Shown here: positions 1 through 64,000 of the stretch, piece by piece | How positions within the stretch are numbered: position 1 is the first letter of the stretch | How the letters are laid out: every line of letters starts with the position of its first letter | Assembly: GCF_003614185.1 (NCBI RefSeq) | Contig: NZ_KZ987724.1 | Coordinates: 2,147,360 to 2,211,359, forward strand | DNA: 64,000 bases | Reading direction: 5' to 3' | DNA from: Paenibacillus aceti | GTDB taxonomy: Bacteria > Bacillota > Bacilli > Paenibacillales > Paenibacillaceae | The notes under the pieces: model-generated | The model's database searches: none | What the model was told of the DNA's origin: nothing | The model's input: only the letters and a program-made list of their open reading frames with translations | Program-made: the position numbers and the translations under genes

Positions 1-6
1 CTCCTC

Positions 7-141
7 TAACGGACACTTTTGACCCTTAGAAGCGAAAAATGCCATTTTTCGCGGCCATTTCCCTTGTAACGGACAATGATGTCCATTACAAGGGCGGGGT
101 GCCACAGAATCAACGCTAACGGACAATGATGTCCGTGTCCG
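7..141. repeat. Three spaced copies of an AACGGACA palindromic motif
   Basis: TAACGGACA starts at 7, 67 and 117. In copies 2 and 3 it is followed by ATGA and TGTCC, making a dyad. Copy 2 sits inside a longer hairpin (61-94, CCCTTGTAA pairing with TTACAAGGG). The 1-252 stretch has no convincing gene. The 50-60 bp spacing resembles the array at 50.2-50.7 kb. Function unknown. Confidence 0.6.
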
Positions 142-252
142 AATGATCCGCCCAGAACAGGGGGATGTTCACATTTTTGGGCACGCAAAAGGGGCGTCTT
201 CAAGTCGGAAGATCGACTATAGGACAGCCCCATCTGCATATGTTGGTATGGT

Positions 253-1080
253 TTATGCTGTTGGGATCAGATCTCTCAGAATAAATGATTCCACAACCTG
301 GGCTACACCATCATTCATATTCGTGTCGGTGACATAATCGGCCAGCTGCTTGATCTCCTCCGGCGCATTGCCCATGGCAACGCCCAGACCTGCAAATTCA
401 AGCATCGCTACATCGTTATATCCGTCGCCCATGGCGATCACTTCGGAGCGTTCGATTCCCAGCTGATCGATCAAGTGCTGTAAGCTGGTTCCTTTATTGA
501 CGCCATTCTCCGTGAACTCGAGGAAGAACGGCTTCGAGCGCATCACGTTCAGTTTACCGGCCAACTCCACTTTCAGCTTCTCTTCAACCCGTACCAGCCT
601 GTCCGGGTCTTCGACCATTAACACCTTCACGACCGGAATTTGAACCGCTTCGATGAAGCTAGGCACCTCGGCAATCTTCATGCCTGTAATTTGCGCTTCA
701 ATATGGGTATACTGATTCGCCTGCTCTGTCACAATGTCGTCGCCAACATAGGTCAGCGCGGATACGCCCTCCTGAATGCTCATCTCGTAAAGAGCATGGG
801 CTGTCTCTGGGGTCAAAGTACTGCTGAACGGCTCCTCTCGCGTCTTCCAATTGATAATCTTCGCTCCGTTGAACGATAGAATATAGCTTCCGAACCGCTC
901 CAGTTCCAATTCATCGGCCAATGCCTTCATGGCATACGTAGGTCTCCCCGATGCCAGCACAACCTTTACGCCAGCCTCCTGTGCAGCCATTAGCGCTTGC
1001 TTGTTGCGGGGCGAGATCGTCCCGTCATCACGAAGTAGAGTATCATCTAAATCTAGTACTATCATTTTATATGTCATCAT
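253..1080 (-). CDS. Cof-type HAD-family phosphatase
   Basis: Predicted cytosolic HAD-superfamily hydrolase of the Cof/YidA type, which dephosphorylates small phosphorylated metabolites such as sugar phosphates or flavin nucleotides. The N-terminus carries motif I (LDLDDT, Asp10 and Asp12 as nucleophile and acid). A C-terminal GDGYNDVAML supplies the Mg2+-binding acidic residues, and the insert between them is a typical C2 cap. At 275 aa it has normal family length. The ORF is open further upstream, but the ATG at 1080 follows AAAGGA at good spacing and places motif I where the family has it. Substrate cannot be inferred. It is a separate unit from the PHP gene upstream. Confidence 0.9.
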   Translation of the reverse strand: MMTYKMIVLDLDDTLLRDDGTISPRNKQALMAAQEAGVKVVLASGRPTYAMKALADELELERFGSYILSFNGAKIINWKTREEPFSSTLTPETAHALYEMSIQEGVSALTYVGDDIVTEQANQYTHIEAQITGMKIAEVPSFIEAVQIPVVKVLMVEDPDRLVRVEEKLKVELAGKLNVMRSKPFFLEFTENGVNKGTSLQHLIDQLGIERSEVIAMGDGYNDVAMLEFAGLGVAMGNAPEEIKQLADYVTDTNMNDGVAQVVESFILRDLIPTA

Positions 1081-1214
1081 ACAGCCATCCTTTATAGAGA
1101 AATAGAGAAAATTCGAAAAGTCCGCTTTGGCTAGAAAATCCATCGGGGCCAATGCATGAATGAGGCTCTAGCACACGATTCTGTCATTTCTACTATATCA
1201 GATATTTCTGGCGA

Positions 1215-2087
1215 TTACCCTCTCAATTGTTGGGCAACTTGCCTTATTCGTTCCACGGTCTCTCCTGTAACGTAGCAGCTGCCTAGGTCGCCATGGAATA
1301 CGACGCCCTGTCTCACGCCATGATAATCCGAGCCCCCGGTTGGAATCAGATGATATTCATCGGCGATCGCTAAATATCGTTGTTCCTCCGCGGGTCCATG
1401 GTCCGAGTGATATACTTCGATTCCGGCAGGCTGGCCCGCTTCGATAATCGTACGGACTAGGTCGTCATCCCCGTACAAGCCAGGATGGGCGATCACCGGA
1501 GCGCCGCCCGCTTCGCGAATCCACTCCATCGCCTGCTGCGGCGATATTCTCGGCTGGGCTGCATAGCCCGGCTTGCCCTCCGCCAAGTAACGGTCGAAGG
1601 CGTCGCGCAGATCGCGAACATAACCTTTGCGCACCAGTGCATCTGCTATATGCGGGCGCCCCAGGCTCTCATCTGGACGCAGCGAACGTCCCAGACCGTC
1701 GATCACCTCTTGGAGCGTAATCGACAAGCCCAAGCCCTGGAGCTTCCGGATAATCTGCTCATTACGGGCATCACGTGTTGCACGAAGTCCGGCTAACCGC
1801 TCCAGCAGAGCGAAGTCCTCATAATTCAGATAATAGCCGAGCACATGAATGTCCTTACCGCCAGCTTGAGTGCTGATCTCCACGCCCGGTATGACGTGAA
1901 TACCTGCTTTTTCCCCTTCTGCCAAAGCGGAAGCTATTCCGGCCACGGTATCGTGGTCAGTCACCGCAAGTCCGGTCAGCCCCTTCTCCTTCGCTAATCT
2001 GACATTCTCCTCTGGGGTGTTCATCCCATCAGAGACACAGCTATGCGTATGTAAATCATATCGTGCTTCTTCTCTAGTCCCCTGCAT
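1215..2087 (-). CDS. PHP-domain phosphoesterase (TrpH/YciV-like)
   Basis: A 290-aa metal-dependent phosphoesterase of the PHP superfamily, similar to the nucleoside 3',5'-bisphosphate phosphatase/RNase AM group. Metal-binding motifs appear in order: HTH at residues 13-15, DHD near 44, an AHP motif in the second half, and a C-terminal GGSDYHG. No signal peptide or membrane segment is visible, so it is cytosolic. It starts 15 bp after the stop of the LysR gene on the same strand, so the two are probably co-transcribed. The likely role is nucleotide or short-RNA turnover; the exact substrate is uncertain. Confidence 0.88.
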   Translation of the reverse strand: MQGTREEARYDLHTHSCVSDGMNTPEENVRLAKEKGLTGLAVTDHDTVAGIASALAEGEKAGIHVIPGVEISTQAGGKDIHVLGYYLNYEDFALLERLAGLRATRDARNEQIIRKLQGLGLSITLQEVIDGLGRSLRPDESLGRPHIADALVRKGYVRDLRDAFDRYLAEGKPGYAAQPRISPQQAMEWIREAGGAPVIAHPGLYGDDDLVRTIIEAGQPAGIEVYHSDHGPAEEQRYLAIADEYHLIPTGGSDYHGVRQGVVFHGDLGSCYVTGETVERIRQVAQQLRG

Positions 2088-2102
2088 TACATATCACATC
2101 CT

Positions 2103-3008
2103 CTACAACAATTGTCCATATTCTCTCAAGAAAGTCAGAAAAGTAACCGCCGGAACCGGCAGCAGGGTTGATTTCAAATGAACGGAATAGAACTGTCGTT
2201 TGAACTCGGCATCCTCAATATCGATCACCTTCAGCAAACCTAGCGCCTGTTCATGCTTCACAGAGGATGGTGAAATGATCGTAATACCGATTCCCGATTC
2301 TACGGCCGACTTTACCGCACCTGTGCTTCCCAGTTCCATCATCGCTTCGATCCGATCCGGCTCAAAGCCTCTATCCATCAATACCGCTTCCATCACCTGG
2401 CGCGTCCCCGAGCCTTTCTCTCTTAACACGAAAGGGTAGCCGACTACTTCCTGCAGCGTGACTCTTCTCCGCTCTGCTAATGGATGTCCGGCAGGAGCGA
2501 TCAGCTTCAATTCGTCCTCCATCACTGGTTCGAACATCATATCCGGGTGATGCACCGGAGCCTCAACAAGGCCAAAATTCAACTGATGCCCTACGATCTC
2601 ATCGATAATTTGCGTTGTGTTCATCACTTTAAGCGCGATTGAAATATGCGGATACTGCTTGGCAAAAGGCCCGAGCAAACGAGGCAGCACATATTCTCCG
2701 ATCGTTAGGCTCGCTCCGAGCTGCAGACGACCCTCTAGCATATAGGTAAGCCGGGACATCGCCTTCTCGGCATCGCGCATAAGCTCGATACTCCGTTTGG
2801 CATATGGATACAGGACTTGGCCCGCTTCCGTAAGCTCAACCCGCTTGGTCGATCGAACGAGCAGCTTGCTGCCGAAATAATCCTCCAGCGACTGAATCTG
2901 CATCGTTACCGCCGGCTGGGTCATATGAAGCGCCTGAGCCGCTGCCGAGAAGCTCGCCCGCTCAGCAACGGTATAAAAAATATGTAGCTGGTGAAAATTC
3001 AAGGCCAT
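2103..3008 (-). CDS. LysR-family transcriptional regulator
   Basis: A 301-aa LysR-type regulator. The N-terminal winged helix-turn-helix spans about residues 3-62 (FHQLHIFYTVAERASFSAAA, then MTQPAVTMQIQSLE). A type-2 periplasmic-binding-like effector domain runs from about residue 90 to the end. The sequence is closest in feel to the CysL/YwfK-like selenium and sulfur-linked group, but the effector is not identifiable. It precedes the PHP phosphatase on the same strand by 15 bp. The 48 bp upstream hold a terminator for the next gene rather than a divergent target, so its regulon is not obvious from context. Confidence 0.92.
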   Translation of the reverse strand: MALNFHQLHIFYTVAERASFSAAAQALHMTQPAVTMQIQSLEDYFGSKLLVRSTKRVELTEAGQVLYPYAKRSIELMRDAEKAMSRLTYMLEGRLQLGASLTIGEYVLPRLLGPFAKQYPHISIALKVMNTTQIIDEIVGHQLNFGLVEAPVHHPDMMFEPVMEDELKLIAPAGHPLAERRRVTLQEVVGYPFVLREKGSGTRQVMEAVLMDRGFEPDRIEAMMELGSTGAVKSAVESGIGITIISPSSVKHEQALGLLKVIDIEDAEFKRQFYSVHLKSTLLPVPAVTFLTFLREYGQLL

Positions 3009-3050
3009 TCCTGATCCCCCCTACTCCTACAATAGCATGGAGGACATGAT

Positions 3051-3100
3051 AAAAAAAAGGGGCCGTCCCCAATAGCTATACTATCGAGGGATGGCTCCTC
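3051..3100 (-). terminator. Rho-independent terminator
   Basis: A GC-rich stem (GGAGCCATCCC pairing with GGGACGGCCCC on the minus strand) is followed by eight Ts in the minus direction. It ends the 3138-3575 transcript before the LysR gene. Confidence 0.8.
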
Positions 3101-3137
3101 ATGAGTCCAGAAACTTTTAAACGCTGATCCTTGCCGG

Positions 3138-3575
3138 CTATTTCCGCTTGCGGCTGTTCTTCATTAATGTCATGCGCCGCGAATGGCGCAGCCAAGAATA
3201 ATAAGATTTCAAATCACGAAGCTCGATCGTCTCTGACATTAAACCAAGAAAAGTAACGATGATCATACGATGCAGCGGACGTCCGGCAAGATCATATTCA
3301 CCGGTCAGCTCACTGAATTCGGCAACCATTACAATATCATCATCTACCAAATAAACGTCTTCTTCTTTTCTATAATAAGGGGATATTCGATTCTGCTTCA
3401 GACATTCCCACAGCCAAAGAGCGATATCTTCATACCGGGCCTTGGTATCCTTAATTCGATCCTCGTACCTAGCCTTGGCATGATTGGTTATCACGATATC
3501 AGCGACTCGTTTATCCCCTAGTGGAACATGGAAAGCTTCATAGGTCCCCCACCGTTCCGTTGCTCTGTCTCTCAT
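3138..3575 (-). CDS. Conserved hypothetical protein
   Basis: A 145-aa basic soluble protein that I do not recognise. It has a central segment rich in KARYEDRIKDTKARYEDIALWLWECL, read here only as two near-repeats of KARYEDI about 13 residues apart, followed by a strand-rich middle (DVYLVDDDIVMVAEF). The C-terminus is strongly basic (SRRMTLMKNSRKRK), which suggests nucleic-acid contact. No signal peptide or membrane helix is seen. It is a monocistronic unit with its own terminator. The 210 bp upstream are AT-rich without a further gene. Confidence 0.7.
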   Translation of the reverse strand: MRDRATERWGTYEAFHVPLGDKRVADIVITNHAKARYEDRIKDTKARYEDIALWLWECLKQNRISPYYRKEEDVYLVDDDIVMVAEFSELTGEYDLAGRPLHRMIIVTFLGLMSETIELRDLKSYYSWLRHSRRMTLMKNSRKRK

Positions 3576-3785
3576 GCCGCACCTCGCATTGATAGGACTT
3601 TATAACTATGTATATTTGCCTATTATATTACAATATAACCTATAATTCTACAAGGCGAGTATACGGGTGTTATGGATTTATAAGGAAATAGGGAGTAGAA
3701 CTTTCATACTATGATCATTTTTCCGTAAATGAGGTCAACAAAAAACAGCGACATCACTGCCGCTGCTTTCAATAATTGTCGTCCT

Positions 3786-4049
3786 CTATAATCCGTAGTA
3801 TTGCGTTTTATCCGGAACGTCCTTCGTGTATTCCGTTTTGATCTCATTTCGATACGAACGCTCGATTCTGCGTACATAGGGGAGCCGGCGAATATTCTTG
3901 ATCGTATCCTCAGCACGCTCTGCATTTACATACATAACGACATAATGCATCCGTCGGGACAAATAGTGCACGCTCCCGTATTTCTCCAAATTTCTGGCCG
4001 CCTTCAGATCACTAACCCAAATAATGTAGCCTGTACGCTCCGGGAACAT
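3786..4049 (-). CDS. ylbG: YlbG-family protein (DUF2129)
   Basis: An 87-aa cytosolic protein of the YlbG/UPF0298 family, whose function is not established. The recognisable features are the N-terminal TGYIIWVSDLKAARNLEKYG, the central HYVVMYVN, and a basic C-terminal RRIERSY. The ATG at 4049 is chosen because AGGAGG lies just upstream; the longer ORF begins inside that ribosome site. It sits directly downstream of ylbF on the same strand, the same pairing seen in Bacillus, and is probably co-transcribed with it. Confidence 0.88.
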   Translation of the reverse strand: MFPERTGYIIWVSDLKAARNLEKYGSVHYLSRRMHYVVMYVNAERAEDTIKNIRRLPYVRRIERSYRNEIKTEYTKDVPDKTQYYGL

Positions 4050-4100
4050 ATTCGTTCCTCCTCTCATCTATCTCTATACAACCTGCCTCTGCGCTTCCCA

Positions 4101-4544
4101 TTATCCGCAGCTGCACTTCCCACCATTACCACAACCGCATCCCGATGAAGGATTCGGGTCATTACTGGGCACCTTGATCGTGTCAGAGACCGAATAAGCA
4201 ATCATCTCCGATATCTGGTGCAGAATATCATCCAGCTCTGCTTCAGCTGCCTTGAATTTACGCACGGCCTCATGCTGCTCCAGCTCCAGTTCCACCGCAT
4301 TGACCCTATCCTTGGCCTCATGATAGTTGGGGTGAAAATGCCCGAAACGCTGCGTCTCCTCGAACAGCTCTTTTTGTGCGTTTAATTTACGGACCAGAGC
4401 TTGAATCTCTGCACTCTCCTCCACACGGCGCTTCCAATATAAATAATCGGAGACCGCGGCAGAATTATTTATCATATCGCCCAATTCATAGGCGTATGTC
4501 AGTACTTCGGCCATATCAACCGTAACCGTCTCTGTTACGCTCAT
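4101..4544 (-). CDS. ylbF: YlbF/RicF-family protein with C-terminal cysteine motif
   Basis: A 147-aa helical protein of the YlbF/YmcA family. In Bacillus subtilis, YlbF (RicF), YmcA (RicA) and YaaT (RicT) form the Y-complex that aids RNase Y-dependent mRNA maturation and affects sporulation, competence and biofilm. Most of the chain is a helical hairpin (residues 10-115). The last dozen residues hold a cysteine-rich tail (CGCGNGGKCSCG), matching the Fe-S-ligating cysteines known for the complex. The gene precedes ylbG with a 51-bp gap. Confidence 0.9.
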   Translation of the reverse strand: MSVTETVTVDMAEVLTYAYELGDMINNSAAVSDYLYWKRRVEESAEIQALVRKLNAQKELFEETQRFGHFHPNYHEAKDRVNAVELELEQHEAVRKFKAAEAELDDILHQISEMIAYSVSDTIKVPSNDPNPSSGCGCGNGGKCSCG

Positions 4545-4688
4545 GAATGATCAACTCGATTCTATTCAATTCTTCTGCGGTAGCTCCAGCTCACCAAGTC
4601 CGGGTAGTCTCGATGAATGGACTCTAGCCGACGAAATAATCATATCATAATCCCTACCCGAGCGAAAAGAGGCCTTCCAGAACTGGCC

Positions 4689-6512
4689 TTATATTTCCGG
4701 CAGAAGGATGCGCATTCCATCCCATTGGTCCGGAGATAACTCCACTTCCTGCTGAGGCTCCTCTGCGTCCAGGCTATCCTGTTCTGCCTCGAAGAGACGA
4801 CCGTGAATTCGCCATTGCTCCTCTTCCTCCAGCCGATCCGGAATGAATTCCACCAGCCTTCCCTCGACCTGAAGCATAAGCTTAGTATTCCATTGCAGAG
4901 CTTGTTCAATCATTCTCCGCGCCGTCGAAGCATGATAGGTCCTCAGCTCCCTAAGCCATACACCAGGTATATCCTGCATTCCGGGAAATAGCTGTTCCCG
5001 CCGCGGTATCGACAGGTCGCGTTCGTAGAACTGGTAACCTCGCCCGTTGTATATCCAGGCCTGCTGAGCATCCGAATCCGGGCGGGAAGAACGGATCGAC
5101 TCCGTGCTACCCACTTCAGGCTCCAGCCGTAAATACCGCGGTTCCTGAGACTCGGAGCCGCGCCATTTCGGCGGAGTCAAATTCAGCTCTGCCAGCACTT
5201 TCTCCACCTTGTCCACCCCTGCCGGATCGACGATGAAATCTAGTGGACCAATGGGCTCCAGCTTGTCCTTCACGCCCGGGTGGGCGGCGATTCTCCTCGC
5301 CGCCTCCTCGTCCTTGCAGCGAAGCAGAAGCACTTCCGCGAACGAGGTTCGCCCCATCTCCTTCGCCCATTGCGTAAGCGACAGCAAGACATTGTCGGGG
5401 ATGCCGGCAGAGTTCATACGAAGGAAATCGACCACTTCCTCTACCGATCTCCCTTGCTGCGTCGCAGCCTCTATACTGGATCTGCTGATCCGGTAAATGG
5501 ACATCACATCCATCGCTACGATCTCACAGCATAGCTCAAGCTCCCAGCGCACCTGGAAGGACACCTCCGGCGGCACGATAATCTCGAAGTCCGGCTGGAT
5601 ATAAAATAACTCGACCGCACCGGGATCAGCCAATTCCTGCTTGTCCAGCACCGGCTTCATACTCCAGCGAAACATAAGCTCTCCTTCCCGATCCTGCCCG
5701 AGATCCAGCCAGCCGAAGCCGCTTAGCGCGGCAAGCCAGCTGCGCATCCATGTCCGCTTGCCTTCAGATATAGCTTCAGGCAGCATGCCCTGCACCTGCA
5801 AGGAGGCCAGCACCTCCTGCATAGAATACCACTGGCCTTCTTCCATATCGGCAGCGATCAATCGGAAGGCAAAATGCGACAGGTACACATCATCAGGCAC
5901 ATAGCGCAGCAGAACCTCAATCAGCAGCTCATGGTTCATTTTCTGCAGACTATTGCTTAGCCAGACGGACAGTTCATGGGCATTCAAGCTCCAGGAACCC
6001 CTTTCTTTGCGGGTAAGGCCTAGCGCCAGCATCATATCGAGCACGACCGCCGCATGGGCAGGATAGACCTCCTGATGAGGATAAGGCAAATTCAAGCCCG
6101 CTACATCCTCCTCCTTAAGCTCCACTTGCTCCAATATTTTATGCAGCGATTTCTGATGAACCGTTCCTTTTGCCGTGAGTGGCAGTCCATGCTGAGCTAT
6201 CCAGGTTAAGCTACGGAATAAATCCGTGGCAAGCCCAGGTCTGGCCGCCTGTAGAAGAGTGACCGCACCGGGATCAGCCGATTTAAGGCCATAGTGGTCC
6301 CAACGGCTCCAGTAAGCGAGCAGCACCTCCCCGGGAATATAATAGAGTCGATCTCCCCAGGACTTCTTGACGGCGGCTACCTCCCCTTTTCGAAGCATAG
6401 CAGGCAAGGCCGCCCTAAGATCAGCCCCACTCACCCGCTCTGCCGCCGCAGTATTCAATTTGCTCAAAGTAAACGGCGAGCTGGCGAATTTGCGTATCAA
6501 CCATTCAATCAC
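4689..6512 (-). CDS. Helicase-associated protein (XPB/Ssl2 N-terminal-like)
   Basis: A 607-aa soluble protein. Its long winged-helix-rich N-terminal half and central region match the helicase-associated domain proteins encoded beside bacterial XPB helicases (XPB/Ssl2-like N-terminal domain). It has no Walker A or DEAD motif, so it is a partner rather than an ATPase. It starts with GTG and overlaps the XPB stop codon by four bases (GTGA), so translation is coupled and a complex with XPB is likely. By analogy to archaeal XPB-Bax1 it may be the nuclease or damage-recognition partner, but I see no nuclease motif I could name. Role in DNA repair is inferred. Confidence 0.78.
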   Translation of the reverse strand: MIEWLIRKFASSPFTLSKLNTAAAERVSGADLRAALPAMLRKGEVAAVKKSWGDRLYYIPGEVLLAYWSRWDHYGLKSADPGAVTLLQAARPGLATDLFRSLTWIAQHGLPLTAKGTVHQKSLHKILEQVELKEEDVAGLNLPYPHQEVYPAHAAVVLDMMLALGLTRKERGSWSLNAHELSVWLSNSLQKMNHELLIEVLLRYVPDDVYLSHFAFRLIAADMEEGQWYSMQEVLASLQVQGMLPEAISEGKRTWMRSWLAALSGFGWLDLGQDREGELMFRWSMKPVLDKQELADPGAVELFYIQPDFEIIVPPEVSFQVRWELELCCEIVAMDVMSIYRISRSSIEAATQQGRSVEEVVDFLRMNSAGIPDNVLLSLTQWAKEMGRTSFAEVLLLRCKDEEAARRIAAHPGVKDKLEPIGPLDFIVDPAGVDKVEKVLAELNLTPPKWRGSESQEPRYLRLEPEVGSTESIRSSRPDSDAQQAWIYNGRGYQFYERDLSIPRREQLFPGMQDIPGVWLRELRTYHASTARRMIEQALQWNTKLMLQVEGRLVEFIPDRLEEEEQWRIHGRLFEAEQDSLDAEEPQQEVELSPDQWDGMRILLPEI

Positions 6513-8254
6513 GCTTCAGACACCCCCTTGATCCGATCCGTGTGAGAGCTTGAGTTGAACATATCGATATGTCCGTCCTCCTGTTCCCGTAGAATCGCAT
6601 ATTCATATCCCTGTTCAATCAGAAATAGCTGCCTTCGTACCGCAAATTCCTGTTCACGAGTACCCTCCGAGACAAGAGTGTAGAAATACGCGGTCTTCCC
6701 GTCCTCCTTCGGACGCAGTATTCTGCCGAGCCTCTGCGCTTCCTCCTGTCTGGAGCCAAAGCTGCCCGATATTTGAATCGCGACTGCAGCATCCGGCAGG
6801 TCGATTGCGAAGTTGGCTACCTTGGATACAGCAAGCACCGTGATCTGTCTATGGCGAAAAGCATGGAAAATTCGCTCCCGTTCATCCTGCGGCATCCTTC
6901 CCGTAATCAGTGGAACTCCCAGCTCATCTGCAACCTGGTTCAGCTGTTGCAAATATTGGCCGATGATTAATATTTGCCGTCCGGTATGGCGCTTGAGCAA
7001 TTCTCTTAATACCGCTATCTTCTGCGGGTTCTCCGCAGCGATTCTGAATTTCTCCCTCGCTCCGGCCAGATTATAGCGATCTTCAAGCATAGCAGACATC
7101 GCCACTCTTATCTCCCGGCACAGCACGGTCGCGATATATCCGCTGTCCTCCATCTCCTTCCAAGGCACCTCATAGCGCTTCGGTCCGATCAGGGAGAACA
7201 CATCCCGCTCCTGGCCATCCTCGCGGACCAATGTAGCGGTCAAGCCTAATCGGCGCGTGGCCTGAATATCGGCCGTAGCGCGAAATACCGGCGCTGGCAG
7301 AAGATGGACCTCGTCATATATAATCAGCCCCCAGTCCCGCTCATTGAACAGGCTCATATGCTTGAAGCCTTCTTCCTTCCTGCTGCGATGCGTCAATATT
7401 TGATAGGTGGATACCGTGACCTCGCGGACTTGCTTCTTCTCCCCCGAGTATTCCCCGATTCTATCCGGAGTAAGGGTCGTCTTATCCAATAATTCAGCGA
7501 TCCACTGCCGTACTGAAGTTACACTCGAGGTCAAGATCAAGGTTTCACACTGGAAGCACGCCATCGCTGCAAGACCGATGACCGTCTTACCTGCCCCGCA
7601 GGGCAGCACCAGTACGCCACTGCCGCCCGAGCCAACATCCTGATCGCGGGTAAACGCGGCGACACTCTCCTCCTGATACGTTCTCAGTTTGAACTCTTTC
7701 CCGCCGGACGATACTTCCCGCAGCGAGAAGGGAAGAGATTGGCCCTCATGGTACCCGACCAAGTCTAGGACGGGATACCCCAGCCGTGCTAATTCCTGCT
7801 TAATGCTGCCACGGTAATCAGCAGACAGCTTCATTCGCCGTTCATCTATATGAATCAGATGGAAGTCGGATAGACTGGATTCCAGCTCCAACTGACGCAT
7901 AATGTCAGCATCCTGACCCTCCAGCCATAGCATGTCTTCCTCATCGTCAACCCGCTGCAGCTTTAACCTTCCATATCTCGATACCGCGACCTGAATATCC
8001 GCGACTACCGCTGGAGGCAGGGCCCATCTGGAGACCGACTCCAGAGCAGCCACGATCTCAGCGGCCGAGTTGCCTCGAGCCGCCGCGTTCCATAGCGATA
8101 ATGGGGTAATGCGATATGTATGGTAATTTGCCGGACTTTTGACAAGCTCAGCAATTTGTATCAACAGGGCCCGCGCTTCTTCAAAGCCAGGATGATTCTT
8201 CTCCAGCAACACCGTACCATCTCTTTGTACAATACATGCCCCAGCCGTATTCAA
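6509..8254 (-). CDS. XPB-like DNA repair helicase
   Basis: A 581-aa superfamily 2 DNA helicase of the XPB type (3'-5' unwinding, repair or transcription-linked). Motifs seen are Walker A (PCGAGKT), Walker B as DEVH, motif III TAT followed directly by the XPB-specific RED (LVREDGQE), and motif VI QRLGRILRP. The N-terminal 180 residues fit a damage-recognition domain. GGGAGG lies nine bases before the TTG at 8254; an upstream in-frame TTG at 8263 abuts the ribosome site and is less likely. It forms a coupled operon with the helicase-associated gene. Confidence 0.9.
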   Translation of the reverse strand: MNTAGACIVQRDGTVLLEKNHPGFEEARALLIQIAELVKSPANYHTYRITPLSLWNAAARGNSAAEIVAALESVSRWALPPAVVADIQVAVSRYGRLKLQRVDDEEDMLWLEGQDADIMRQLELESSLSDFHLIHIDERRMKLSADYRGSIKQELARLGYPVLDLVGYHEGQSLPFSLREVSSGGKEFKLRTYQEESVAAFTRDQDVGSGGSGVLVLPCGAGKTVIGLAAMACFQCETLILTSSVTSVRQWIAELLDKTTLTPDRIGEYSGEKKQVREVTVSTYQILTHRSRKEEGFKHMSLFNERDWGLIIYDEVHLLPAPVFRATADIQATRRLGLTATLVREDGQERDVFSLIGPKRYEVPWKEMEDSGYIATVLCREIRVAMSAMLEDRYNLAGAREKFRIAAENPQKIAVLRELLKRHTGRQILIIGQYLQQLNQVADELGVPLITGRMPQDERERIFHAFRHRQITVLAVSKVANFAIDLPDAAVAIQISGSFGSRQEEAQRLGRILRPKEDGKTAYFYTLVSEGTREQEFAVRRQLFLIEQGYEYAILREQEDGHIDMFNSSSHTDRIKGVSEA

Positions 8255-8426
8255 GCACAGCAACCTCCCTCAAAATGAATTAGCTCCCTTAGATCATAGC
8301 TTCTCCAAACCGCATGAAATAAGACAGAAGCTAGACTATAACAACAACTATTATCATAACAAGAGATACGGCAACCTCCAACAACCCGCAACCCATTCAT
8401 TTACTGATGCTGACCCATCGCCGAGC

Positions 8427-8468
8427 GCTAACGAAACACCATATCGTTAGCGATATCCCGTTTCGTTA
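8427..8468. promoter_or_regulatory. Overlapping inverted repeats upstream of the flavoprotein gene
   Basis: GCTAACG (8427-8433) pairs with CGTTAGC (8445-8451). The overlapping TAACGAAAC (8429-8437) pairs with GTTTCGTTA (8460-8468). The two pairings exclude each other. The site lies upstream of the predicted start of transcription, so it is more likely a protein operator than an RNA switch. Confidence 0.45.
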
Positions 8469-8510
8469 CCATTTTGAGTAATCGATTGTCATATTTTGTA
8501 TCCTGAAGAT

Positions 8511-8553
8511 TGTGAATAAAATCACTATCCCTTGTCCGATCCTATATTAAAAT
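8511..8553 (+). promoter_or_regulatory. Fnr-type box and promoter
   Basis: TGTGA-N6-TCACT (8511-8526) equals the Bacillus Fnr/CRP-family consensus. A TAAAAT -10 element lies at 8548-8553, with no good -35. If transcription starts at 8560, the box is centred at -41.5, the class II activator position. This predicts anaerobic activation of the downstream flavoprotein gene. Confidence 0.6.
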
Positions 8554-8591
8554 AAAGTGAACCTAAATATAGAAAATGGAGGGGTTAAACC

Positions 8592-10127
8592 ATGAGAAAG
8601 AAAGCAGCAGCACTGCTTGTTCTTGTTCTCTCTTTCGTGCTCGTGATCGCGGGCTGCGGAAGCGGCAACCAGAACAACGACAAGAATCAAGGTCAAGAAA
8701 ACACCAAGAAAGAAGAAGCCGCAGGCAATGAAGCCGTATCAGGCGCTTCTAAGACTAGCTACACACCGTTGGATCAATTGCAGGATAAATACGATATCAT
8801 TATCGTAGGCGCTGGCGGTGCCGGCATGTCTGCCGCACTTGAAGCCAAGAGCAAAGGCTTGAACCCGGTTATTTTCGAGAAAATGCCAGTTGCTGGCGGG
8901 AATACGTTAAAAGCGTCTTCGGGTATGAATGCCTCTGAAACTAAGTTCCAAAAGGAACAAGGGATTGAAGATAGCAATGATTTATTTTATGAAGAAACTT
9001 TAAAAGGCGGCCATGGGACTAACGACAAGGAATTGCTTCGCTTCTTCGTCGACAATTCTGCAAGTGCCATCGATTGGCTGGATTCCATCGGCATCCGCTT
9101 GAACAATATTACGATTACAGGCGGTATGGGCGAGAAACGTACGCACCGTCCTGAAGATGGTTCAGCCGTTGGACAATATGTCGCTAACGGATTGCTGAAG
9201 AATGTGCAAGAGCAGCAAATTCCGCTATTCGTGAATGCAAATGTGAAGGAAATTACAGAACAAGACGGCAAAGTGAATGGCGTTAAAGTTCTCTTTGACC
9301 AAAAAGATGAGAAAACAATCACTGCAGACGCTGTTGTTGTAACGACCGGCGGCTACGGCTCTAATATGGATATGATCTCCAAAGTTCGTCCTGATCTGGA
9401 AGGACTCGTAACTACGAACCAAGAAGGCAGCACCGGCGACGGTATTCAAATGATTGAAAAGCTCGGCGGCGTAACGGTTGATATGGATCAAATCCAGGTT
9501 CACCCAACAGTACAGCAAGATAAATCCTATTTGATCGGGGAAGCTGTGCGCGGTGAAGGCGCGATCCTCGTCTCTAACGAAGGCAAGCGTTTTGTCAATG
9601 AACTGGACACTCGCGATAAAGTTACGGCAGCTATTAATGAACTGTCTGATAAATCAGCTTATCTCGTATTCGACTCCGGTGTGAAATCCCGCGCCAAAGC
9701 GATCGAGCAATATGACAAAATGGGCTTTGTCGTCGCAGGCGATTCGATCGAAGCACTGGCTAAAGAAATGGGCGTTCCCGAAGATCAATTGAAAACGACG
9801 CTCGATACTTGGAATGAAGCAGTGAAGAACAAGAATGACGCAGAATTTGGCAGAACGACAGGTATGGACAATGACTTGTCCAACGGACCTTTCTACGCGA
9901 TCAAGATCGCTCCTGGGATTCACTATACGATGGGTGGCGTGAAGATCAATACGAACACTGAAGTTGTAAATAAAGACGGACAACCTATCGCAGGCCTGTT
10001 CGCAGCGGGCGAAGTGGTTGGCGGATTGCATGGCGAGAACCGGATCGGCGGTAACTCCGTGGCTGAGATCATCATTTTCGGTCGTCAAGCTGGGGTTAAA
10101 TCAGCTGAATACGTTCAAGCACAATAA
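8592..10127 (+). CDS. Lipoprotein fumarate-reductase-like flavoprotein
   Basis: A 511-aa secreted, lipid-anchored FAD-dependent reductase of the flavocytochrome c/fumarate-urocanate reductase family. A lipoprotein signal ends at IAGC (Cys22), followed by a Gln/Asn/Lys/Glu-rich linker. The Rossmann GAGGAG motif is near residue 73. Active-site regions include QVHPT, a FVNELDTRD motif, IHYTMGG, and the C-terminal ENRIGGNSVAEI with the FAD end. There is no haem domain and no FMN-binding domain, so electrons must come from another protein. Substrate could be fumarate, urocanate or another enoate. AGGGG precedes the ATG. It is monocistronic with a terminator. Confidence 0.88.
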   Translation: MRKKAAALLVLVLSFVLVIAGCGSGNQNNDKNQGQENTKKEEAAGNEAVSGASKTSYTPLDQLQDKYDIIIVGAGGAGMSAALEAKSKGLNPVIFEKMPVAGGNTLKASSGMNASETKFQKEQGIEDSNDLFYEETLKGGHGTNDKELLRFFVDNSASAIDWLDSIGIRLNNITITGGMGEKRTHRPEDGSAVGQYVANGLLKNVQEQQIPLFVNANVKEITEQDGKVNGVKVLFDQKDEKTITADAVVVTTGGYGSNMDMISKVRPDLEGLVTTNQEGSTGDGIQMIEKLGGVTVDMDQIQVHPTVQQDKSYLIGEAVRGEGAILVSNEGKRFVNELDTRDKVTAAINELSDKSAYLVFDSGVKSRAKAIEQYDKMGFVVAGDSIEALAKEMGVPEDQLKTTLDTWNEAVKNKNDAEFGRTTGMDNDLSNGPFYAIKIAPGIHYTMGGVKINTNTEVVNKDGQPIAGLFAAGEVVGGLHGENRIGGNSVAEIIIFGRQAGVKSAEYVQAQ

Positions 10128-10151
10128 GATTTGACCATTTATCATTACAGT

Positions 10152-10191
10152 AAAAGGGTTCGAGAATCAGCAATGATTGTCGAGCCCTTTT
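10152..10191 (+). terminator. Rho-independent terminator
   Basis: AAAAGGG-TTCGAG-AATCA pairs with TGATTGTCGAGCCCTTTT just after the flavoprotein gene; the stem ends in a short T run. Confidence 0.75.
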
Positions 10192-10258
10192 GCCTATTTT
10201 GGTGTTTTGCATCTGGCGTACTTTCATACTTCATGATAGTATTAAATATCAAGATATT

Positions 10259-10286
10259 TGAATATATGAATAATTGAAGGTTTGAA
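10259..10286 (+). promoter_or_regulatory. Four TGAA repeats at 8-bp period before arsR
   Basis: TGAA occurs at 10259, 10267, 10275 and 10283, giving four tandem octamers that end at the ribosome site of the ArsR gene. ArsR-family repressors bind AT-rich repeats overlapping their own promoter, so this may be an operator. The arrangement is direct rather than palindromic. Confidence 0.4.
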
Positions 10287-10302
10287 AGGTGGGGGGAATT
10301 CT

Positions 10303-10623
10303 ATGAATACCCAATTGCAAGCGTTCAAGGCCGAATTCTTCAAGGCTTTGGCCCATCCGCTTCGCATTCGTATTCTGGAGCTACTATGTGAAGGAGAGAA
10401 AAGCGTCAACGAAATGCAGACCTTGCTTGAGAGCGAAGGCTCAGCCGTATCCCAGCAGCTTAGTATTCTGCGGGCCAAGAATATCGTGGTCGGGGTTAAA
10501 CAAGGCAAGCAGGTCATGTACTCGCTAGTCGACCCTATGGTCGAGGATTTATTAGCGATTACCAAGGATATTTTCAACAATCATTTGATCCACATTATTT
10601 CTATTTACGAACACCAGAACTGA
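10303..10623 (+). CDS. ArsR-family transcriptional repressor
   Basis: A 106-aa winged helix-turn-helix regulator of the ArsR/SmtB family. The N-terminus has the typical FKALAHPLRIRILELLCEGE. The recognition helix is around SAVSQQLSILRAKNIV, and the wing contains KQGKQVMYSL. The metal-binding CVC motif of ArsR is absent; the only cysteine is in LLCEGE, so it may sense something other than arsenic. The ATG at 10303 follows a G-rich ribosome site, and an upstream TTG frame extension is not used. It precedes the SulP transporter by 25 bp and probably controls it. Confidence 0.88.
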   Translation: MNTQLQAFKAEFFKALAHPLRIRILELLCEGEKSVNEMQTLLESEGSAVSQQLSILRAKNIVVGVKQGKQVMYSLVDPMVEDLLAITKDIFNNHLIHIISIYEHQN

Positions 10624-10648
10624 ATATTCTTAGAAAGAAGGCTCAATT

Positions 10649-12340
10649 GTGAATACTCTGTTTACGGGTATTTTCAAGAAATACTCACTTCAGCAATTTC
10701 AAAAAGACTTGATCGCCGGCATCGTTGTCGGCGTTATTGCGATTCCGCTAGCTATGTCCTTCGCGATTGCATCCGGCGTCAAGCCGGAATACGGAATCTA
10801 CACCGCCTGTATCGCCGGGATCCTGATCTCGATATTCGGCGGCTCGAAATTCCAGATCGGGGGGCCGACAGGGGCCTTCGTACCGATTCTGCTTGGGATT
10901 GTGCTCACTTATGGCTATCAGAATCTGTTGATCGCAGGCATCCTGGCCGGAATCATACTATGTCTTATGGGTGTATTCAAATTAGGGTCATTAATCAAAT
11001 TCATTCCCCGTCCGGTGACGATCGGCTTCACCTCCGGGATCGCGGTGATTATCTTTACAGGTCAAATCGCTAATTTTCTAGGGCTTACAGGTATCGAGAA
11101 GCACGAGACCTTCATCGCTAACATGAAGGAGATCATCATTCATATAGGCAGCGTAAATCTATACAGCGTCATTACCGCGCTGATTTGCCTGGCCATCCTC
11201 ATCATTATGCCGCGCATATTGCCGAGAATACCTGCACCACTGATCGGAATCATCGTATCCAGTCTGATCGCTGGCTGGCTATTCTCCGGTCATATACCGA
11301 CTATAGGCACAACATTTGGTGAAATCCCAAGCGCGCTGCCTAAATTCCAAATCCCGTCATTTAGTTGGGAGAACCTTCAACAACTGATCGGCCCGGCCTT
11401 TGCCATCGCCATGCTCGGCGCCATTGAATCTCTGCTGTCCGCCGTAGTTGCGGATGGTCTGACCAATACGAAGCACGATAGCAACCGCGAACTGATCGGT
11501 CAAGGGATTGCTAATATCATCACTCCGCTATTTGGCGGCATCCCTGCTACCGGCGCAATTGCGCGTACGGCAGCCAATGTCAAGAGCGGAGCAGTATCGA
11601 AGATGTCCGGTGTCATCCATGGGGTGTTCGTCCTGCTGACACTTCTGCTCCTGGCTCCACTCGCTTCGAAGATTCCGTTAGCCAGTATGGCACCGATCCT
11701 GATGATCGTCGCTTGGAATATGAGCGAGCGGGCCCATTTCAAGCATATTCTCAGAATGAAATCCGGTGATTCCCTGATCTTGGTCGTCACCTTCCTGCTT
11801 ACCGTATTTACAAGTTTGACCATCGCCGTCGAGGTAGGTCTCGGGCTGGCCTTGCTTCTGTTCACCAAGAAAATGAGTGAAGCCGTGACCGTCAAGAAGT
11901 CGCTGCCGAAGCATTTTCGTGAGAAGCGGGAGAAAATCTCTCACCTCTGGGGGGGCTCCGACAAGAACTCACCGATCGGCGTTTATACCGTGGATGGGCC
12001 TTTATTTTTTGGGGCTGCGCAGGATTTCCATGAAGCCGTGACCGATTATATCAAGCAAAAACCAAAGTTTCTCATCCTGCGGATGGGAAATGTACCCTTC
12101 ATCGATACGACGGGGGAAGCTTATTTCCGCAGTATCCTCCATCAATTCAGAGCTCAGGGAGGCAGGCTGCTGATCACCGGGCTACCGCCGCATGTCAAGG
12201 AGACTTTGATTCACAACGGATTGTATAACGCGATCGGCAAGGATCATTTCTTCGAACATGTGAATGAAGCGATCACATTCTCCTTGGAGCAATTGAAGCA
12301 AGACAAATTCGATAATCTGCAATCATTGCGTCTTTCCTAA
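10649..12340 (+). CDS. SulP-family anion transporter
   Basis: A 563-aa inner-membrane permease of the SulP (SLC26) family, which moves sulfate, bicarbonate or other anions. It has about 11-14 hydrophobic helices between residues 20 and 420, with the family signature region near the N-terminus (IVVGVIAIPLAMSFAIASG). A cytoplasmic C-terminal STAS domain covers about residues 445-550 (GVYTVDGPLFFGAAQDF, then MGNVPFIDTTG). Start is GTG after AAAGAAGG. It is paired with the ArsR gene upstream. Substrate is not determinable from sequence. Confidence 0.88.
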   Translation: MNTLFTGIFKKYSLQQFQKDLIAGIVVGVIAIPLAMSFAIASGVKPEYGIYTACIAGILISIFGGSKFQIGGPTGAFVPILLGIVLTYGYQNLLIAGILAGIILCLMGVFKLGSLIKFIPRPVTIGFTSGIAVIIFTGQIANFLGLTGIEKHETFIANMKEIIIHIGSVNLYSVITALICLAILIIMPRILPRIPAPLIGIIVSSLIAGWLFSGHIPTIGTTFGEIPSALPKFQIPSFSWENLQQLIGPAFAIAMLGAIESLLSAVVADGLTNTKHDSNRELIGQGIANIITPLFGGIPATGAIARTAANVKSGAVSKMSGVIHGVFVLLTLLLLAPLASKIPLASMAPILMIVAWNMSERAHFKHILRMKSGDSLILVVTFLLTVFTSLTIAVEVGLGLALLLFTKKMSEAVTVKKSLPKHFREKREKISHLWGGSDKNSPIGVYTVDGPLFFGAAQDFHEAVTDYIKQKPKFLILRMGNVPFIDTTGEAYFRSILHQFRAQGGRLLITGLPPHVKETLIHNGLYNAIGKDHFFEHVNEAITFSLEQLKQDKFDNLQSLRLS

Positions 12341-12350
12341 AAAAGCAAGA

Positions 12351-12387
12351 GCGTCCAGAGGCCGATCAGGGCTTCTGGACGCTTTTT
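12351..12387 (+). terminator. Rho-independent terminator
   Basis: GCGTCCAGAG pairs with CTTCTGGACGC and is followed by five Ts. It closes the ArsR-SulP operon. Confidence 0.85.
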
Positions 12388-12477
12388 GGTTAGCAATGAA
12401 CTATGGAGGTACTGTTTGTGTCCCCGCCGAATATAGATCTTAAGTAGAATCTTATAAGATCAACGGGAGGGATCGAT

Positions 12478-13128
12478 ATGTACAAAAAACTTCTGTCCTT
12501 GCTCATCCTCGTCATGGGGCTCATCTACATCTTCGTAAGCTCTGCGCTTCTCTTCAAGCTGATCCCGATGTGGCTTATCCTTCTATATGCTTACGCACAT
12601 AGAACACAGCTTAACAAGCCATACTTCCTGCTTATCTTCACAGGTCTCTTCTTCTGTATGCTGGGCGACGGCCTATTGATTTATTTTGTGGTAGGCTTAT
12701 CCGCTTTTCTAGTAGGGCATCTGTTCTACACCGCCGCTTTCATCACGAGCTGGAGGTGGTCCTGGCTCAGATTTAGCAGCATCCTCCCCCTCCTGATCCT
12801 TGCAGGAATCATGGGAACGCAGCTCTTCCAGGCGATGCAGAACACCGCTAATGAAGCGCTCATTATTCCGGTTATGATCTATTTGCTCGTCATTCTGTCG
12901 ATGGGCTGGACCTCGATAATGACAGGCAATGTCTCCTCTATGCTCGGCAGCATCCTGTTCATCATTTCCGATTCTATTCTCGCCTGGGATAGATTCATTT
13001 CCGATATTGCTTACGCCGGGGTGTTCATCATGCTAACGTATTATACCGCTCAGTTCTTGATCGCGCGCAGCCTCGGTCAGACGAACCGCCGACCGGACGC
13101 CGACCGAACAAACAGCCTCGCCCGCTAG
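12478..13128 (+). CDS. YhhN-family membrane protein (lysoplasmalogenase-like)
   Basis: A 216-aa protein with about eight hydrophobic helices and almost no soluble domain. The conserved LGDGLLIY near residue 62 and the later ISDSILAWDRF are the acidic signatures of the YhhN/TMEM86 family. Some members hydrolyse the vinyl-ether bond of lysoplasmalogens. Whether this bacterium has such lipids is unknown, so the activity is only suggested. The ATG follows GGGAGGG. It is monocistronic, between the SulP terminator and a convergent peptidase gene. Confidence 0.82.
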   Translation: MYKKLLSLLILVMGLIYIFVSSALLFKLIPMWLILLYAYAHRTQLNKPYFLLIFTGLFFCMLGDGLLIYFVVGLSAFLVGHLFYTAAFITSWRWSWLRFSSILPLLILAGIMGTQLFQAMQNTANEALIIPVMIYLLVILSMGWTSIMTGNVSSMLGSILFIISDSILAWDRFISDIAYAGVFIMLTYYTAQFLIARSLGQTNRRPDADRTNSLAR

Positions 13129-13148
13129 ACAGGACGAGACTGTATCCA

Positions 13149-14330
13149 TTAGCTGCTGCTCTCCTCCTGATAAGTCTCGGCCATGGAGATCAGCAGAGCT
13201 GCGGCATGCAGCATCGCTTCTTCATCGATATCAAATCGCGGATGATGATGAGGGTATATAATTCCCTTCTCTTCATTGCCTGCTCCTACCAACACGAAAC
13301 AGCCCGGAACCCGCTGTAAATAATAAGCAAAATCCTCCGCAGGCATAATTTTGGGGGAGACCTCCACCTTCAGCCCGGGAATTTTATGAACCGCCCTGCT
13401 CAACCGCTGGAACTCCACTGCATCATTGACCACACTAGGATAGCCGGTCACATAATCGATCCGGGCCTCCGCGCCATAGGCTTGGGTGATCCCTTCCACC
13501 AAGGCATAGATTCGTTCACGAATCAGCTGTCTGGTTACCTCGTCGAAGCATCGGGCCGTACCGGATAGCCGGCAGCGATCAGCTATGACATTCTGAGCCA
13601 TCCCGCCCTGGATCGATCCGATCGTCACCACGGCCGGATTCAGTGGATCTACGGAACGGCTGACCACGCTCTGCAGTTGCATCACAAGGGACGAGCCAGC
13701 GACTACACTATCCACCGCTTTATGCGGCATTCCGCCATGACCCCCACGCCCTTGAATCTCGATGAGGAAATCATCTACCGAAGCCATTAACGGTCCTGCG
13801 GCGCTCGCTACTGTGCCGAGCGGCAGCGGAGTCCATAGATGCACTCCGTAGATCACATCCACCCCCTCCAGCGCGCCCTGCTCGATCATGCCCACTGCGC
13901 CCCCGGGACAGGCCTCCTCAGCAGGCTGAAACAGAAAGCGAATCTCCCCGCGAATCTCCTGCAGGCGGTGGCTGTAATACTCCGCTACTGCCAGCAATAC
14001 CGCAGTATGACCGTCATGACCACAGGCATGCATCACACCGGGAACCTGTGAAGCGTACTCGCATGACTTCTCATCCTGGATCGGCAAGGCGTCCATATCA
14101 GCGCGGAGCGCAACCGTCTTGCCCGGCAATAGACCACGCAAGCAGCCGATAAGCCCATAGCCGCCGACTCCTTCTCTAACCTCCACCCCAAGCTCGCGTA
14201 GAATACCCGCTACATACGCCGAGGTCTCCTTCTCTTTAAATGATAATTCCGGATGGCGGTGCAGATGTCTCCTTCGTTCAACCATCTTCGGGTACAACGT
14301 CTCCAAGTCCGTCAGCTTCACAGAATTCAC
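13149..14330 (-). CDS. M20-family amidohydrolase
   Basis: A 393-aa cytosolic zinc-dependent amidohydrolase of peptidase family M20D, similar to N-acyl-L-amino-acid amidohydrolases and hippurate hydrolases. The metal-binding segment HACGHDGHT is around residue 102, the catalytic EEACPGG pair near 136, the dimerisation-domain HGGMPHKAVDSV follows, and the final PAEDFAYYLQRVPG supplies another ligand. Length is standard. It is convergent with the YhhN gene and alone on its strand. Likely role is salvage of N-acylated amino acids or peptides; substrate unknown. Confidence 0.9.
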   Translation of the reverse strand: MNSVKLTDLETLYPKMVERRRHLHRHPELSFKEKETSAYVAGILRELGVEVREGVGGYGLIGCLRGLLPGKTVALRADMDALPIQDEKSCEYASQVPGVMHACGHDGHTAVLLAVAEYYSHRLQEIRGEIRFLFQPAEEACPGGAVGMIEQGALEGVDVIYGVHLWTPLPLGTVASAAGPLMASVDDFLIEIQGRGGHGGMPHKAVDSVVAGSSLVMQLQSVVSRSVDPLNPAVVTIGSIQGGMAQNVIADRCRLSGTARCFDEVTRQLIRERIYALVEGITQAYGAEARIDYVTGYPSVVNDAVEFQRLSRAVHKIPGLKVEVSPKIMPAEDFAYYLQRVPGCFVLVGAGNEEKGIIYPHHHPRFDIDEEAMLHAAALLISMAETYQEESSS

Positions 14331-14540
14331 TTCCTTAATCTGATCTGAGTTATAGGTAAGTTATCCACTAAATTCCAACCTGATTTTTAAGTTATATTGT
14401 AGCAGAAAACCCGTTTATGCGAATAGCATAGCGTGCAAAGAATCTATGGGAAATCCTGCTAATTATCTTGAACAAACCTTGCGCAAGAGGTGGAAACATA
14501 ATATCATGAGAGAAGAACTTTTAAGGGGGCATATTGGACG

Positions 14541-14882
14541 ATGATTGTTGAAAATACGGGTTTAGACGGATTAAAAAGCGATTTGGCCTATTTGGACGAA
14601 TCTGCGGAGAAAGTCGGCTTCATCCGCTGGCAATGGGAATATTACCGTGCTACATACGATTACAAAATTGAATTCAACAATGATGCTTACTACCTCCGAA
14701 TTAATACACGTGCCGTTGAAGGAAAACTGGAGCGCCCTGACGCGGTTCTGGCCATCGAAGCAGTTTATATGGGCCGGGCTACCTTTCCACACAGTCTAGA
14801 ATATGAATCGGAAATTCCGGCACCCGTGATGAAGACAGCCACTAGCAAATTAACCGAGCTGAAGGAATTGCTCGAGGCTTGA
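14541..14882 (+). CDS. YugN-like protein
   Basis: A 113-aa small soluble protein of the YugN-like family (unknown function). Recognisable parts are the N-terminal GLKSDLAYLDESAEKVGFIRWQ and the central YYLRINTRAVEGKLE. The ATG has a ribosome site (TTAAGGGGGC) close upstream. It is followed after 10 bp by the FtsW-family gene, whose own ribosome site is poor, so the two are probably translated together. The 210 bp upstream contain AT-rich promoter-like sequence only. Confidence 0.8.
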   Translation: MIVENTGLDGLKSDLAYLDESAEKVGFIRWQWEYYRATYDYKIEFNNDAYYLRINTRAVEGKLERPDAVLAIEAVYMGRATFPHSLEYESEIPAPVMKTATSKLTELKELLEA

Positions 14883-14892
14883 GCCACTATAG

Positions 14893-16140
14893 ATGAAAGA
14901 CAGCCAAGAAAGACCTAGACGCGGAACGCCCGATTTCCAACTGCTCATCCTTACATTATTACTCGTTGGATTCGGAATTGTCATGGTGTTTAGCTCCAGC
15001 TCCAGCGTGACTCAATTTAGCGATAAATTCAATTACAATCCATTCTATTTTACGAGAAAGCAAATTATTTTTGCCGCTATCGGCGTCATCGGGATGTTCG
15101 TCACTATGAATATTCCGTATGAGAAGTTCCGGAAGCTGTTTGCTCCGGTATTCATATTAGCTATCATTCTGTTAATGATCGTTCCCTTCATGAACAAGAT
15201 CAATGGGGCCAGCAGTTGGCTCCAGATCGGCTCGCTCGGCATCCAGCCGACTGAGCTGGCCAAGATCACGACGATTATGTATCTGGCGGCCTTGATCTCC
15301 AAGAAGGGAGAGCGATTCCGGGACCTGAGAACCGGTTATATTCCGGTTATGGTTATCGTCGGCTTCGTCGCCGGACTGATCATGCTGCAGCCGGATTTAG
15401 GCTCCTGTATGATCCTCGTAGCTACAGCCGGATTGATTATTCTTGCTGGCGGGGCTAACATGAAGCATATTCTCGGATCGATTGCGCTGCTTATTTTCGG
15501 TGCCAGCATCGTCATCGGGATCAGTGCGCTCTGGGACAAGATTAACCCCGGATCGCCCGGTGAGACGAGCAATCAATACCAGGTTGCCCGGATCAAGGCT
15601 TATCTCGATCCTTGGGCCGATCCGCAGCATACCAGCTATAACCTCATCCAGTCCCTAACCGCGATGGGCCATGGGGGAATGACGGGAACCGGTTTCGGGC
15701 AAGGGATTCAGAAGCTGCACTATTTGCCGAATGCTTATAATGACTTTATATTCTCGGTCATCGGCGAGGAGTTCGGCTTTATCGGAACTTTTATATTCCT
15801 GCTTTTCTATCTATATTTCATCTGGAGGGGACTGCTTGTCTCCCTGCGCTGCTCCAGCGCCTTCGGAACGTTGTTAGGGGTCGGCATTATGGGACTCATC
15901 GCCATTCAATCCTTCATCAATATCGGTGGGGTCACCCGTACGATTCCAATTACCGGGGTTACGCTGCCGTTCATCAGTTATGGTGGTTCTTCACTAGTCG
16001 TCATGCTGGTAGCGATGGGCATGGTGCTTAGCATTTCCAGGGAATCCTCTTCGCCTGCAAAACAAGAAAGAACCAAATCGGTCGTGGTGAAGGAAGCTTC
16101 GGTGTTCGAACGGAACCAGCGCCGCAACCGTCATATGTAA
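14893..16140 (+). CDS. FtsW/RodA/SpoVE-family lipid II glycosyltransferase
   Basis: A 415-aa polytopic membrane protein of the SEDS family, which polymerises lipid II with a cognate class B PBP. About ten membrane helices follow a short charged N-terminus (PRRGTPDFQLL). Family signatures are visible: the long extracellular loop with NQYQVARIKAYLDPWAD, the GTGFGQGIQKLHYLPNAYNDFIFSVIGEEFGFIG block, and the C-terminal GGVTRTIPITGVTLPFISYGGSS. It is closest to the FtsW/SpoVE branch rather than RodA. No PBP gene lies beside it. Its ribosome site is weak, suggesting coupling to the gene upstream. Confidence 0.9.
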   Translation: MKDSQERPRRGTPDFQLLILTLLLVGFGIVMVFSSSSSVTQFSDKFNYNPFYFTRKQIIFAAIGVIGMFVTMNIPYEKFRKLFAPVFILAIILLMIVPFMNKINGASSWLQIGSLGIQPTELAKITTIMYLAALISKKGERFRDLRTGYIPVMVIVGFVAGLIMLQPDLGSCMILVATAGLIILAGGANMKHILGSIALLIFGASIVIGISALWDKINPGSPGETSNQYQVARIKAYLDPWADPQHTSYNLIQSLTAMGHGGMTGTGFGQGIQKLHYLPNAYNDFIFSVIGEEFGFIGTFIFLLFYLYFIWRGLLVSLRCSSAFGTLLGVGIMGLIAIQSFINIGGVTRTIPITGVTLPFISYGGSSLVVMLVAMGMVLSISRESSSPAKQERTKSVVVKEASVFERNQRRNRHM

Positions 16141-16146
16141 AATGAG

Positions 16147-16171
16147 TAAGAGGGGCGATCAGCCCCTCTTA
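16147..16171. terminator. Bidirectional terminator
   Basis: AAGAGGGGC-GATCA-GCCCCTCTT, a perfect 9-bp stem, lies between the convergent FtsW-family gene and the 16180 gene. Confidence 0.8.
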
Positions 16172-16179
16172 TTATTTAC

Positions 16180-16617
16180 TCAAAACCCGTCATCTCCGAT
16201 TGCAAGCGCAGTGAACGTAATAGGACCGATGATTTTAGCACTGGACAAAGGATTGCGGTCTTCTACAATTAACTGATAGTTCTGTACTCCAAGCGGAGCC
16301 GTATCGATCATTTGCACCGAAACTAGTGAGAAGCGGTCTACTCCATTAAAGGCATTTCCAGCCAATCCATAGTAAATTTCTGTTCCCGCTCTCCAGATCC
16401 GTACAAGAACCTCGGGGCTGTCCACTAACGACTGATATCCTAAGGTCGCTGTAAGCTCCACTTTGTTCGTGAAGGAAGCCGGGTTGGCTGGATCAATGAA
16501 GACGGAAGTCGTAGCGATTGAGACACCTGCAGGCGAATGCGGTACCGGGATGTTAACTCCATTCGAGATCGGGGTAACTACCGTTGAATTGTAATCGATG
16601 ATTTGTTTAGCCATCAT
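16180..16617 (-). CDS. Hypothetical protein, possible surface or spore-coat protein
   Basis: A 145-aa protein that I cannot place in a named family. It lacks a signal peptide and is rich in beta-strand-forming residues, with hydroxyl and Asn/Pro-rich stretches (DYNSTVVTPISNGVNIPV, PANPASFTNKVELTAT). It has no Cys. This composition is common for coat, exosporium or filament proteins of spore-formers, which is only a guess. The ATG at 16617 (or 16614) follows AAAGGAG; the longer ORF upstream has no ribosome site. It is monocistronic. Confidence 0.7.
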   Translation of the reverse strand: MMAKQIIDYNSTVVTPISNGVNIPVPHSPAGVSIATTSVFIDPANPASFTNKVELTATLGYQSLVDSPEVLVRIWRAGTEIYYGLAGNAFNGVDRFSLVSVQMIDTAPLGVQNYQLIVEDRNPLSSAKIIGPITFTALAIGDDGF

Positions 16618-16737
16618 GTTCATCTCCTTTCTCAGGTCATACTCTACTATATGAATATTCCAGAGAAATGCATGAACTAGTATCATTTACTATAAACACA
16701 TTTTTACCATTTTTCTAAGTGTCGCTCCATATAAACT

Positions 16738-16780
16738 AAAAAAAGGACTGCCGGATACCATCCAATTCCGCAGTCCTTTT
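16738..16780 (-). terminator. Rho-independent terminator
   Basis: On the minus strand AAAAGGACTGCGGA pairs with TCCGGCAGTCCTTTT and runs into Ts. It ends the Asp23 transcript. Confidence 0.8.
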
Positions 16781-16856
16781 CTAATTAAATTTTGAAAGCC
16801 TGATAGTGTCGTGTCAAAAACTATGTAATCCATAACCTTGATATCCAATCAGCCAG

Positions 16857-17219
16857 TTATGCTTCATCGTCTTTAAAAGCTACACCTTCAACCTTCACAT
16901 TTACTTCAACGACCTTAAGACCGGTCATGCTCTCCACCGCTTCCCGCACATTCTGTTGCAGCATACGGCAAACCTCATGGATTGGAGTTTCATAAAGCAC
17001 GATGATCCGCAAATCGATCGCAGCTTCTAATTGACCGACTTCTACGGTAACGCCCTTTTGTACGTTTTTACCGCTTAGCCGTTTTGCCCAACCTTCCGAC
17101 AATCCTCCGGACATTGCAGCAATACCCGGTGTTTCCAAGGCGGCCATACCAGCGACTTTGGACACAACATCGTCTGAAATCTTAATCATACCCATATCTA
17201 ACTGCAGTTGCTCGGTCAT
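16857..17219 (-). CDS. Asp23/Gls24-family envelope stress protein
   Basis: A 120-aa protein of the Asp23/Gls24 family (YqhY/YloU-like). These are cytosolic or membrane-associated proteins linked to envelope homeostasis and fatty-acid supply in Firmicutes. The core MGMIKISDDVVSKVAGMAALETPGI at residues 9-33 and the C-terminal VKVVEVNVKVEGVAF are typical. The ATG follows GGAGGGATTACC. It is alone, flanked by its own terminator. Not adjacent to the acetyl-CoA carboxylase genes seen next to yqhY, so the exact paralogue is not fixed. Confidence 0.88.
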   Translation of the reverse strand: MTEQLQLDMGMIKISDDVVSKVAGMAALETPGIAAMSGGLSEGWAKRLSGKNVQKGVTVEVGQLEAAIDLRIIVLYETPIHEVCRMLQQNVREAVESMTGLKVVEVNVKVEGVAFKDDEA

Positions 17220-17387
17220 GGTAATCCCTCCTTCAAGCTACTTAACTTTATTTTAAATGGTAATACCTCGTAAAGCAAATATAGACCGTTACATTCATTT
17301 GAATTATAATCATCAATTGTTGGAATATTAATGGAGAGTTACGTCGTCTTTCCATTATTCAAATCTGGATAACTGAGGTGCAGCTTC

Positions 17388-18467
17388 ATGAAAAAATTAG
17401 TATCGCCCGGATTACTCATTCTATTCTTCCTGCTCAGCGCAATTGGACACTATGCCCACTGGTCCGACACGCTACAATTCGCCATCTCCGCTATAGCGGT
17501 TATTTTTGTGGCTGGATTCCTCGGCAAAGCGACCGAGAGCGTAGCTCATTACGCCGGGCAGCGGCTGGGAGGATTTCTGAATGCAACCTTCGGTAACGCG
17601 GCAGAGCTCATCATCGGAATTCTACTCGTCCGTGAAGGCATGTTCGATACCGTAAAAGCGAGCATCACCGGATCGATTATCGGTAATCTGCTGCTTGTAC
17701 TCGGACTTAGCCTGTTCGCCGGCGGATTGAAACACAAGGTTCAGCGCTTCAATGTTCCGCTCGCCAACATGAACGGATCATTGATGATCGTGTCTGTCAT
17801 CGCCCTATTCATTCCGGCGATCTTCCTGCAGACTCATGTACTTCATGAAGACGACCGCACCACCCTGAGCCTTGTCGTAGGCGGAATTCTGATCATCTCT
17901 TATATCCTCTGGCTCGTCTTCTCTATGATTACGCATAAGAAATACTTGAGTGATGTGGCAGAGAGCCACAGGCTTGAGAATGAAGAACCGGAGGAGGAGC
18001 ATGGGCCCGCCTGGTCCAAAAAGAGCTCCATCCTCTATCTGGTCATCGCCACGATTATGGTCGCCTTCGTCAGTGAATGGCTCGTCCATACCCTGGATAC
18101 ATTTACTGAGAAATTTGGCTTGAGTGAAATTTTCGTAGGTGCCTTCGTCGTTGCCATCATCGGGAATGCAGCCGAACATAGCGCCGCTGTGCTGCTCGCC
18201 ATGAAGAATAAAATCGGGGCTGCCGTAGAGATTGCTATTGGGAGCAGCCTGCAAATCGCCCTGTTCGTCGCGCCGGTACTTATCTTCGTCAGCCATCTGT
18301 TCGGCAGACCGATGGATATCGTCTTCACGATCATCGAACTGGCTGCCATCGGCGTATCCGTCTTCATCGCCAAATCGATCACCCAGGACGGCCAGACCAA
18401 CTGGTATGAAGGACTATTGCTGCTCGCCGTCTATGCGATCCTCGGTGTATCCTTCTACCTGGTCTAG
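17388..18467 (+). CDS. Ca2+/H+ antiporter (CaxA/ChaA type)
   Basis: A 359-aa membrane antiporter of the Ca2+:cation exchanger family that extrudes calcium in exchange for protons. It has about eleven hydrophobic helices with an acidic cytoplasmic loop in the middle (ENEEPEEEHGP). The two inverted halves each carry the family's acidic helix motif: NATFGNAAELIIGI near residue 66 and VVAIIGNAAEHSAAV near 255, which form the ion-binding site. Length and layout are normal. It starts at an ATG after GAGGTG and is monocistronic with a downstream terminator. Confidence 0.9.
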   Translation: MKKLVSPGLLILFFLLSAIGHYAHWSDTLQFAISAIAVIFVAGFLGKATESVAHYAGQRLGGFLNATFGNAAELIIGILLVREGMFDTVKASITGSIIGNLLLVLGLSLFAGGLKHKVQRFNVPLANMNGSLMIVSVIALFIPAIFLQTHVLHEDDRTTLSLVVGGILIISYILWLVFSMITHKKYLSDVAESHRLENEEPEEEHGPAWSKKSSILYLVIATIMVAFVSEWLVHTLDTFTEKFGLSEIFVGAFVVAIIGNAAEHSAAVLLAMKNKIGAAVEIAIGSSLQIALFVAPVLIFVSHLFGRPMDIVFTIIELAAIGVSVFIAKSITQDGQTNWYEGLLLLAVYAILGVSFYLV

Positions 18468-18500
18468 ACCTTCGACCACTTATTCATGTAAATACAAAAA

Positions 18501-18538
18501 TAAAGCGCAGACCTCGGAGCAACCGAATCTGCGCTTTA
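18501..18538. terminator. Bidirectional terminator
   Basis: TAAAGCGCAGA pairs perfectly with TCTGCGCTTTA between the convergent antiporter and ylaN genes. Confidence 0.85.
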
Positions 18539-18551
18539 TAGATTATCGACA

Positions 18552-18842
18552 TTAAACTCCTCTGTTATTCATCGCCTCATACAGGGAAGCCAGATTCCGT
18601 TCCAGTCTGCTTATGATCTGCTTACCCTCCTGCTCCTGTACCAGGCCAGCGCGCACTGCGTAGTCCACCTGTCTGGAGAAACCATACATCTGGGTATCTA
18701 GAACTTCCTCATAGAGAGGGCAATAACGAGTAGCGAGATTCTCCATCTGTACTTCGATCAGTTTCTCTATTTTATCAGCATCTTCCTTCAGAAGATTTAG
18801 CGCTTTGAGATTTATTTGCTCCTGTATATCAGATGAAGTCAT
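18552..18842 (-). CDS. ylaN: YlaN-family Fe-dependent Fur modulator (UPF0358)
   Basis: A 96-aa helical cytosolic protein of the YlaN (UPF0358) family. In Bacillus subtilis and Staphylococcus YlaN is linked to iron homeostasis: it binds Fe2+ and interacts with Fur. The diagnostic block CPLYEEVLDTQMYGFSRQVD at about residues 41-60 matches closely what I recall of the Bacillus protein, as does the N-terminal ALNLLKEDADKIEKLIEVQM. GGGGGGAAG precedes the ATG. In Bacillus ylaN neighbours ftsW; here an ftsW-family gene lies about 2.4 kb away, with other genes between. Confidence 0.88.
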   Translation of the reverse strand: MTSSDIQEQINLKALNLLKEDADKIEKLIEVQMENLATRYCPLYEEVLDTQMYGFSRQVDYAVRAGLVQEQEGKQIISRLERNLASLYEAMNNRGV

Positions 18843-18975
18843 TGTTTCTTCCCCCCTATGTCCTTATCACTCATCAACTCTATCCTTAATATTAGACGAA
18901 ATTCAGGGCCAATACAAGAACCTCTCCAAATAATCAGTCTCTGAAAAAATTATACGCTAAAATATGATATATATA

Positions 18976-19012
18976 CAAAAAAGCACTCCCGCCCGTAGGA
19001 ACAGAAGTGCTT
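18976..19012 (-). terminator. Rho-independent terminator
   Basis: AAGCACT (18981-18987) pairs with AGTGCTT (19006-19012), with an A run to the left that reads as Ts on the minus strand. It ends the HPr-like gene. Confidence 0.65.
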
Positions 19013-19024
19013 CCATGTATTGAC

Positions 19025-19276
19025 TTATTCAGCCACGACCTGCACGTTCAAACCATGTTTTGCAAACACTTCTGCTACAGCCTTCTTAGCTTCGTCCGCA
19101 TCCGGTCCATGGACATGCAATTGATAGTCCTGCGTATTTACGAGTGTAGTGAAAAGTCCAAGAATACTCTTAACATCGATGTACTTGCTGTCCGCCTGCA
19201 ACACGATGGAAGAAGTGAATTTACCAGCCGTTTGTGCAATTTCAACAATCGCTTGATTATTCTTATTAGTTGCCAT
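19025..19276 (-). CDS. HPr-like protein lacking the phospho-histidine loop
   Basis: An 83-aa protein with the HPr fold of the PTS. The regulatory serine segment is conserved (DVKSILGLFTTL, equivalent to Ser46 in KSIMGL of HPr), as is the helix-1 stretch (AQTAGKF). The N-terminal strand and the HxRPA loop with the phosphorylated His15 are missing: the chain reads NNQAIVEIAQTAGKF where HPr has HARPATVLVQTASKY. It therefore cannot pass phosphate in the normal way. Like Crh, which lacks the histidine, it may act only as a regulatory partner, for example of CcpA. GGAGGG precedes the ATG. True HPr must be encoded elsewhere. Confidence 0.78.
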   Translation of the reverse strand: MATNKNNQAIVEIAQTAGKFTSSIVLQADSKYIDVKSILGLFTTLVNTQDYQLHVHGPDADEAKKAVAEVFAKHGLNVQVVAE

Positions 19277-19371
19277 AGGGATCCCTCCGCGTTCGTTACT
19301 ATGGAATTATTACACTATTATGATACCTTGAATCCGCTTTCCAGGCAAGGAATTTCCTCTCAGTAAGATTG

Positions 19372-19534
19372 TCAAAAAGTACGCCTTTGATCCCGAAGTA
19401 ATTCAAGGAGTGGACTCGACATCGAATCTTGAACTCAGCAGGGTATTCCGGTGCTCTCGTACACACTACGTACGCTCCGCTCCTCATACCCTGCTTCATC
19501 CAACCTTCTCGGGGCTGAAAACCGAACTTTTTGA
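19372..19534. repeat. Interspersed inverted-repeat element, copy A
   Basis: A 163-bp non-coding element related throughout to 43443-43606. It begins TCAAAAAGT and ends ACTTTTTGA as terminal inverted repeats. It contains the shared CATCGAATCTTGAA and TACGTACGCTCCGCTCCTCA segments. No transposase gene is present. It fills most of the 357-bp gap between the HPr-like and aminopeptidase genes. Confidence 0.85.
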
Positions 19535-19550
19535 CCTCGATCTTAATTAA

Positions 19551-19622
19551 GGTTGTTCAATAAATTCCACTTTTGATCCCGAAGTAATTCAAGGAGTAGG
19601 TTCGACATCGAATCTTGAACTT
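19551..19622. repeat. Partial copy of the inverted-repeat element
   Basis: The left 70 bp of the same element (CTTTTGATCCCGAAGTAATT through CATCGAATCTTGAACT) recurs 17 bp after the full copy and then stops. The same full-plus-partial layout occurs at 43.4-43.7 kb. Confidence 0.8.
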
Positions 19623-19634
19623 CCTTCCGTCCGT

Positions 19635-20750
19635 TTACTTCAGGTTCTCAGGGTTCAGGCCCAGAAGCTCCGGCAGCACAAATATCCCGTCCTTACGGAT
19701 CAATACATCGTCGAAGTAAATTTCCCCACCGCCGTATTCAGGACGCTGGATCAGCACCAGATCCCAGTGAATCGAGGAACGGTTGCCGTTATCTGTCTCA
19801 TCATATGCTTGACCCGGTGTAAAGTGAAGGCTGCCGGCGATTTTCTCGTCGAACAGAATGTCCTTCATCGGATGAAGGATATACGGGTTGAAGCCGATCG
19901 CAAATTCACCGATATATCTCGCTCCTTCATCAGAGTCGAGAATATCATTAAGACGGGCCGTATCATTGCTTGTCGCTTCTACAATCTTACCATTCTCGAA
20001 GCGGAATTTAATATTCTCAAAGGTGATGCCATTGTATAAAGTTGCGGCATTATAGCTGATCGTGCCATTGACCGAATCACGTACCGGCGCGCTATATACC
20101 TCACCATCAGGAATATTCTTCTGTCCAGAGCACTTCTCCGCCCCGATGCCTTTGATCGAGAAACTAAGATCTGTGCCTGGGCTTACGAGACGAACCTTGT
20201 CCGTACGCTTCATCAGATCCGCCAGCGCGTCCTGGGCACGATCCATCTTCGCATAGTCAAGATTACATACATCAAAATAGAAGTCCTCGAACGCTTCCGT
20301 ACTTATATTGGCCAGCTGCGCCATACTTGCATTAGGATAGCGGAGCACAACCCATTTGGTATGCTTCACGCGCTGCTCGCTATGAACCGGATGCTGATAA
20401 TAGGCGTTATACAATTTCATCTTCTCTTCCGGTACATCCGACATATCATTCACATTCGATCCAGCACGGATCCCGATATAGCAATCCATCATTTTCATTC
20501 TGTGCAGGTCATACTCGGCCCACGCCTTGATGCCCTCTTCAGTAGCATACTTCAATTGCGCGCTCTGCAGCGCTTTGTCCGTCAATTCGACGAAGGCATG
20601 TCCGCCCTTCTTGCCGACCTCTTCGACAATCGCTTTAATTAAATCACGCTCATCGCCGATCATCTCGATAAGCACATTCTCTCCAGGTTGAACATCGACG
20701 GAATAGCCCACAAGATTCTCGGCTAATTTTTGAATTCTAGGGTCTCTCAT
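19635..20750 (-). CDS. M29-family aminopeptidase
   Basis: A 371-aa cytosolic metallo-aminopeptidase of family M29 (aminopeptidase T/AmpS type), which releases N-terminal residues from peptides using a co-catalytic metal pair. Conserved ligand motifs in order are PDGEVYSAP (Glu), ARYIGEFAIGFN (Glu), GSLHFTPG (His) and SIHWDLV (His and Asp). At about 370 residues it is slightly shorter than the usual 400-410. GAGGAGG lies well upstream of the ATG. It is monocistronic, with an inverted-repeat element downstream. Role is general peptide turnover. Confidence 0.92.
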   Translation of the reverse strand: MRDPRIQKLAENLVGYSVDVQPGENVLIEMIGDERDLIKAIVEEVGKKGGHAFVELTDKALQSAQLKYATEEGIKAWAEYDLHRMKMMDCYIGIRAGSNVNDMSDVPEEKMKLYNAYYQHPVHSEQRVKHTKWVVLRYPNASMAQLANISTEAFEDFYFDVCNLDYAKMDRAQDALADLMKRTDKVRLVSPGTDLSFSIKGIGAEKCSGQKNIPDGEVYSAPVRDSVNGTISYNAATLYNGITFENIKFRFENGKIVEATSNDTARLNDILDSDEGARYIGEFAIGFNPYILHPMKDILFDEKIAGSLHFTPGQAYDETDNGNRSSIHWDLVLIQRPEYGGGEIYFDDVLIRKDGIFVLPELLGLNPENLK

Positions 20751-20883
20751 TATACTGCTTGCGCCTCCTCATCACATAATGGACATCACTGCCCATTACC
20801 ATACAGAATCCCATTTGTTGAACAATGGTTAATTCTTCATTATTGTACCACTATGGACCCGCTAAGTCAGCACATCTGCAGTG

Positions 20884-21720
20884 TTACTTGATCTTCGAGA
20901 ACTGATTGTCTGTATAGAGAACTTCATGCTCAGTAATTCCCAGCAGATTAGGATAGGATAGCCTGGTCTCGGATACCAGCCTGGCTGGCAGCCCGGTCTT
21001 GCGGTTAATGGTCAAATAATACAGAACCTTGGCATCCGCCCGATCCAGCATCTGCTCCAATTGCTTATTCCCGTTCGCCCATAAATTACTCACTTCGGTC
21101 TTCATCTCAGGCGAGCGCTTGGAGCCGATCCGCTCCAGCTTATTGCTCCAGTCAGAGCGAAGCCCCTCCATCTCAACCGCCAGCTTCGCCTTCAGCTGCT
21201 GCTTGGCCACCTCAGGATCAAGCTCGATCCGCAGCACCTTCGTGCCTCGGCCAGCTCCCTTCTCTAGCGTAATACTCTTCTTGTCCGCCTTACGGATATC
21301 CTCTAATTGATCGAGCGGGTTCAGCCGGGCGATCCCACGGGTATAAGCGTCCGCTTCGGAGGAAGCCGCCATCCAGACTCCCCCCTTCCAGCGTAGATTA
21401 GCTTCAAGGCTCTGCCCCGCCTTAACGCCCGCAGTCTGCAATCCGGATTTCTGCCCCTTCGGCAGCACGGCGCGCATTTTTAGCTCATGATGATCGCTCA
21501 GTTCACCTGTATAAGCGAAGCTATCCTCAATCTTCTCCTGCTTCCCGCGAGTCAGAACTGCATTTCCCTGGAACGTTAAATGCTCATGTCCCGCCAGCCC
21601 AGCATAAGTAAGATCGAACCATTCCTTCGCCGTCTTCGATTCCCCGACCTGGCAAGCGGACAAAGACATAGCCAAGCATACTATAGCAGTCAATTTAGCA
21701 ACCGATAACCGTATTCTCAT
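20884..21720 (-). CDS. Hypothetical lipoprotein
   Basis: A 278-aa exported protein with a lipoprotein signal peptide (n-region RIRLSVAK, lipobox LSAC with Cys at residue 23). The mature part is charged and strand-rich with stretches such as ALTRGKQEKIEDSFAY-like segments, a basic helical region around KQQLKAKLAVEMEGL, and a C-terminal LTINRKTGLPARLVSETRLSY. The overall look resembles the outer-surface LolA-like/YhcN-type lipoproteins, but I do not assign a family. AAGGAG precedes the ATG. No partner gene is adjacent. Confidence 0.7.
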   Translation of the reverse strand: MRIRLSVAKLTAIVCLAMSLSACQVGESKTAKEWFDLTYAGLAGHEHLTFQGNAVLTRGKQEKIEDSFAYTGELSDHHELKMRAVLPKGQKSGLQTAGVKAGQSLEANLRWKGGVWMAASSEADAYTRGIARLNPLDQLEDIRKADKKSITLEKGAGRGTKVLRIELDPEVAKQQLKAKLAVEMEGLRSDWSNKLERIGSKRSPEMKTEVSNLWANGNKQLEQMLDRADAKVLYYLTINRKTGLPARLVSETRLSYPNLLGITEHEVLYTDNQFSKIK

Positions 21721-21807
21721 CTATATCAAACTCCTTCTACTGCAAGCTTATAGAACGTATTGGTGTTGCAGTAGTAGGCTTTCCTTCCCTGACAAAAGTA
21801 TTCATTA

Positions 21808-21843
21808 TACCAAAGGAGGAACGTCCGTCTGGCCGTCCCTCCT
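21808..21843 (-). terminator. Probable terminator
   Basis: On the minus strand AAGGAGGGACG pairs with CGTTCCTCCTT (21808-21843), ending the diguanylate cyclase transcript. The T run is weak. Confidence 0.6.
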
Positions 21844-21861
21844 TCTGCTGCAACGAACCTT

Positions 21862-23853
21862 CTATATCTCCGGGTTCAGACCGATATGCGTCTGGTTCCG
21901 GCCGTTGTTCTTCGCTTTGTATAACGCCATATCCGCATAATAGAACAAGGATTCAACGCTGATCTTCTCGCTGTCCCGAGTCCACTCGGCGATCCCGCAG
22001 GAGACCGTCACCTTGGGATCGGTCTCACTGGCAACCCGCAAGCGAATCGTCTCAGCGATTTGATAGCCGCTCTCAACATCGGCACCCGGCAGGTAAATGG
22101 CCAGCTCCTCGCCTCCCCAACGGGCAGCGATATCCGTCTTGCGGATCGTGTCCCTAATTATCGAGCTGACCTGCTTCAATATTTTATCGCCAATTTGGTG
22201 TCCATAGGAATCATTGACCCCCTTGAACTGGTCGATATCGACGATAATCAGTGATCCGCCATCATCCTTGCCTTGATGCTTCTGCACCGACTCATTCAGG
22301 TAATGCCGCGCGTACAGCTCGGTCAACATATCGCGGTTAGCCATTCTGCGCACCTCGGCATGCAGCGAGGCGTTGGCGATAGCCAGACCGATATGCTGGG
22401 TAAGCACCTGCAGCAGCTTGTAATTATCATAGGAGAAGAAACGCTCCTCGCGATGGGCCAGCATGATCGCACCGTTCACCTCACCTCGTACAATGATCGG
22501 TGCAGCGATCAGCGAGCGCGACTTGGTCTCCTCCATGAGCTTGGACGATATTTTGCCGTAGGCCTGGTAATCCGAGAGGATAATCGGTTCACGTGTGGAA
22601 TAGACCAATCCGTTGAAGCCGTAGTCCTTCGGGAAGAATTCCTTGAACAGCCCGGGAACATTCGAAGACATAATCTCAAAGCAATCGTTGACTTGATCGA
22701 GTTGCGAAATACAGCAGTATTCCGCCTTGAAGATCGACAGCAGTTCCTCAGTAGCAAATTTGAACACTTCCTTGAGCCGCAGGCTCTGATTCAGTCGCTT
22801 GACCAGTTCATTAATCAAACGCAGCTCACTGATCAGTAAGTTCGACTGCTCATACAGCTTGGCATTCTCAAAGGCCGTCCCGGCCGTATCTCCGAGGATT
22901 CTGATCAACTGCAAATCGGCTTCCTCAATCTCATCGCACAGGAATAGATGCAGCACGCCATATGTACCCTGCTTCCCGATTAACGGAACGGCTATCTCGG
23001 TATAATTGGCCCCGTCAGCTCTCTGCTTGTCCTCCCACAGCATCACTCCGTCCATGAAGGCTCTGACGCATATGCTGTCATGCTCTCCCTGCAGCTGCAG
23101 CGTTCTGACCCGCGGGTCCCGGCTTGGATGATCCTGAGACATCAATAGCTCTGCCCGAGCCTCGGGGTACATCCCTGCAATCCGCTCGAATACTTCCTTC
23201 AGCACCGAATCGACGTCGATCTTGTCGGAGAGCCGCTGGATGACCTGGAACAGCATAGCACGCCGTTGCTCCTCGCGCTTCGCTTGATTCTGGGCATTCA
23301 ACAGATCTTCTACGAACAGCGCCTCAAAGCGCTTATAGAAGCAGGTCATCAAATGCTGGGCTGCCGTGCTTACCATCATCTGAGCAAAAGCAAACTGGCT
23401 CTCGGAAATCTCCGTAATATAAAAGCCTAATATAGCAAATGTCTCATGGTTATGACGCGTCTTGACCGGCGATAGAACATAAGCACCTGCATCCTCTGTA
23501 ACGAGCATCGTCGTTTGCCGTTCCAGGGCCGCAGCCAGGCCACTAGTTATAATAGGTTGATTATCATCATTAAGCTGGATAAGCGGTTGAGACATTAGAA
23601 TAGCTCCGAGATGGTTGGCAAGGAACCAACCTGCTTGATAGGGTTCAGGAAAAGTGGGCTGCTGCAGGAGCAAGTCCGAGTAGGATTCCTTCAGCAGTGA
23701 ATCGAGGTATGGGAAATCGAAGTCATTAATATCAAGCCGCTCCAGCCAGTTCTTCTGTCTCGTACTATCTTCCCCTTCAGTCCTCAGCGGCAAAGGCAAT
23801 TCTGAATTTGCTCTGAACGTCATCGTCACGTCATCGCGTGATTGTTCTGCCAT
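21862..23853 (-). CDS. GAF-domain diguanylate cyclase
   Basis: A 663-aa cytosolic sensor that makes c-di-GMP. An unrecognised N-terminal region (to about residue 190) is followed by two GAF-like domains (about 195-340 and 355-500) and a C-terminal GGDEF domain (about 505-660). The active-site loop is GGEEL, which is functional. RKTD lies five residues before it, matching the RxxD inhibitory I-site, so product feedback is expected. No membrane helices are seen, so it should sense an intracellular signal. AAGGAG precedes the ATG. It is monocistronic; no EAL or PilZ gene is near. Confidence 0.92.
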   Translation of the reverse strand: MAEQSRDDVTMTFRANSELPLPLRTEGEDSTRQKNWLERLDINDFDFPYLDSLLKESYSDLLLQQPTFPEPYQAGWFLANHLGAILMSQPLIQLNDDNQPIITSGLAAALERQTTMLVTEDAGAYVLSPVKTRHNHETFAILGFYITEISESQFAFAQMMVSTAAQHLMTCFYKRFEALFVEDLLNAQNQAKREEQRRAMLFQVIQRLSDKIDVDSVLKEVFERIAGMYPEARAELLMSQDHPSRDPRVRTLQLQGEHDSICVRAFMDGVMLWEDKQRADGANYTEIAVPLIGKQGTYGVLHLFLCDEIEEADLQLIRILGDTAGTAFENAKLYEQSNLLISELRLINELVKRLNQSLRLKEVFKFATEELLSIFKAEYCCISQLDQVNDCFEIMSSNVPGLFKEFFPKDYGFNGLVYSTREPIILSDYQAYGKISSKLMEETKSRSLIAAPIIVRGEVNGAIMLAHREERFFSYDNYKLLQVLTQHIGLAIANASLHAEVRRMANRDMLTELYARHYLNESVQKHQGKDDGGSLIIVDIDQFKGVNDSYGHQIGDKILKQVSSIIRDTIRKTDIAARWGGEELAIYLPGADVESGYQIAETIRLRVASETDPKVTVSCGIAEWTRDSEKISVESLFYYADMALYKAKNNGRNQTHIGLNPEI

Positions 23854-24113
23854 AGTAAAAAGCTCCTTTTCACTGCCGTCCCAGCAGCGACTTAATATAC
23901 AACGAAGCTATAATGACTCTGCCCGGAGTAATGAATATCACATAATATTGTTAATTATAATAGTTGTTTCAAAAAAATAAATTTCCTGAAGTTTGCTATC
24001 ATTGTTCATTCTACTATCAAATTTGCCATTTTGCATTAAAATTCCTTCATTTTGTCCCATGTTTTTGGGACTAATGCCCTATCGACAATTTTCACGCTTT
24101 TTAAACAAAAAGC

Positions 24114-24146
24114 TTGACTTGACATTTGATAGCTATTTCATATAAT
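24114..24146 (+). promoter_or_regulatory. rpsD promoter
   Basis: TTGACA (24119-24124) and TATAAT (24141-24146) with a 16-bp spacer; TTGACT also occurs at 24114. This is a near-consensus sigma-A promoter placing transcription start near 24153. The 23854-24110 stretch upstream is AT-rich and shows nothing else. Confidence 0.85.
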
Positions 24147-24152
24147 ATTTAT

Positions 24153-24344
24153 TGTTGATTAAGACTGGATAGAGTCTTACTTAGGGCATACCACATGCGA
24201 CCACCCTCTCGGATTTTGTTGCTGACAGGACAGCGGCTGAACTTTCTTGTCAGAGAGCGTATCTATCCATCGCCCGAACAAACAAAATCCGCGCAAAATA
24301 GAACCCTATCATTAAATTTAAAACAAAAAGGAGTCTATTATACA
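24153..24344 (+). promoter_or_regulatory. Structured S4 autoregulatory leader
   Basis: A 190-nt leader before rpsD. A first hairpin is AAGACT-GGATAG-AGTCTT (24160-24177). A long-range helix joins CGGATTTTGTT (24210-24220) to AACAAAATCCG (24281-24291), perfect over 11 bp. Inside it CTGACA (24222-24227) pairs with TGTCAG (24248-24253). Firmicute rpsD is known to be autoregulated by S4 binding its leader; this fits that class. Confidence 0.75.
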
Positions 24345-24944
24345 ATGGCACGTTACACTGGTCCTAAATTTAAACTCAGCCGCCGTCTTGGCATTTCCTT
24401 GAGCGGTACTGGCAAAGATTTGAAACGCCCTTTCCCTCCGGGACAACATGGTCCTAACCAACGGAGAAAAGTAAGCAACTACGGTATGCAGTTGATGGAG
24501 AAACAAAAACTGCGTCATATGTACGGTTTGGGCGAAAAGCAATTCCGTACTTTGTTTGAAAAAGCACAAAAAATGCAAGGTATTGCCGGTGAAAACTTCA
24601 TGATCTTGCTGGAAAGCCGTTTGGATAACCTCGTATATCGTCTTGGCTTCGCTAATTCCCGTGCAGGCGCACGTCAATTGGTATCCCATGGACATATCAC
24701 TGTTAACGGCAAGAAGGTAAACATTCCTTCCTTCCGCGTAAGCCTGGGCGATGTAATCAGCCTTCGCGAAAGAAGCCGCGGCCTGTCTTCTGTTAAGGAA
24801 GCTTTGGAAAACCGCTCGCATCTTCCAGCATATATTGAGTACAACGACAACGCAATGGAAGGTAAATTCATTCGTTTGCCTGAACGCGCTGAATTGTCCC
24901 AAGATATCGACGAGAAGCAAATCGTCGAATTCTACAACCGTTAA
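24345..24944 (+). CDS. rpsD: 30S ribosomal protein S4
   Basis: The 199-aa primary rRNA-binding protein S4, which nucleates assembly of the small-subunit body and contributes to decoding accuracy. It begins [21 protein letters not shown], and carries the S4 RNA-binding domain at about residues 91-155 ([34 protein letters not shown]). The ATG at 24345 follows AAAAGGAG; the ORF is open 150 bp upstream, but that part is the leader RNA. The zinc-binding cysteines of some S4 paralogues are absent. It is monocistronic, as in Bacillus, behind a strong promoter and ahead of a terminator. Confidence 0.97.
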
Positions 24945-24963
24945 TATTCACTTGCTGATCGAG

Positions 24964-25000
24964 CTGCCCCAAGGTCTTCGCGACCCTGGGGCAGTTTTTT
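24964..25000 (+). terminator. Rho-independent terminator
   Basis: CTGCCCC-AAGGTC-ttcgc-GACC-ct-GGGGCAG is followed by six Ts, ending rpsD. Confidence 0.9.
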
Positions 25001-25147
25001 ATGATGGCGTCCACTGTTAACCCCGCCTTGCTCCCCTCCCGATTAACTCATTCTCCCTTTAGTTTTGCATAGTTATTAATTTGTCATAACCCATGATCTG
25101 GAGCCGACAATAAAGGTGAAAAAACAGTCATTTCCTTATTTTTATGC

Positions 25148-25153
25148 TATAAT
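25148..25153 (+). promoter_or_regulatory. Extended -10 promoter for the PBP gene
   Basis: TGCTATAAT, an extended -10 element, lies 27 bp before the start codon, with no good -35. AAAGGAGG follows at about 25165. Confidence 0.55.
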
Positions 25154-25179
25154 GTTGCTGTTATAAAGGAGGATACTGC

Positions 25180-28100
25180 ATGGTTCATGAGAACGATAAA
25201 AGCTCCGGACGAGACCAAAGAAAAGGAATCTCACGGAGTAACAAGAGCGAGAAGAGCAAGAAGCCTTCCCGTAAGCGCAGTAAGTGGCGTTGGGTCTGGA
25301 CAGCGTTCAGCGTTCTAATACTGCTTATTATTGCTGGAGTTCTCTTTGCAGGGGGGGCCGTATTCGGCTATGTAACCTCTATCGTTAAAGATGACCCTGT
25401 ACGATCACGGGAAGACATTGAGCAGAAAATCGCATATAACGAAATTACCGGATTCGCCTATTTCCGCAATGGCGAACCGATCGGTCAGCTTCGTACGGAA
25501 GAGGATCGACGGCCGATCAGCACCGAGGAAATTCCCGCTACCGTTATCGATGCCCTGCTGGCTATCGAGGATAACCATTTCTATACCCATAAGGGAGTTG
25601 ACTACAAAGGCACGATGCGCGCCGTCAAAGAGAAATTGCTGAATGAGGACGTGCAGACCGGTGGCAGTACACTGACACAGCAGTTGGCACGCCGCGTCTT
25701 TCTGAATCTCGATCGTACCAGCGACCGTAAAATCAAGGAGATGCTGCTCGCACTCCGCCTGGAGCGCTTCCTGTCCAAATCGGAAATCCTGACCGCGTAT
25801 TTGAACAAGGTGCCGTTCGGCAACGGTTCTAACGGCTATCAAGTGTACGGTATTAAGGCGGCAGCCAAAGGTATCTTCAATATTTCTAATCTGAATGATC
25901 TGAATATCGCCCAAGCCGCATACTTGGTCGGTTTGCCACAGCTGCCATCCAGCTATTCTGCGTATAACGGCAAAGGCGAATTTAATCCGGATGCCTTCGA
26001 ACGGGCGATGAAGAGACAGCGCCTTGTTCTGCAGCGGATGCTGGAAGAGAACAAAATATCTAATGAGCAATATCAAGAAGCGCTCGACTTCGACATCAAA
26101 GGGACACTCGCTCCGCAGACCAAAAAAGCGTACGAGACCTTCCCATACCTCATGCTGGAAACGGAGCGCCAAGCGGCCATCGTCATCGCGATGATGAACA
26201 ATCCGGAGATGAGCAAAGAGGAAGTTTCCAAAAACACACAGATGATCGAGGAAGCACGTCAGGAGTTATTAACCGGAGGCTACCGGGTATACACCACGAT
26301 TGATAAGAAAGTATATAACTCCATGCATAAGGTGTCGGATAATGCCGATAACTTCTCCCCTTTCAGCAAGACCAAAGGGCTTGAGCAGGTTGCCGGAATT
26401 ATGCTCGACAATCGCAGCGGTGCGATTCTCGGCATGATTGAAGGCCGGGATTTCTACACCGAACAGATGAACTATGCGACGCAGATGGTCCGTCAGCCGG
26501 GTTCAACCATGAAACCGATCGCCGCCTATCTGCCAGCGATGGAAGCCGGACTAATCCAGCCGGCCAGCATTATCGATGATTCGCCGATGATACTGCGCGA
26601 CTATCAGAAGGGATATCATATTCCAGTGAATGCTAGCGGAGGCTATAAAGGTCTGGTAACAGCCCGCACAGCTCTGAATGAATCACGCAATATCCCTGCA
26701 TTAAGGGTGTTTAACGAGGTTGTAGGGATCGAGAAGGCTTGGGAGTTCTCAAGAAAGCTCGGGATCACCACTTTAGATGAAAAAGACAACGGAGCGACGA
26801 CAGGCGTGCTTGGCGGGCTTACAAGAGGGGTTACCGTCGAGGAGCTATCCAACGCTTATGCGGCGATCGCCAACGGTGGCGAGTTCACCGACTCCTATAT
26901 GATCGAGAAGATCGCCGACTCCAAAGGGAAGATCGTATACAAGCATAAAGTAGAGCCGCAGCGCGTCTTCTCCGAGCAGACCGCCTATCTGATGACGGAT
27001 ATGCTGCGTACCGTTATTACCGATGGTACAGGTAAATCGATCAGATCCTCGTTCAAGAATTATGGCAAAATTCCAGTTGTCGGCAAAACCGGGTCTACGC
27101 AAAATTATGCCGATGTCTGGTTCATGGGATACACTCCGGACGTTACGCTCGGAATATGGATCGGCTACAAAGAGCCGGCGAATACTCTGTCTACAGCCGG
27201 CAAATCCCGGGCACGTTCGATTTGGGCGCAGGTCATGAATGAGGTGACAGAGAACGAGAAGGAACTGTTCGTTACGCCTAAATTCACCAAACCCGAGGGT
27301 ATCGTATCCAAGACGGTCTCCGGCTATAGCGGCAAGCTACCGACGGAGTTAACCAGGGCTGCAGGCAAGCTGGTCACCGACATCTTCAATGCGAAGTATG
27401 TGCCGACCGAGCCCGATGATGTATTAGTACGGATGAAATATATCACCTATGAAGGCATCAATTATATACCACAGGAGGCCACCCCTTCCGATATGGTTCG
27501 GGAGAAGGTTGTGGTAAAGCGAGCCAAACCGATCAAGGAATTGATCGAAGAGCTGCAGCATGCTTTCTCTGTTATGAAGGGCAAACGTAGATCCTTAGAC
27601 TACTATATCCCTAGAGATGCTGGAGAAGACGCACCGAGCAAGATCGATCCGCGAGTCGATGACGGTGCTGCGCCAGCAGCCCCTGCGAACGTCAAGCTGG
27701 CCGTTGAGAATGGCGTATCCATGATTAGCTTCAGCAAGAATAGCGAGCAGGATGTCGTAGGGTATCGCTTATACCGTTCCACAGACGCCATTACTTACCA
27801 ATACACCGGTAAGGCTGCGCTGGCTGGCGAAGCTACCCAGATCTCCGATCCTGGCGGATCGGCACTCGCTTATTATGTAACGGCAGTCGATGTGGCCGGT
27901 AAGGAATCCGAGCCGAGCGCTATCGTGAGCAGCGCCTGGATCCCCGATCAGACCCTTCCGGGAGAGGAGCAGCCAGGAGATTCGGAGGATGCATCCGGTG
28001 AGCAAGCCCTGCCAACCGCCCCCGTTCAGGTTAATATCCAGGGGGAAAAGGGACAGTATACCGTGAGTTGGGCAGCCAATGCAGCTGTTGATCATGTAAC

Positions 28101-28275
28101 AAGCTATGGAATCTTCTATTCCGATGCTGCGGACGGAAGCTACTCGAATATAGGCTCCACGCCGGGAACCCAGTTCAGCTTCCAGAGCGAAGCGAACAGC
28201 GGCTGGATCAAGATTATCGCCTATAATAGTGCAGGGGAATCCATCCCATCGTCACCAGCGAAATTCGGCAGCTAA
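25180..28275 (+). CDS. Class A penicillin-binding protein (PBP1A)
   Basis: A 1031-aa bifunctional peptidoglycan synthase. A very basic cytoplasmic N-terminus precedes one membrane anchor (about residues 45-68). The GT51 glycosyltransferase domain (about 90-270) shows IEDNHFYTHKGVD and TGGSTLTQQLARR. The transpeptidase domain (about 400-690) has STMK as the SxxK motif, SRN as SxN and GKTGSTQ as KTG. The C-terminus adds two fibronectin type III-like modules (about 830-920 and 945-1031), joined by an acidic Pro/Gly linker. These extensions make it longer than Bacillus PBP1. It is monocistronic with a strong terminator. Confidence 0.95.
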   Translation: MVHENDKSSGRDQRKGISRSNKSEKSKKPSRKRSKWRWVWTAFSVLILLIIAGVLFAGGAVFGYVTSIVKDDPVRSREDIEQKIAYNEITGFAYFRNGEPIGQLRTEEDRRPISTEEIPATVIDALLAIEDNHFYTHKGVDYKGTMRAVKEKLLNEDVQTGGSTLTQQLARRVFLNLDRTSDRKIKEMLLALRLERFLSKSEILTAYLNKVPFGNGSNGYQVYGIKAAAKGIFNISNLNDLNIAQAAYLVGLPQLPSSYSAYNGKGEFNPDAFERAMKRQRLVLQRMLEENKISNEQYQEALDFDIKGTLAPQTKKAYETFPYLMLETERQAAIVIAMMNNPEMSKEEVSKNTQMIEEARQELLTGGYRVYTTIDKKVYNSMHKVSDNADNFSPFSKTKGLEQVAGIMLDNRSGAILGMIEGRDFYTEQMNYATQMVRQPGSTMKPIAAYLPAMEAGLIQPASIIDDSPMILRDYQKGYHIPVNASGGYKGLVTARTALNESRNIPALRVFNEVVGIEKAWEFSRKLGITTLDEKDNGATTGVLGGLTRGVTVEELSNAYAAIANGGEFTDSYMIEKIADSKGKIVYKHKVEPQRVFSEQTAYLMTDMLRTVITDGTGKSIRSSFKNYGKIPVVGKTGSTQNYADVWFMGYTPDVTLGIWIGYKEPANTLSTAGKSRARSIWAQVMNEVTENEKELFVTPKFTKPEGIVSKTVSGYSGKLPTELTRAAGKLVTDIFNAKYVPTEPDDVLVRMKYITYEGINYIPQEATPSDMVREKVVVKRAKPIKELIEELQHAFSVMKGKRRSLDYYIPRDAGEDAPSKIDPRVDDGAAPAAPANVKLAVENGVSMISFSKNSEQDVVGYRLYRSTDAITYQYTGKAALAGEATQISDPGGSALAYYVTAVDVAGKESEPSAIVSSAWIPDQTLPGEEQPGDSEDASGEQALPTAPVQVNIQGEKGQYTVSWAANAAVDHVTSYGIFYSDAADGSYSNIGSTPGTQFSFQSEANSGWIKIIAYNSAGESIPSSPAKFGS

Positions 28276-28288
28276 AGTCGATATCAAC

Positions 28289-28337
28289 AGAGGGTTCCAG
28301 GAGGACATGTCTCATGTCTTCCTGGAACCCTCTTTAT
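28289..28337. terminator. Bidirectional terminator
   Basis: AGAGGGTTCCAGGA and TCCTGGAACCCTCT form a long stem with inner pairing GACATG/CATGTC, between the convergent PBP and acsA genes. Confidence 0.92.
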
Positions 28338-28347
28338 TTAGCAATGA

Positions 28348-30072
28348 TTAATCTTCGATTGTAGACAGATCTCCCGTCGGGAGGTTGAGCTCCCACGCCT
28401 TCAGTACACGGCGCATTATCTTACCAGAGCGGGTCTTAGGCAGTTTATCCTTGAATTCAATCTCACGTGGAGCGGCATGAGCCGATAAGCCTTCCTTCAC
28501 GAAGCGGGAAATTTCAGCCTTGAGCTCATCGGTAGCCACATAGCCCTCGCGCAAAGAGATGAACGCCTTGATGATCTCACCACGGATTGGATCTGGCTTC
28601 CCGATAACCCCTGCTTCAGCAACCGCAGGATGCTCTACAAGCTTGCTCTCCACCTCAAACGGTCCGATACGCTCGCCCGAAGAGTTAATGACATCATCGA
28701 TCCTTCCCTGGAACCAGAAATAACCGTCCTCATCCATATAGGCCGTATCTCCAGAGATATACCAGCCTGGAATACGGAAGTATTCTTCATATTTCGGTGC
28801 ATTATTCCAGATCAGCCTCATCATCGACGGCCACGGCGTACGGATGGCCAGATTGCCCATGCGGTTAGGTGGCAACTCCTTCCCATTATCATCGATAATC
28901 GCCGCTTCGATCCCGGGCACTGGCTTACCCATAGATCCCGGCTTGATCGGCATCGACGGATAATTGCAGATCAATTGCCCGCCTGTCTCCGTCATCCACC
29001 ATGTATCATGGATTCGATGACCGTATACTCGGTGTCCCCAGCGGACGACCTCCGGGTTAAGCGGCTCTCCTACGGAGAGTACATGCCTTAGCGAAGAGAG
29101 ATCATACTGCTTGACGATATCCTCTCCGGCACCCATCAGCATGCGGAAAGCGGTCGGAGCGCTATACCATACCGTTACCTGATTGCGGGCGATCGTCTCA
29201 TACCAGTCACCAGGACCGAATCTGCCCCCGCGCACTACATTGGTCACTCCATGCAGCCATGGAGCAAAGATGCCGTAGGAGGTCCCCGTTACCCAGCCTG
29301 GATCGGCCGTGCACCAGTACACATCTTCCTCATGAAGATCGAGGACGACTCTGCCCGTATGATAATGCTGGATCATCGCATTATGAACATGGTATACGCC
29401 CTTCGGTCTGCCTGTGGAGCCCGAGGTATAATGCAGGATCATTCCATCTTCACGATTCAGCCATTCGATCTCCGCCTGCGACGATGCCTGCTTCATTTCC
29501 GCGTGATAGTCCAGCGTGTTCTCATCTGTCTCGACATTCTCGCCGACGACGAATACCGTCTTAAGCAGAGGGAGTTCATCCCGCTTCACCCGCGGCAGCA
29601 GAGCCGGAGTAGTGACGATCGCGGTTGCCCCGCTATCCTCCAGCCGATCTTTAACCGCCGTCTCCATGAAGGCCTCAAACAGCGGGCCTACCACCGCACC
29701 GACCTTCAATATCCCAAGCAGAGTGATATACAGCTCTGGACTGCGCGGCATGAAGACGAATACGCGGTCTCCCTTGGAAATTCCACGACTACGCAGCACA
29801 TTAGCGAACCGATTGGTCATTTCCTTCAGGTCTTTAAAGGTATAGGATTCATTGCGGTTTGCATCGCTGAACAGCAGAGCGGCCCGATCCCCTTTCCCCG
29901 CGTCGACATGGCGGTCTATCGCCTCATAAGCCATATTCACCTTGCCTGTCTCATACCATGAAAATTGCTTCTCTACCTCTTCCCAATTAAAATTCGCATA
30001 CGCTTCTTCATAGTTGCCTAGATGGGATGTGGCGGCTTCCACCCAAATAATTTCCCCTTGCAGTTGACTCAT
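28348..30072 (-). CDS. acsA: Acetyl-CoA synthetase
   Basis: A 574-aa AMP-forming acetyl-CoA synthetase that activates acetate to acetyl-CoA, the length of the Bacillus enzyme. The AMP-binding P-loop-like YTSGSTGRPKGV is near residue 215, the core motif HDTWWMTETGG near 355, and the C-terminal domain has FQGRIDDVINSSGERIGPFEVE. The end carries PKTRSGKIMRR, whose lysine is the acetylation target in this family. It is divergent from acuA-acuC, whose products add and remove that acetyl group. A cre-like site lies between. GGAGGATGGAACA precedes the ATG. Confidence 0.95.
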   Translation of the reverse strand: MSQLQGEIIWVEAATSHLGNYEEAYANFNWEEVEKQFSWYETGKVNMAYEAIDRHVDAGKGDRAALLFSDANRNESYTFKDLKEMTNRFANVLRSRGISKGDRVFVFMPRSPELYITLLGILKVGAVVGPLFEAFMETAVKDRLEDSGATAIVTTPALLPRVKRDELPLLKTVFVVGENVETDENTLDYHAEMKQASSQAEIEWLNREDGMILHYTSGSTGRPKGVYHVHNAMIQHYHTGRVVLDLHEEDVYWCTADPGWVTGTSYGIFAPWLHGVTNVVRGGRFGPGDWYETIARNQVTVWYSAPTAFRMLMGAGEDIVKQYDLSSLRHVLSVGEPLNPEVVRWGHRVYGHRIHDTWWMTETGGQLICNYPSMPIKPGSMGKPVPGIEAAIIDDNGKELPPNRMGNLAIRTPWPSMMRLIWNNAPKYEEYFRIPGWYISGDTAYMDEDGYFWFQGRIDDVINSSGERIGPFEVESKLVEHPAVAEAGVIGKPDPIRGEIIKAFISLREGYVATDELKAEISRFVKEGLSAHAAPREIEFKDKLPKTRSGKIMRRVLKAWELNLPTGDLSTIED

Positions 30073-30130
30073 TGTTCCATCCTCCTTGAATCAGTAAGAT
30101 TGAAATAAATGAAAATAAAAGATGAAGATA

Positions 30131-30144
30131 TGAAAACGGATACA
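30131..30144. promoter_or_regulatory. cre site (CcpA operator) between acsA and acuA
   Basis: TGAAAACGGATACA matches TGWAANCGNTNWCA at 13 of 14 positions. It lies 59 bp upstream of the acsA start, in the divergent acsA/acuA region, where CcpA repression is known in Bacillus. The ccpA gene is at 33159-34163. Confidence 0.75.
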
Positions 30145-30377
30145 AAAAAAGTGAATAGAGAAGTTATTGTGGTTCGTCAATTAGATAGGCTAGTATCCGT
30201 CCTATGAAGAAATTGATTTGGGGAGAGAAGTTGTAATTAATATCACATTGTCAATGTATAATTGTGATCTTTTTGTGTCGGATATCATTATAGCACACGT
30301 TATTATAGAACGGCTATACTTTTCAAATTTTCATTTTTCTGTTATAAGTGAGAGGAAAGAGCTAAGGAGGCGGTTTC

Positions 30378-31010
30378 ATGGAACACCGTAAAACTTATAT
30401 CCGCCATACTATACCCTACCAGAAGTATGAGATCGTCATTGAAGGTCCGGTCTCCCCTTCTCATCTGCAGACCCTGCAGATGCATCCCGAGCTGGACGCC
30501 TTCCGCAGGCCGAAGGATCAGCATGAGGCCCTGATCGAAATCGCCGGACTTCCGGAAGGGCGAATTATTCTGGCCAGAGAGAATGATGTGATTATCGGCT
30601 ACGTCACCTTCCATTATCCCGATGAGTTGGAACGTTGGTCACAGGGGCATATGCCGGACTTGATCGAGCTCGGTGCAGTCGAAGTTGCCAATGCCTATCG
30701 TTCGATGAAACTGGGCTCCCGGATGATCAGCACCGCTTTTGAAGACAGTCAGATGGAGAAATATATCGTATTCACTACTGAATATTATTGGCACTGGGAT
30801 CTGAAGAGCAGCGGCCTCAGTGTCTGGGATTATCGTAAGATGATGGAGAAATTAATGAAAACCGTAGATATGGTCTGGTATGCAACCGATGACCCGGAAA
30901 TTTGCTCGCACCCGGCCAATTGCTTGATGGTACGGATCGGCAAAGAGGTTCCAATCGAATCGGAGGAGCAATTTGATCGTATCCGTTTCCAGCAGCGCTT
31001 TATGTATTAG
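30378..31010 (+). CDS. acuA: Protein acetyltransferase AcuA
   Basis: A 210-aa GNAT-fold protein acetyltransferase, the same length as Bacillus AcuA, which inactivates acetyl-CoA synthetase by acetylating its active-site lysine. The conserved GNAT core is in LIELGAVEVANAYRSMKLGSRMISTAFE (about residues 94-121), which contains the acetyl-CoA-binding loop. The N-terminus HRKTYIRHTIPY and the middle IVFTTEYYWHWDLKSSGLSVWDYRKMMEKL are typical of AcuA. AAGGAGGCGG precedes the ATG. It forms an operon with acuC, 56 bp downstream; acuB, present between them in Bacillus, is missing. Confidence 0.94.
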   Translation: MEHRKTYIRHTIPYQKYEIVIEGPVSPSHLQTLQMHPELDAFRRPKDQHEALIEIAGLPEGRIILARENDVIIGYVTFHYPDELERWSQGHMPDLIELGAVEVANAYRSMKLGSRMISTAFEDSQMEKYIVFTTEYYWHWDLKSSGLSVWDYRKMMEKLMKTVDMVWYATDDPEICSHPANCLMVRIGKEVPIESEEQFDRIRFQQRFMY

Positions 31011-31066
31011 AATTGCAGTTTTCGAGTTCGGTTACTTTTCGAACTAAAAGGAAGGAAAGTGAGGCT

Positions 31067-32251
31067 ATGTCTGGGGACGCTTTATTCGTGCATCATGATG
31101 AGCTGCTCAATTATTGTTTTCATAACAATCATCCCTTTCATCCGATCCGTCTGCAACTTACCTTGGATCTTCTGAAAGAGATTCAGGCACTTGCGCCTGA
31201 ACAAATACAGTCATCGCGAGCGGCAGTGTTGGGCGAGCTGGAATGGATTCACCAGCCGGGCTATGTAGAGGCTGTTCAGCAATTAAGCAAGAATCCCCCG
31301 GCCTCCAGCTGGATTGAGCGCGCAGAGCAGTACGGGCTTGTTGGTGAAGACACGCCATTCTTCAGCGGTATGCATGAAGCGGCTAGCTATGTTGTAGGCG
31401 GCTCGATCACCGCCGTTGAAGCCGTCCTGTCCGGACGGACAATGCATGCCTTGCATCTGGGCGGAGGGCTGCATCATGCCCTGTCCGGCAAAGCTGCCGG
31501 ATTCTGCGTATATAATGATGCCGCAGTAGCCATAGAATACGCCAGACGACAATACGGCGCACGAGTGCTCTATATTGATACAGATGTCCATCACGGAGAT
31601 GGAGTACAATGGAGCTTCTACTCAGAGCCTGAGGTTTGCACTTATTCCATCCATGAAACTGGCAAATACTTATTTCCCGGAACCGGATTTATCCATGAAC
31701 GCGGAGAACATCACGGCTATGGGGCCTGCTTGAATATCCCGCTGCAGCCCTATACAGAGGATGATTCCTGGATGGAATGCTTCGAAGCGTCGGTCCGCAG
31801 GCTCATCGCTTACTATAAGCCGGATATGATCTTCAGCCTGCACGGCTGTGATGCGCATGCGCTTGATCCGCTATCCCATATGCAGTGCAGTATGAGAATC
31901 TATAATGAAATGCCTGCGCTGCTGCATCAGCTAGCACATATGTATTGCGAGGGGAGATGGGTCGCTGTAGGAGGCGGAGGCTATGACCTATGGCGGGTCG
32001 TTCCGCGGGCCTGGAGTCTGCTCTGGCTTGAAATGAGCGAACATCCGCTGAAGCAGCAGCTACATGCTGATCCGGGCCTACGTCTGCCAGAAGCGTGGCG
32101 TGAACGCTGGCAGGACCAGGCGGAAGTGAAGCTGCCTGTAACCTGGCTCGATGATCTGTCCCATTGGGAGGGAATCCCGAGGCGGCCTGAGATTACAGCA
32201 AAAAACCGCGATAGCCTCGCGGTTGCCATGCAGGATTACCCTGAAATCTGA
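31067..32251 (+). CDS. acuC: Deacetylase AcuC
   Basis: A 394-aa zinc-dependent deacetylase of the class I histone-deacetylase fold that restores activity of acetylated AcsA. Catalytic motifs are GGGLHHALSGKAAGFCVYNDAA (tandem histidines) and YIDTDVHHGDGVQ (metal ligands), then SIHETGKYLFPGTG and later VGGGGYDLWRVVPRAW. The ATG at 31067 has GAAAGTGAGG upstream; the upstream TTG extension lacks a ribosome site. The extreme 3' end of the gene also encodes the terminator of the convergent nucleosidase gene. Confidence 0.93.
   Translation: MSGDALFVHHDELLNYCFHNNHPFHPIRLQLTLDLLKEIQALAPEQIQSSRAAVLGELEWIHQPGYVEAVQQLSKNPPASSWIERAEQYGLVGEDTPFFSGMHEAASYVVGGSITAVEAVLSGRTMHALHLGGGLHHALSGKAAGFCVYNDAAVAIEYARRQYGARVLYIDTDVHHGDGVQWSFYSEPEVCTYSIHETGKYLFPGTGFIHERGEHHGYGACLNIPLQPYTEDDSWMECFEASVRRLIAYYKPDMIFSLHGCDAHALDPLSHMQCSMRIYNEMPALLHQLAHMYCEGRWVAVGGGGYDLWRVVPRAWSLLWLEMSEHPLKQQLHADPGLRLPEAWRERWQDQAEVKLPVTWLDDLSHWEGIPRRPEITAKNRDSLAVAMQDYPEI
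32197..32224 (-). terminator. Terminator of mtnN embedded in acuC
   Basis: AACCGCGA (32204-32211) pairs with TCGCGGTT (32217-32224). On the minus strand the stem is followed by a run of Ts (A run 32200-32205). It lies within the last coding codons of acuC, 64 bp past the mtnN stop. Confidence 0.75.
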
Positions 32252-32287
32252 TATTGAATATTGGTATAGGGTGTGGTCTAGGATCGG

Positions 32288-32989
32288 TCAGACGAGTCTT
32301 TGCAGCATATCATCGATGATCTCGAAGGAACGTCTGGCCGCCTTTACCGTAAATTCAGCAAAATTCACATCGGCTGTACCGTCCGCTTTATCCGACATCG
32401 AGCGCAGCACGACATAAGGAATTTGGTTCATATAGCAGACTTGGGCGACAGCCGAACCTTCCATTTCAACGCAGGCCCCTTCCATCTTCCTATACAGCTG
32501 GCTGACAAGCTTATAATCTGCGATAAACTGATCTCCGGACAGCACTCTGCCGACGATATAGCGATTGTCTGTACATAGCTTGTCACAAGCCTCTTGAGCC
32601 AGTTGAATCAACTCCTTGGCCGCGGGGAAATCAGACACCTCCTGATAAGGAATGACCCCACGCTCGAACCCGAGCGGCGATGCATCCATATCATGCTGCT
32701 GGCAGGATGATGAAATGACGATATCCCCGATATCAAGCGTGGGATTGACCGCCCCGGCTACGCCGGTGAACCAGATCATATCTACCTGAAAAGAGTCGAT
32801 CAGCACCTGGGTTGTCATTGCCGCGTTCACTTTGCCGACTCCCGATTTGCATACAACGACATCTCTGCCATGAATCTGGCCTTGTACGAATGAGATGCCT
32901 GCCCGCTTCAATTCCTCTTTGCTATCCATTCCTTGCAGCAGCAGAGCGATCTCTTCATCCATCGCCCCGATCAGTCCAATTTTGCCCAT
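32288..32989 (-). CDS. mtnN: MTA/SAH nucleosidase
   Basis: A 233-aa 5'-methylthioadenosine/S-adenosylhomocysteine nucleosidase, which cleaves adenine from MTA, SAH and 5'-deoxyadenosine in methionine salvage and the activated-methyl cycle. It opens with IGLIGAMDEEIALLLQ, whose Glu is the catalytic acid. It continues with FTGVAGAVNPTLDIGDIVISS and the purine-binding VEMEGSAVAQVCY, and ends with SDKADGTADVNFAEF, whose Asp protonates the base. Length is standard. GGAGGGG precedes the ATG. It lies between ccpA and acuC and is convergent to acuC. Confidence 0.94.
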   Translation of the reverse strand: MGKIGLIGAMDEEIALLLQGMDSKEELKRAGISFVQGQIHGRDVVVCKSGVGKVNAAMTTQVLIDSFQVDMIWFTGVAGAVNPTLDIGDIVISSSCQQHDMDASPLGFERGVIPYQEVSDFPAAKELIQLAQEACDKLCTDNRYIVGRVLSGDQFIADYKLVSQLYRKMEGACVEMEGSAVAQVCYMNQIPYVVLRSMSDKADGTADVNFAEFTVKAARRSFEIIDDMLQRLV

Positions 32990-33055
32990 ACAATCCAGCC
33001 CCTCCGATCCACTTATTGCGGTGCAGTATTCTACCTAGCACCCCTTAATAACCCT

Positions 33056-33086
33056 AAAAAAGCCCCTTCCAGAGAAGGAGCTTTTT
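33056..33086 (-). terminator. Terminator of ccpA
   Basis: AAGCTCCTTC-tctg-GAAGGGGCTT on the minus strand followed by a T run, 73 bp after the ccpA stop. Confidence 0.85.
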
Positions 33087-33158
33087 CCCGTTTAACCTTT
33101 TTCATATATTTGTGTATTATTTTTTATCTGATTGTCAGCAGGTCTAAATGATCATGCT

Positions 33159-34163
33159 CTAAACATGACTGACTGAGAGACGCAGAATCGTCTCATGCGG
33201 CAAAATCACATGAGGATTCTCAACGGCTTCCTTCTTCATCAGCTTCGTCAACAGACGCATAGCTACCGCACCAAGGTCGTACATCGGTTGAGCGACAGTC
33301 GTCAATTGCGGACGTACCATCGAAGCCATACGAATATTATCTACACTAATAATTGAGAAGTCGTCAGGAACCTTAAGTCCTTCGTCCTGAATGCTATGGA
33401 TTGCGCCAATCGCCATTTCATCCGTAGCTGAGAAGATCGCCGTCGGCCGCTTCTTAAGACCGAGGAAATATTTCATAGCTTCAACACCGGATTCATAGCG
33501 GTAGTTGCCAATCCGCACCAGATCCTCTTGATATTCGATTCCAGCCGTCTCAAGAGCACGCTTATAGCCTTGGAAACGTGCATATCCATTCGCCGGATCC
33601 TGCAAAGTACCGCTGATCATAGCGATATTGCGATGTCCATGACGAATCAGCGTACTTACCGCATCAAAGGCAGCCGCTTCGTGGTCGATATCCACGGAAG
33701 GGAACATCCCCTTCTCATCGCTGGTCGCACAAAGTACGATCGGCACCGATGAACTCTGGAATGCCTGCACATGCTCATCTGTTACTACTCCGCCCATGAA
33801 AAGGAGCCCGTCCACCTGCTTCTCAAGCAAGGTGTTCACAACGCGAATCTCCTTCTCCTTCTTCTTGTCCGCATTACATAAGATAATGTTATAGTGGTAC
33901 ATGTTGGCGATGTCTTCTATACCCCGCGCAATCTCCGCAAAGATTGAATTCGAGATGTCTGGGATGACCACTCCGACCGTGGTCGTCTTCTTGCTGGCAA
34001 GACCTCTTGCCACCGCATTTGGACGATATCCCAAACGTTCAATCGCTTCGTATACTTTCTTCCTGGTCTGCGGCTTGACATTCGGATTATTGTTAACAAC
34101 CCGAGAAACCGTCGCCATCGAAACGCCCGCTTCACGTGCCACATCGTAAATGGTAACCGTCAC
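33159..34163 (-). CDS. ccpA: Catabolite control protein A
   Basis: A 334-aa LacI/GalR-family global regulator of carbon catabolite control. The helix-turn-helix [21 protein letters not shown] and hinge helix ([14 protein letters not shown]) occupy residues 3-60; the periplasmic-binding-protein-like core follows. In Firmicutes CcpA binds cre sites when complexed with HPr phosphorylated at Ser46. The sequence matches the CcpA core ([29 protein letters not shown]). Start is GTG after GGAGAG. A target cre is present 3 kb away at acsA. An HPr-like partner is encoded at 19025-19276. Confidence 0.93.
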
Positions 34164-34275
34164 ATTCTTCTCTCCATTGCCAATAGATTTTCACTCGTTC
34201 ATCCGGTAAGGTCCAGTACCCCAATTAGTTTAATGATACGACAAAATATTACTTTGTGCAATGACAACGCTTCAC

Positions 34276-34617
34276 TTACCCCAGAATTCCTTGTAGAGCT
34301 TCTGAAGTAATCTGTGAATGGGAGGTGTTCCATACGGCTTGCCCATTCTTGACGAGTATTGCCTGTGGGGATGCATGCTTCACGCCAAGCGAATCGGCAG
34401 CAGCATTAGATACCTCCCGATCTTCAATCACATAAATCAAACCATATATCACTCCCGGATTGGGAGCCCCATTCAAATATGCTGTAAGCTCTCGATGCGC
34501 CCCGGCGCTGATCGGGCAACGAGTGCTGTGTTTGAATAACAAAAGCGGCTGACTAGTGGATTGCTGCAAAGCGCTATGAAGGTCTTCTATGGATGTTATT
34601 CTTAGCAAATTATACAT
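34276..34617 (-). CDS. ytxJ: Bacilliredoxin-like YtxJ (BrxC)
   Basis: A 113-aa thioredoxin-fold protein of the YtxJ/BrxC family, which removes bacillithiol mixed disulfides from proteins after oxidative stress. The active site is STRCPIS near residue 32, with a single cysteine (TCPI-type), and the later QAILVKNGQAVWNTSHSQIT is typical. Length and order match. Starts at ATG 34617 after AAGGGATGG. Located just upstream of ccpA's start region and probably separately transcribed. Confidence 0.87.
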   Translation of the reverse strand: MYNLLRITSIEDLHSALQQSTSQPLLLFKHSTRCPISAGAHRELTAYLNGAPNPGVIYGLIYVIEDREVSNAAADSLGVKHASPQAILVKNGQAVWNTSHSQITSEALQGILG

Positions 34618-34760
34618 GACATATCCATCCCTTCTTCATTTAGAGGTAATTCGAACACGCACTTTAAGTATCTGTACCTGTTGTACCTTGCCATATGTTA
34701 TATTAACAAAATGCGCCCCAAAAAAACAACTTTATTCGTCATTATCTTTAAATTCTTTTA

Positions 34761-35204
34761 CTAGGTTTCTAAAAATTGGCGTGTCTTCACAAAGGAGGAT
34801 AAACCAGACAGGCGAAATGATATTTCCTCCATCCAGTCACAATCTCCTGTCTTCTTCGCATATCCGTAGAGATCCAGCAGCAGATTAATCCGCTCTTCGC
34901 ATTTCTCGATCACCACGGCTTCAAAGGACGACAGCTCCACTTCACCCTGCCCGGATTCATAAATATCATATAAAACCGCCGCAAGCTCATTCACATGCGT
35001 AAAAACTACCCTGCCCTCCCGATGCTCCTGCTTCAGCTCAGCCAGCAACTTAGTCACATCCTGCTTAATGGATGGCACCAGTTCAAAAGAAGCACAGTTC
35101 TCACATTCCAGTATAGGAACTAAATCGATTTGATAGACATCCTCAAAAATAACCATTCGAAAGCTAAGTATCATTGTTTGACCGCAACTGCAGAGTAAAC
35201 GCAC
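34761..35204 (-). CDS. Hypothetical zinc-ribbon-like protein
   Basis: A 147-aa soluble protein of unknown function. Two Cys pairs, CSC near residue 5-7 and CENC near residue 34-37, could form a zinc ribbon in the N-terminal half. The rest is helical with KQEHREGRVVFTHVNELAAVLYDIYESGQGEVELSS and a helical end. The start is GTG after GAGGTGATACC. It is monocistronic and I do not recognise the family. Confidence 0.7.
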   Translation of the reverse strand: MRLLCSCGQTMILSFRMVIFEDVYQIDLVPILECENCASFELVPSIKQDVTKLLAELKQEHREGRVVFTHVNELAAVLYDIYESGQGEVELSSFEAVVIEKCEERINLLLDLYGYAKKTGDCDWMEEISFRLSGLSSFVKTRQFLET

Positions 35205-35319
35205 GGTATCACCTCATAATCCTATCTGTGCTGTATGTAATGTTGATTCTATATTTGATACAATTAAAATATTGAAATCGATTTTCGTCAAGGTTCATTT
35301 GAGACAGGAGGAGACTGTA

Positions 35320-35844
35320 TTGAGACTAACTGGAAAAAAAGTTATCGCATTGGTTGATGATCAATTTGAGGATTTAGAGCTATGGTATCCGATTTACCGC
35401 GTCCGTGAAGAAGGAGCCGAGGTGCATCTGGTCGGCCCGGAGAAAGGCAAAAAATACATCGGAAAATATGGAGTTCCTGCAGAAACGGAGTTCTCCTTCG
35501 AGGAAATCTCTGCAAGCGAATATGATGGTATCCTCGTTCCCGGAGGCTGGGCGCCGGACAAGCTGCGCCGATATCCGAAGGTACTTGAGCTGATCCGTGA
35601 GCTCCATGCCGCCAGGAAGCCGATCGGGCAGATCTGCCATGCCGGCTGGGTGCTGATCTCGGCAGGAATTCTGCGCGGCATCACGGTAACTTCCACCCCG
35701 GGCATTCGTGATGATATGGAGAATGCCGGTGCGATCTGGAAGGACGAGGCTGTTGTCGTGGACGGACATATCATCTCCGCCCGCAGACCACCGGACTTGC
35801 CGCCTTACGGCAAAGCATTCGTCGATGCGCTCGCATCTCAATAA
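35320..35844 (+). CDS. DJ-1/PfpI-family protein
   Basis: A 174-aa protein of the DJ-1/PfpI superfamily (type 1 glutamine-amidotransferase fold), which includes stress chaperone-like proteases and deglycases. The nucleophile elbow is GQICHAGWVLISAG near residue 103 with Cys, and the acidic residue is in the N-terminal LVDDQFEDLELWYPIYRVREEG. Glu and His partners are plausible. The TTG at 35320 is chosen because AGGAGGA lies just upstream; a longer frame begins at an earlier TTG without a ribosome site. It converges with ptsI. Confidence 0.85.
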   Translation: MRLTGKKVIALVDDQFEDLELWYPIYRVREEGAEVHLVGPEKGKKYIGKYGVPAETEFSFEEISASEYDGILVPGGWAPDKLRRYPKVLELIRELHAARKPIGQICHAGWVLISAGILRGITVTSTPGIRDDMENAGAIWKDEAVVVDGHIISARRPPDLPPYGKAFVDALASQ

Positions 35845-35885
35845 ACTAATAGCGCCAGAGGGGTTCCTCTGGCGCTATTAGTTTA
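35844..35885. terminator. Strong bidirectional terminator
   Basis: A perfect 19-bp stem (AAACTAATAGCGCCAGAGG with its complement) and GGTT loop, between the convergent PfpI-like and ptsI genes. A T run exists on both sides. Confidence 0.95.
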
Positions 35886-35901
35886 TATATTAAGATAGCA
35901 A

Positions 35902-37629
35902 TCAGCGGGTCTCGGTTCCCAAGTAGCGAACCAGTTCCGCTTCGACTTCACTGCTTGTCGATAGACGATAACAATGGGCGGCTAGCTCCCGACTCTCACT
36001 GGCGTAGATATTCAATATCCGGTGCTTGACACGGAGAAGGGATTGCGATGACATGCTCAGATCGCTTACACCCAAATAGATCCATATAGGCAGGGCCTTC
36101 TCATCACTGGCCAATTCCCCGCAGACACTGATCGGTATTCCCGCTTCCTTCGCTGCCATCACAGTCTGCCGAAGCATACGGAGAACCGCTGGATGATAAG
36201 GATGATACATATGAGCGATCTTCTCATTCATCCGATCGACAGCCAGCACGTATTGCACAAGGTCATTGGTGCCGATACTGAAGAAGTCTACTTCCTGTGC
36301 TAGAAGATCGGCGATGGCAACTGCTGCTGGCACCTCGATCATGGCCCCGACGGGTATATTATCACTATAAGGGATCCCTTTGGCTGTAAGCTCCTGCTTC
36401 GCTTCCTGCAGAACCTCATTCGCTTTACGTACTTCCTCCAGTGAGGAAATCATCGGATAGAGAATTTTTACATTACCATAAGCACTGGCACGTAGAATGG
36501 CCATCAATTGGGTCTTGAAGATTTCTTGATTATCAAGACTGATCCGAATAGCCCGGAAACCGAGTACCGGGTTATCCTCATCCTGCATAGAGAAATATTC
36601 AAGCTGCTTATCACCGCCGATATCCAGCGTGCGGATCACCACCGATTGCTCCCCGGTCTTCTCGACGATTTGGCGATAGATCTCGAACTGCTCCTCCTCG
36701 CTCGGGAAGCTTAAACGGTCCATATACAGAAATTCCGTACGAAATAGCCCGACCCCTTCAGCTCCATACTTAAGTGCTATCTCCAGATCCTTAATCGAGC
36801 TGATATTCCCGGCCAGACGCATCCGCACATTATCCTTCGTCACCGCATCTACAGAAGCCAGCAGCTGAAGCTGTTCCTTTCTCTGCCGCTGCCGCTCAGC
36901 TATCGCTGTATATTGATCGATAATAACATGATCCGGATTCAGGAAGATCGCTCCTTCATCCCCGTCGATAATTAACAGATCGCCGGTCTTGAACATCTCT
37001 GTCAAGGAATCCTCAAGGCCTGAGACGAGCGGAATTCCGAGCGCCCGGGCCATTATCGCTGAATGTGATGTTTTGCCCCCGGCTATCGTTACCATGCCGA
37101 GCACATGCTTCGGATTCAGGTGGACAAGCTGTGAAGGAGACAACTCCCGCGCTACCAGAATATAAGGTTGTGTATCGGAAGGCAGCGTGATATCAGGAGT
37201 GCCGAGCAAATGCTTGAGCAGCCGGTTACCGACATCCTTAATATCTAGAGCCCGTTCCTTCATGTACTCATCATCCAACAGATCAAACATCGTCACAAAA
37301 TGATCGATCGCTTCTTTGACAGCGACCTCGGCCGCCTTGTATTGACGCTCTATAATCCCCTGGATTTCGCTCATAAAAACAGGATCTTCCAGGATGGCGA
37401 TATGTGCGTCAAAAATGTTGGATTCCGCAACCCCAACCGTCTCTTTAATCTCGTTCTTCATGAACTCGATCTCCGTCTTGGAGGTTTTAATCCCCTCATA
37501 GAGCCGTTCGAACTCCTTGGCCAAATCCACACTTTCCATTCGCCGATCTGGAACATCCCATTCCCAGGTGGGCAGCACAAATGCCTTGCCGATAGCTACA
37601 CCCGTCGCTGCACCAATACCTTGTATCAT
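35902..37629 (-). CDS. ptsI: PTS enzyme I
   Basis: A 575-aa phosphoenolpyruvate-protein phosphotransferase that passes phosphate from PEP to HPr, the entry step of the sugar PTS. The phospho-His domain has GGKTSHSAIMARALGIP near residue 186, with the phosphorylated His. The PEP-binding TIM barrel follows with GVGLFRTEFLYMDR, FSIGTNDLVQY and VCGELASDEKALP. Length matches the family. GGGGGT precedes the ATG. It is not adjacent to ptsH here, unlike many Firmicutes, so HPr is encoded elsewhere. Confidence 0.95.
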   Translation of the reverse strand: MIQGIGAATGVAIGKAFVLPTWEWDVPDRRMESVDLAKEFERLYEGIKTSKTEIEFMKNEIKETVGVAESNIFDAHIAILEDPVFMSEIQGIIERQYKAAEVAVKEAIDHFVTMFDLLDDEYMKERALDIKDVGNRLLKHLLGTPDITLPSDTQPYILVARELSPSQLVHLNPKHVLGMVTIAGGKTSHSAIMARALGIPLVSGLEDSLTEMFKTGDLLIIDGDEGAIFLNPDHVIIDQYTAIAERQRQRKEQLQLLASVDAVTKDNVRMRLAGNISSIKDLEIALKYGAEGVGLFRTEFLYMDRLSFPSEEEQFEIYRQIVEKTGEQSVVIRTLDIGGDKQLEYFSMQDEDNPVLGFRAIRISLDNQEIFKTQLMAILRASAYGNVKILYPMISSLEEVRKANEVLQEAKQELTAKGIPYSDNIPVGAMIEVPAAVAIADLLAQEVDFFSIGTNDLVQYVLAVDRMNEKIAHMYHPYHPAVLRMLRQTVMAAKEAGIPISVCGELASDEKALPIWIYLGVSDLSMSSQSLLRVKHRILNIYASESRELAAHCYRLSTSSEVEAELVRYLGTETR

Positions 37630-37659
37630 GTTTCGACCCCCTAAACCTATTTAACCCTT

Positions 37660-37717
37660 ATAGAGGTAGTTCAAAAGCCAGTGCCTCACTGTGGAAGTCT
37701 GACTTTTGAACACGCTT
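37660..37717. repeat. Short inverted-repeat element related to copy A/B
   Basis: TAGAGGTAGTTCAAAAGCCAG (37661-37681) and CTGACTTTTGAAC (37700-37712) flank a short spacer, giving a hairpin with one mismatch. The TAGAGGTAG lead also precedes the elements at 43.4 kb. Likely a short relative of that family. Confidence 0.55.
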
Positions 37718-37795
37718 TTATAGGATAGTCTCTCTCTAGTTCTTAATGGTAAGCCCACCCTCATTCTTTTGTCAAAGCAAATACTGGTTATTATA

Positions 37796-38224
37796 TCAGC
37801 TGCGCTTGCCGATCAAGAGGCTATCCTCGACCTTGATGCAGCGATCCATAATCACCTTAAGACCGCCCTTGGCAGCGATCTCGGCCGCTTCCTCGTTAAT
37901 GACTCCCTGCTGCAGCCAGAGCACCTTCGCGCCGATCTCGACCGCCTCCTTGGCGATCTCCGGCGTAAATTCACTGCGGCGGAACACATCGACGATGCCG
38001 ACCGGTTCTGGAATATCCTTGAGTGAAGGATAAACGGTCTCGCCCAGAATCTTTCCCGACACCCCGGGATTGACCGGAATAATCCGGTATCCGTTGCCTT
38101 GCAAGGCCTGAGCGATCATATGAGACGTGCGATCCGGCTTATCAGACAAACCGACGATCGCCACATTGCCTGCGTTGATCAGAATCTCTTTAATTTCGTC
38201 TCTGCTTGGATTTTCAAATGCCAT
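37796..38224 (-). CDS. CoA-binding domain protein (YccU-like)
   Basis: A 142-aa small cytosolic protein of the CoA-binding-domain/YccU family. The Rossmann-like NVAIVGLSDKPDRTSHMIAQAL is near residue 19 with the nucleotide-binding loop, followed by GYRIIPVNPG and, at the end, MDRCIKVEDSLL. Some homologues bind CoA and protect it as protein-CoA mixed disulfides, but the activity here is only inferred. It lies just downstream of aroA on the same strand with a 26-bp gap, so it may be cotranscribed. Confidence 0.85.
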   Translation of the reverse strand: MAFENPSRDEIKEILINAGNVAIVGLSDKPDRTSHMIAQALQGNGYRIIPVNPGVSGKILGETVYPSLKDIPEPVGIVDVFRRSEFTPEIAKEAVEIGAKVLWLQQGVINEEAAEIAAKGGLKVIMDRCIKVEDSLLIGKRS

Positions 38225-38250
38225 TTTAATTACCCCTTTCTAGGTATGAA

Positions 38251-39546
38251 TCAGGCTTCAACCCATTCTACATGGCCGCCGAGGGCGGTGATATCGTCGA
38301 AGAATCCCGGATAGGATTTGGCAACATGATGCGCATCCTTGATCAAGAGCGGCTGCTTGCAGCGAAGCCCTACTACAGTCAAGGCCATGATCACCCGATG
38401 ATCATAATGGGCATTAATCGTTACGCCACCCGGCAGCTCATCCGGATGTCCATGTACAATAATCTCAGCCTGGCGTTCTTCCACGTCAGCACCTGCTTTT
38501 CTCAGCTCGTTCAAATAATCGGTGATCCGATCGCATTCCTTGTATCGCAGATTCTCCACATTGTAGAAGCGGGATGTGCCGTCAGCGAATACCGCCGCAG
38601 CGACCATGGCCAGTACGGCATCCGTAGCCGCATCGCCATCGAATTCAAGCGGCTGCAGGCGGCCATTGCCACGCACATGGACGATGCCATTCTCATGGGT
38701 CAGAGGCACCTTCATCATGCGCAGAACATCAACAATCGCCCGCTCTCCTTGCTTACTCCGTTCCATCAGTCGATGCACCTTCACATCTGACTGGGTCACG
38801 GCGGCAGCGACGAGAATCGCCGCTGAGCCCGGATAGTCGCCCTGTACCGTATATTCTCTCGCTTGGTAGGATTGACGTCCAGGCACTTTATAATGCATCA
38901 GATCCTCGCTGGCATGGATGACAATCCCCGCTTGCTCCAGCACCTCCAGCGTCTGGCCGATGACGACCTTCGATTTCAGATCATTCACCACCTCGATCTC
39001 GCTGTCCTCTTCAAGCAAAGGGGTCAGGAACAGAAGCGCACTGAGAAATTGAGAGCTGACCGCACCAGATACACGGATCTTGCCGCCCTGGGCCGCCCCT
39101 CCCCGAACTGTGATAGGTAAGCGTCCATCTCTATGCTCTATTTCTACGCCCATACTCTGCAGCGCTTCGATCAAATCATTATGCGGACGTCGACCGAGTG
39201 AATCTGGATACGTATTGACGAAGGTAACCTCCGGACACAGCGCAGTAATCGCCAACAGGAAGCGCAGCACGGCCCCGGCATTGCCTACATTCAGTTCTTT
39301 AATATCCCGAGGCTGCCGTCCGAAGCCCTTGATGATGATCTTCTCCTCATCCTCTGCCAGTTCAGCACCAAGATCAGTGATGCAGCGGCGCATCGCATCG
39401 CTGTCTTCACTGTGGGCCGGATAATAGATCGTACTCGTCCCTTCGGCAAGTGCGGCGACCAGCAAATAGCGCGTCGTATAGTTCTTTGAGGATAACGCCC
39501 CGATCTCGCCTCTTAATAAAGGCGTGGGTCTAACGATAACGTCCAT
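38251..39546 (-). CDS. aroA: EPSP synthase
   Basis: A 431-aa 3-phosphoshikimate 1-carboxyvinyltransferase, the sixth step of the shikimate pathway to chorismate. Recognised parts are LRGEIGALSSKNYTTRYLLVAAL (N-terminal), GNAGAVLRFLLA (phosphoshikimate binding), and YKECDRITDYLNELRKAGADVEE and DHRVIMALTVVGL (C-terminal). The glyphosate-binding region GNAGAVLR is in the class I-like arrangement, in contrast to the GNSGTT of typical enzymes. Start at ATG 39546 after AAAGGAG; the longer ORF is not supported. It follows aroK at 29 bp, so aroK-aroA form an operon. Confidence 0.92.
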   Translation of the reverse strand: MDVIVRPTPLLRGEIGALSSKNYTTRYLLVAALAEGTSTIYYPAHSEDSDAMRRCITDLGAELAEDEEKIIIKGFGRQPRDIKELNVGNAGAVLRFLLAITALCPEVTFVNTYPDSLGRRPHNDLIEALQSMGVEIEHRDGRLPITVRGGAAQGGKIRVSGAVSSQFLSALLFLTPLLEEDSEIEVVNDLKSKVVIGQTLEVLEQAGIVIHASEDLMHYKVPGRQSYQAREYTVQGDYPGSAAILVAAAVTQSDVKVHRLMERSKQGERAIVDVLRMMKVPLTHENGIVHVRGNGRLQPLEFDGDAATDAVLAMVAAAVFADGTSRFYNVENLRYKECDRITDYLNELRKAGADVEERQAEIIVHGHPDELPGGVTINAHYDHRVIMALTVVGLRCKQPLLIKDAHHVAKSYPGFFDDITALGGHVEWVEA

Positions 39547-39575
39547 ACTATGAGTTCTCCTTTTTGAATTGATGA

Positions 39576-40097
39576 TTAACCGCGGCAACGCATTAAAATC
39601 TCGGCGGAAATTTGTTCCACAGTTTTGCCTGTCGTGTCCACTTGATGCTGGGCGAACAAGTAAGCGTCCTGGCGCTCTCTCATAAGGGCCTCGATGCGCT
39701 GCTTCGCTCCTCCAGCCAGCAATGGGCGATTCTGATCCTCACCGACTCTGCTCAGAATCTCCTCGGCCGTTGCTACAAGCGCTACGACCTGACCGTGACC
39801 GAGCATACATTGGCAATTACTCTGCCGCAGTACCGCGCCTCCGCCTGTCGCAAGGACAATGCCGCTCTCCTGCAGCACCTTGTCAAGCACCAGCGACTCC
39901 AGATCACGGAAATGAGCCTCCCCCTGTTCCGCGAAGATTTGCGGAATGGAGCATCCGGCCTGTTGGACGATCTGTTCATCGAGATCGACGAGACGGTAGC
40001 CGAGTTTGCTAGCGAGATGAGCGCCTACTGTCGACTTCCCGGTTCCCATCATGCCGATGAGTATAATATTATCTCTATAATTGCTCAAGAATTTCAC
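39576..40097 (-). CDS. aroK: Shikimate kinase
   Basis: A 173-aa shikimate kinase that phosphorylates shikimate at the 3-hydroxyl. The Walker A GMMGTGKSTVG is near residue 16-26, shikimate-binding DLDEQIVQQAGCSIPQIF follows with FRDLE, and the Gly-rich ATGGGAVLR is central. The frame's first start is GTG at 40097; a TTG at 40088 has similar support (TAGGTG upstream), so the start is uncertain by three codons. It is the first gene of the aroK-aroA pair. Confidence 0.92.
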   Translation of the reverse strand: MKFLSNYRDNIILIGMMGTGKSTVGAHLASKLGYRLVDLDEQIVQQAGCSIPQIFAEQGEAHFRDLESLVLDKVLQESGIVLATGGGAVLRQSNCQCMLGHGQVVALVATAEEILSRVGEDQNRPLLAGGAKQRIEALMRERQDAYLFAQHQVDTTGKTVEQISAEILMRCRG

Positions 40098-40224
40098 CTA
40101 CTTTAAGACCCAGGCTCTAGTAAAGCTCTCTGGCAGCTAACTTTTTTTCATATCATAACATAGAGAAGGCGATTGTGACACCGCCTCTGGAGCTTCGCCA
40201 GAGCTTTACAGTACATCTATTCTA

Positions 40225-40269
40225 AAAAGACGCCGCAGCAAGCGGTCATCCGCTGAGTGCGACGTCTTA
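40225..40269 (-). terminator. Terminator of gnd
   Basis: On the minus strand AAGACGTCGC...GCGGCGTCTT, with an inner AGCGG/CCGCT pairing and a T run after it. Lies 18 bp after the gnd stop. Confidence 0.85.
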
Positions 40270-40286
40270 TTCTGCTCTAAGGGCTA

Positions 40287-41696
40287 TTAGAACCAGTGGT
40301 GATGGAACACGCCTTCTTTGTCGACACGCTTGAAGGTGTGAGCGCCGAAGTAATCCCGCTGTGCTTGAAGCAGGTTAGCTGGCAGGCGTTCAGTACGGTA
40401 GCTGTCATAGTAAGCCAGAGCGCTGGAGAAGCCGGGTACTGGAATACCGTTCTCAACCGCAGCAGCAATCACTTTACGCCAAGCGTCCTGATAGCTCTCG
40501 ACGATATTTTGGAAATAAGGATCGAGCAGCAGGTTCTTAAGCGCAGGATCGCGATCATAAGCATCCTTGATATTTTGCAGGAATTGTGAACGGATAATGC
40601 AACCGCCACGGAAAATCATAGCGATATTGCCATATTTCAGATCCCAGCCGTACTCATCGGAAGCAGCACGCATTTGAGCGAAGCCTTGGGCGTAGGATAC
40701 GATCTTGCTGGCGAACAACGCTTTACGTACATTTTCAATGAACTCTTGCTTGTCGCCTTTGAATTCCTGCTTGGCCGGGCCGTTCAGAATCTTGCTGGCA
40801 GCCACGCGCTCCTCTTTCATCGCGGACAGGAAGCGGGAGAATACAGACTCCGTAATCATGGACAATGGCACTCCCAGATCGAGTGCGCTTTGGCTTGTCC
40901 ATTTACCGGTACCCTTCTGGCCAGCTGCGTCAAGAATAACGTCCACCATAGGCTTGCCAGTCTCTTCGTCGTACTGCGAGAAGATATCAGCTGTAATCTC
41001 AATCAGATAGCTATCCAGCTCGCCTTTATTCCATTCGTTGAAGATTTCATGTAATTCCTTGGCATCGGTGCCGAGGACATCCTTCAATAGATGATATGCT
41101 TCACCAATCAACTGCATGTCGCCATATTCAATCCCGTTATGCACCATCTTCACATAGTGGCCGGCACCATCCGGTCCAATATAAGTGCAGCATGGATCGC
41201 CGTTCACTTTTGCCGAAATAGCAGTCAGGATAGGTTCTACAAGTTTATAGGCACTCTCTGGTCCGCCAGGCATAATGGAAGGTCCATTAAGCGCTCCTTC
41301 TTCACCACCGGAGACACCGGTTCCGATGAAGCGGAAGCCTTTGGCCTCAAGGTCCTTGCTGCGGCGCTGAGTATCAGGGAAGTAGGCATTGCCCCCGTCG
41401 ATGATAATATCGCCTTGGTCCAGATGAGGGAGCAGGCTCTCGATGGTCGCATCGGTAGCTGCTCCGGCTTGTACCATGATTAAAATCTTACGTGGAGTTT
41501 CAAGAGATTGAACAAACTCTTCAATGGAGAAAGTACCCACCAGATTTTTGCCTTTCCCCTCGTTTTCGAGTAAATCATGAGTTTTTTGCGGAGAACGGTT
41601 AAATACCGAAACGGTAAAACCTCTGCTTTCAATATTCAGGGCTAAATTCTTGCCCATAACGGCAAGGCCAATAACACCAATTTGTTGTTTTGACAT
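40287..41696 (-). CDS. gnd: 6-phosphogluconate dehydrogenase (decarboxylating)
   Basis: A 469-aa NADP-dependent decarboxylating 6-phosphogluconate dehydrogenase of the oxidative pentose phosphate pathway. The Rossmann [17 protein letters not shown] is at the N-terminus; substrate and catalytic residues lie in [16 protein letters not shown] and [15 protein letters not shown], with the signature [19 protein letters not shown] further on. Length is normal. Start at ATG 41696 (fourth codon of the open frame) since AAAGGATGG precedes it; the first ATG overlaps that site. Monocistronic with a terminator. Confidence 0.95.
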
Positions 41697-41823
41697 GGTC
41701 TCCATCCTTTACTCGCTGTTTATTTTTTTCAATACTATCATTTTAACTGTTTTGTGTATAGAAGTGAATACCTTCATCATATCCTCATGAGTTATGGAGT
41801 TGGCCAGCCCCGCCATCTATAAA

Positions 41824-41849
41824 ACAAGCCCCAGGTTCTCAGGGGGCCT
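41824..41849 (-). terminator. Probable terminator of the 41916 gene
   Basis: GCCCC and GGGGC (minus strand) with a 10-nt loop and a T-rich tail, 67 bp after the 41916 gene's stop. Confidence 0.5.
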
Positions 41850-41915
41850 GCAATGATCTTTCGCACAGATCGCTAACATTATAGTTATAGTCTAGACTCT
41901 CGGACTCCCCCTAAG

Positions 41916-42512
41916 CTACCACTCCAGGCGAATCAATTCGAGCCTGATTCTCCGCAGCTTCTCTTTGCAGTCCTCAGCACTCTGCTCATCCCCCTGATGC
42001 AGCGCTTCATACAAATTTTCCAATTCTGAATCCAGCTCCTTCAGCAGCTGTTCAAGCTGCTTCTCGGCGAACTGAGCCATATATAATTCAGCCATTTTCT
42101 TCACATCCACCACAGGCCCTTTTTGATAGATAACTTTGTGCTCAACCCCGTTAATTTCGACTTGTCTAATCACTTCGCCGAAGAGAATGTTCTCGACGAC
42201 GATCTGCCGATCTTTAAACCGCTTCACGACAGCATGCCCGCGTAAATCACCGATCAATTTCTCCAGCCATTCGGCTAGTTTGGCATCCTTTATGGTATAA
42301 TCGCCGACCAGCTTGTATCCATTCGCTATACGCTGAAAACGCAGCTTGGTCAGCCTGCGGCCGGTGCGGACAGAAATAATGAAGATCGTCTCATTCTCGC
42401 TCCAATATAAAGAATACCCGTCTTGAATCAAATCTCGGATCAACTGCTGAATGTGCCGACGGTCGAATCGGAGTTCCAGGTTGCAATATTCCACTTCATA
42501 ACTTTTATTCAC
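41916..42512 (-). CDS. Conserved hypothetical protein
   Basis: A 198-aa soluble protein that I do not recognise. The first 110 residues alternate strands and charged helices (VEYCNLELRFDRRHIQQLIRDL, YTIKDAKLAEWLEKLIGDL), then a strand-rich segment (VENILFGEVIRQVEING). The last 60 residues form an acidic helix (EKQLEQLLKELDSELENLYEALHQGDEQSAEDCKEKLRR). No signal peptide or membrane helix. Start is GTG with GAGGAGGG upstream. Monocistronic. Confidence 0.72.
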   Translation of the reverse strand: MNKSYEVEYCNLELRFDRRHIQQLIRDLIQDGYSLYWSENETIFIISVRTGRRLTKLRFQRIANGYKLVGDYTIKDAKLAEWLEKLIGDLRGHAVVKRFKDRQIVVENILFGEVIRQVEINGVEHKVIYQKGPVVDVKKMAELYMAQFAEKQLEQLLKELDSELENLYEALHQGDEQSAEDCKEKLRRIRLELIRLEW

Positions 42513-42809
42513 GGCACTCCCTCCTCATAATTTGTGAGAAGTGCTAAACAGCGGATGATTCCTATATTTAGCTCTCACCTTCATCTCCCGATTGCGGCTT
42601 ACCCTATCTTATACTTCATATTATGTAACGGAACTTGGATTATTGATTAATTTTCCCTTCTTATTACGCCCGATCTATTGTAAAGGAACAGAACACGAGG
42701 AAATAAGGAAATATTACGGAATCGAATGGATAAGCTAGGCTTAGATCCAGCACCAGTTATGCTATACTAAAAACAGCTATTTTGTGACAAATTACGGAGG
42801 TTTAACAGT

Positions 42810-43436
42810 ATGACAACTTTTAATGGATTTAACGCGCAGGATTTCGATGTCTTTCACGTACCCGGCCTGGAACCCCGGATGGAGGCGATTATCCATCAGG
42901 TAAGACCGAAGCTGGAGTTTCTGGGTGAGACCCTTGCCCCGTATCTGTCCGCGATTTGCGGAGAAGAGATGTATCCCCATGTTGCCAAGCATGCCAGACG
43001 CACCGTTAACCCGCCGATCGACACCTGGGTCGCTCTGGCGAGCAGCAAACGAGGCTATAAAGCGCTGCCGCATTTCGAGGTTGGCCTGTTCTCTACGCAT
43101 CTGTTCATCATTTTCGCCGTCATTTATGAGAGCCCTAACAAGCTTGTATTCGCCGATTTTCTGGACAAGCATGCAGCCAAGGTGAAGGCGACTGTCCCTG
43201 ATCATTTCTTCTGGTCTATGGATCACTTCAATCCGGTGGGGACGCCACAGGCAGAAGTCACCCCGGCGGAACTGAAGAAAATGGCTGAACGGCTCAAAAA
43301 CGTCAAAAAGGCAGAAGTGATGTGCGGGCTGCGGATCGAACGGGATGATCCTGTTCTGCTCGATAGCGACAAGTTGATTGCCAAGATTGAGGAGACGTTC
43401 ACCACACTACTACCTTTATACAAAGCCTCCTTTTAG
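42810..43436 (+). CDS. YktB-family protein (DUF1054)
   Basis: A 208-aa soluble protein of the YktB/UPF0637 (DUF1054) family, function unknown. The recognised block is FNAQDFDVFHVPGLEPRMEAI at the N-terminus, the middle HPRTTVNPPIDTWVA-like segment (HARRTVNPPIDTWVA) and FLDKHAAKVKATVPDHFFWSMDHF. GGAGG precedes the ATG. It ends seven bases before the start of an inverted-repeat element. The 268 bp before it show no other gene. Confidence 0.85.
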   Translation: MTTFNGFNAQDFDVFHVPGLEPRMEAIIHQVRPKLEFLGETLAPYLSAICGEEMYPHVAKHARRTVNPPIDTWVALASSKRGYKALPHFEVGLFSTHLFIIFAVIYESPNKLVFADFLDKHAAKVKATVPDHFFWSMDHFNPVGTPQAEVTPAELKKMAERLKNVKKAEVMCGLRIERDDPVLLDSDKLIAKIEETFTTLLPLYKASF

Positions 43437-43442
43437 AGGTAG

Positions 43443-43606
43443 TCAAAAAGTCCGCTTTTGATCCCGAAGTAACTCAGGGAGTGGATTCGACATCGAATCT
43501 CGAATTCAACCGGGTCCTCCGGTGCTCACGTACAAACTACGTACGCTCCGCTCCTCATACCCTAGCTTCATCCAACCTTCTCGGGGCTGAAAACCGGACT
43601 TTTTGA
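43443..43606. repeat. Interspersed inverted-repeat element, copy B
   Basis: A 164-bp non-coding element whose ends TCAAAAAGTCCG and CGGACTTTTTGA are a perfect 12-bp terminal inverted repeat. It matches the 19372-19534 element almost throughout. Directly preceded by AGAGGTAG. Behaves like a MITE-type element without a transposase in the window. Confidence 0.9.
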
Positions 43607-43625
43607 GCTTACATTGAAGAGGTAG

Positions 43626-43725
43626 TCAAAAAGTCCGCTTTTGATCCCGAAGTAACTCAGGGAGTGGATTCGACATCGAATCTTGAATTCAACCGGGTCC
43701 TCCGGTGCTCACGTACAAACTACGT
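43626..43725. repeat. Truncated copy of the inverted-repeat element
   Basis: Repeats the first 100 bp of copy B exactly (to ACAAACTACGT), again preceded by AGAGGTAG. It then breaks off seven bases before the MFS gene's stop codon, which suggests a deletion or insertion junction. Confidence 0.85.
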
Positions 43726-43732
43726 TAGGTAC

Positions 43733-44974
43733 TTAACTATGTCGGGGCCGGGAGAGGATGAGGTGCACGAAGAAGAGTAACCCCATCGCACAGGCACTGG
43801 CCAGAAACGGTGCTGAGGGGCCGAGCCAGTCCCATAGCTTCCCGGAGACGATCGGTCCGATAATCATGCCGAATCCCTGAATCGTCAAGAAAAATCCCCA
43901 CACTGTCCCCTTCTCCCGCTCCGGTATCAAATGCGAGAGCATTGTATCCCAGGTTGGGAGAATGAAGGAATAGCTGATTCCGATCAGGATGACAAGAACC
44001 CAGACGATAGGAATCGAGCGGGTAAGCGCGAAAAAGCCGATCGAGATAGCTGCAGAAGCGAAGCCGATGTTCAGAAATAAGCTTGTCCCAAACCGATCCA
44101 CCATTTTACCCACCGGAATTAAACCGGCTACCGCGATCCCCCCGCCGGCGATCAACATGGCACTGTAGGCTTCCGGGGAAAGGCCCAACTCGGTTCTTAC
44201 ATACAGAGTGATCACTGGCGTCAGCAGGCCGATCGCAAAAGTCTGCAGGAATAATGCCGGGTATAGAAATGGACTTACCTTCAAATTATGGCGGATATGA
44301 TGCAGCGTACGACGAATATTCTGCAGCAGTGCCCGCAGCCTGGTCTTCTGTCCGTCTAACCTTGCGGAAATCTCCAACTGATTGCTCTTGGCCTTACCAG
44401 GCAAGAACAGCGATGTAAGCACAACGACTGCCATGCAGGAGAGCAGAAACCAGAATACTAAGGTATATGACTTGCTGACGAGAAAATTAATAATGATCGG
44501 TCCCAGCCCCGTCCCGCCGAGACTGGACATCTGGATGACGCCCATCGCTGTTCCGAAATTGTTATTTTCCTTGGTTACAGCCGAAATCCCCATCATTACA
44601 CAGGGCCATAAAGGCGCTGTTCCTATGCCTAGCAGCGTACAACCGAGAATGATAAAGCCTACGGTCTTGATGAAACTGAGGATCGTCACTGCGCTGAGCG
44701 TAATGATTAATCCGGCTGCCATCGTGGCCCGGAACCCGAGCCGTTCCACAAGCCACCCGGCCGGGCTGCGGAACAGATTGTCTCCGATGTATTGGAGCGA
44801 GAAGGACAGACCGATCACAAATGCGCTAAGCTTCAGTACATCCCCCATATAAACCGGCAACACGGCTACCAGTAATGATCCCTTTACGAACTCAACCAGA
44901 AACATGATGATCCAGAGACACACAAAGGTCGGAGTCAACAACGATTTATTAACAAGCTTCGATGTCAGTTTCAT
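43733..44974 (-). CDS. MFS transporter
   Basis: A 413-aa major facilitator superfamily permease with about twelve hydrophobic helices. The inter-helix 2/3 loop GDNLFRSPAGWLVERLGFRATM is the usual motif-A region, and the middle cytoplasmic loop is charged (KSNQLEISARLDGQKTRLRALLQN). The profile suggests drug or sugar export, but the substrate cannot be read from sequence. Start at ATG 44974 with GGGAGGGG upstream. The stop lies seven bases past a truncated repeat element. Confidence 0.9.
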   Translation of the reverse strand: MKLTSKLVNKSLLTPTFVCLWIIMFLVEFVKGSLLVAVLPVYMGDVLKLSAFVIGLSFSLQYIGDNLFRSPAGWLVERLGFRATMAAGLIITLSAVTILSFIKTVGFIILGCTLLGIGTAPLWPCVMMGISAVTKENNNFGTAMGVIQMSSLGGTGLGPIIINFLVSKSYTLVFWFLLSCMAVVVLTSLFLPGKAKSNQLEISARLDGQKTRLRALLQNIRRTLHHIRHNLKVSPFLYPALFLQTFAIGLLTPVITLYVRTELGLSPEAYSAMLIAGGGIAVAGLIPVGKMVDRFGTSLFLNIGFASAAISIGFFALTRSIPIVWVLVILIGISYSFILPTWDTMLSHLIPEREKGTVWGFFLTIQGFGMIIGPIVSGKLWDWLGPSAPFLASACAMGLLFFVHLILSRPRHS

Positions 44975-45093
44975 CTGTTCTCCCCTCCCTCGAAATCTTT
45001 GGCTTTTTCCCAAGTCATTGCTATCAGTTTGCCCAATTTACTGCTGCCTTTTACCTGTTTAAGTCAGAATGGAATTTAAGGCTGTAATCTTTT

Positions 45094-45128
45094 CTTGCAT
45101 TCCGGTCGCTTTTTGCTATACTCAAGCT
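45094..45128 (+). promoter_or_regulatory. Promoter of the decarboxylase gene
   Basis: TTGCAT and TATACT separated by a 16-bp spacer lie about 40 bp before the decarboxylase start codon. A reasonable sigma-A promoter. Confidence 0.6.
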
Positions 45129-45162
45129 TGTTAATTTTTTATGAAAGGCGGAAGACGACTAA

Positions 45163-46638
45163 ATGGATCATCAACGTACGCCGTTGTTTACTGCTCTCAA
45201 GCAGCATGCGGCCAGTAACCCGGTACAATTCCATATCCCTGGGCACAAAAAAGGACAAGGTATGGATCAGGAATTTCATGATTTTATTGGCGATAATGCT
45301 CTGTCTATTGACTTGATCAATATCGCCCCGCTTGATGACCTCCATCAGCCGTCGGGCGTAATTGAACAAGCCCAAAACCTTGCAGCCGATGCCTTTGGGG
45401 CGGATTATACCTTTTTCACGGTGCAAGGCACCAGCGGAGCCATCATGACGATGATTCTGTCTATTTGCTCACCTGGTGACAAGATTATCGTACCAAGAAA
45501 TATCCATAAATCGATCATGTCGGCGATTATTTTCTCGGGGGCGAAGCCGATCTTCGTATCCCCTGCCCAGGATCCCAATCTCGGAATCGATCACGGAATT
45601 ACGACGTCTTCGGTACGCAGAGCGCTTCAGCGGCATCCGGATGCCAAGGCCGTCCTGGTCATTAATCCAACCTACTATGGAGTATGTGCCCATCTGAAGG
45701 AGATCGTTGATCTGGCTCATAGCTACCATGTTCCTGTTCTCGTCGATGAGGCGCATGGGGTTCATATTCATTTTCATGAAGACCTGCCGATGTCTGCGAT
45801 GGAAGCTGGCGCCGATATGGCCGCCACAAGTGTTCACAAGCTTGGCGGCTCAATGACGCAGAGCTCTGTGCTTAATTTGAATACGAAGAATGGTTATGTG
45901 AATCCACAGCGTGTGCAGACCATTCTCAGCATGCTTACGACGACCTCGACGTCTTATTTATTGCTGGCTTCGCTTGATACATCACGAAGGAATCTCGCTC
46001 TATACGGTCATGAGCAGGCTGCGGAGTCAATGAGGCTCAGTGATTATGTGCGTCGCAGTGTGAATGAAATTGAGGGTTTGTACTGCTTCGGGCGTGAAAT
46101 TCTGGGTAGTGAGGCTACCTATGATATGGACCCGACGAAAATCACGATACATGTTCGCCATCTCGGCATCACCGGGTATGAGACAGAGAACTGGCTCAGA
46201 GAGCATTACCGTATCGAGGTTGAGCTTAGCGATATGTATAATATCCTGTGTCTGATTACCCCGGGGGATAATCAAGAGACGGTAGATACATTGCTGACCG
46301 CCTTGCGTGAGCTATCCCAGCTGTACTATAAAGAAGGCAATGCCAACGAGCTGATCGTAAAAATACCGGAAATACCGCAATTATCGCTTATTCCTCGAAA
46401 TGCCTTCTATGCAGATACCGAGGTCATTCCGTTCAAAGAATCAGCCGGTCGGATCATCGCCGAATTCATATATGTTTATCCGCCAGGAATACCGATCCTC
46501 TTGCCTGGCGAGGTTATTTCACAGGATAATATTGACTATATTATGGATCATGTCGAGGTGGGATTGCCTGTTAAAGGCCCCGAAGACCGCTACATCAAAA
46601 ATGTAAAAGTTATTGTAGAAGCTGATCCGATCTTCTAA
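45163..46638 (+). CDS. Orn/Lys/Arg decarboxylase (SpeA-like)
   Basis: A 491-aa PLP-dependent decarboxylase of the Orn/Lys/Arg group III family, as in Bacillus SpeA, which makes agmatine from arginine or cadaverine from lysine. The N-terminus QFHIPGHKKGQGMDQEF is the family hallmark. The PLP lysine is in TSVHKLGGSMTQSSVL near residue 226, and PVLVDEAHGVHIHF holds the cofactor-binding Asp and His. Substrate (arginine or lysine) is not decided by sequence. AAAGGCGG precedes the ATG. Monocistronic with a terminator. Confidence 0.9.
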   Translation: MDHQRTPLFTALKQHAASNPVQFHIPGHKKGQGMDQEFHDFIGDNALSIDLINIAPLDDLHQPSGVIEQAQNLAADAFGADYTFFTVQGTSGAIMTMILSICSPGDKIIVPRNIHKSIMSAIIFSGAKPIFVSPAQDPNLGIDHGITTSSVRRALQRHPDAKAVLVINPTYYGVCAHLKEIVDLAHSYHVPVLVDEAHGVHIHFHEDLPMSAMEAGADMAATSVHKLGGSMTQSSVLNLNTKNGYVNPQRVQTILSMLTTTSTSYLLLASLDTSRRNLALYGHEQAAESMRLSDYVRRSVNEIEGLYCFGREILGSEATYDMDPTKITIHVRHLGITGYETENWLREHYRIEVELSDMYNILCLITPGDNQETVDTLLTALRELSQLYYKEGNANELIVKIPEIPQLSLIPRNAFYADTEVIPFKESAGRIIAEFIYVYPPGIPILLPGEVISQDNIDYIMDHVEVGLPVKGPEDRYIKNVKVIVEADPIF

Positions 46639-46646
46639 ATGAACAG

Positions 46647-46697
46647 AGGCAGGGCCTGTAGACGATGATGCAAATCGCTTAAGGCTCTGCCTTTATT
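46647..46697 (+). terminator. Rho-independent terminator
   Basis: AGGCAGGGCCT and AGGCTCTGCCT (one G-U) with a T-rich tail, ending the decarboxylase transcript. Confidence 0.8.
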
Positions 46698-46759
46698 ATA
46701 ATAGAAAAGAGCCATTCCAGGCATCTGCAGGCCAGAAATAGCTCTTAGTTATCGAAAAT

Positions 46760-47077
46760 TTACGCTTCGTCCAGTTCAGAAACAAGCTGGTTATAAGCTT
46801 CTTCCACTTGACGCCACTCATCTTCGTCTTCAATATTGTAAAGCACCATTTCATCATTCTCTTCTTCCATACGGAGAATAATGCCGTCGGCTCCCGGATT
46901 GTTGCGTTCAAGCAGCAATGCGTACAGCTTCTCGCCTACATCAAAGGTCTCAACGAGAACCATGTCTACGTCATTTCCGCTCTCATCCGTTAAAGTTAAC
47001 ACGAACTCTTCATGCTCGTGATCATGATCATGTCCGCAACCGCATGCTTCACCATGCTCGTGATTGTGTTCGCTCAT
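46760..47077 (-). CDS. DUF1292 protein with His-rich N-terminus
   Basis: A 105-aa acidic protein of the DUF1292 (YrzB) family, unknown function. The DUF1292 core is residues 25-105 (EFVLTLTDESGNDVDMVLVETFDVGEKLYALL). The first 24 residues hold a His/Asp/Glu-rich stretch with nine histidines and a CGCGHDHDHEHE segment, likely binding a metal such as nickel or zinc. GCGAGG precedes the ATG. In Bacillus this family follows yrrK/yrrL; here no such neighbours are seen. Confidence 0.82.
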   Translation of the reverse strand: MSEHNHEHGEACGCGHDHDHEHEEFVLTLTDESGNDVDMVLVETFDVGEKLYALLLERNNPGADGIILRMEEENDEMVLYNIEDEDEWRQVEEAYNQLVSELDEA

Positions 47078-47166
47078 TCAAATACCTCGCTTTTAAATTT
47101 AAGTTGTCAACCTTGTGGTATCGTAACATTTTCAGGCGGACAGGTCAATTTAGAACATCGCATATT

Positions 47167-47727
47167 CTACTTAAGAACGTTAATGATTTTCTCCGAGACG
47201 AGAATGAACTCTTTGCTGTCCGCCGGCTTCATATAGAACCCGATCTTATATTTCCCCGAATTTTTAAAATCATAGGTGTAATCTTCCGTACGGAACCAGA
47301 AATTCTCCTTCTGTTCTTTAATGTCGCTCGTCTGGATCACATTCGAATTGCCGTCAGGCGAGGTGATCGATACCCGCACCGCTGATATATTCGTCTTCAA
47401 ATTATCGATTTGTGAGAAAACATTGAACTTCAGCTTCCCCGTCTTGTTGATATCCCCAAATGCATTGCCATCGGAGGATTGGAACAGAAACATATGTACA
47501 TTAGGTTTATAATAATAGACGGTCTTCGTAGCTTCATCATAATGAATCAGCCCTTGCAGCTCACGAAGAGGAATATACGTTTTGCCATCCACGATATAGC
47601 TGCCGTCTTCGAGTTCTCGGCCATTCATCAGCAGCCGGACTTTCTGAGAAGCCGAGTCTGCAAATAGTAGCGAACCTCCCATCAGGGAGAATATAGTAAC
47701 GAGTACTGCAACTCTTCTCCATTTCAT
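47167..47727 (-). CDS. Secreted stalk-domain protein (copper-amine-oxidase N-terminal-like)
   Basis: A 186-aa exported protein. The signal peptide (WRRVAVLVTIFSLMGGSLLFA) precedes a short copper amine oxidase N-terminal-like (stalk) domain, seen in DGKTYIPLRELQGLIHYDEATKTVYYYKP. The rest is a beta-rich Ig-like module (LKFNVFSQIDNLKTNISAVRVSITSPDG). This module set is common in extracellular proteins of Paenibacillus. GGAGGG precedes the ATG. Function unknown. Confidence 0.78.
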   Translation of the reverse strand: MKWRRVAVLVTIFSLMGGSLLFADSASQKVRLLMNGRELEDGSYIVDGKTYIPLRELQGLIHYDEATKTVYYYKPNVHMFLFQSSDGNAFGDINKTGKLKFNVFSQIDNLKTNISAVRVSITSPDGNSNVIQTSDIKEQKENFWFRTEDYTYDFKNSGKYKIGFYMKPADSKEFILVSEKIINVLK

Positions 47728-47898
47728 AAAAAATACCCTCCATAAGATTCATGTTGATGTAAATTTATACTCCAAATAACGGGCCAAGTTGCGCTTTTTT
47801 CATGAAAGGTTTTATTTTTTTGAAATGATTACGGGATAAAAAGCGAAAATGATATAGTAATACATAGTGAAATATTGAAAAATACGAGGTGAATAAAT

Positions 47899-48633
47899 AT
47901 GTCATTACATCTACAGATGTTAGGTACGGGCGGCGCTTTTGCCAAACGGTTCTATAACAACAATGCGCTGCTCAGCACAGAGGATTTCACATTGCTGATC
48001 GATTGCGGCATTACTGCCCCGCTTTCTCTGCATCAATTAGGGAAAACGCCGGATCAGATCGATGCCATTCTGATTACCCATATCCATGGCGATCATGTCG
48101 GTGGATTGGAGGAATTCGCCTTCCGGATGAAATTTCAATATGGACGAAAGCCCGTTCTTTATATCAGCGAGAAGCTGATCAAGCCGCTATGGGAAAATAC
48201 GCTAAAAGGCGGTCTAACTCAAGAGGGAATATCTTCGATCGAGGACGCTTTCGAGATTCATCCGTTAAGTGAAGGGGTACCCTATCATATATCTCCGGGC
48301 CTTACGCTCGAATTAATACAAACTCCACATATACCGGGAAAAGATAGCTTTTCTCTGTACATTAATCAAGAGATCTTCTACAGTGCGGATATGACCTTTC
48401 AGCCTGAGCTACTGACGAAGCTGGTTCAAGAAAGAGGCTGCCGCAAAATAATGCATGAGGTACAATTCATCGCCCCCGGAGTGGTGCATACGACATTGGA
48501 CGAGCTGCGCAGCTTGCCACAGGAAATCCAACAGATGATCTATCTGATGCATTATGGGGATGAGATGGAGAGTTATATGGGACAGACAGGTGCTATGAAA
48601 TTTCTCCGTCAGCACGAGATCTATTCGTTATAA
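47899..48633 (+). CDS. MBL-fold metallo-hydrolase
   Basis: A 244-aa metallo-beta-lactamase-fold hydrolase. The zinc motif [13 protein letters not shown] at residues 58-70 is HxHxDH type. Further residues lie in [16 protein letters not shown] and [12 protein letters not shown], resembling the RNase Z/phosphodiesterase-like or PQQB-type MBL group. No signal peptide, so cytosolic. GAGGTG precedes the ATG. Monocistronic with a terminator. Exact substrate unknown. Confidence 0.85.
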
Positions 48634-48640
48634 ATACAAG

Positions 48641-48675
48641 CAGCCGCCGGCGAAGAAGGGCCAGCGGCTGTTTTG
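48641..48675 (+). terminator. Rho-independent terminator
   Basis: CAGCCGCCGG and CCAGCGGCTG form a stem with a T run, 8 bp after the MBL gene. Confidence 0.85.
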
Positions 48676-48695
48676 ATGCAGACGATCAAGTTTAT

Positions 48696-48935
48696 TTATT
48701 CAAATCTCGGCAATGCGTCCAGGTTGTTGCTAGGGTCCCCATCTGCATCGCCACGGATATACATTTCTCCGTCTCTGCCCTTGAATACATTGACTCCGCC
48801 AATCGCACCGGCCTTCACTTCTTGCAGAGCCTGCTCGTAATCGAGTACCCGGCCGCTGGAGGTCTTGAAGGCGGTAAGATCACCGTCTCCGTTCTTTTGG
48901 ACTGCAATAAACGTCTCGCGTGTGTTCATTCCCAT
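48696..48935 (-). CDS. DUF3892-family protein
   Basis: A 79-aa soluble protein of the DUF3892 family. The diagnostic layout is ITAVQKNGDGDLTAFKTSSGRVLDYEQALQEVKAG-like (ETFIAVQKNGDGDLTAFKTS) followed by IGGVNVFKGRDGEMYIRGDADGDPSNNLDALP. Function unknown. The ATG at 48935 has GAGGAG upstream; the frame also offers a GTG just before and an ATG two codons later. Monocistronic. Confidence 0.8.
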   Translation of the reverse strand: MGMNTRETFIAVQKNGDGDLTAFKTSSGRVLDYEQALQEVKAGAIGGVNVFKGRDGEMYIRGDADGDPSNNLDALPRFE

Positions 48936-49020
48936 CACATCTCCTCTACGTTGTTTCCCTTCACAGGGTCCTCCTGAGAGGGATGTATATAGTTTGTCCC
49001 AAATAACGGAATGTATGAGA

Positions 49021-49470
49021 TTAGAGCTTCAGCGATTTCTCCATTCGCACATGGGGAATATTCGCATCGAGGAAGGTTTCCGTAGAAGTCGTCACATAGC
49101 CCAGCTTCTGGTAGAAGGCTTCGGCTTGACACTGCGCATCCAGCACGGATTTCGTTAATCCGAGCTCACGGGCCAGCTCCTCCATGGCGATCAACAGAAC
49201 TCTGCCGATCCCTTGCGAACGATAAGCTTTGCGAACAGCGATCCGCTGCATTTTGGCCGCATTATCCTGATAGTAGATTAGCCGGCCTGTGGCGGCGTAT
49301 TCCCCATCAACCTCGATCAGAATATGGTGGGCATCTGGCCCAATTACATCATATTCATCGATCTCCAATTCGACGGGGACCTTCTGCTCCCCTACGAATA
49401 CCTCTTTACGTATACTGCATGCTTGCTCCAATTGTTCTTCCGTCTTTACAGGTATAATTACAGCAGCCAT
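49021..49470 (-). CDS. GNAT-family N-acetyltransferase
   Basis: A 149-aa acetyl-CoA-dependent acetyltransferase with the GNAT fold, similar to the YjcF/ElaA group. The acetyl-CoA loop is AVRKAYRSQGIGRVLLIAM, and the C-terminal QCQAEAFYQKLGYVTTS carries the usual final strand. GGGAGGGATAGGA precedes the ATG at 49470; the earlier part of the frame is not supported. Target is unknown. Confidence 0.85.
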   Translation of the reverse strand: MAAVIIPVKTEEQLEQACSIRKEVFVGEQKVPVELEIDEYDVIGPDAHHILIEVDGEYAATGRLIYYQDNAAKMQRIAVRKAYRSQGIGRVLLIAMEELARELGLTKSVLDAQCQAEAFYQKLGYVTTSTETFLDANIPHVRMEKSLKL

Positions 49471-49601
49471 TCCTATCCCTCCCGATGGTGTAAACTTTAT
49501 ACTATGCATTAACAATAAAAACTTGCATCATTATACAAAAATTTTAATTTAATGTATAGTTGGGGTGAAAGATTAAATGGAAGGAAGGAGCTGTTCAACC
49601 G

Positions 49602-49709
49602 ATGTACGGTCTTACGATTGTTGCAGCTATCATTATTTCCGTTCTTCTGATTGTCCCGATGTTCTATGTTACGCAAAAAGCTTACTCCCGCAAATGGGAA
49701 GATGAGTAA
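49602..49709 (+). CDS. Small single-pass membrane protein
   Basis: A 35-aa peptide. GGAAGGAG lies 12 bases before the ATG. Residues 3-22 (GLTIVAAIIISVLLIVPMF) form one membrane helix, followed by a charged C-terminus (KAYSRKWEDE). The size and layout resemble small YtzI- or CydS-like proteins, but I do not assign one. It sits between the GNAT gene and the His/Ser-rich gene on the opposite strand. Confidence 0.65.
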   Translation: MYGLTIVAAIIISVLLIVPMFYVTQKAYSRKWEDE

Positions 49710-49718
49710 TCGAGGCGA

Positions 49719-50093
49719 TCAGGGCTCTGTGGAATATACCTCTTCCTCTACAGCTGGAGCATATACACCGTCAGATATCGAAGGAACAGACCACCACAGG
49801 GCCCTGGCCTGCCTCTCCATCGTCTGCTGATCCGGCCCCAGCCCGCAGCCAGCCATCGGCAGCAGCAGAGCCGCGAGTGCGACGCCCATGGCGATGACCG
49901 TTGTCAGCGCCTTGCTCCGGCGACTGAATATGGAGTGAGTTGGATGGTTGGAATGAGTTTGGTGAGTTTGGTGACTCGAATGACTCGATTGACTTGATTG
50001 ACTTGGATGGCTTGAATGATTAGATCGGCTTGGATGGCTTGAATGACGCTGGCCCGTTGGGTTTAGCTCAATCTGTGGCTTATCAGACTTCAT
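49719..50093 (-). CDS. Low-complexity protein with lipoprotein-like segment
   Basis: A 124-aa protein of unknown function. Residues 15-55 are a Ser/His/Thr/Pro low-complexity tract (SSHPS, SNHSS, SQSSHSSHQTH and similar), about 40 residues long. Then RRSKALTTVIAMGVALAALLLPMAGC resembles a lipoprotein signal peptide ending at a lipobox cysteine, placed unusually late. The mature part is short and acidic. The region may be cytoplasmic if this segment serves as an anchor, or it may be a misplaced start; no other start codon in frame with a ribosome site is obvious. Repeat-like DNA underlies the tract. Confidence 0.55.
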   Translation of the reverse strand: MKSDKPQIELNPTGQRHSSHPSRSNHSSHPSQSSQSSHSSHQTHQTHSNHPTHSIFSRRSKALTTVIAMGVALAALLLPMAGCGLGPDQQTMERQARALWWSVPSISDGVYAPAVEEEVYSTEP

Positions 50094-50231
50094 TTTTGGG
50101 TTAACCTCCGCTCTGAGTATAGTATATAATTATAATCTCCAATAAATGGGGATTGTATAAGGAAGTGACTGTATGCACATAGAATCATGGCGGGTGGGCA
50201 CAGACTATGGCGGACGGGCGAAGCAAATAAC

Positions 50232-50690
50232 TGCAAAAATACATCTATTCTCAGGCATTCAGCTCGGAGATTGGGAATAAATGCGAATATACAACTATTT
50301 CTCGGAATAAGCCTTAATTAGGCGAAAACTCATCAAAATAGATGCATAATAGCACCTATCCCCGCTGTTGAGGGGCTAAAGCGGCGATATAGTTGCACAT
50401 TTGCACTTATGGACTGGCATGGACGGGGATGAGCTAACGTTTCGCGATTGGGGATGGCATCGGAGATCGAAATGTAACCTCCGTTCCTAAAGTAGGAATC
50501 ATCTCTAATTGCATAAAGTACAACTAAAACAACACTAACTGGCTCCGACCTCACTTTAACTGTAAAATATACACTTATAACTGCAACTTTCCTCTATAAA
50601 TCGAAAACAAACTAATTTAAATGTACAAATTACACTTACAACAAGGTACTTGCGATAATCCGGCAGAATAAATGTACTTTTTACAACTAA
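50232..50690. repeat. Degenerate intergenic motif array with about 50-bp period
   Basis: An 18-bp motif of the type TGYA-N7-ACNNCTAT recurs at 50232, 50282, 50343, 50394, 50510, 50561, 50622 and 50673, with further weak copies at 50473 and 50582. Several intervals are 50-51 bp. The 50094-50782 stretch has no convincing gene. Function unknown. Confidence 0.55.
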
Positions 50691-50782
50691 CTTACCAGAT
50701 ATAGCTCTTGATGGACCATCCGATAGACGTAAGGCATCCTGCCGAAATAAAAAAATCCGATGCGTTGGCACCGGACCGTTCG

Positions 50783-51361
50783 TTATTTAATTCTCTTCAG
50801 CTCCGCTTCCTGTTGGATCGAGCGTAAAGATAGCACTTCAATAATACTATGTTGGTTCTCCAAAACAGTCTCCATTTTCATGACACGTTCGTTCGTGTCC
50901 AACACTGCACGTTTAATCAAATGTTGATCTTCTTTGATTTCATGAACATCTTGTTTAATCCCGTTCAGATCTTGTTTCACAAGAACCTGGTCAGCTTTTA
51001 TACCCTGTATATCCTGCTTCATAAGAGACTGGTCTTCTTTTATGCCCTGTATATCCTGCCTCATGAAGGTCTGATCATCCTTTATGCCCTGTATGTCTTG
51101 CTTCATGAAGGTCTGATCATTCTTTATGCCCTGTATATCCTGCCTCATGAAGGTCTGATCATCCTTTATGCCCTGTATATCCTGCTTCATGAAGGTCTGA
51201 TCATCCTTTATGCCCTGTATGTCCTGCTTCATGAGAGTCTGGTCTTCTTCAATTCCCATTAGTCGATTATCAATACCATCGAGTTTTTGATCGAGAGAAT
51301 CAAATCGCTTCTCAAATTGATTCATAGTAGCCTGCAGCAATTCCTTCAAATCATTACTCAT
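50783..51361 (-). CDS. Tandem-repeat coiled-coil protein
   Basis: A 192-aa charged helical protein with no signal peptide. The middle consists of about seven 14-residue repeats of the form QDIQGIKDDQTFMK, two heptads each, so a long coiled coil is expected. The first 35 residues (LKELLQATMNQFEKRFDSLDQKLDGIDNRL) continue the heptads. It starts at an ATG and lies just left of the tRNA. Function unknown; it may be a structural or scaffolding protein. Confidence 0.7.
   Translation of the reverse strand: MSNDLKELLQATMNQFEKRFDSLDQKLDGIDNRLMGIEEDQTLMKQDIQGIKDDQTFMKQDIQGIKDDQTFMRQDIQGIKNDQTFMKQDIQGIKDDQTFMRQDIQGIKEDQSLMKQDIQGIKADQVLVKQDLNGIKQDVHEIKEDQHLIKRAVLDTNERVMKMETVLENQHSIIEVLSLRSIQQEAELKRIK
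50961..51254. repeat. 42-bp tandem repeat in the coiled-coil gene
   Basis: Six near-identical 42-bp units start at 51003, 51045, 51087, 51129, 51171 and 51213, with a more divergent seventh at 50961. Each encodes 14 residues, so copy number can change without frameshift. Confidence 0.9.
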
Positions 51362-51472
51362 CTAAAGCCACGGCCCCCTCAAACTATAATTACCTCATAT
51401 TTTAACAAACATTACTTGTGAGTTCTAGCTGAAAAATGTAGAACCTTGCTACTTTATTTGTATAAAAAAGGT

Positions 51473-51501
51473 TTGACATATTGGGCTCTTCTTGATAAGA
51501 T
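51473..51501 (+). promoter_or_regulatory. tRNA-Val promoter
   Basis: TTGACA (51473-51478) and TAAGAT (51496-51501) with a 17-bp spacer; start of transcription near 51508, 17 bp before the tRNA. Confidence 0.8.
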
Positions 51502-51524
51502 AAATTTTGTCTTCACTTATATTT

Positions 51525-51597
51525 GATCTGTTAGCTCAGCTGGGAGAGCACCATCTTGACAGGGTGGGGGTCAGTGGTTCGAGCCCACTACAGATCA
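51525..51597 (+). tRNA. tRNA-Val(GAC)
   Basis: A complete cloverleaf: acceptor GATCTGT pairs with ACAGATC, D arm GCTC-AGCTGGGA-GAGC, anticodon stem CCATC/GGTGG with loop TTGACAG (anticodon GAC), variable GGGTC, T arm AGTGG-TTCGAGC-CCACT. Discriminator A at 51597; CCA is not encoded. The 3' end abuts the prophage and is the likely attachment site. Confidence 0.93.
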
Positions 51598-51607
51598 TAG
51601 CTGGTAG

Positions 51608-51640
51608 CCCTTGCGTAGCAAGGGTTTTTCTTTTTTTTTG
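51608..51640 (+). terminator. Terminator after tRNA-Val
   Basis: CCCTTGC-GTA-GCAAGGG is followed by a long T run, ending the tRNA transcript. Confidence 0.88.
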
Positions 51641-51641
51641 A

Positions 51642-51698
51642 AGAAGTAATAAAACCCTTAAAATCATAAGTGGGGACAAAACGGGGACAAAACTTTAA
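51642..51698 (+). pseudogene. Possible integrase C-terminal remnant
   Basis: A short open stretch (18 codons then a stop) ends SGDKTGTKL, and the same DNA reads KWGQNGDKTL in another frame; endings of this kind are common in Gram-positive phage integrases. The DNA holds the tandem GGGGACAAAAC. It could be the tail of an integrase split by integration in the tRNA, or chance. Confidence 0.35.
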
Positions 51699-51819
51699 TT
51701 CTTATGCTTGTTTCTAGATTTATTTATATTATTTACGACTGATTTCTATAGAATGTACTACTTTCACAAAAACTTCAAAAATAAACCACAGAAGCATTTT
51801 TCCTCTGTGGTTTATTTTA

Positions 51820-52032
51820 TTATTTTATAGCCCTTATTCTTCCTGCTTTAATGAAATTATCTATAGTTTGATAGATATCTATACATTTTCCCTCTTTCCA
51901 AACTTCCATTATTTTATTAACTCCTTCATTTTTTAAGTATCTTGTAAATGCGTCATTAAATACTGTCGTAACAAGTAAATTTTTCCTATGCCTCTCTTCC
52001 AATACAACAAACGTTTCAAAATCAATATGCAA
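51820..52032 (-). CDS. Small phage protein, unknown
   Basis: A 70-aa soluble charged protein, unknown family. The TTG at 52032 is preferred because AAAGGAG lies nine bases upstream; the start overlaps the end of the LexA-like gene by 11 bases, so the two are an operon, with the LexA-type gene first. Content is strand-helix (LLVTTVFNDAFTRYL, WKEGKCIDIYQTI). It may work with the repressor. Confidence 0.6.
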   Translation of the reverse strand: MHIDFETFVVLEERHRKNLLVTTVFNDAFTRYLKNEGVNKIMEVWKEGKCIDIYQTIDNFIKAGRIRAIK

Positions 52033-52264
52033 TGTTAACAACTCCTTTTATATTGCCAATTAATTGGAGCGCCCTCGGCTTGCTCGCTTCTCTCCTTATG
52101 TATCCTTTTTGTTCCAAATTGCTTAAATATCCATGAATAGTTGATGTAGATTTTACTTCCATTAAAACAGCCAGTTCTCTTACGGTAGGAGGATATCCAT
52201 GTTCTTGAAGATATTTATTGATTACCGACAACGCTTCCTTTTCTCTTCTGGTAATTGTATTCAT
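52022..52264 (-). CDS. LexA-type DNA-binding domain protein
   Basis: An 80-aa protein equal to the LexA N-terminal winged helix: REKEALSVINKYLQEHGYPPTVRELAVLMEVKSTSTIHGYLSNLEQKGYIRREASKPRAL. The autoprotease half (Ser/Lys dyad) is missing, so it should not be cleaved by RecA. It may act as an SOS-independent repressor of phage genes or compete with host LexA. AAGGAGG precedes the ATG. Its promoter overlaps a perfect palindrome and a LexA-like box. Confidence 0.82.
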   Translation of the reverse strand: MNTITRREKEALSVINKYLQEHGYPPTVRELAVLMEVKSTSTIHGYLSNLEQKGYIRREASKPRALQLIGNIKGVVNIAY

Positions 52265-52288
52265 ATTCCTTCTTGCCTCCTTATCTAG

Positions 52289-52375
52289 TTGTATAATTAA
52301 TTATACAAGAACATATGTTTGTGTTCAATACTTGAATAGAACCTTTACTTTGATATAAAATGTGAACAAACGTTC
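52289..52375. promoter_or_regulatory. Divergent promoters with LexA-like boxes and a palindrome
   Basis: Minus: TTGAAC (52328-52323) - 17 bp - TATAAT (52305-52300). Plus: TTGAAT (52332-52337) - 16 bp - TATAAA (52354-52359). Two GAAC-N4-GTTC-like sites lie at 52309-52320 (in the minus spacer) and 52364-52375 (downstream of the plus -10). A perfect 20-bp palindrome (52289-52308) covers the minus -10. This looks like a phage genetic switch. Confidence 0.75.
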
Positions 52376-52390
52376 TGAAGGGGCGATTAT

Positions 52391-52822
52391 ATGCCAATCG
52401 ATCATACTCCTACTGATATTCAATATGTAAAAATGTACTTACTGCTGCCGATGATCTTGAGCGCGTTTGAAAGGGATAAGAAAATAATAGAAAGACACTT
52501 GAAAACTCCTGGTCCATATATAAGTTCTATTGACAGTGCAATGGATCGTGTGGCAGTTGATTTAAAAGAGGTTAAACGCAAGTTTAGATCGCTTGGGATT
52601 AAAGTATACGAAGAGGCTCGCACGGAGAAGGGAATAGAGGCTAAGTATCTGTGCCGGGGATATCATCATGATTTTGATATGCTGTGGAGCCGAATAGCAG
52701 CGGAATGTGGTGTCTTAATGGAAAGTTATTTAGGTTTAGACATAAGTAAATATATCGACCCAGCAGTCCCAGGATCGGATGGCATTTATGGCTTGCCTAA
52801 TGACATAGAAAGTACCACTTAG
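52391..52822 (+). CDS. Hypothetical phage protein
   Basis: A 143-aa soluble helical protein of unknown function. It begins HTPTDIQYVKMYLLLPMILSAFERDKKIIERHLKTPGPYI and has a central basic helix (DLKEVKRKFRSLGIKVYEEAR). It is the first gene of the rightward side, under a promoter with a LexA-like box between -10 and the start. This suggests derepression on the loss of that repressor. Confidence 0.65.
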   Translation: MPIDHTPTDIQYVKMYLLLPMILSAFERDKKIIERHLKTPGPYISSIDSAMDRVAVDLKEVKRKFRSLGIKVYEEARTEKGIEAKYLCRGYHHDFDMLWSRIAAECGVLMESYLGLDISKYIDPAVPGSDGIYGLPNDIESTT

Positions 52823-52863
52823 GACTATTCCTCGGTGGTCTTTTTATTAAAAATAGTGAATTT

Positions 52864-52904
52864 AACCTTATGCGGTTGATTAACAACCTTACAAGGTTTA
52901 TAAT
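52864..52904 (+). promoter_or_regulatory. Promoter with paired operators (1)
   Basis: TTGATT (52876-52881) - 17 bp - TATAAT (52899-52904). Two 14-bp sites, AACCTTATGCGGTT (52864-52877) and AACCTTACAAGGTT (52885-52898), start 21 bp apart, two helical turns, and fill the spacer and the region upstream of -35. Nearly the same as the promoter at 53838. Confidence 0.85.
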
Positions 52905-52936
52905 AGATGTAAAATATCAGGGGAGGTTGAATAAAG

Positions 52937-53599
52937 TTGGCTAGAAAGCTAATCGATCTTACAGACGAGCGTTACGGGAGGCTTATTGTTTTAAAAGAGG
53001 CTGAGCGCAAAGGTTATACAAGGCGTTGGTTATGTAAATGCGATTGCGGAGAAGAACGGATAATTTCCCAAGCACAGTTACGCTCTGGAAAAACAACATC
53101 ATGCGGTTGCTACAATAGAGAACGATCTTCTCAGGCCAATATAGTTGATTTGGTTGGGGAACGTTTTGGTAGGCTTGTAGTTTTAGAAGATACGCATGAA
53201 AGGTTCCAAAATAAAGTCGTCTGGCTATGCCAGTGCGATTGTGGCAGTGATCCTATAAAGGTACCAAGCACATATCTAACAACTGGCGACACAACATCGT
53301 GTGGTTGTTTAAGGAGGGAAAACGGAAGCAAGCTGCAAGATTACAATGAAAAAAATTTGCGCACCGATGGAGTATTTACGCCACTACTTAAAAGCAAATT
53401 ACGTTCTGACAATTCTACGGGCGTAAAAGGTGTAGCAATCAACAAGAAAAACGGTAAATACAGAGCTTATCTCAGGATCAAAGGCAAGCAGTATTATTTA
53501 AAGGAGCATTTCACCCTGGAGCAAGCAGAAGCAGCAAGGAGAGTTGGGGAAGAAAAGCTTCATAGACCCTACTTGGAGGTACCCGATGAAGACAACTAA
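52937..53599 (+). CDS. AP2-domain protein with two Cys modules
   Basis: A 220-aa protein. Two tandem N-terminal modules of about 50 residues each carry paired cysteines: GRLIVLKEAERKGYTRRWLCKCDCG..SCGC and GRLVVLEDTHERFQNKVVWLCQCDCG..SCGC. A C-terminal AP2-like DNA-binding domain follows (STGVKGVAINKKNGKYRAYLRIKGKQYYL). This layout is typical of phage proteins that resemble HNH homing endonucleases without the nuclease. Starts at a TTG with GGGAGG upstream. The next gene overlaps its 3' end by 14 bases. Confidence 0.82.
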   Translation: MARKLIDLTDERYGRLIVLKEAERKGYTRRWLCKCDCGEERIISQAQLRSGKTTSCGCYNRERSSQANIVDLVGERFGRLVVLEDTHERFQNKVVWLCQCDCGSDPIKVPSTYLTTGDTTSCGCLRRENGSKLQDYNEKNLRTDGVFTPLLKSKLRSDNSTGVKGVAINKKNGKYRAYLRIKGKQYYLKEHFTLEQAEAARRVGEEKLHRPYLEVPDEDN

Positions 53600-53825
53600 A
53601 CCGATCAATAACTATATGACCCCGGCAGAAGCAGCATACCGCTGGGGAAAACCACAAGATACTGTTAAGAGCAGGCTTAAGCCGTCACTGTACGAAAAAC
53701 AGTTAAAAGAGATGATACAAGCGGGATTGATAAAGTATTTTCAAAACCCAGAAAGACAACGTAGGGAGTGGATTGTGAGCGTGCAGGCTATGGAAAAATG
53801 GTTCGGTCCAGAGCCGAAAAAATAA
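53586..53825 (+). CDS. Helix-turn-helix protein
   Basis: A 79-aa basic protein with a likely helix-turn-helix (NYMTPAEAAYRWGKPQDTVKSRLKPSL). GGAGGT precedes the ATG at 53586, inside the end of the AP2 gene, so the pair are coupled. It may be an excisionase-type or regulatory protein. The last part holds EKQLKEMIQAGLIKYFQNPERQRREW, consistent with a helical dimer. Confidence 0.7.
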   Translation: MKTTKPINNYMTPAEAAYRWGKPQDTVKSRLKPSLYEKQLKEMIQAGLIKYFQNPERQRREWIVSVQAMEKWFGPEPKK

Positions 53826-53837
53826 AACAAATTAGTT

Positions 53838-53878
53838 AACCTTAAAGGGTTGACTGTAAACCTTATATGGTTTATAAT
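53838..53878 (+). promoter_or_regulatory. Promoter with paired operators (2)
   Basis: TTGACT (53850-53855) - 17 bp - TATAAT (53873-53878). AACCTTAAAGGGTT (53838-53851) and AACCTTATATGGTT (53859-53872), starts 21 bp apart. A near copy of the promoter at 52864, most likely controlled by the same phage repressor. Confidence 0.85.
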
Positions 53879-53929
53879 AGAATTAACAACAAGGAGATGA
53901 CGCAAACAAAAACAAGGGAGGAAAAACAG

Positions 53930-54349
53930 ATGAACATCATCCAAATGTACGAAAAGATAAAAGAAATCCACGAAGCAAACGAGGACAAATACTACTACAT
54001 CGGTCTTCGCTTCGAGGATAAGGACCGCGAGATCGGCGAAGAGTGCGAATGGAGCCGTCACAATCCTGACCGCGAGGACGAACGTGAATTCCCGGAGTAC
54101 GGTTCGGAAGAGTACGACGAGATGGAAGAGCTTGACGGTACTAGCGCTTGGGACTTAGCAGCAATGACTACCCGTTACTTGCCGGGATTCGGAAGACCCG
54201 GTGAAGCCGATCCAAACAAAGACTGCGAACGCTACTTCTTTTCAGATCATTGCTACATCATCGCTAGCAATAACAAAGGGCAGCACGATGACCCGGACGA
54301 CGGTGAGATATTGATCCAAGATGCTATCGTTATCGCAAAAATATTTTAA
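53930..54349 (+). CDS. Acidic hypothetical phage protein
   Basis: A 139-aa very acidic protein with EDKDREIGEECEWSRHNPDREDEREFPEYGSEEYDEMEEL in the middle and a more ordered end (SDHCYIIASNNKGQHDDPDDGEILIQDAIVIAKIF). GGGAGG precedes the ATG. Its charge resembles DNA-mimic inhibitors, but no family is recognised. It is under the second paired-operator promoter. Confidence 0.65.
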   Translation: MNIIQMYEKIKEIHEANEDKYYYIGLRFEDKDREIGEECEWSRHNPDREDEREFPEYGSEEYDEMEELDGTSAWDLAAMTTRYLPGFGRPGEADPNKDCERYFFSDHCYIIASNNKGQHDDPDDGEILIQDAIVIAKIF

Positions 54350-54415
54350 TACAGGGGCTTCAGCCCCTCTCCAATAAACCGGAGATACCGGGTGAGGACG
54401 AAAGGAGATATTAAA

Positions 54416-54895
54416 ATGTATGAAGGATTGTTACGCACAAAACTAGAGGGACAAGCAAACTGGACGTATTTGTATGGGTACGAGCATAAAGGAGGCGGTG
54501 AGGTGACAGAACTTGTTCCAAAACATGATCCTGTTTTCGGAACAAGGCATGATGCAGTAATCCATAGAGTTCAAAAGGATTCTTCGGGCATGTGTACATA
54601 TAGAACAGATGTGGATGGGAATGTCTTGTTCGATGGCGATGTCGTCGATGTTTTGGTAAACGGAAAACACGATACGTATGCTATGATAGCATACAATTAC
54701 ACTCACGAACGATTTGATATCCTCCCCCAGTGGCTAGGAGACCATGTAGACTACGATCGTTGCATGGACGGGTTAGCACAGGACGGAATAGAATTAAAGC
54801 TAGTAAGCGATTATTGGAACTGGATGGAGCAAGTGGAGGCAAAAGTCGACACGTGGGTAAGAGAAAAACGAACAAGTGTTGATATAAATCAATAA
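54416..54895 (+). CDS. YopX-like phage protein
   Basis: A 159-aa soluble protein. The central TYRTDVDGNVLFDGDVVDVLVNGKHDTYAMIAYNYTHERFDIL has the look of the YopX family common in Gram-positive phages. AAAGGAG precedes the ATG. It lies after the acidic gene in the same direction with a 66-bp gap. Ends at a terminator. Family call is moderate. Confidence 0.55.
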   Translation: MYEGLLRTKLEGQANWTYLYGYEHKGGGEVTELVPKHDPVFGTRHDAVIHRVQKDSSGMCTYRTDVDGNVLFDGDVVDVLVNGKHDTYAMIAYNYTHERFDILPQWLGDHVDYDRCMDGLAQDGIELKLVSDYWNWMEQVEAKVDTWVREKRTSVDINQ

Positions 54896-54896
54896 C

Positions 54897-54930
54897 ACAA
54901 AACCCCAGAGCAAACGCCCCAGGGTTTTGT
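54897..54930. terminator. Terminator of the rightward early genes
   Basis: ACAAAACCC (54897-54905) pairs with GGGTTTTGT (54922-54930); runs of A/T on both sides permit use in either direction. Confidence 0.75.
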
Positions 54931-55015
54931 ACAAATTAAAAGTATGAACCTTTCAATCCACATCCGCACTAAGCGGATGACACACCTAAAATATAACATA
55001 TACTATAAAACAAGT

Positions 55016-55049
55016 AAATCCCACCAACCAATTAAGGTCAGTGGGATTT
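55016..55049 (-). terminator. Terminator of the three-gene cassette
   Basis: AAATCCCAC (55016-55024) and GTGGGATTT (55041-55049) form a 9-bp stem 24 bp after the last stop of the cassette. A T-rich stretch follows on the minus strand. Confidence 0.7.
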
Positions 55050-55072
55050 TAAAATGTAGGTAGTGTTTATAA

Positions 55073-55414
55073 TTACAAACTTATTCCTAGAGATGTTGCA
55101 AGAGCCGCCCCGGCCGATGTAACTTTTATTGCTTCGGAAAGCAAACCGAAGAATTTCTTCGCTCGGTCAAGTTTATTTTCCTGGACGCATCCTTTAATTG
55201 TTGCCAGATCCGATAAATTATCATTCCGCTCTTGGGAATCAGTTAATTTTTCAATTTCAGCCTTTAAATCTAAAAACAGTTGTTCAAACTTACTATCCAG
55301 AGGGACTTGATATGTTTGAGTATTGGCATCACCTTGAAAGTTGCTGTTTCCATTGAAAGTCGCTCCATCAAAACTTATATCTTTCATTTTTCTTGAGTAA
55401 TCATTATTCTGCAC
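55073..55414 (-). CDS. Cassette gene C: small protein with GDANTQ motif
   Basis: A 113-aa protein of unknown function, the last gene of the three-gene unit. The N-terminus DISFDGATFNGNSNFQGDANTQTYQ is a short beta-helix-like segment followed by an amphipathic helical part (LFLDLKAEIEKLTDSQERNDNLSDLATIKGCVQENKL). It ends with a hydrophobic AAGAALATSLGISL-like stretch (TSAGAALATSLGISL). This layout, with a short Gly/Asn-rich N-terminus, helices and a hydrophobic tail, recurs in effector-associated proteins of bacterial conflict systems, but I do not identify a family. Start is GTG after GGAGG. An 86-bp gap separates it from gene B. Confidence 0.6.
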   Translation of the reverse strand: MQNNDYSRKMKDISFDGATFNGNSNFQGDANTQTYQVPLDSKFEQLFLDLKAEIEKLTDSQERNDNLSDLATIKGCVQENKLDRAKKFFGLLSEAIKVTSAGAALATSLGISL

Positions 55415-55500
55415 ATTTATACCTCCGCTAATAATTAGTTCATTAATTGTTATCCCTGCCTTATAAAGATCTGATAAGAGCGTACCTTGTGTATTGCCAT

Positions 55501-55866
55501 TTAAAAGTGGGATACTTGTCTTACTTTCTTTTTTTTTACATAATCTTTGTACTGAGGTAAAAAATCAAAAGAAACCCAAACCCTATCAGGGTCTGGTCTA
55601 TATTCTATTCCACATACACTGCATCTACGAAGTTCACTTATAATTTCAACCGGTGAATCGACTAAAAAGTCACTATCCCCTTCTGGGCATTCCACCTCAT
55701 AATAAACCTTAAGTTTTCTATTAACTTGAGACAACAAGTATTGTGTTACAATTTTCAGGTCGGCAATACCACTCAGGGCACATATATAGTGAGGAGAAAA
55801 ATGCTTTTTATCATTAAAGGCCATTTCTTCTAAAATATCATCAAGTCGAAATTCATATTCTAACAT
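55501..55866 (-). CDS. Cassette gene B: protein with CxxC motif
   Basis: A 121-aa soluble protein, unknown family. It has a helical N-terminal half (RLDDILEEMAFNDKKHF) with an HYICALSGIADLKIVTQYLLSQVNRKL helix. The centre has YYEVECPEGDSDFLVDSPVE and then CSVCG, a probable zinc ribbon. The end is basic (KDYVKKKKVRQVSHF). GGGGGTGAGGGATA precedes the ATG. It starts 20 bp after the stop of gene A, so they are cotranscribed. Confidence 0.65.
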   Translation of the reverse strand: MLEYEFRLDDILEEMAFNDKKHFSPHYICALSGIADLKIVTQYLLSQVNRKLKVYYEVECPEGDSDFLVDSPVEIISELRRCSVCGIEYRPDPDRVWVSFDFLPQYKDYVKKKKVRQVSHF

Positions 55867-55886
55867 TATCCCTCACCCCCTTGAAG

Positions 55887-56840
55887 TTATATATTCTCTA
55901 CAGCCTCGATTAATTCCTTCTCAGTTGCAGACTCTCCAAACTTTATTTTTAATATCACATTAAAAACGAAACTTATAACTTCTTCTCCAACATTAGATCG
56001 AAACCACAATCCTTCGTCAGTAATTACATAAGAGATCTCATCCTCAAAACCAAAAGAATATTTATGTTTGAACAATAATGTTTTTTTCTTAACTGGTTGG
56101 TTGTTAAATTCCCTCTTATAATCCTCTTCAGATTCAAGGTCTTCTACTTGAGGTTTTGCAGTCACTTCTTTTGTTGAGTACACTCCTTCAGTCATCTTGT
56201 GTTTTGCAGATCTCAACTTAGCATTCAATTCTCGCGCCAATTGTTTTGCCTGTTCTTCAGTAAGCTTGGTTAACTTTTCCCAAGTAACCTCTTGATCAAT
56301 TCCCATAATACTGAGAATAGTCCTTTTGAATGTTTCATTTTGCGACTGGCTAGCTCTGATTTCGACACAGAAAGGTTCGAAGTGAATAACTACATAATCC
56401 AATATTTGTTGTCTCCGCACCACAATTTCGAAGTTTTCTAAATAGCGCCTTGAAGAGCCGAGATACGAAAATGCCAGTACTAACCTATTGCCCACTTCGT
56501 GGGCCTTTATTATTTTAGGTTCATCGCTTAAAGTCGGTCTAAGGCCTCTACCAAAAATATCATTAGTATATTTTTCAATTAAAAATCCTTTAAAATATTC
56601 TTTGTTCCTCCATTCTGGAGATATTTCGGAAGTAACCATATGTATGTTTACAGCTGTTGCCCCAGCATACTGAAATTGATCTGCTATATCTTGTCCAACA
56701 GAAGGCTTTTTATCTGCTATTATATTTGCCATGTCTTCTATTACAGATAATTTTGTATCTTTATCAAGTTTTTCATTTTTCACCACTTGTTTTAATACGC
56801 CTGAAGGAACCTGCATAGCTAAAATATCTCTTAGTCGCAT
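55887..56840 (-). CDS. Cassette gene A: 317-aa hypothetical protein
   Basis: A 317-aa soluble protein that I do not recognise, the first gene of the cassette. The N-terminal 60 residues are helical (VVKNEKLDKDTKLSVIEDMANIIADKK). The middle is a strand-rich domain (NRLVLAFSYLGSSRRYLENFEIVVRRQQILDYVVIHFEPF) then a charged helix (KLTEEQAKQLARELNAKLRSAKHKM). The end is beta (FKHKYSFGFEDEISYVITDEGLWFRSN). No nuclease, kinase or helicase motif is apparent. The ATG follows GGGGGAAGACGG. It has its own promoter (56889-56917) and lies beyond the terminator of the late operon. Confidence 0.65.
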   Translation of the reverse strand: MRLRDILAMQVPSGVLKQVVKNEKLDKDTKLSVIEDMANIIADKKPSVGQDIADQFQYAGATAVNIHMVTSEISPEWRNKEYFKGFLIEKYTNDIFGRGLRPTLSDEPKIIKAHEVGNRLVLAFSYLGSSRRYLENFEIVVRRQQILDYVVIHFEPFCVEIRASQSQNETFKRTILSIMGIDQEVTWEKLTKLTEEQAKQLARELNAKLRSAKHKMTEGVYSTKEVTAKPQVEDLESEEDYKREFNNQPVKKKTLLFKHKYSFGFEDEISYVITDEGLWFRSNVGEEVISFVFNVILKIKFGESATEKELIEAVENI

Positions 56841-56888
56841 CCGTCTTCCCCCACTAATATTCCATATTTTATAGTATCATTACATAGA

Positions 56889-56917
56889 AGTATAGTGGAA
56901 TTGGAACATTGTGTAAA
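56889..56917 (-). promoter_or_regulatory. Promoter of the three-gene cassette
   Basis: On the minus strand TTTACA (56917-56912) - 17 bp - TATACT (56894-56889), about 50 bp before the gene A start. A good sigma-A promoter independent of the late operon. Confidence 0.75.
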
Positions 56918-56954
56918 CAACTAATAGTTCGCACGGACTATTATATGAATCATA

Positions 56955-56991
56955 AAAAAGCCCCACCAACTAGATGCTGGCAGGGCTTTTT
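56955..56991 (-). terminator. Terminator of the phage late operon
   Basis: AAAAAGCCC-tg-CCA...TGG-tg-GGGCTTTTT on the minus strand, 48 bp after the holin stop. It isolates the cassette from late transcription. Confidence 0.85.
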
Positions 56992-57038
56992 CACCGATGC
57001 TTTCGGATTTGAATCTAGTATACTAAAATTCCATAATA

Positions 57039-57263
57039 TTACAAGTTATACCCCTGACCGCCGGGCTTGGTTGGATTACTGATAATCCCGAGGGTTGCGA
57101 GCAATCCAAGCAGCACATCCGTTACAGCCAAGATATCATTCTTCATTACTTCGGTTAAGTCAAATAATCCTGTCAGGTGTCCAAGAAGCTGTAAAAGCAA
57201 TAACACCTGAGATACGATACTGACCCACAGTGCATAGTTCCGCCATCTTTTCTTACTCATCAT
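57039..57263 (-). CDS. Phage holin
   Basis: A 74-aa membrane protein with two helices (WVSIVSQVLLLLQLLGHL and ILAVTDVLLGLLATLGII) and a short Gly/Pro-rich end (SNPTKPGGQGYNL), as in phi-LC3/SPP1-type holins. It makes membrane lesions for endolysin release. It overlaps the endolysin stop by four bases (ATGA), the typical lysis pair. The layout is endolysin-holin in transcription order. Confidence 0.85.
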   Translation of the reverse strand: MMSKKRWRNYALWVSIVSQVLLLLQLLGHLTGLFDLTEVMKNDILAVTDVLLGLLATLGIISNPTKPGGQGYNL

Positions 57264-58180
57264 TGTAACTCCCCTCCCTTCTCGATTACTTCAAGTTTCC
57301 TTTCCAACTCGCTGATCCTCGCCGTATTGCCGGCGATCAGTTTGAGAAAGTTGGTACGCAGCCGGTTGATAACGATGGCTGTCTGTTCCCTAGTAATCGG
57401 TGCTCCTGGTCTTGTCCCATCAAAGTAACCATTCGCCTTGGCCTCCGCCCAATCTTTAGCAGCCCACTCGCTTACCTGGTTTATATCCCGTTCCGTCACC
57501 TTAGGTTCCTCCTTCTTAGGTCCGTATTTTCTCATCAGTTCCGCCTTAGAACCATTAAACTCGTTGAGGTCAACATTACCATTAATGCCGTTTACCTTCC
57601 TTGTCCCGTTTGCTCTTACGCCACCCTTATCATCTCCGCTATATTGGAAGAATTCCCATTGCTTCCAAGCGACTACATCCCATGGAGCCGATGTAGCGTA
57701 ACGCGCTACCCATAGTGGATACTTACCTAGATCTTTTTCAAACTTTTCAGCAAAGGAGTTTCCAGTATAAATTCCCGGAGTCACGTTCAGTCTTGCCTCT
57801 ACCCGATTTAAGAACGCTCGTGCAACTACGTTAATTTGAGCTGCTGTAATGCCCTTAAACTCTTCGTAATCTAGCATTGGTGGTAGATCAAATACTTTAG
57901 TACCGCCTGCTTCTTCAATTGCATCGCAAAACAGATCTGCAGCAGCAACAGCTAGTGCAGCAGTAGTTACTTTGGCGTCAAGGTAATGATATGCGCCAAT
58001 CAATAGCCCGACAGACTTTGCTCCTTTTACTTGCTCTAAAAACATCGGAGCAATAGAATTTTGTGTAGCTTTGATAAAAACAAAATCAATCCTGTCTTTC
58101 GCAACTTTCGCCCAATTAATGTTTCCGTTATGATGGGACACATCAATTCCTTGTGCGTTACTTGATTTACGTTGTTGCAT
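57260..58180 (-). CDS. GH25 endolysin with SLH-like tail
   Basis: A 306-aa phage lysozyme. Residues 10-200 match glycoside hydrolase family 25 (GIDVSHHNGNINWAKV, MLDYEEF, and the final IDLNEF-like NVDLNEF), which cleaves MurNAc-GlcNAc bonds. The acidic pair in LDYEEF is catalytic. After a Lys/Glu-rich linker the C-terminus (residues 225-275, VSEWAAKDWAEAKANGYFDGT, PITREQTAIVINRL) is an SLH-like cell-wall-binding module, fitting a Paenibacillaceae host. GGGAGAGGG precedes the ATG. No signal peptide; export is by the holin. Confidence 0.92.
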   Translation of the reverse strand: MQQRKSSNAQGIDVSHHNGNINWAKVAKDRIDFVFIKATQNSIAPMFLEQVKGAKSVGLLIGAYHYLDAKVTTAALAVAAADLFCDAIEEAGGTKVFDLPPMLDYEEFKGITAAQINVVARAFLNRVEARLNVTPGIYTGNSFAEKFEKDLGKYPLWVARYATSAPWDVVAWKQWEFFQYSGDDKGGVRANGTRKVNGINGNVDLNEFNGSKAELMRKYGPKKEEPKVTERDINQVSEWAAKDWAEAKANGYFDGTRPGAPITREQTAIVINRLRTNFLKLIAGNTARISELERKLEVIEKGGELQ

Positions 58181-58183
58181 TTC

Positions 58184-58477
58184 TTACCCTCTCCCTTCTA
58201 TATTCTCTAATCGATCCAAACGCTTGTGAGCTTGTTTGGATGACTCTTCAACCCTAGTAACACGTTCAGATACCGTTTCTAAACGTTGCCCTTGCATTCG
58301 AACATCAACTCTAATATCATCAACGCCACGTTTGATATACTCCACATCAGCACGCTGGACAGCTTCAGCTGTGACCTCTGAAGCAATGTCTTTTTTCACT
58401 GTTCGCGCCTTCCCTGTCCACCCAAGAATGAAGGTGCTGACTCCGGTAATGACAGCAATTACTAATCCCCAATCCAT
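58184..58477 (-). CDS. XhlA-like membrane coiled-coil protein
   Basis: A 97-aa protein with one N-terminal membrane helix (LVIAVITGVSTFILGW) and a long charged helix (YIKRGVDDIRVDVRMQGQRLETVSERVTRVEESSKQ). This matches the XhlA/hemolysin-type lysis protein that assists holin. Precedes the endolysin gene by three bp in the same operon. GGAGG precedes the ATG. Confidence 0.72.
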   Translation of the reverse strand: MDWGLVIAVITGVSTFILGWTGKARTVKKDIASEVTAEAVQRADVEYIKRGVDDIRVDVRMQGQRLETVSERVTRVEESSKQAHKRLDRLENIEGRG

Positions 58478-58538
58478 ACACTCACCTCCAGTACAAATAG
58501 CCCTTGGATTAATTCAAGGGCAGGAAAGCTAACCATAC

Positions 58539-58751
58539 CTATTCTCCTTTTTCTGGAGAAGAAATTAACTTATCATCTTCCAGTTGCAACCTCGATAAAG
58601 CATCACCAATCTCTAAATCTAAACCTTCGAGTATTTGCTTCTGTTTTTCAACCGGAGAATACATAAGCACGAAATTGATTACTTGAATAATTTCTTCTAC
58701 TGGCCTTGTTGGGTCAAGTTTAATATCCAATAAAGATGTTATTTGAGCCAA
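58539..58751 (-). CDS. Small hypothetical phage protein
   Basis: A 70-aa soluble acidic protein of unknown function. The TTG at 58751 is preferred since GGAGG lies eight bases before it; earlier in-frame starts overlap the ribosome site. It has a helical centre (VEEIIQVINFVLMYSPVEKQKQILEGLDLEIG). It lies after the terminator of the upstream gene pair. Start is uncertain. Confidence 0.6.
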   Translation of the reverse strand: MAQITSLLDIKLDPTRPVEEIIQVINFVLMYSPVEKQKQILEGLDLEIGDALSRLQLEDDKLISSPEKGE

Positions 58752-58778
58752 TTCATTCGCCTCCATTCTTTTGAACAC

Positions 58779-58813
58779 AAAAAAGAGAACACTCCCAAAA
58801 GAGAATGTTCTCT
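58779..58813 (-). terminator. Terminator inside the late region
   Basis: AGAGAACA (58784-58791) and TGTTCTCT (58806-58813) form a stem followed by a T run on the minus strand, ending the stalk-domain/membrane gene pair. Confidence 0.75.
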
Positions 58814-58857
58814 AGTTATATTGTAGATTGTTTATAATGCTGAGTTACTACAGATTA

Positions 58858-59133
58858 TCAGTCTTTAACTCCCAGTGTCTTTTCGTGAGGTTTTGTATTA
58901 ATAGCCCGCTTCTGGCTTGACTCTTCTTGCTCTCCGGTTAGATGGACTTGAATCTTGTGTACAGATTCAATCAATGAGCCAAATCCTATGAAGAAAAGGC
59001 CTCCAGACAAAGCGGAAACAACTACAATTATTACCGTTTCTATTGGTTGGCCAGATACCAATATAAATATTCCAAAAAGAATTCCAAGAACAACCATGAC
59101 CGAACCGAAGCGCTTCAATATATTGTATATCAT
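58858..59133 (-). CDS. Two-helix membrane protein in prophage
   Basis: A 91-aa protein with two membrane helices (SVMVVLGILFGIFILVSG and VIIVVVSALSGGLFFIGFGSLI) and a charged cytoplasmic tail (TGEQEESSQKRAINTKPHEKTLGVKD). No family recognised. It starts three bp after the stop of the stalk-domain gene, so the two are cotranscribed. This pair may be cargo rather than structural. Confidence 0.65.
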   Translation of the reverse strand: MIYNILKRFGSVMVVLGILFGIFILVSGQPIETVIIVVVSALSGGLFFIGFGSLIESVHKIQVHLTGEQEESSQKRAINTKPHEKTLGVKD

Positions 59134-59136
59134 GAT

Positions 59137-59715
59137 TTATTCCTCTAACTTAGAAAGAGCTTCTTCTACCAACTTCAAATCTTGTTGGCATTTTTCTAAC
59201 TCAGGATCGAATAGTGTTTTAATTTCGTTATTTATCTTCTCTATTTTTTCTGTCCCTGATTTTATTAGGTTGATATCAGTTGTTGAAGAATTGGTTTCCT
59301 GAGTTTTTTCGATCAAGTCTAACAATTCCTGTTTACCTGAGTTCAAAATCTTAATCTGGTTTTCGAGATCTTTCTTTTTCTCATCTAGCCTTTCCTTAGA
59401 CATATCTAAATATTTGTTGGAAGATTCCGTTTTTGACTGATCGGCATTCCCTGAATCGGTTGTAATATAAATTGTGTCACCATTCAAGGTTAATACACCT
59501 CCTATTGCATCTGAAATTGCACGAACAGGGGCATTTGTTCTACCTCCAATAACAGCTCCTTTATCTTGCAGTTTCTGTCCATTTATTACAACGTTTAATT
59601 CTCCAGATACTTTTTGCCCGACAAGACTCTTAATCTGTGCAGCAGCCGCACTTCCAGACGTTGCTATAATCGCCCCAATTAAGATGCCGACCAGTAAGTA
59701 AGACCATTTTTTCAC
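59137..59715 (-). CDS. Secreted stalk-domain protein in prophage
   Basis: A 192-aa exported protein. A signal peptide (WSYLLVGILIGAIIATSGSAAAA) is followed by a stalk/copper amine oxidase N-terminal-like domain (VSGELNVVINGQKLQDKGAVIGGRTNAPVRAISDAIGGVLTLNGDTIYIT). A long coiled coil ends it (SKERLDEKKKDLENQIKILNSGKQELLDLIEKTQE). It is likely a surface protein expressed from the prophage or late in infection. Start is GTG with GGAGGG. A host-encoded relative of the first domain is at 47167-47727. Confidence 0.72.
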   Translation of the reverse strand: MKKWSYLLVGILIGAIIATSGSAAAAQIKSLVGQKVSGELNVVINGQKLQDKGAVIGGRTNAPVRAISDAIGGVLTLNGDTIYITTDSGNADQSKTESSNKYLDMSKERLDEKKKDLENQIKILNSGKQELLDLIEKTQETNSSTTDINLIKSGTEKIEKINNEIKTLFDPELEKCQQDLKLVEEALSKLEE

Positions 59716-59758
59716 AGAACTCGCCCTCCATTGGTAGTATTATCCTACCATTATACTA

Positions 59759-61957
59759 TCATGATGGACGATTAGTTGTGAAGTAAAGACCACTAGGAGG
59801 CCAGTTTTGATTTTCTGTCCTTCCGTGATTGTGTGTAGGCAAAGCGAAATTGTGTCCATGACTTTCGTAGTCATTTCTCAAAGAATTAATTTGTGATTGT
59901 AGATAATTTAATTGTGATGATAAACCAGATATATTTGAAATAGACAAATCAAGCCCACTTACCGAATACCTAAAATTAACATTCCCTTGAAATGTTGTTT
60001 CACCTTGTACATATATCGGATTACTTGTGCTGTTTGAACCCAAAAACAGATTGTTTGAGAATAGAGTTAGCCCACTACTTCGATAGGCATTTATTTCACC
60101 TGCATATCCTCCATTAGAACCCCAAAAGGATATAGAAGCAACATCATCATTTGAACTAGTAGTTATAGCAATTCGGTTATTTCCGTTACTATCGAAAGTC
60201 CCAAGTCCGGTTGAATTGATCTGAATCATCCGTCCAGAAGCTGCTGTTCTCAGAGTAGAACCTGTTATTAAAGAAGCTGATATATTGCCTCTGAAATCTC
60301 CGCTTTGCGCTACCATGTGTCCTGATGGATCTACCGTAAACGTTCCTCCACCAACATTAATTGAGGAGCCTATAATAGCCCCTCCTTGAAAGTTAGAGCT
60401 ATTAATCTGAGCTGAATTAGCTGTAAGCTTATTAGCTACTAAGTTACCTTTCATATCAACTCTAAATGGTGCGCTGTTGAAATTAGCATGACCAGCAGCA
60501 ATGCCGTTTGTATTGATTTGGGTAACGTCGTTTCCGCTGCCTATCAACATAGAAACGAAATCACCAAACTGGCCTGTTACCGTTTCGGCTAATACGCCTT
60601 TAGCAGTGATTGCAGCCCTAACCGTTTTCCATCCATCAGTTGAAATCCCAATTCCTTTGGATGTAAGCCGAACCTGTTCTAATGGATTTGTTTTCTCTTG
60701 GGCTAAAATACCGCCCTCTGGAGGATATATAAGTTCCGTTTTACTATTGTTAATATCAGCTATGACTTGTTTTGCGGCAGCTTCGAAAACCTCTGTTCTT
60801 ATCTTGCCGTTAGAGAACATATTATCGACCAGGTCTTTACTCTTTTGGAGATCCGCTATGATATCCTCGTAATCATGTGGCCTGACGTTTGAAATGGTTG
60901 GTTGGCTATGTTTGTCTTTACTATAAGGATATTCAATCAATTCAGTTATTCGAGCCTTAAGCTTGTTCATATCCATTTTAGGATCGATACAGGTTACTAC
61001 ATCGCCTAGATTCGGCTTAGGCTCTGTTTTATCGATCTTAAAAAGGTCTGCTGAAGATATAGTTGCTTCAAGCTCTGGCTGCTCTTGCTCACGTAACTTA
61101 TTGCGCATGGCTTCCAGCAGGTCTTCTGGATCTTCGATATCCTGATTGATAAGTTCTCCATCATAAAAAGGAACGCTATCACTCGCCCAATATGAAGCGT
61201 AAGGAGAGATCAGATAGTTAACCTCCAGCTTACCATTCACTATGGCTCCTGGGACTTGTGAGAGCAGCGTACGTTCTTCTTGGGTCAATTTAGATGCGTC
61301 CATTCCTATGAATGTACGACCATCCTTCATCTGCCCGAATAAGCGAGTAACAAGCTTTTCACCAATATCCTTGAACGAGCTACTAACGATGTTTTTCTTG
61401 AGCCGGTACTGTAATCCGCTGTCGGTTCCGATCTTCTTCTTGAGGTGGATAACGAAATTATCCGGTTCCACTTCACATTCATACATCTTGATTACATCGT
61501 TAAGAGCCTGTAGGCAGTCTCCGCGCCCCCAATCCTTAACGTCATGCAAGGCGAATGTATCATGAATCTGAAACTTGAAACGCCCACCTGTAGCCGCTGT
61601 AATAGAGTCTGTAAGCGTTGTAATATGAACACCATACGCCTCATCGATATAACTGGAATAAGGGAATTTAAAGTCATTAAGTTTGAACATAACATGATTG
61701 CAATAGATGTTCGCTGTAAGTTTTCTTCCTTCCCGTGATCTACTTCGGGACTGAATGACATAAAACTGGCCACGCTCATCTCGAACGTGGCCTTTGATTT
61801 TAATCTTCTCCTGATAATCTTCGCTTGTCATCGGGACCATGAATGTTAATTCATAGTCGCTGTTAATACGTCTTCGGCGTTCTATATCATATGCATCTAT
61901 TAATGTGCCAGTGCGCCTCATGTTTTTATCAAATACTTGCATAGTTTTATTAGGCAA
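59759..61957 (-). CDS. Phage tail endopeptidase / minor structural protein
   Basis: A 732-aa tail tip protein. The N-terminal 350 residues match the prophage endopeptidase tail family (Prophage_tail), with RTGTLIDAYDIERRRRINSDYELTFMVP and HDVKDWGRGDCLQALNDVIKMYECEVE. A middle baseplate-like stretch is followed by a C-terminal beta-rich fibre-like region (QTEGGAIIGSSINVGGGTFTVDPSGHMVAQSGDFRG-type repeats). It probably helps cell-wall penetration or receptor contact. Starts at a TTG with AAGGGGTG. Late operon. Confidence 0.85.
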   Translation of the reverse strand: MPNKTMQVFDKNMRRTGTLIDAYDIERRRRINSDYELTFMVPMTSEDYQEKIKIKGHVRDERGQFYVIQSRSRSREGRKLTANIYCNHVMFKLNDFKFPYSSYIDEAYGVHITTLTDSITAATGGRFKFQIHDTFALHDVKDWGRGDCLQALNDVIKMYECEVEPDNFVIHLKKKIGTDSGLQYRLKKNIVSSSFKDIGEKLVTRLFGQMKDGRTFIGMDASKLTQEERTLLSQVPGAIVNGKLEVNYLISPYASYWASDSVPFYDGELINQDIEDPEDLLEAMRNKLREQEQPELEATISSADLFKIDKTEPKPNLGDVVTCIDPKMDMNKLKARITELIEYPYSKDKHSQPTISNVRPHDYEDIIADLQKSKDLVDNMFSNGKIRTEVFEAAAKQVIADINNSKTELIYPPEGGILAQEKTNPLEQVRLTSKGIGISTDGWKTVRAAITAKGVLAETVTGQFGDFVSMLIGSGNDVTQINTNGIAAGHANFNSAPFRVDMKGNLVANKLTANSAQINSSNFQGGAIIGSSINVGGGTFTVDPSGHMVAQSGDFRGNISASLITGSTLRTAASGRMIQINSTGLGTFDSNGNNRIAITTSSNDDVASISFWGSNGGYAGEINAYRSSGLTLFSNNLFLGSNSTSNPIYVQGETTFQGNVNFRYSVSGLDLSISNISGLSSQLNYLQSQINSLRNDYESHGHNFALPTHNHGRTENQNWPPSGLYFTTNRPS

Positions 61958-61971
61958 AGTATCACCCCTTT

Positions 61972-62490
61972 TTAGTACAAGAACTTATCTCGATGGGTTA
62001 TTCTGAATAAGATCGTTCTTCCGGTTGCTGGGTCTGTCCAGGTAAGATTGTTAGTCCCTAGATTAAGATCAAAGAAATCACCTTCATACAAATGTGACGC
62101 ATTAACTCCGTTCTGTGTGATTTTAAACTTTTCAGAATCGATCACGATCTTATCTCCAGGAGAAAACGGGCCAGTAAATTCAATCTCATCGACATGATAT
62201 CTACTAGCCTTTCCCTGCAAGGAAGAAATACCATGCATAATAGCTGATGCCATTCGTTCTAAGTTGCAGGAAGCTGACACGCCACTTTCAGCGTCCATTC
62301 TGGCTACAAAGAAAACTTCACGAGTAAAGTCAGATTGCATCCCGCTATACCCGCCTAATACGGCTCTACCACCTACCTCTACCGTTGATTTTGATATCAT
62401 ACCAGCGCATCCGTTAAGCACTGCTCGACCAAAAACAAATGTTGTTAGTGGACGATTATAAGGCGTTCTGTTGAATGGTCCTCCAAACAT
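61972..62490 (-). CDS. Phage tail protein with Dit-type C-terminal domain
   Basis: A 172-aa tail protein. The C-terminal part (EFTGPFSPGDKIVIDSEKFKITQNGVNASHLYEGDFFDLNLGTNNLTW) matches the siphovirus distal-tail-component C-terminal domain. The N-terminus (FNRTPYNRPLTT, NGCAGMISKSTVEVGGRAVLGGYSGMQSDFTREVFF) is Gly-rich beta, a possible short accessory domain. It is much shorter than full Dit, so it is probably a variant. AAAGGAAG precedes the ATG. Confidence 0.75.
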   Translation of the reverse strand: MFGGPFNRTPYNRPLTTFVFGRAVLNGCAGMISKSTVEVGGRAVLGGYSGMQSDFTREVFFVARMDAESGVSASCNLERMASAIMHGISSLQGKASRYHVDEIEFTGPFSPGDKIVIDSEKFKITQNGVNASHLYEGDFFDLNLGTNNLTWTDPATGRTILFRITHRDKFLY

Positions 62491-62527
62491 ATTCCCACTT
62501 CCTTTAGGTCAGGAAAATTTTCCTTGG

Positions 62528-62668
62528 CTATTCAAAATCAATTCCGGTGATCTCCTTGTACTGCTCCGCCGTGATCTCTCCAAACGGATTGGACTCAGTG
62601 ATCACCGCACCCTTCAGGGCATCCGCTGTTACCCATTTCATCGTAAATGCTAATGTCCAAAACTTCAT
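62528..62668 (-). CDS. XkdX-family protein
   Basis: A 46-aa peptide: MKFWTLAFTMKWVTADALKG at the start and EITAEQYKEITGIDFE at the end. The closing Y-K-E-I-T-G is the hallmark of XkdX proteins found between tail fibre and lysis genes in Bacillus phages. It overlaps the previous gene's stop by four bases (ATGA). Confidence 0.85.
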   Translation of the reverse strand: MKFWTLAFTMKWVTADALKGAVITESNPFGEITAEQYKEITGIDFE

Positions 62669-63210
62669 GCCTGATCCGCTCCTTTTAATTTAATGACTTC
62701 AAGCTTGGTTGCCGCCAGCTCCGCACCTAAAGCACCGATAGTCTGTTGCTGCTGTATACCCTCTAGCTTGGACTGTACAAGCTGTTCTCCCATACTACCG
62801 ACTAACGCCTGCTGCTGAATGTTTTGTAGCTTCATGGCCGTCAGTTCTTCGCCTAGCAGATCGGTCGCCGTTGGCTCCTGCGGCTGCGGCTTAGTCAGCT
62901 CCTCTATTTCCTCCGCGCTCAATCCTTCCGACCAATACCCCGATGGATCGGTCTGCTCGCCCTCTTCCCTCGCTTCCCACGCCGCCAAATCAAACTGCGG
63001 CAGATAAAGCCCCTGCGGTACCGGCACACCAACGATGTACCCCGCAATCTCTGGTTCGGTCTCTTCCTCTTCTTCGTCAACTGCCGCCTCGATATCGGTT
63101 TCCGTCTCTGGCGGATCGGCATAAAAAGGGACGACACCGGAAAAGGCATCGTCCACTAGCGTATCCTCTATATAGAGGCCGTCTGTATTTACTTTAGGTA
63201 CTGCTTTCAA
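62665..63210 (-). CDS. Phage tail-region protein
   Basis: A 181-aa acidic protein. The N-terminus MKAVPKVNTDGLYIEDTLVDD leads to an acidic Pro-rich middle, and the last 65 residues hold repeats of the form LGEELTAMKLQNIQQQ, LVQSKLEGIQQQ, LGAELAATKLEVIKL, likely coiled. This fits proteins between the fibre and XkdX in Bacillus/Paenibacillus phages. The TTG at 63210 has AAGGAG at eight bases; the GTG at 63219 abuts the ribosome site. Confidence 0.72.
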   Translation of the reverse strand: MKAVPKVNTDGLYIEDTLVDDAFSGVVPFYADPPETETDIEAAVDEEEEETEPEIAGYIVGVPVPQGLYLPQFDLAAWEAREEGEQTDPSGYWSEGLSAEEIEELTKPQPQEPTATDLLGEELTAMKLQNIQQQALVGSMGEQLVQSKLEGIQQQQTIGALGAELAATKLEVIKLKGADQA

Positions 63211-63222
63211 GTTGATCACTCC

Positions 63223-64000
63223 TTATTGTTCGGCTTCGAATACAATCCCATCTAGTGACGTCCACTCATTGGCAGTTCCCTGCACAATAATCTCTCCTGT
63301 TGGGTTAACACTACAATGCATAGGAACTTTTGTTCCAATATTTGACCCAACTATGCCGAAATTATACTGTAACTTAGGGCGGTAACCAACAGGAAGCTGA
63401 AAAACAACTGTACCAAGTACCCCATTTGAAATAAGTCCTACTATATGAACTAAGCCAAATTGATCCTTATAGTATTTAGCAATAGTGCCTTTTGCACCAT
63501 ATCTTATCCATCCATTTAGTAATGTCGGCGTAATCCACCCCGGCGCATCCTTCTCCGCTTTCTCCATCGCCAGCACCGATACACCGTGTAACGCTTCGGC
63601 TACGCCTGCGGTCAAGTCAACAAGCTGCGCCTTTTCGTTAGCGGCTATCTCGCCAGTGATCGGGACAACTGGCGATTTGTCGAGCTTGAGGTAAGTGACG
63701 CTGTAGGCTGCGGATGGGTCGTAGCTTGATAGACTTATATCAGCGTACTCGTTCCCACCGCCATAATTTGCTTTTTGAACATTCCATCCCTTATCAACAG
63801 CACTGTTTTTAAAGATTTCCAAGAATCTGTCTAACTTATTTTTAAGACCTGAACCGGGATAGTTAGGAGAACTTGGAGCATTGATTCCGACGTATCCAAG
63901 TCCAGTGTTTATATACGGATTCGTCCGTTCCCGCAACACAATCCCCGTACCTACTTCTATCGCGTTATCTCCCTCAGAAAGAGTCAGGCAGCCTTCATGC
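63223..64000 (-). CDS. Phage tail fibre-like protein (5' end beyond window)
   Basis: The frame stays open to the right edge, so only the C-terminal 258 residues are present. It has beta-rich, Gly/Asn-containing sequence (CLTLSEGDNAIEVGTGIVLRE at the left of the visible part, VVPITGEIAANEKAQLVDLTAGVAEAL in the middle, FGIVGSNIGTKVPMHCSVNPTGEIIVQGTANEW at the end), as in tail-fibre or collar proteins. Late operon, first visible gene. A GTG at 63939 is an in-frame codon, not necessarily the start. Confidence 0.7.
   Translation of the reverse strand, partial: HEGCLTLSEGDNAIEVGTGIVLRERTNPYINTGLGYVGINAPSSPNYPGSGLKNKLDRFLEIFKNSAVDKGWNVQKANYGGGNEYADISLSSYDPSAAYSVTYLKLDKSPVVPITGEIAANEKAQLVDLTAGVAEALHGVSVLAMEKAEKDAPGWITPTLLNGWIRYGAKGTIAKYYKDQFGLVHIVGLISNGVLGTVVFQLPVGYRPKLQYNFGIVGSNIGTKVPMHCSVNPTGEIIVQGTANEWTSLDGIVFEAEQ

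Follow-up and report, generated by a model that had tools for sequence, protein, structure and literature searches.

A 64,000-nucleotide stretch of DNA from Paenibacillus aceti (hereafter the window) carries a small cassette whose sequence encodes a protein A, a protein B and a joint B-C frame, with B and C meeting at a stretch of nine or ten A's (A9-A10) that is conserved. On these grounds a programmed frameshift at the B-C junction is highly probable. A preliminary description had presented three separate genes; the cassette is real, but B and C look frameshift-linked at the run, which makes two genes a better reading of the whole.

All three of the reading frames originally listed were recovered (Table 1), A, B and C lying on the minus strand just past the lysis module of holin and GH25 endolysin. 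Both hairpins proposed as terminators fold far more strongly than shuffled sequence when energies are compared; a scan for terminator patterns listed 55016-55049, with a poor U tract, and 56955-56991 was absent from its list. The cassette had also been credited with its own promoter, and the sequence TTTACA-17-TATACT is present at 56917-56889, but sites of this type are not above chance in the region (15 against 11.5 +/- 3.9 in shuffles). Only one match to A occurs in the 5.6-Mb source genome. Taken as a whole, the idea of a self-contained accessory cassette is supported. Two other genes of the window lie outside the cassette: 52022-52264, close to it, encodes an 80-aa LexA-like N-terminal domain lacking the peptidase part, and 50783-51361 encodes a 192-aa, coiled-coil-like protein with repeats of the type DQTFMKQDIQGIK.

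Table 1. Features of the cassette and the adjoining lysis genes in the window
Feature	Positions	Strand	Remarks
Terminator-like hairpin 3' of C	55016-55049	-	weak U tract; -22.0 kcal/mol, z -6.05
Full C frame, 154 codons + stop	55073-55537	-	-1 relative to B
113-aa ORF, start GTG 55414		-	gene C of the preliminary description
Possible internal short-C start	55412-55426	-	GGAGGT 55426-55421, six bases, GTG 55414-55412
Gene B, 121 aa, CxxC	55501-55866	-	ORF confirmed
A9 slippery run (T9 on + strand)	55529-55537	-	putative site of passage from B frame to C frame
Gene A, 317 aa	55887-56840	-	ORF confirmed
Promoter-like TTTACA-17-TATACT	56889-56917	-	upstream of A
Strong intrinsic terminator	56955-56991	-	between lysis genes and A; -29.4 kcal/mol, z -6.3
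Holin	57039-57263		
GH25 endolysin	57260-58180		

The placing of the C start at GTG 55414 did not hold, as the C frame stays open, with similarity to that of relatives, as far back as the A9 run, and from its upstream stop to the run it contains no start codon. After slippage, this frame most likely supplies the tail of a ~264-aa B-C fusion. A short C from the internal GTG is possible as a further product; L006, L007, L008, L011, L012 and L022 (L numbers denote loci) also have GGAGG with an ATG or GTG in frame after it, although GGAGG codes for a Gly-Gly that is conserved in its own right, which makes the motif weaker evidence for a short C. The lack of a normal start means that gene prediction can overlook or truncate the C frame.

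Twenty B-C junctions were compared, namely those of the window, L006, L007, L008, L009, L011, L012, L017, L021, L022, L024, L026, L046, L047, L048, L050, L064 and L065 and of the fused genes in L075 and L076. They are not all independent, L024 and L026 being near-identical; L025 and L034 are repeats of L024, and no junction is added by L023 and L067, which end inside A, or by L066, which equals L065 over 1465 nt. A run of A9-A10 lies in the same place at 19 of the 20, the lone exception (A7 in L008) being a decayed copy. All 17 split loci with such a run have exactly one long frame, extending 134-166 codons from it, while the other two frames end within 3-22 codons. The long C frame is -1 in 15 of these loci and +1 in two (L024 and L048). 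No ATG, GTG, TTG or CTG occurs between the upstream stop and the run in 12 of the 13 -1 loci checked, L012 having a TTG. In L075 and L076 B-C is a single zero-frame gene, of 285 and 292 aa respectively, in which a run of A10 or A9 is kept; the other frames there end within 24 codons of the run, so that slippage would yield B alone. Runs of at least nine A or T are few, with 19 in 293,581 bases, and 15 of them are B-C junctions (a figure that includes L024 and L034, copies of one).

Residues of C are also kept ahead of the internal start, with 18 of 39 shared between the window and L011 (14 by synonymous change), 23 of 41 between L011 and L012 and 15 of 39 between the window and L012. Conservation is weaker in other pairs (L046-L047 9/47, L006-L022 11/39, window-L006 10/33). 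These observations bear on a simpler arrangement, in which B and C would be overlapping, translationally coupled genes, the A run would merely code for lysines and no fusion would be made. Such an arrangement would suit the internal ATG or GTG with GGAGG in seven loci including the window, but it is very improbable given that the C frame is open and partly conserved upstream of those starts, that ATG, GTG and TTG are all missing from the first 75 codons of the L050 C frame, that entry is always at the run whether the C frame is -1 or +1, and that natural B-C fusions exist in L075 and L076.

As to the kind of frameshift, slippage of RNA polymerase is likely to be responsible rather than ribosomal shifting. 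The A9-A10 run, the one long frame at each split locus and the natural fusions together indicate that slippage most likely makes both B and B-C. Ribosomes shifting by -1 at A AAA AAG or A AAA AAA would account for the 15 -1 loci but not for L024 and L048, which are +1, whereas slippage explains all loci. No stimulatory hairpin was found after the run at the eight loci folded (z 0.44 to -0.82 against shuffles). A frameshift of the phage tail-chaperone type was rejected in view of the position of the genes and the copies outside phages. Among the near-identical cassettes of Paenibacillus larvae phages, L024 and L025 (A9) differ from L026 (A10) by one A, which puts C in the +1 frame in the former and in the -1 frame in the latter. 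Slippage is also favoured by the pair Harrison (A9) and phiIBB_Pl23 (A10), whose sequences share 99.83% identity over 1777 nt, with two mismatches and one 1-base gap, and have C in different frames; a sequencing error in one record could explain this pair.

RNA polymerase slippage is described for runs of this length in PMC3711429, where Thermus dnaX and other poly-A slippage genes have nine or ten A's, like the B-C run. These genes resemble B and B-C in giving a short and a long product with a common N terminus (PMC3711429). They differ in that the C part added to B forms a distinct domain, in part exchangeable, attached to a winged-helix protein and that the B-C junction lies in a mobile cassette.

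The winged helix of B carries a zinc-type insertion (CP..C..C), the plasmid centromere-binding protein AspA is among the matches of B by fold comparison, and the C-terminal helix of B has the VKKK that is encoded by the A run. The C tail consists of a Gly/Asn-rich stretch and a helical domain with an apolar end, the hydropathy maximum in the window being 1.32. A multi-pass membrane partner of the RexB type adjoining A was not found in the window, and a clearly apolar protein in third position was seen only in the distant L060 variant (hydropathy 2.46). The C module looks unlike the others in L007, L048 and L050, and that of L050 (6563-6997), which is the one with no ATG, GTG or TTG in its first 75 codons, suggests that the tail is exchangeable between loci.

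The preliminary description proposed a structural check on A, and this gave a predicted RdgC-like fold; A is a probable DNA-binding sensor subunit. Fold comparison of the predicted A model, which was made with RdgC and not with RexA itself, placed RdgC as its top match among solved structures, with phage-encoded RdgC proteins among the matches to viral models and CENP-N/CENP-L folds also present. The RdgC match begins at residue 57, so that A, unlike RdgC, has an extra N-terminal helical part. The structure of lambda RexA was not among the matches listed for the A model, from which no inference was drawn.

Sequence searches returned little. Neither Pfam RdgC nor DUF4747, the RexA family, matched A at E up to 1 (the HMMER filters drop most matches above ~0.1), and a search of eight genomes with DUF4747 placed none over the cut-off and listed no place at A. 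Pfam, NCBIfam and PADLOC gave no convincing match for A, B or C; weak matches to AMP-binding_C_2, Pentapeptide_3, PA2779_fam, TIGR02466, AAA-Csx3 and PDC-M14B were taken as chance. With the profiles of PADLOC-DB 2.0.0 at a limit of 1 there was none for A, the best for B was 0.021 and the best for C 0.014; none was obtained for the divergent proteins A', B' and C' of L064/L068 (limit 0.01) or for the L075 and L076 proteins given (limit 0.001). Sequence searches of solved structures yielded nothing useful for the cassette proteins, and no match to phage morphogenesis families was found. The proteins of the relative L009 matched PHROG 37984 (A, E 2e-77), 33512 (B, 2e-52) and 35861 (C, 4e-18), all three annotated as 'unknown function', and the window proteins matched them weakly (A 0.059, B 8e-4, C 1e-4). 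These are the same three families as in the cassette, with B and C standing there as separate families.

The trio is rare (~0.5-2% of the sampled genomes), accessory and mobile. A was detected in 7 of 395 genomes of the family by single-sequence search, in 8 of 393 of the order with a five-row profile, and with a ten-row profile in 5 of 398 class genomes and 4 of 398 phylum genomes; each count includes the source genome and the samples overlap. Weak matches to A in G569, G1052 and G905 (one in the class, two in the phylum, E 0.001-0.005) were not counted as trios. Paenibacillus albidus and P. sinensis are among the genomes of the family in which A occurs. B was found in 11 of 393 genomes of the order, eight of which are the eight with A; the other three are those of L061, with neither A nor C adjoining, of L060, with an unmatched first gene, and G135, a weak match that was likewise not counted.

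A, B and C stand together and in that order in the relatives of A for which the whole region was covered, so that the objection foreseen in the preliminary description, a trio not conserved elsewhere, fails. A itself is broken in L012 (P. sinensis), divided between two contigs in L050/L051 and interrupted by a transposase gene in L008, the decayed A7 copy, whose genome (G140) also has the intact L021/L031. Genome G717 has two oppositely oriented prophage stretches (L048 and L049) that share their listed ORFs, with a cassette in each. Six records of four P. larvae phages (Harrison, Paisley, Lilo and phiIBB_Pl23) match the A of L009, and in the three phage regions opened the lysis genes are followed by A-B-C and then by a toxin gene. 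In Harrison the trio lies between an annotated transposase and the toxin gene; its gene A (L024 5995-6963) is annotated as 'ABC transporter-like protein', a name for which no support was found. A paper on 96 P. larvae phages describes internal 'toxin module' genes that are absent from phage Neutron (PMC11860570). Searches by tblastn gave no match in phage records for A, B or C of the window, A of L007 or A' of L068, none in plasmid records for A of the window, L009 or L047, and none in viral contigs for A of L009. No earlier description of the A-B-C trio was seen among the papers listed by the literature searches.

The trio occurs in prophages and on plasmids, as lone copies in chromosomes and, in divergent form, within a defence island. 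Confinement to prophages, as first supposed, is contradicted by two copies (L029 and L030) among chromosomal genes with no phage nearby, the genes being named by eye. The contig of L047 also has TubZ and FtsK-type genes, and L076 is on the Aneurinibacillus plasmid pAT1 with phage genes. At 17 loci, with copies taken as one, several kb of flank were read by eye, and known defence genes beside the trio, a search for which the preliminary description had suggested, were confirmed by profile at four, L046, L047, L068 and L076; as the profile scan covered eye-picked neighbours only, other loci may carry such genes too. One eye-picked set of neighbours had 5 of 10 in defence-type or RES families. 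AbiD precedes A of L047 by 5.9 kb and in L076 follows the fused B-C gene at 2.0 kb, and C of L046 is followed by a RES-domain gene at 1.2 kb, an Mrr-like gene at 2.3 kb and an AbiJ-like gene at 3.1 kb. The divergent trio of L064/L068 has its start 30 nt past a type III Res gene, with Mod, DUF4391 and a helicase also ahead of it and two genes of a pPIWI-RE system after it, and so lies inside a type III R-M / pPIWI-RE island. Its A' was recognised by hmmsearch at E 5e-6 (best shuffle 0.02) and by hhalign with a probability of 69, B' at E 1e-10 and C' at E 4e-13.

Departures from the common arrangement are seen in L060 and L069. L060, a possible variant of the cassette, has a SAP-type protein, a B-like protein and a membrane protein, its first gene being without sequence match to A. 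L069, possibly a variant with an exchanged effector, has a SAP-domain protein (7816-8994), a B-like zinc protein with a DUF5939 match (7317-7859) and a membrane protein in the place of C (6748-7320), and these genes adjoin a serine recombinase.

A role of the cassette in phage exclusion or defence appears rather probable, and with slightly less assurance we would favour a Rex-like phage-exclusion (abortive-infection) module with a tail set by slippage. This reading draws on the predicted RdgC-like fold of A, a fold also published for the exclusion protein RexA, on the defence-gene neighbours (the L064/L068 island, AbiD in L047 and L076, the AbiJ-like and Mrr-like genes of L046) and on the absence of the 'toxin module' genes from Neutron (PMC11860570). 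According to PMC11077077, lambda RexA, one half of the RexAB phage-exclusion system, has the RdgC fold, it is reported to bias the lambda lysis-lysogeny switch, and its actinophage homologues bind DNA. Lambda RexA/RexB, Sbash gp30/31 and CarolAnn gp44/43 are, like the cassette, small prophage-borne units, and in both a protein with the RdgC fold, published for RexA and predicted for A, stands next to partner genes. Unlike in RexAB, A has no DUF4747 match, the window has no multi-pass membrane partner, the cassette sits after the lysis genes, and it includes an additional zinc protein of winged-helix type as well as a frameshift-derived tail.

It is proposed that RNA polymerase would slip on the run to give mRNAs with one A more or less, from which a share of the B chains would carry the C tail. 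A, with its RdgC/RexA-type fold, and B, with its winged helix and zinc, may assemble on DNA in the lysogen as a sensor complex, and the tail would be borne by some of its B subunits. An incoming phage would alter the DNA or protein that the complex senses, and the C tails would then cluster or meet the membrane, stopping the infection. The way in which the C tail would act is a guess, and the membrane step is the weakest part of the proposal.

It is unlikely that the cassette is instead a regulator of lysis and lysogeny, with A and B binding DNA to tune the prophage switch and the ratio of B to B-C setting the dose. The winged helix of B would fit, as would the bias of the lambda switch reported for RexA (PMC11077077), but the copies outside prophages among host genes (L029 and L030), the copy adjoining type III R-M genes and the location of the cassette beyond the lysis genes argue against it.

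Slightly less likely still is an accessory of phage recombination or replication, an RdgC-like DNA clamp benefiting the carrier phage, which would agree with RdgC being the top solved-structure match of A, and with phage-encoded RdgC among the viral matches. RdgC is not known to need B or C, the cassette is its own terminator-bounded unit after the lysis genes, and chromosomal copies occur without phage nearby, all of which count against such a clamp. So does the accessory status of the cassette in P. larvae phages (PMC11860570). A module for DNA segregation or tethering, with A like CENP-N/CENP-L and B like AspA, has those fold matches in its favour and is scarcely credible.

More tentatively than the exclusion role itself, the cassette could represent a new class of mobile defence module in the Bacillota, in which a sensor of RdgC/RexA fold is combined with a winged-helix zinc adaptor, an exchangeable effector tail is fused to the adaptor only in the chains that arise by slippage and the dose of a dangerous effector is set by the A9-A10 run. 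If the proposal is true, a DNA-binding partner would be physically fused by slippage to the likely effector, so that the link between RexA-type sensor and effector would become testable. A mobile cassette associated with defence would, in addition, be shown to carry a conserved slippage site, and there would be a working hypothesis for the three PHROG families now labelled 'unknown' and for a group of Paenibacillus phage genes.
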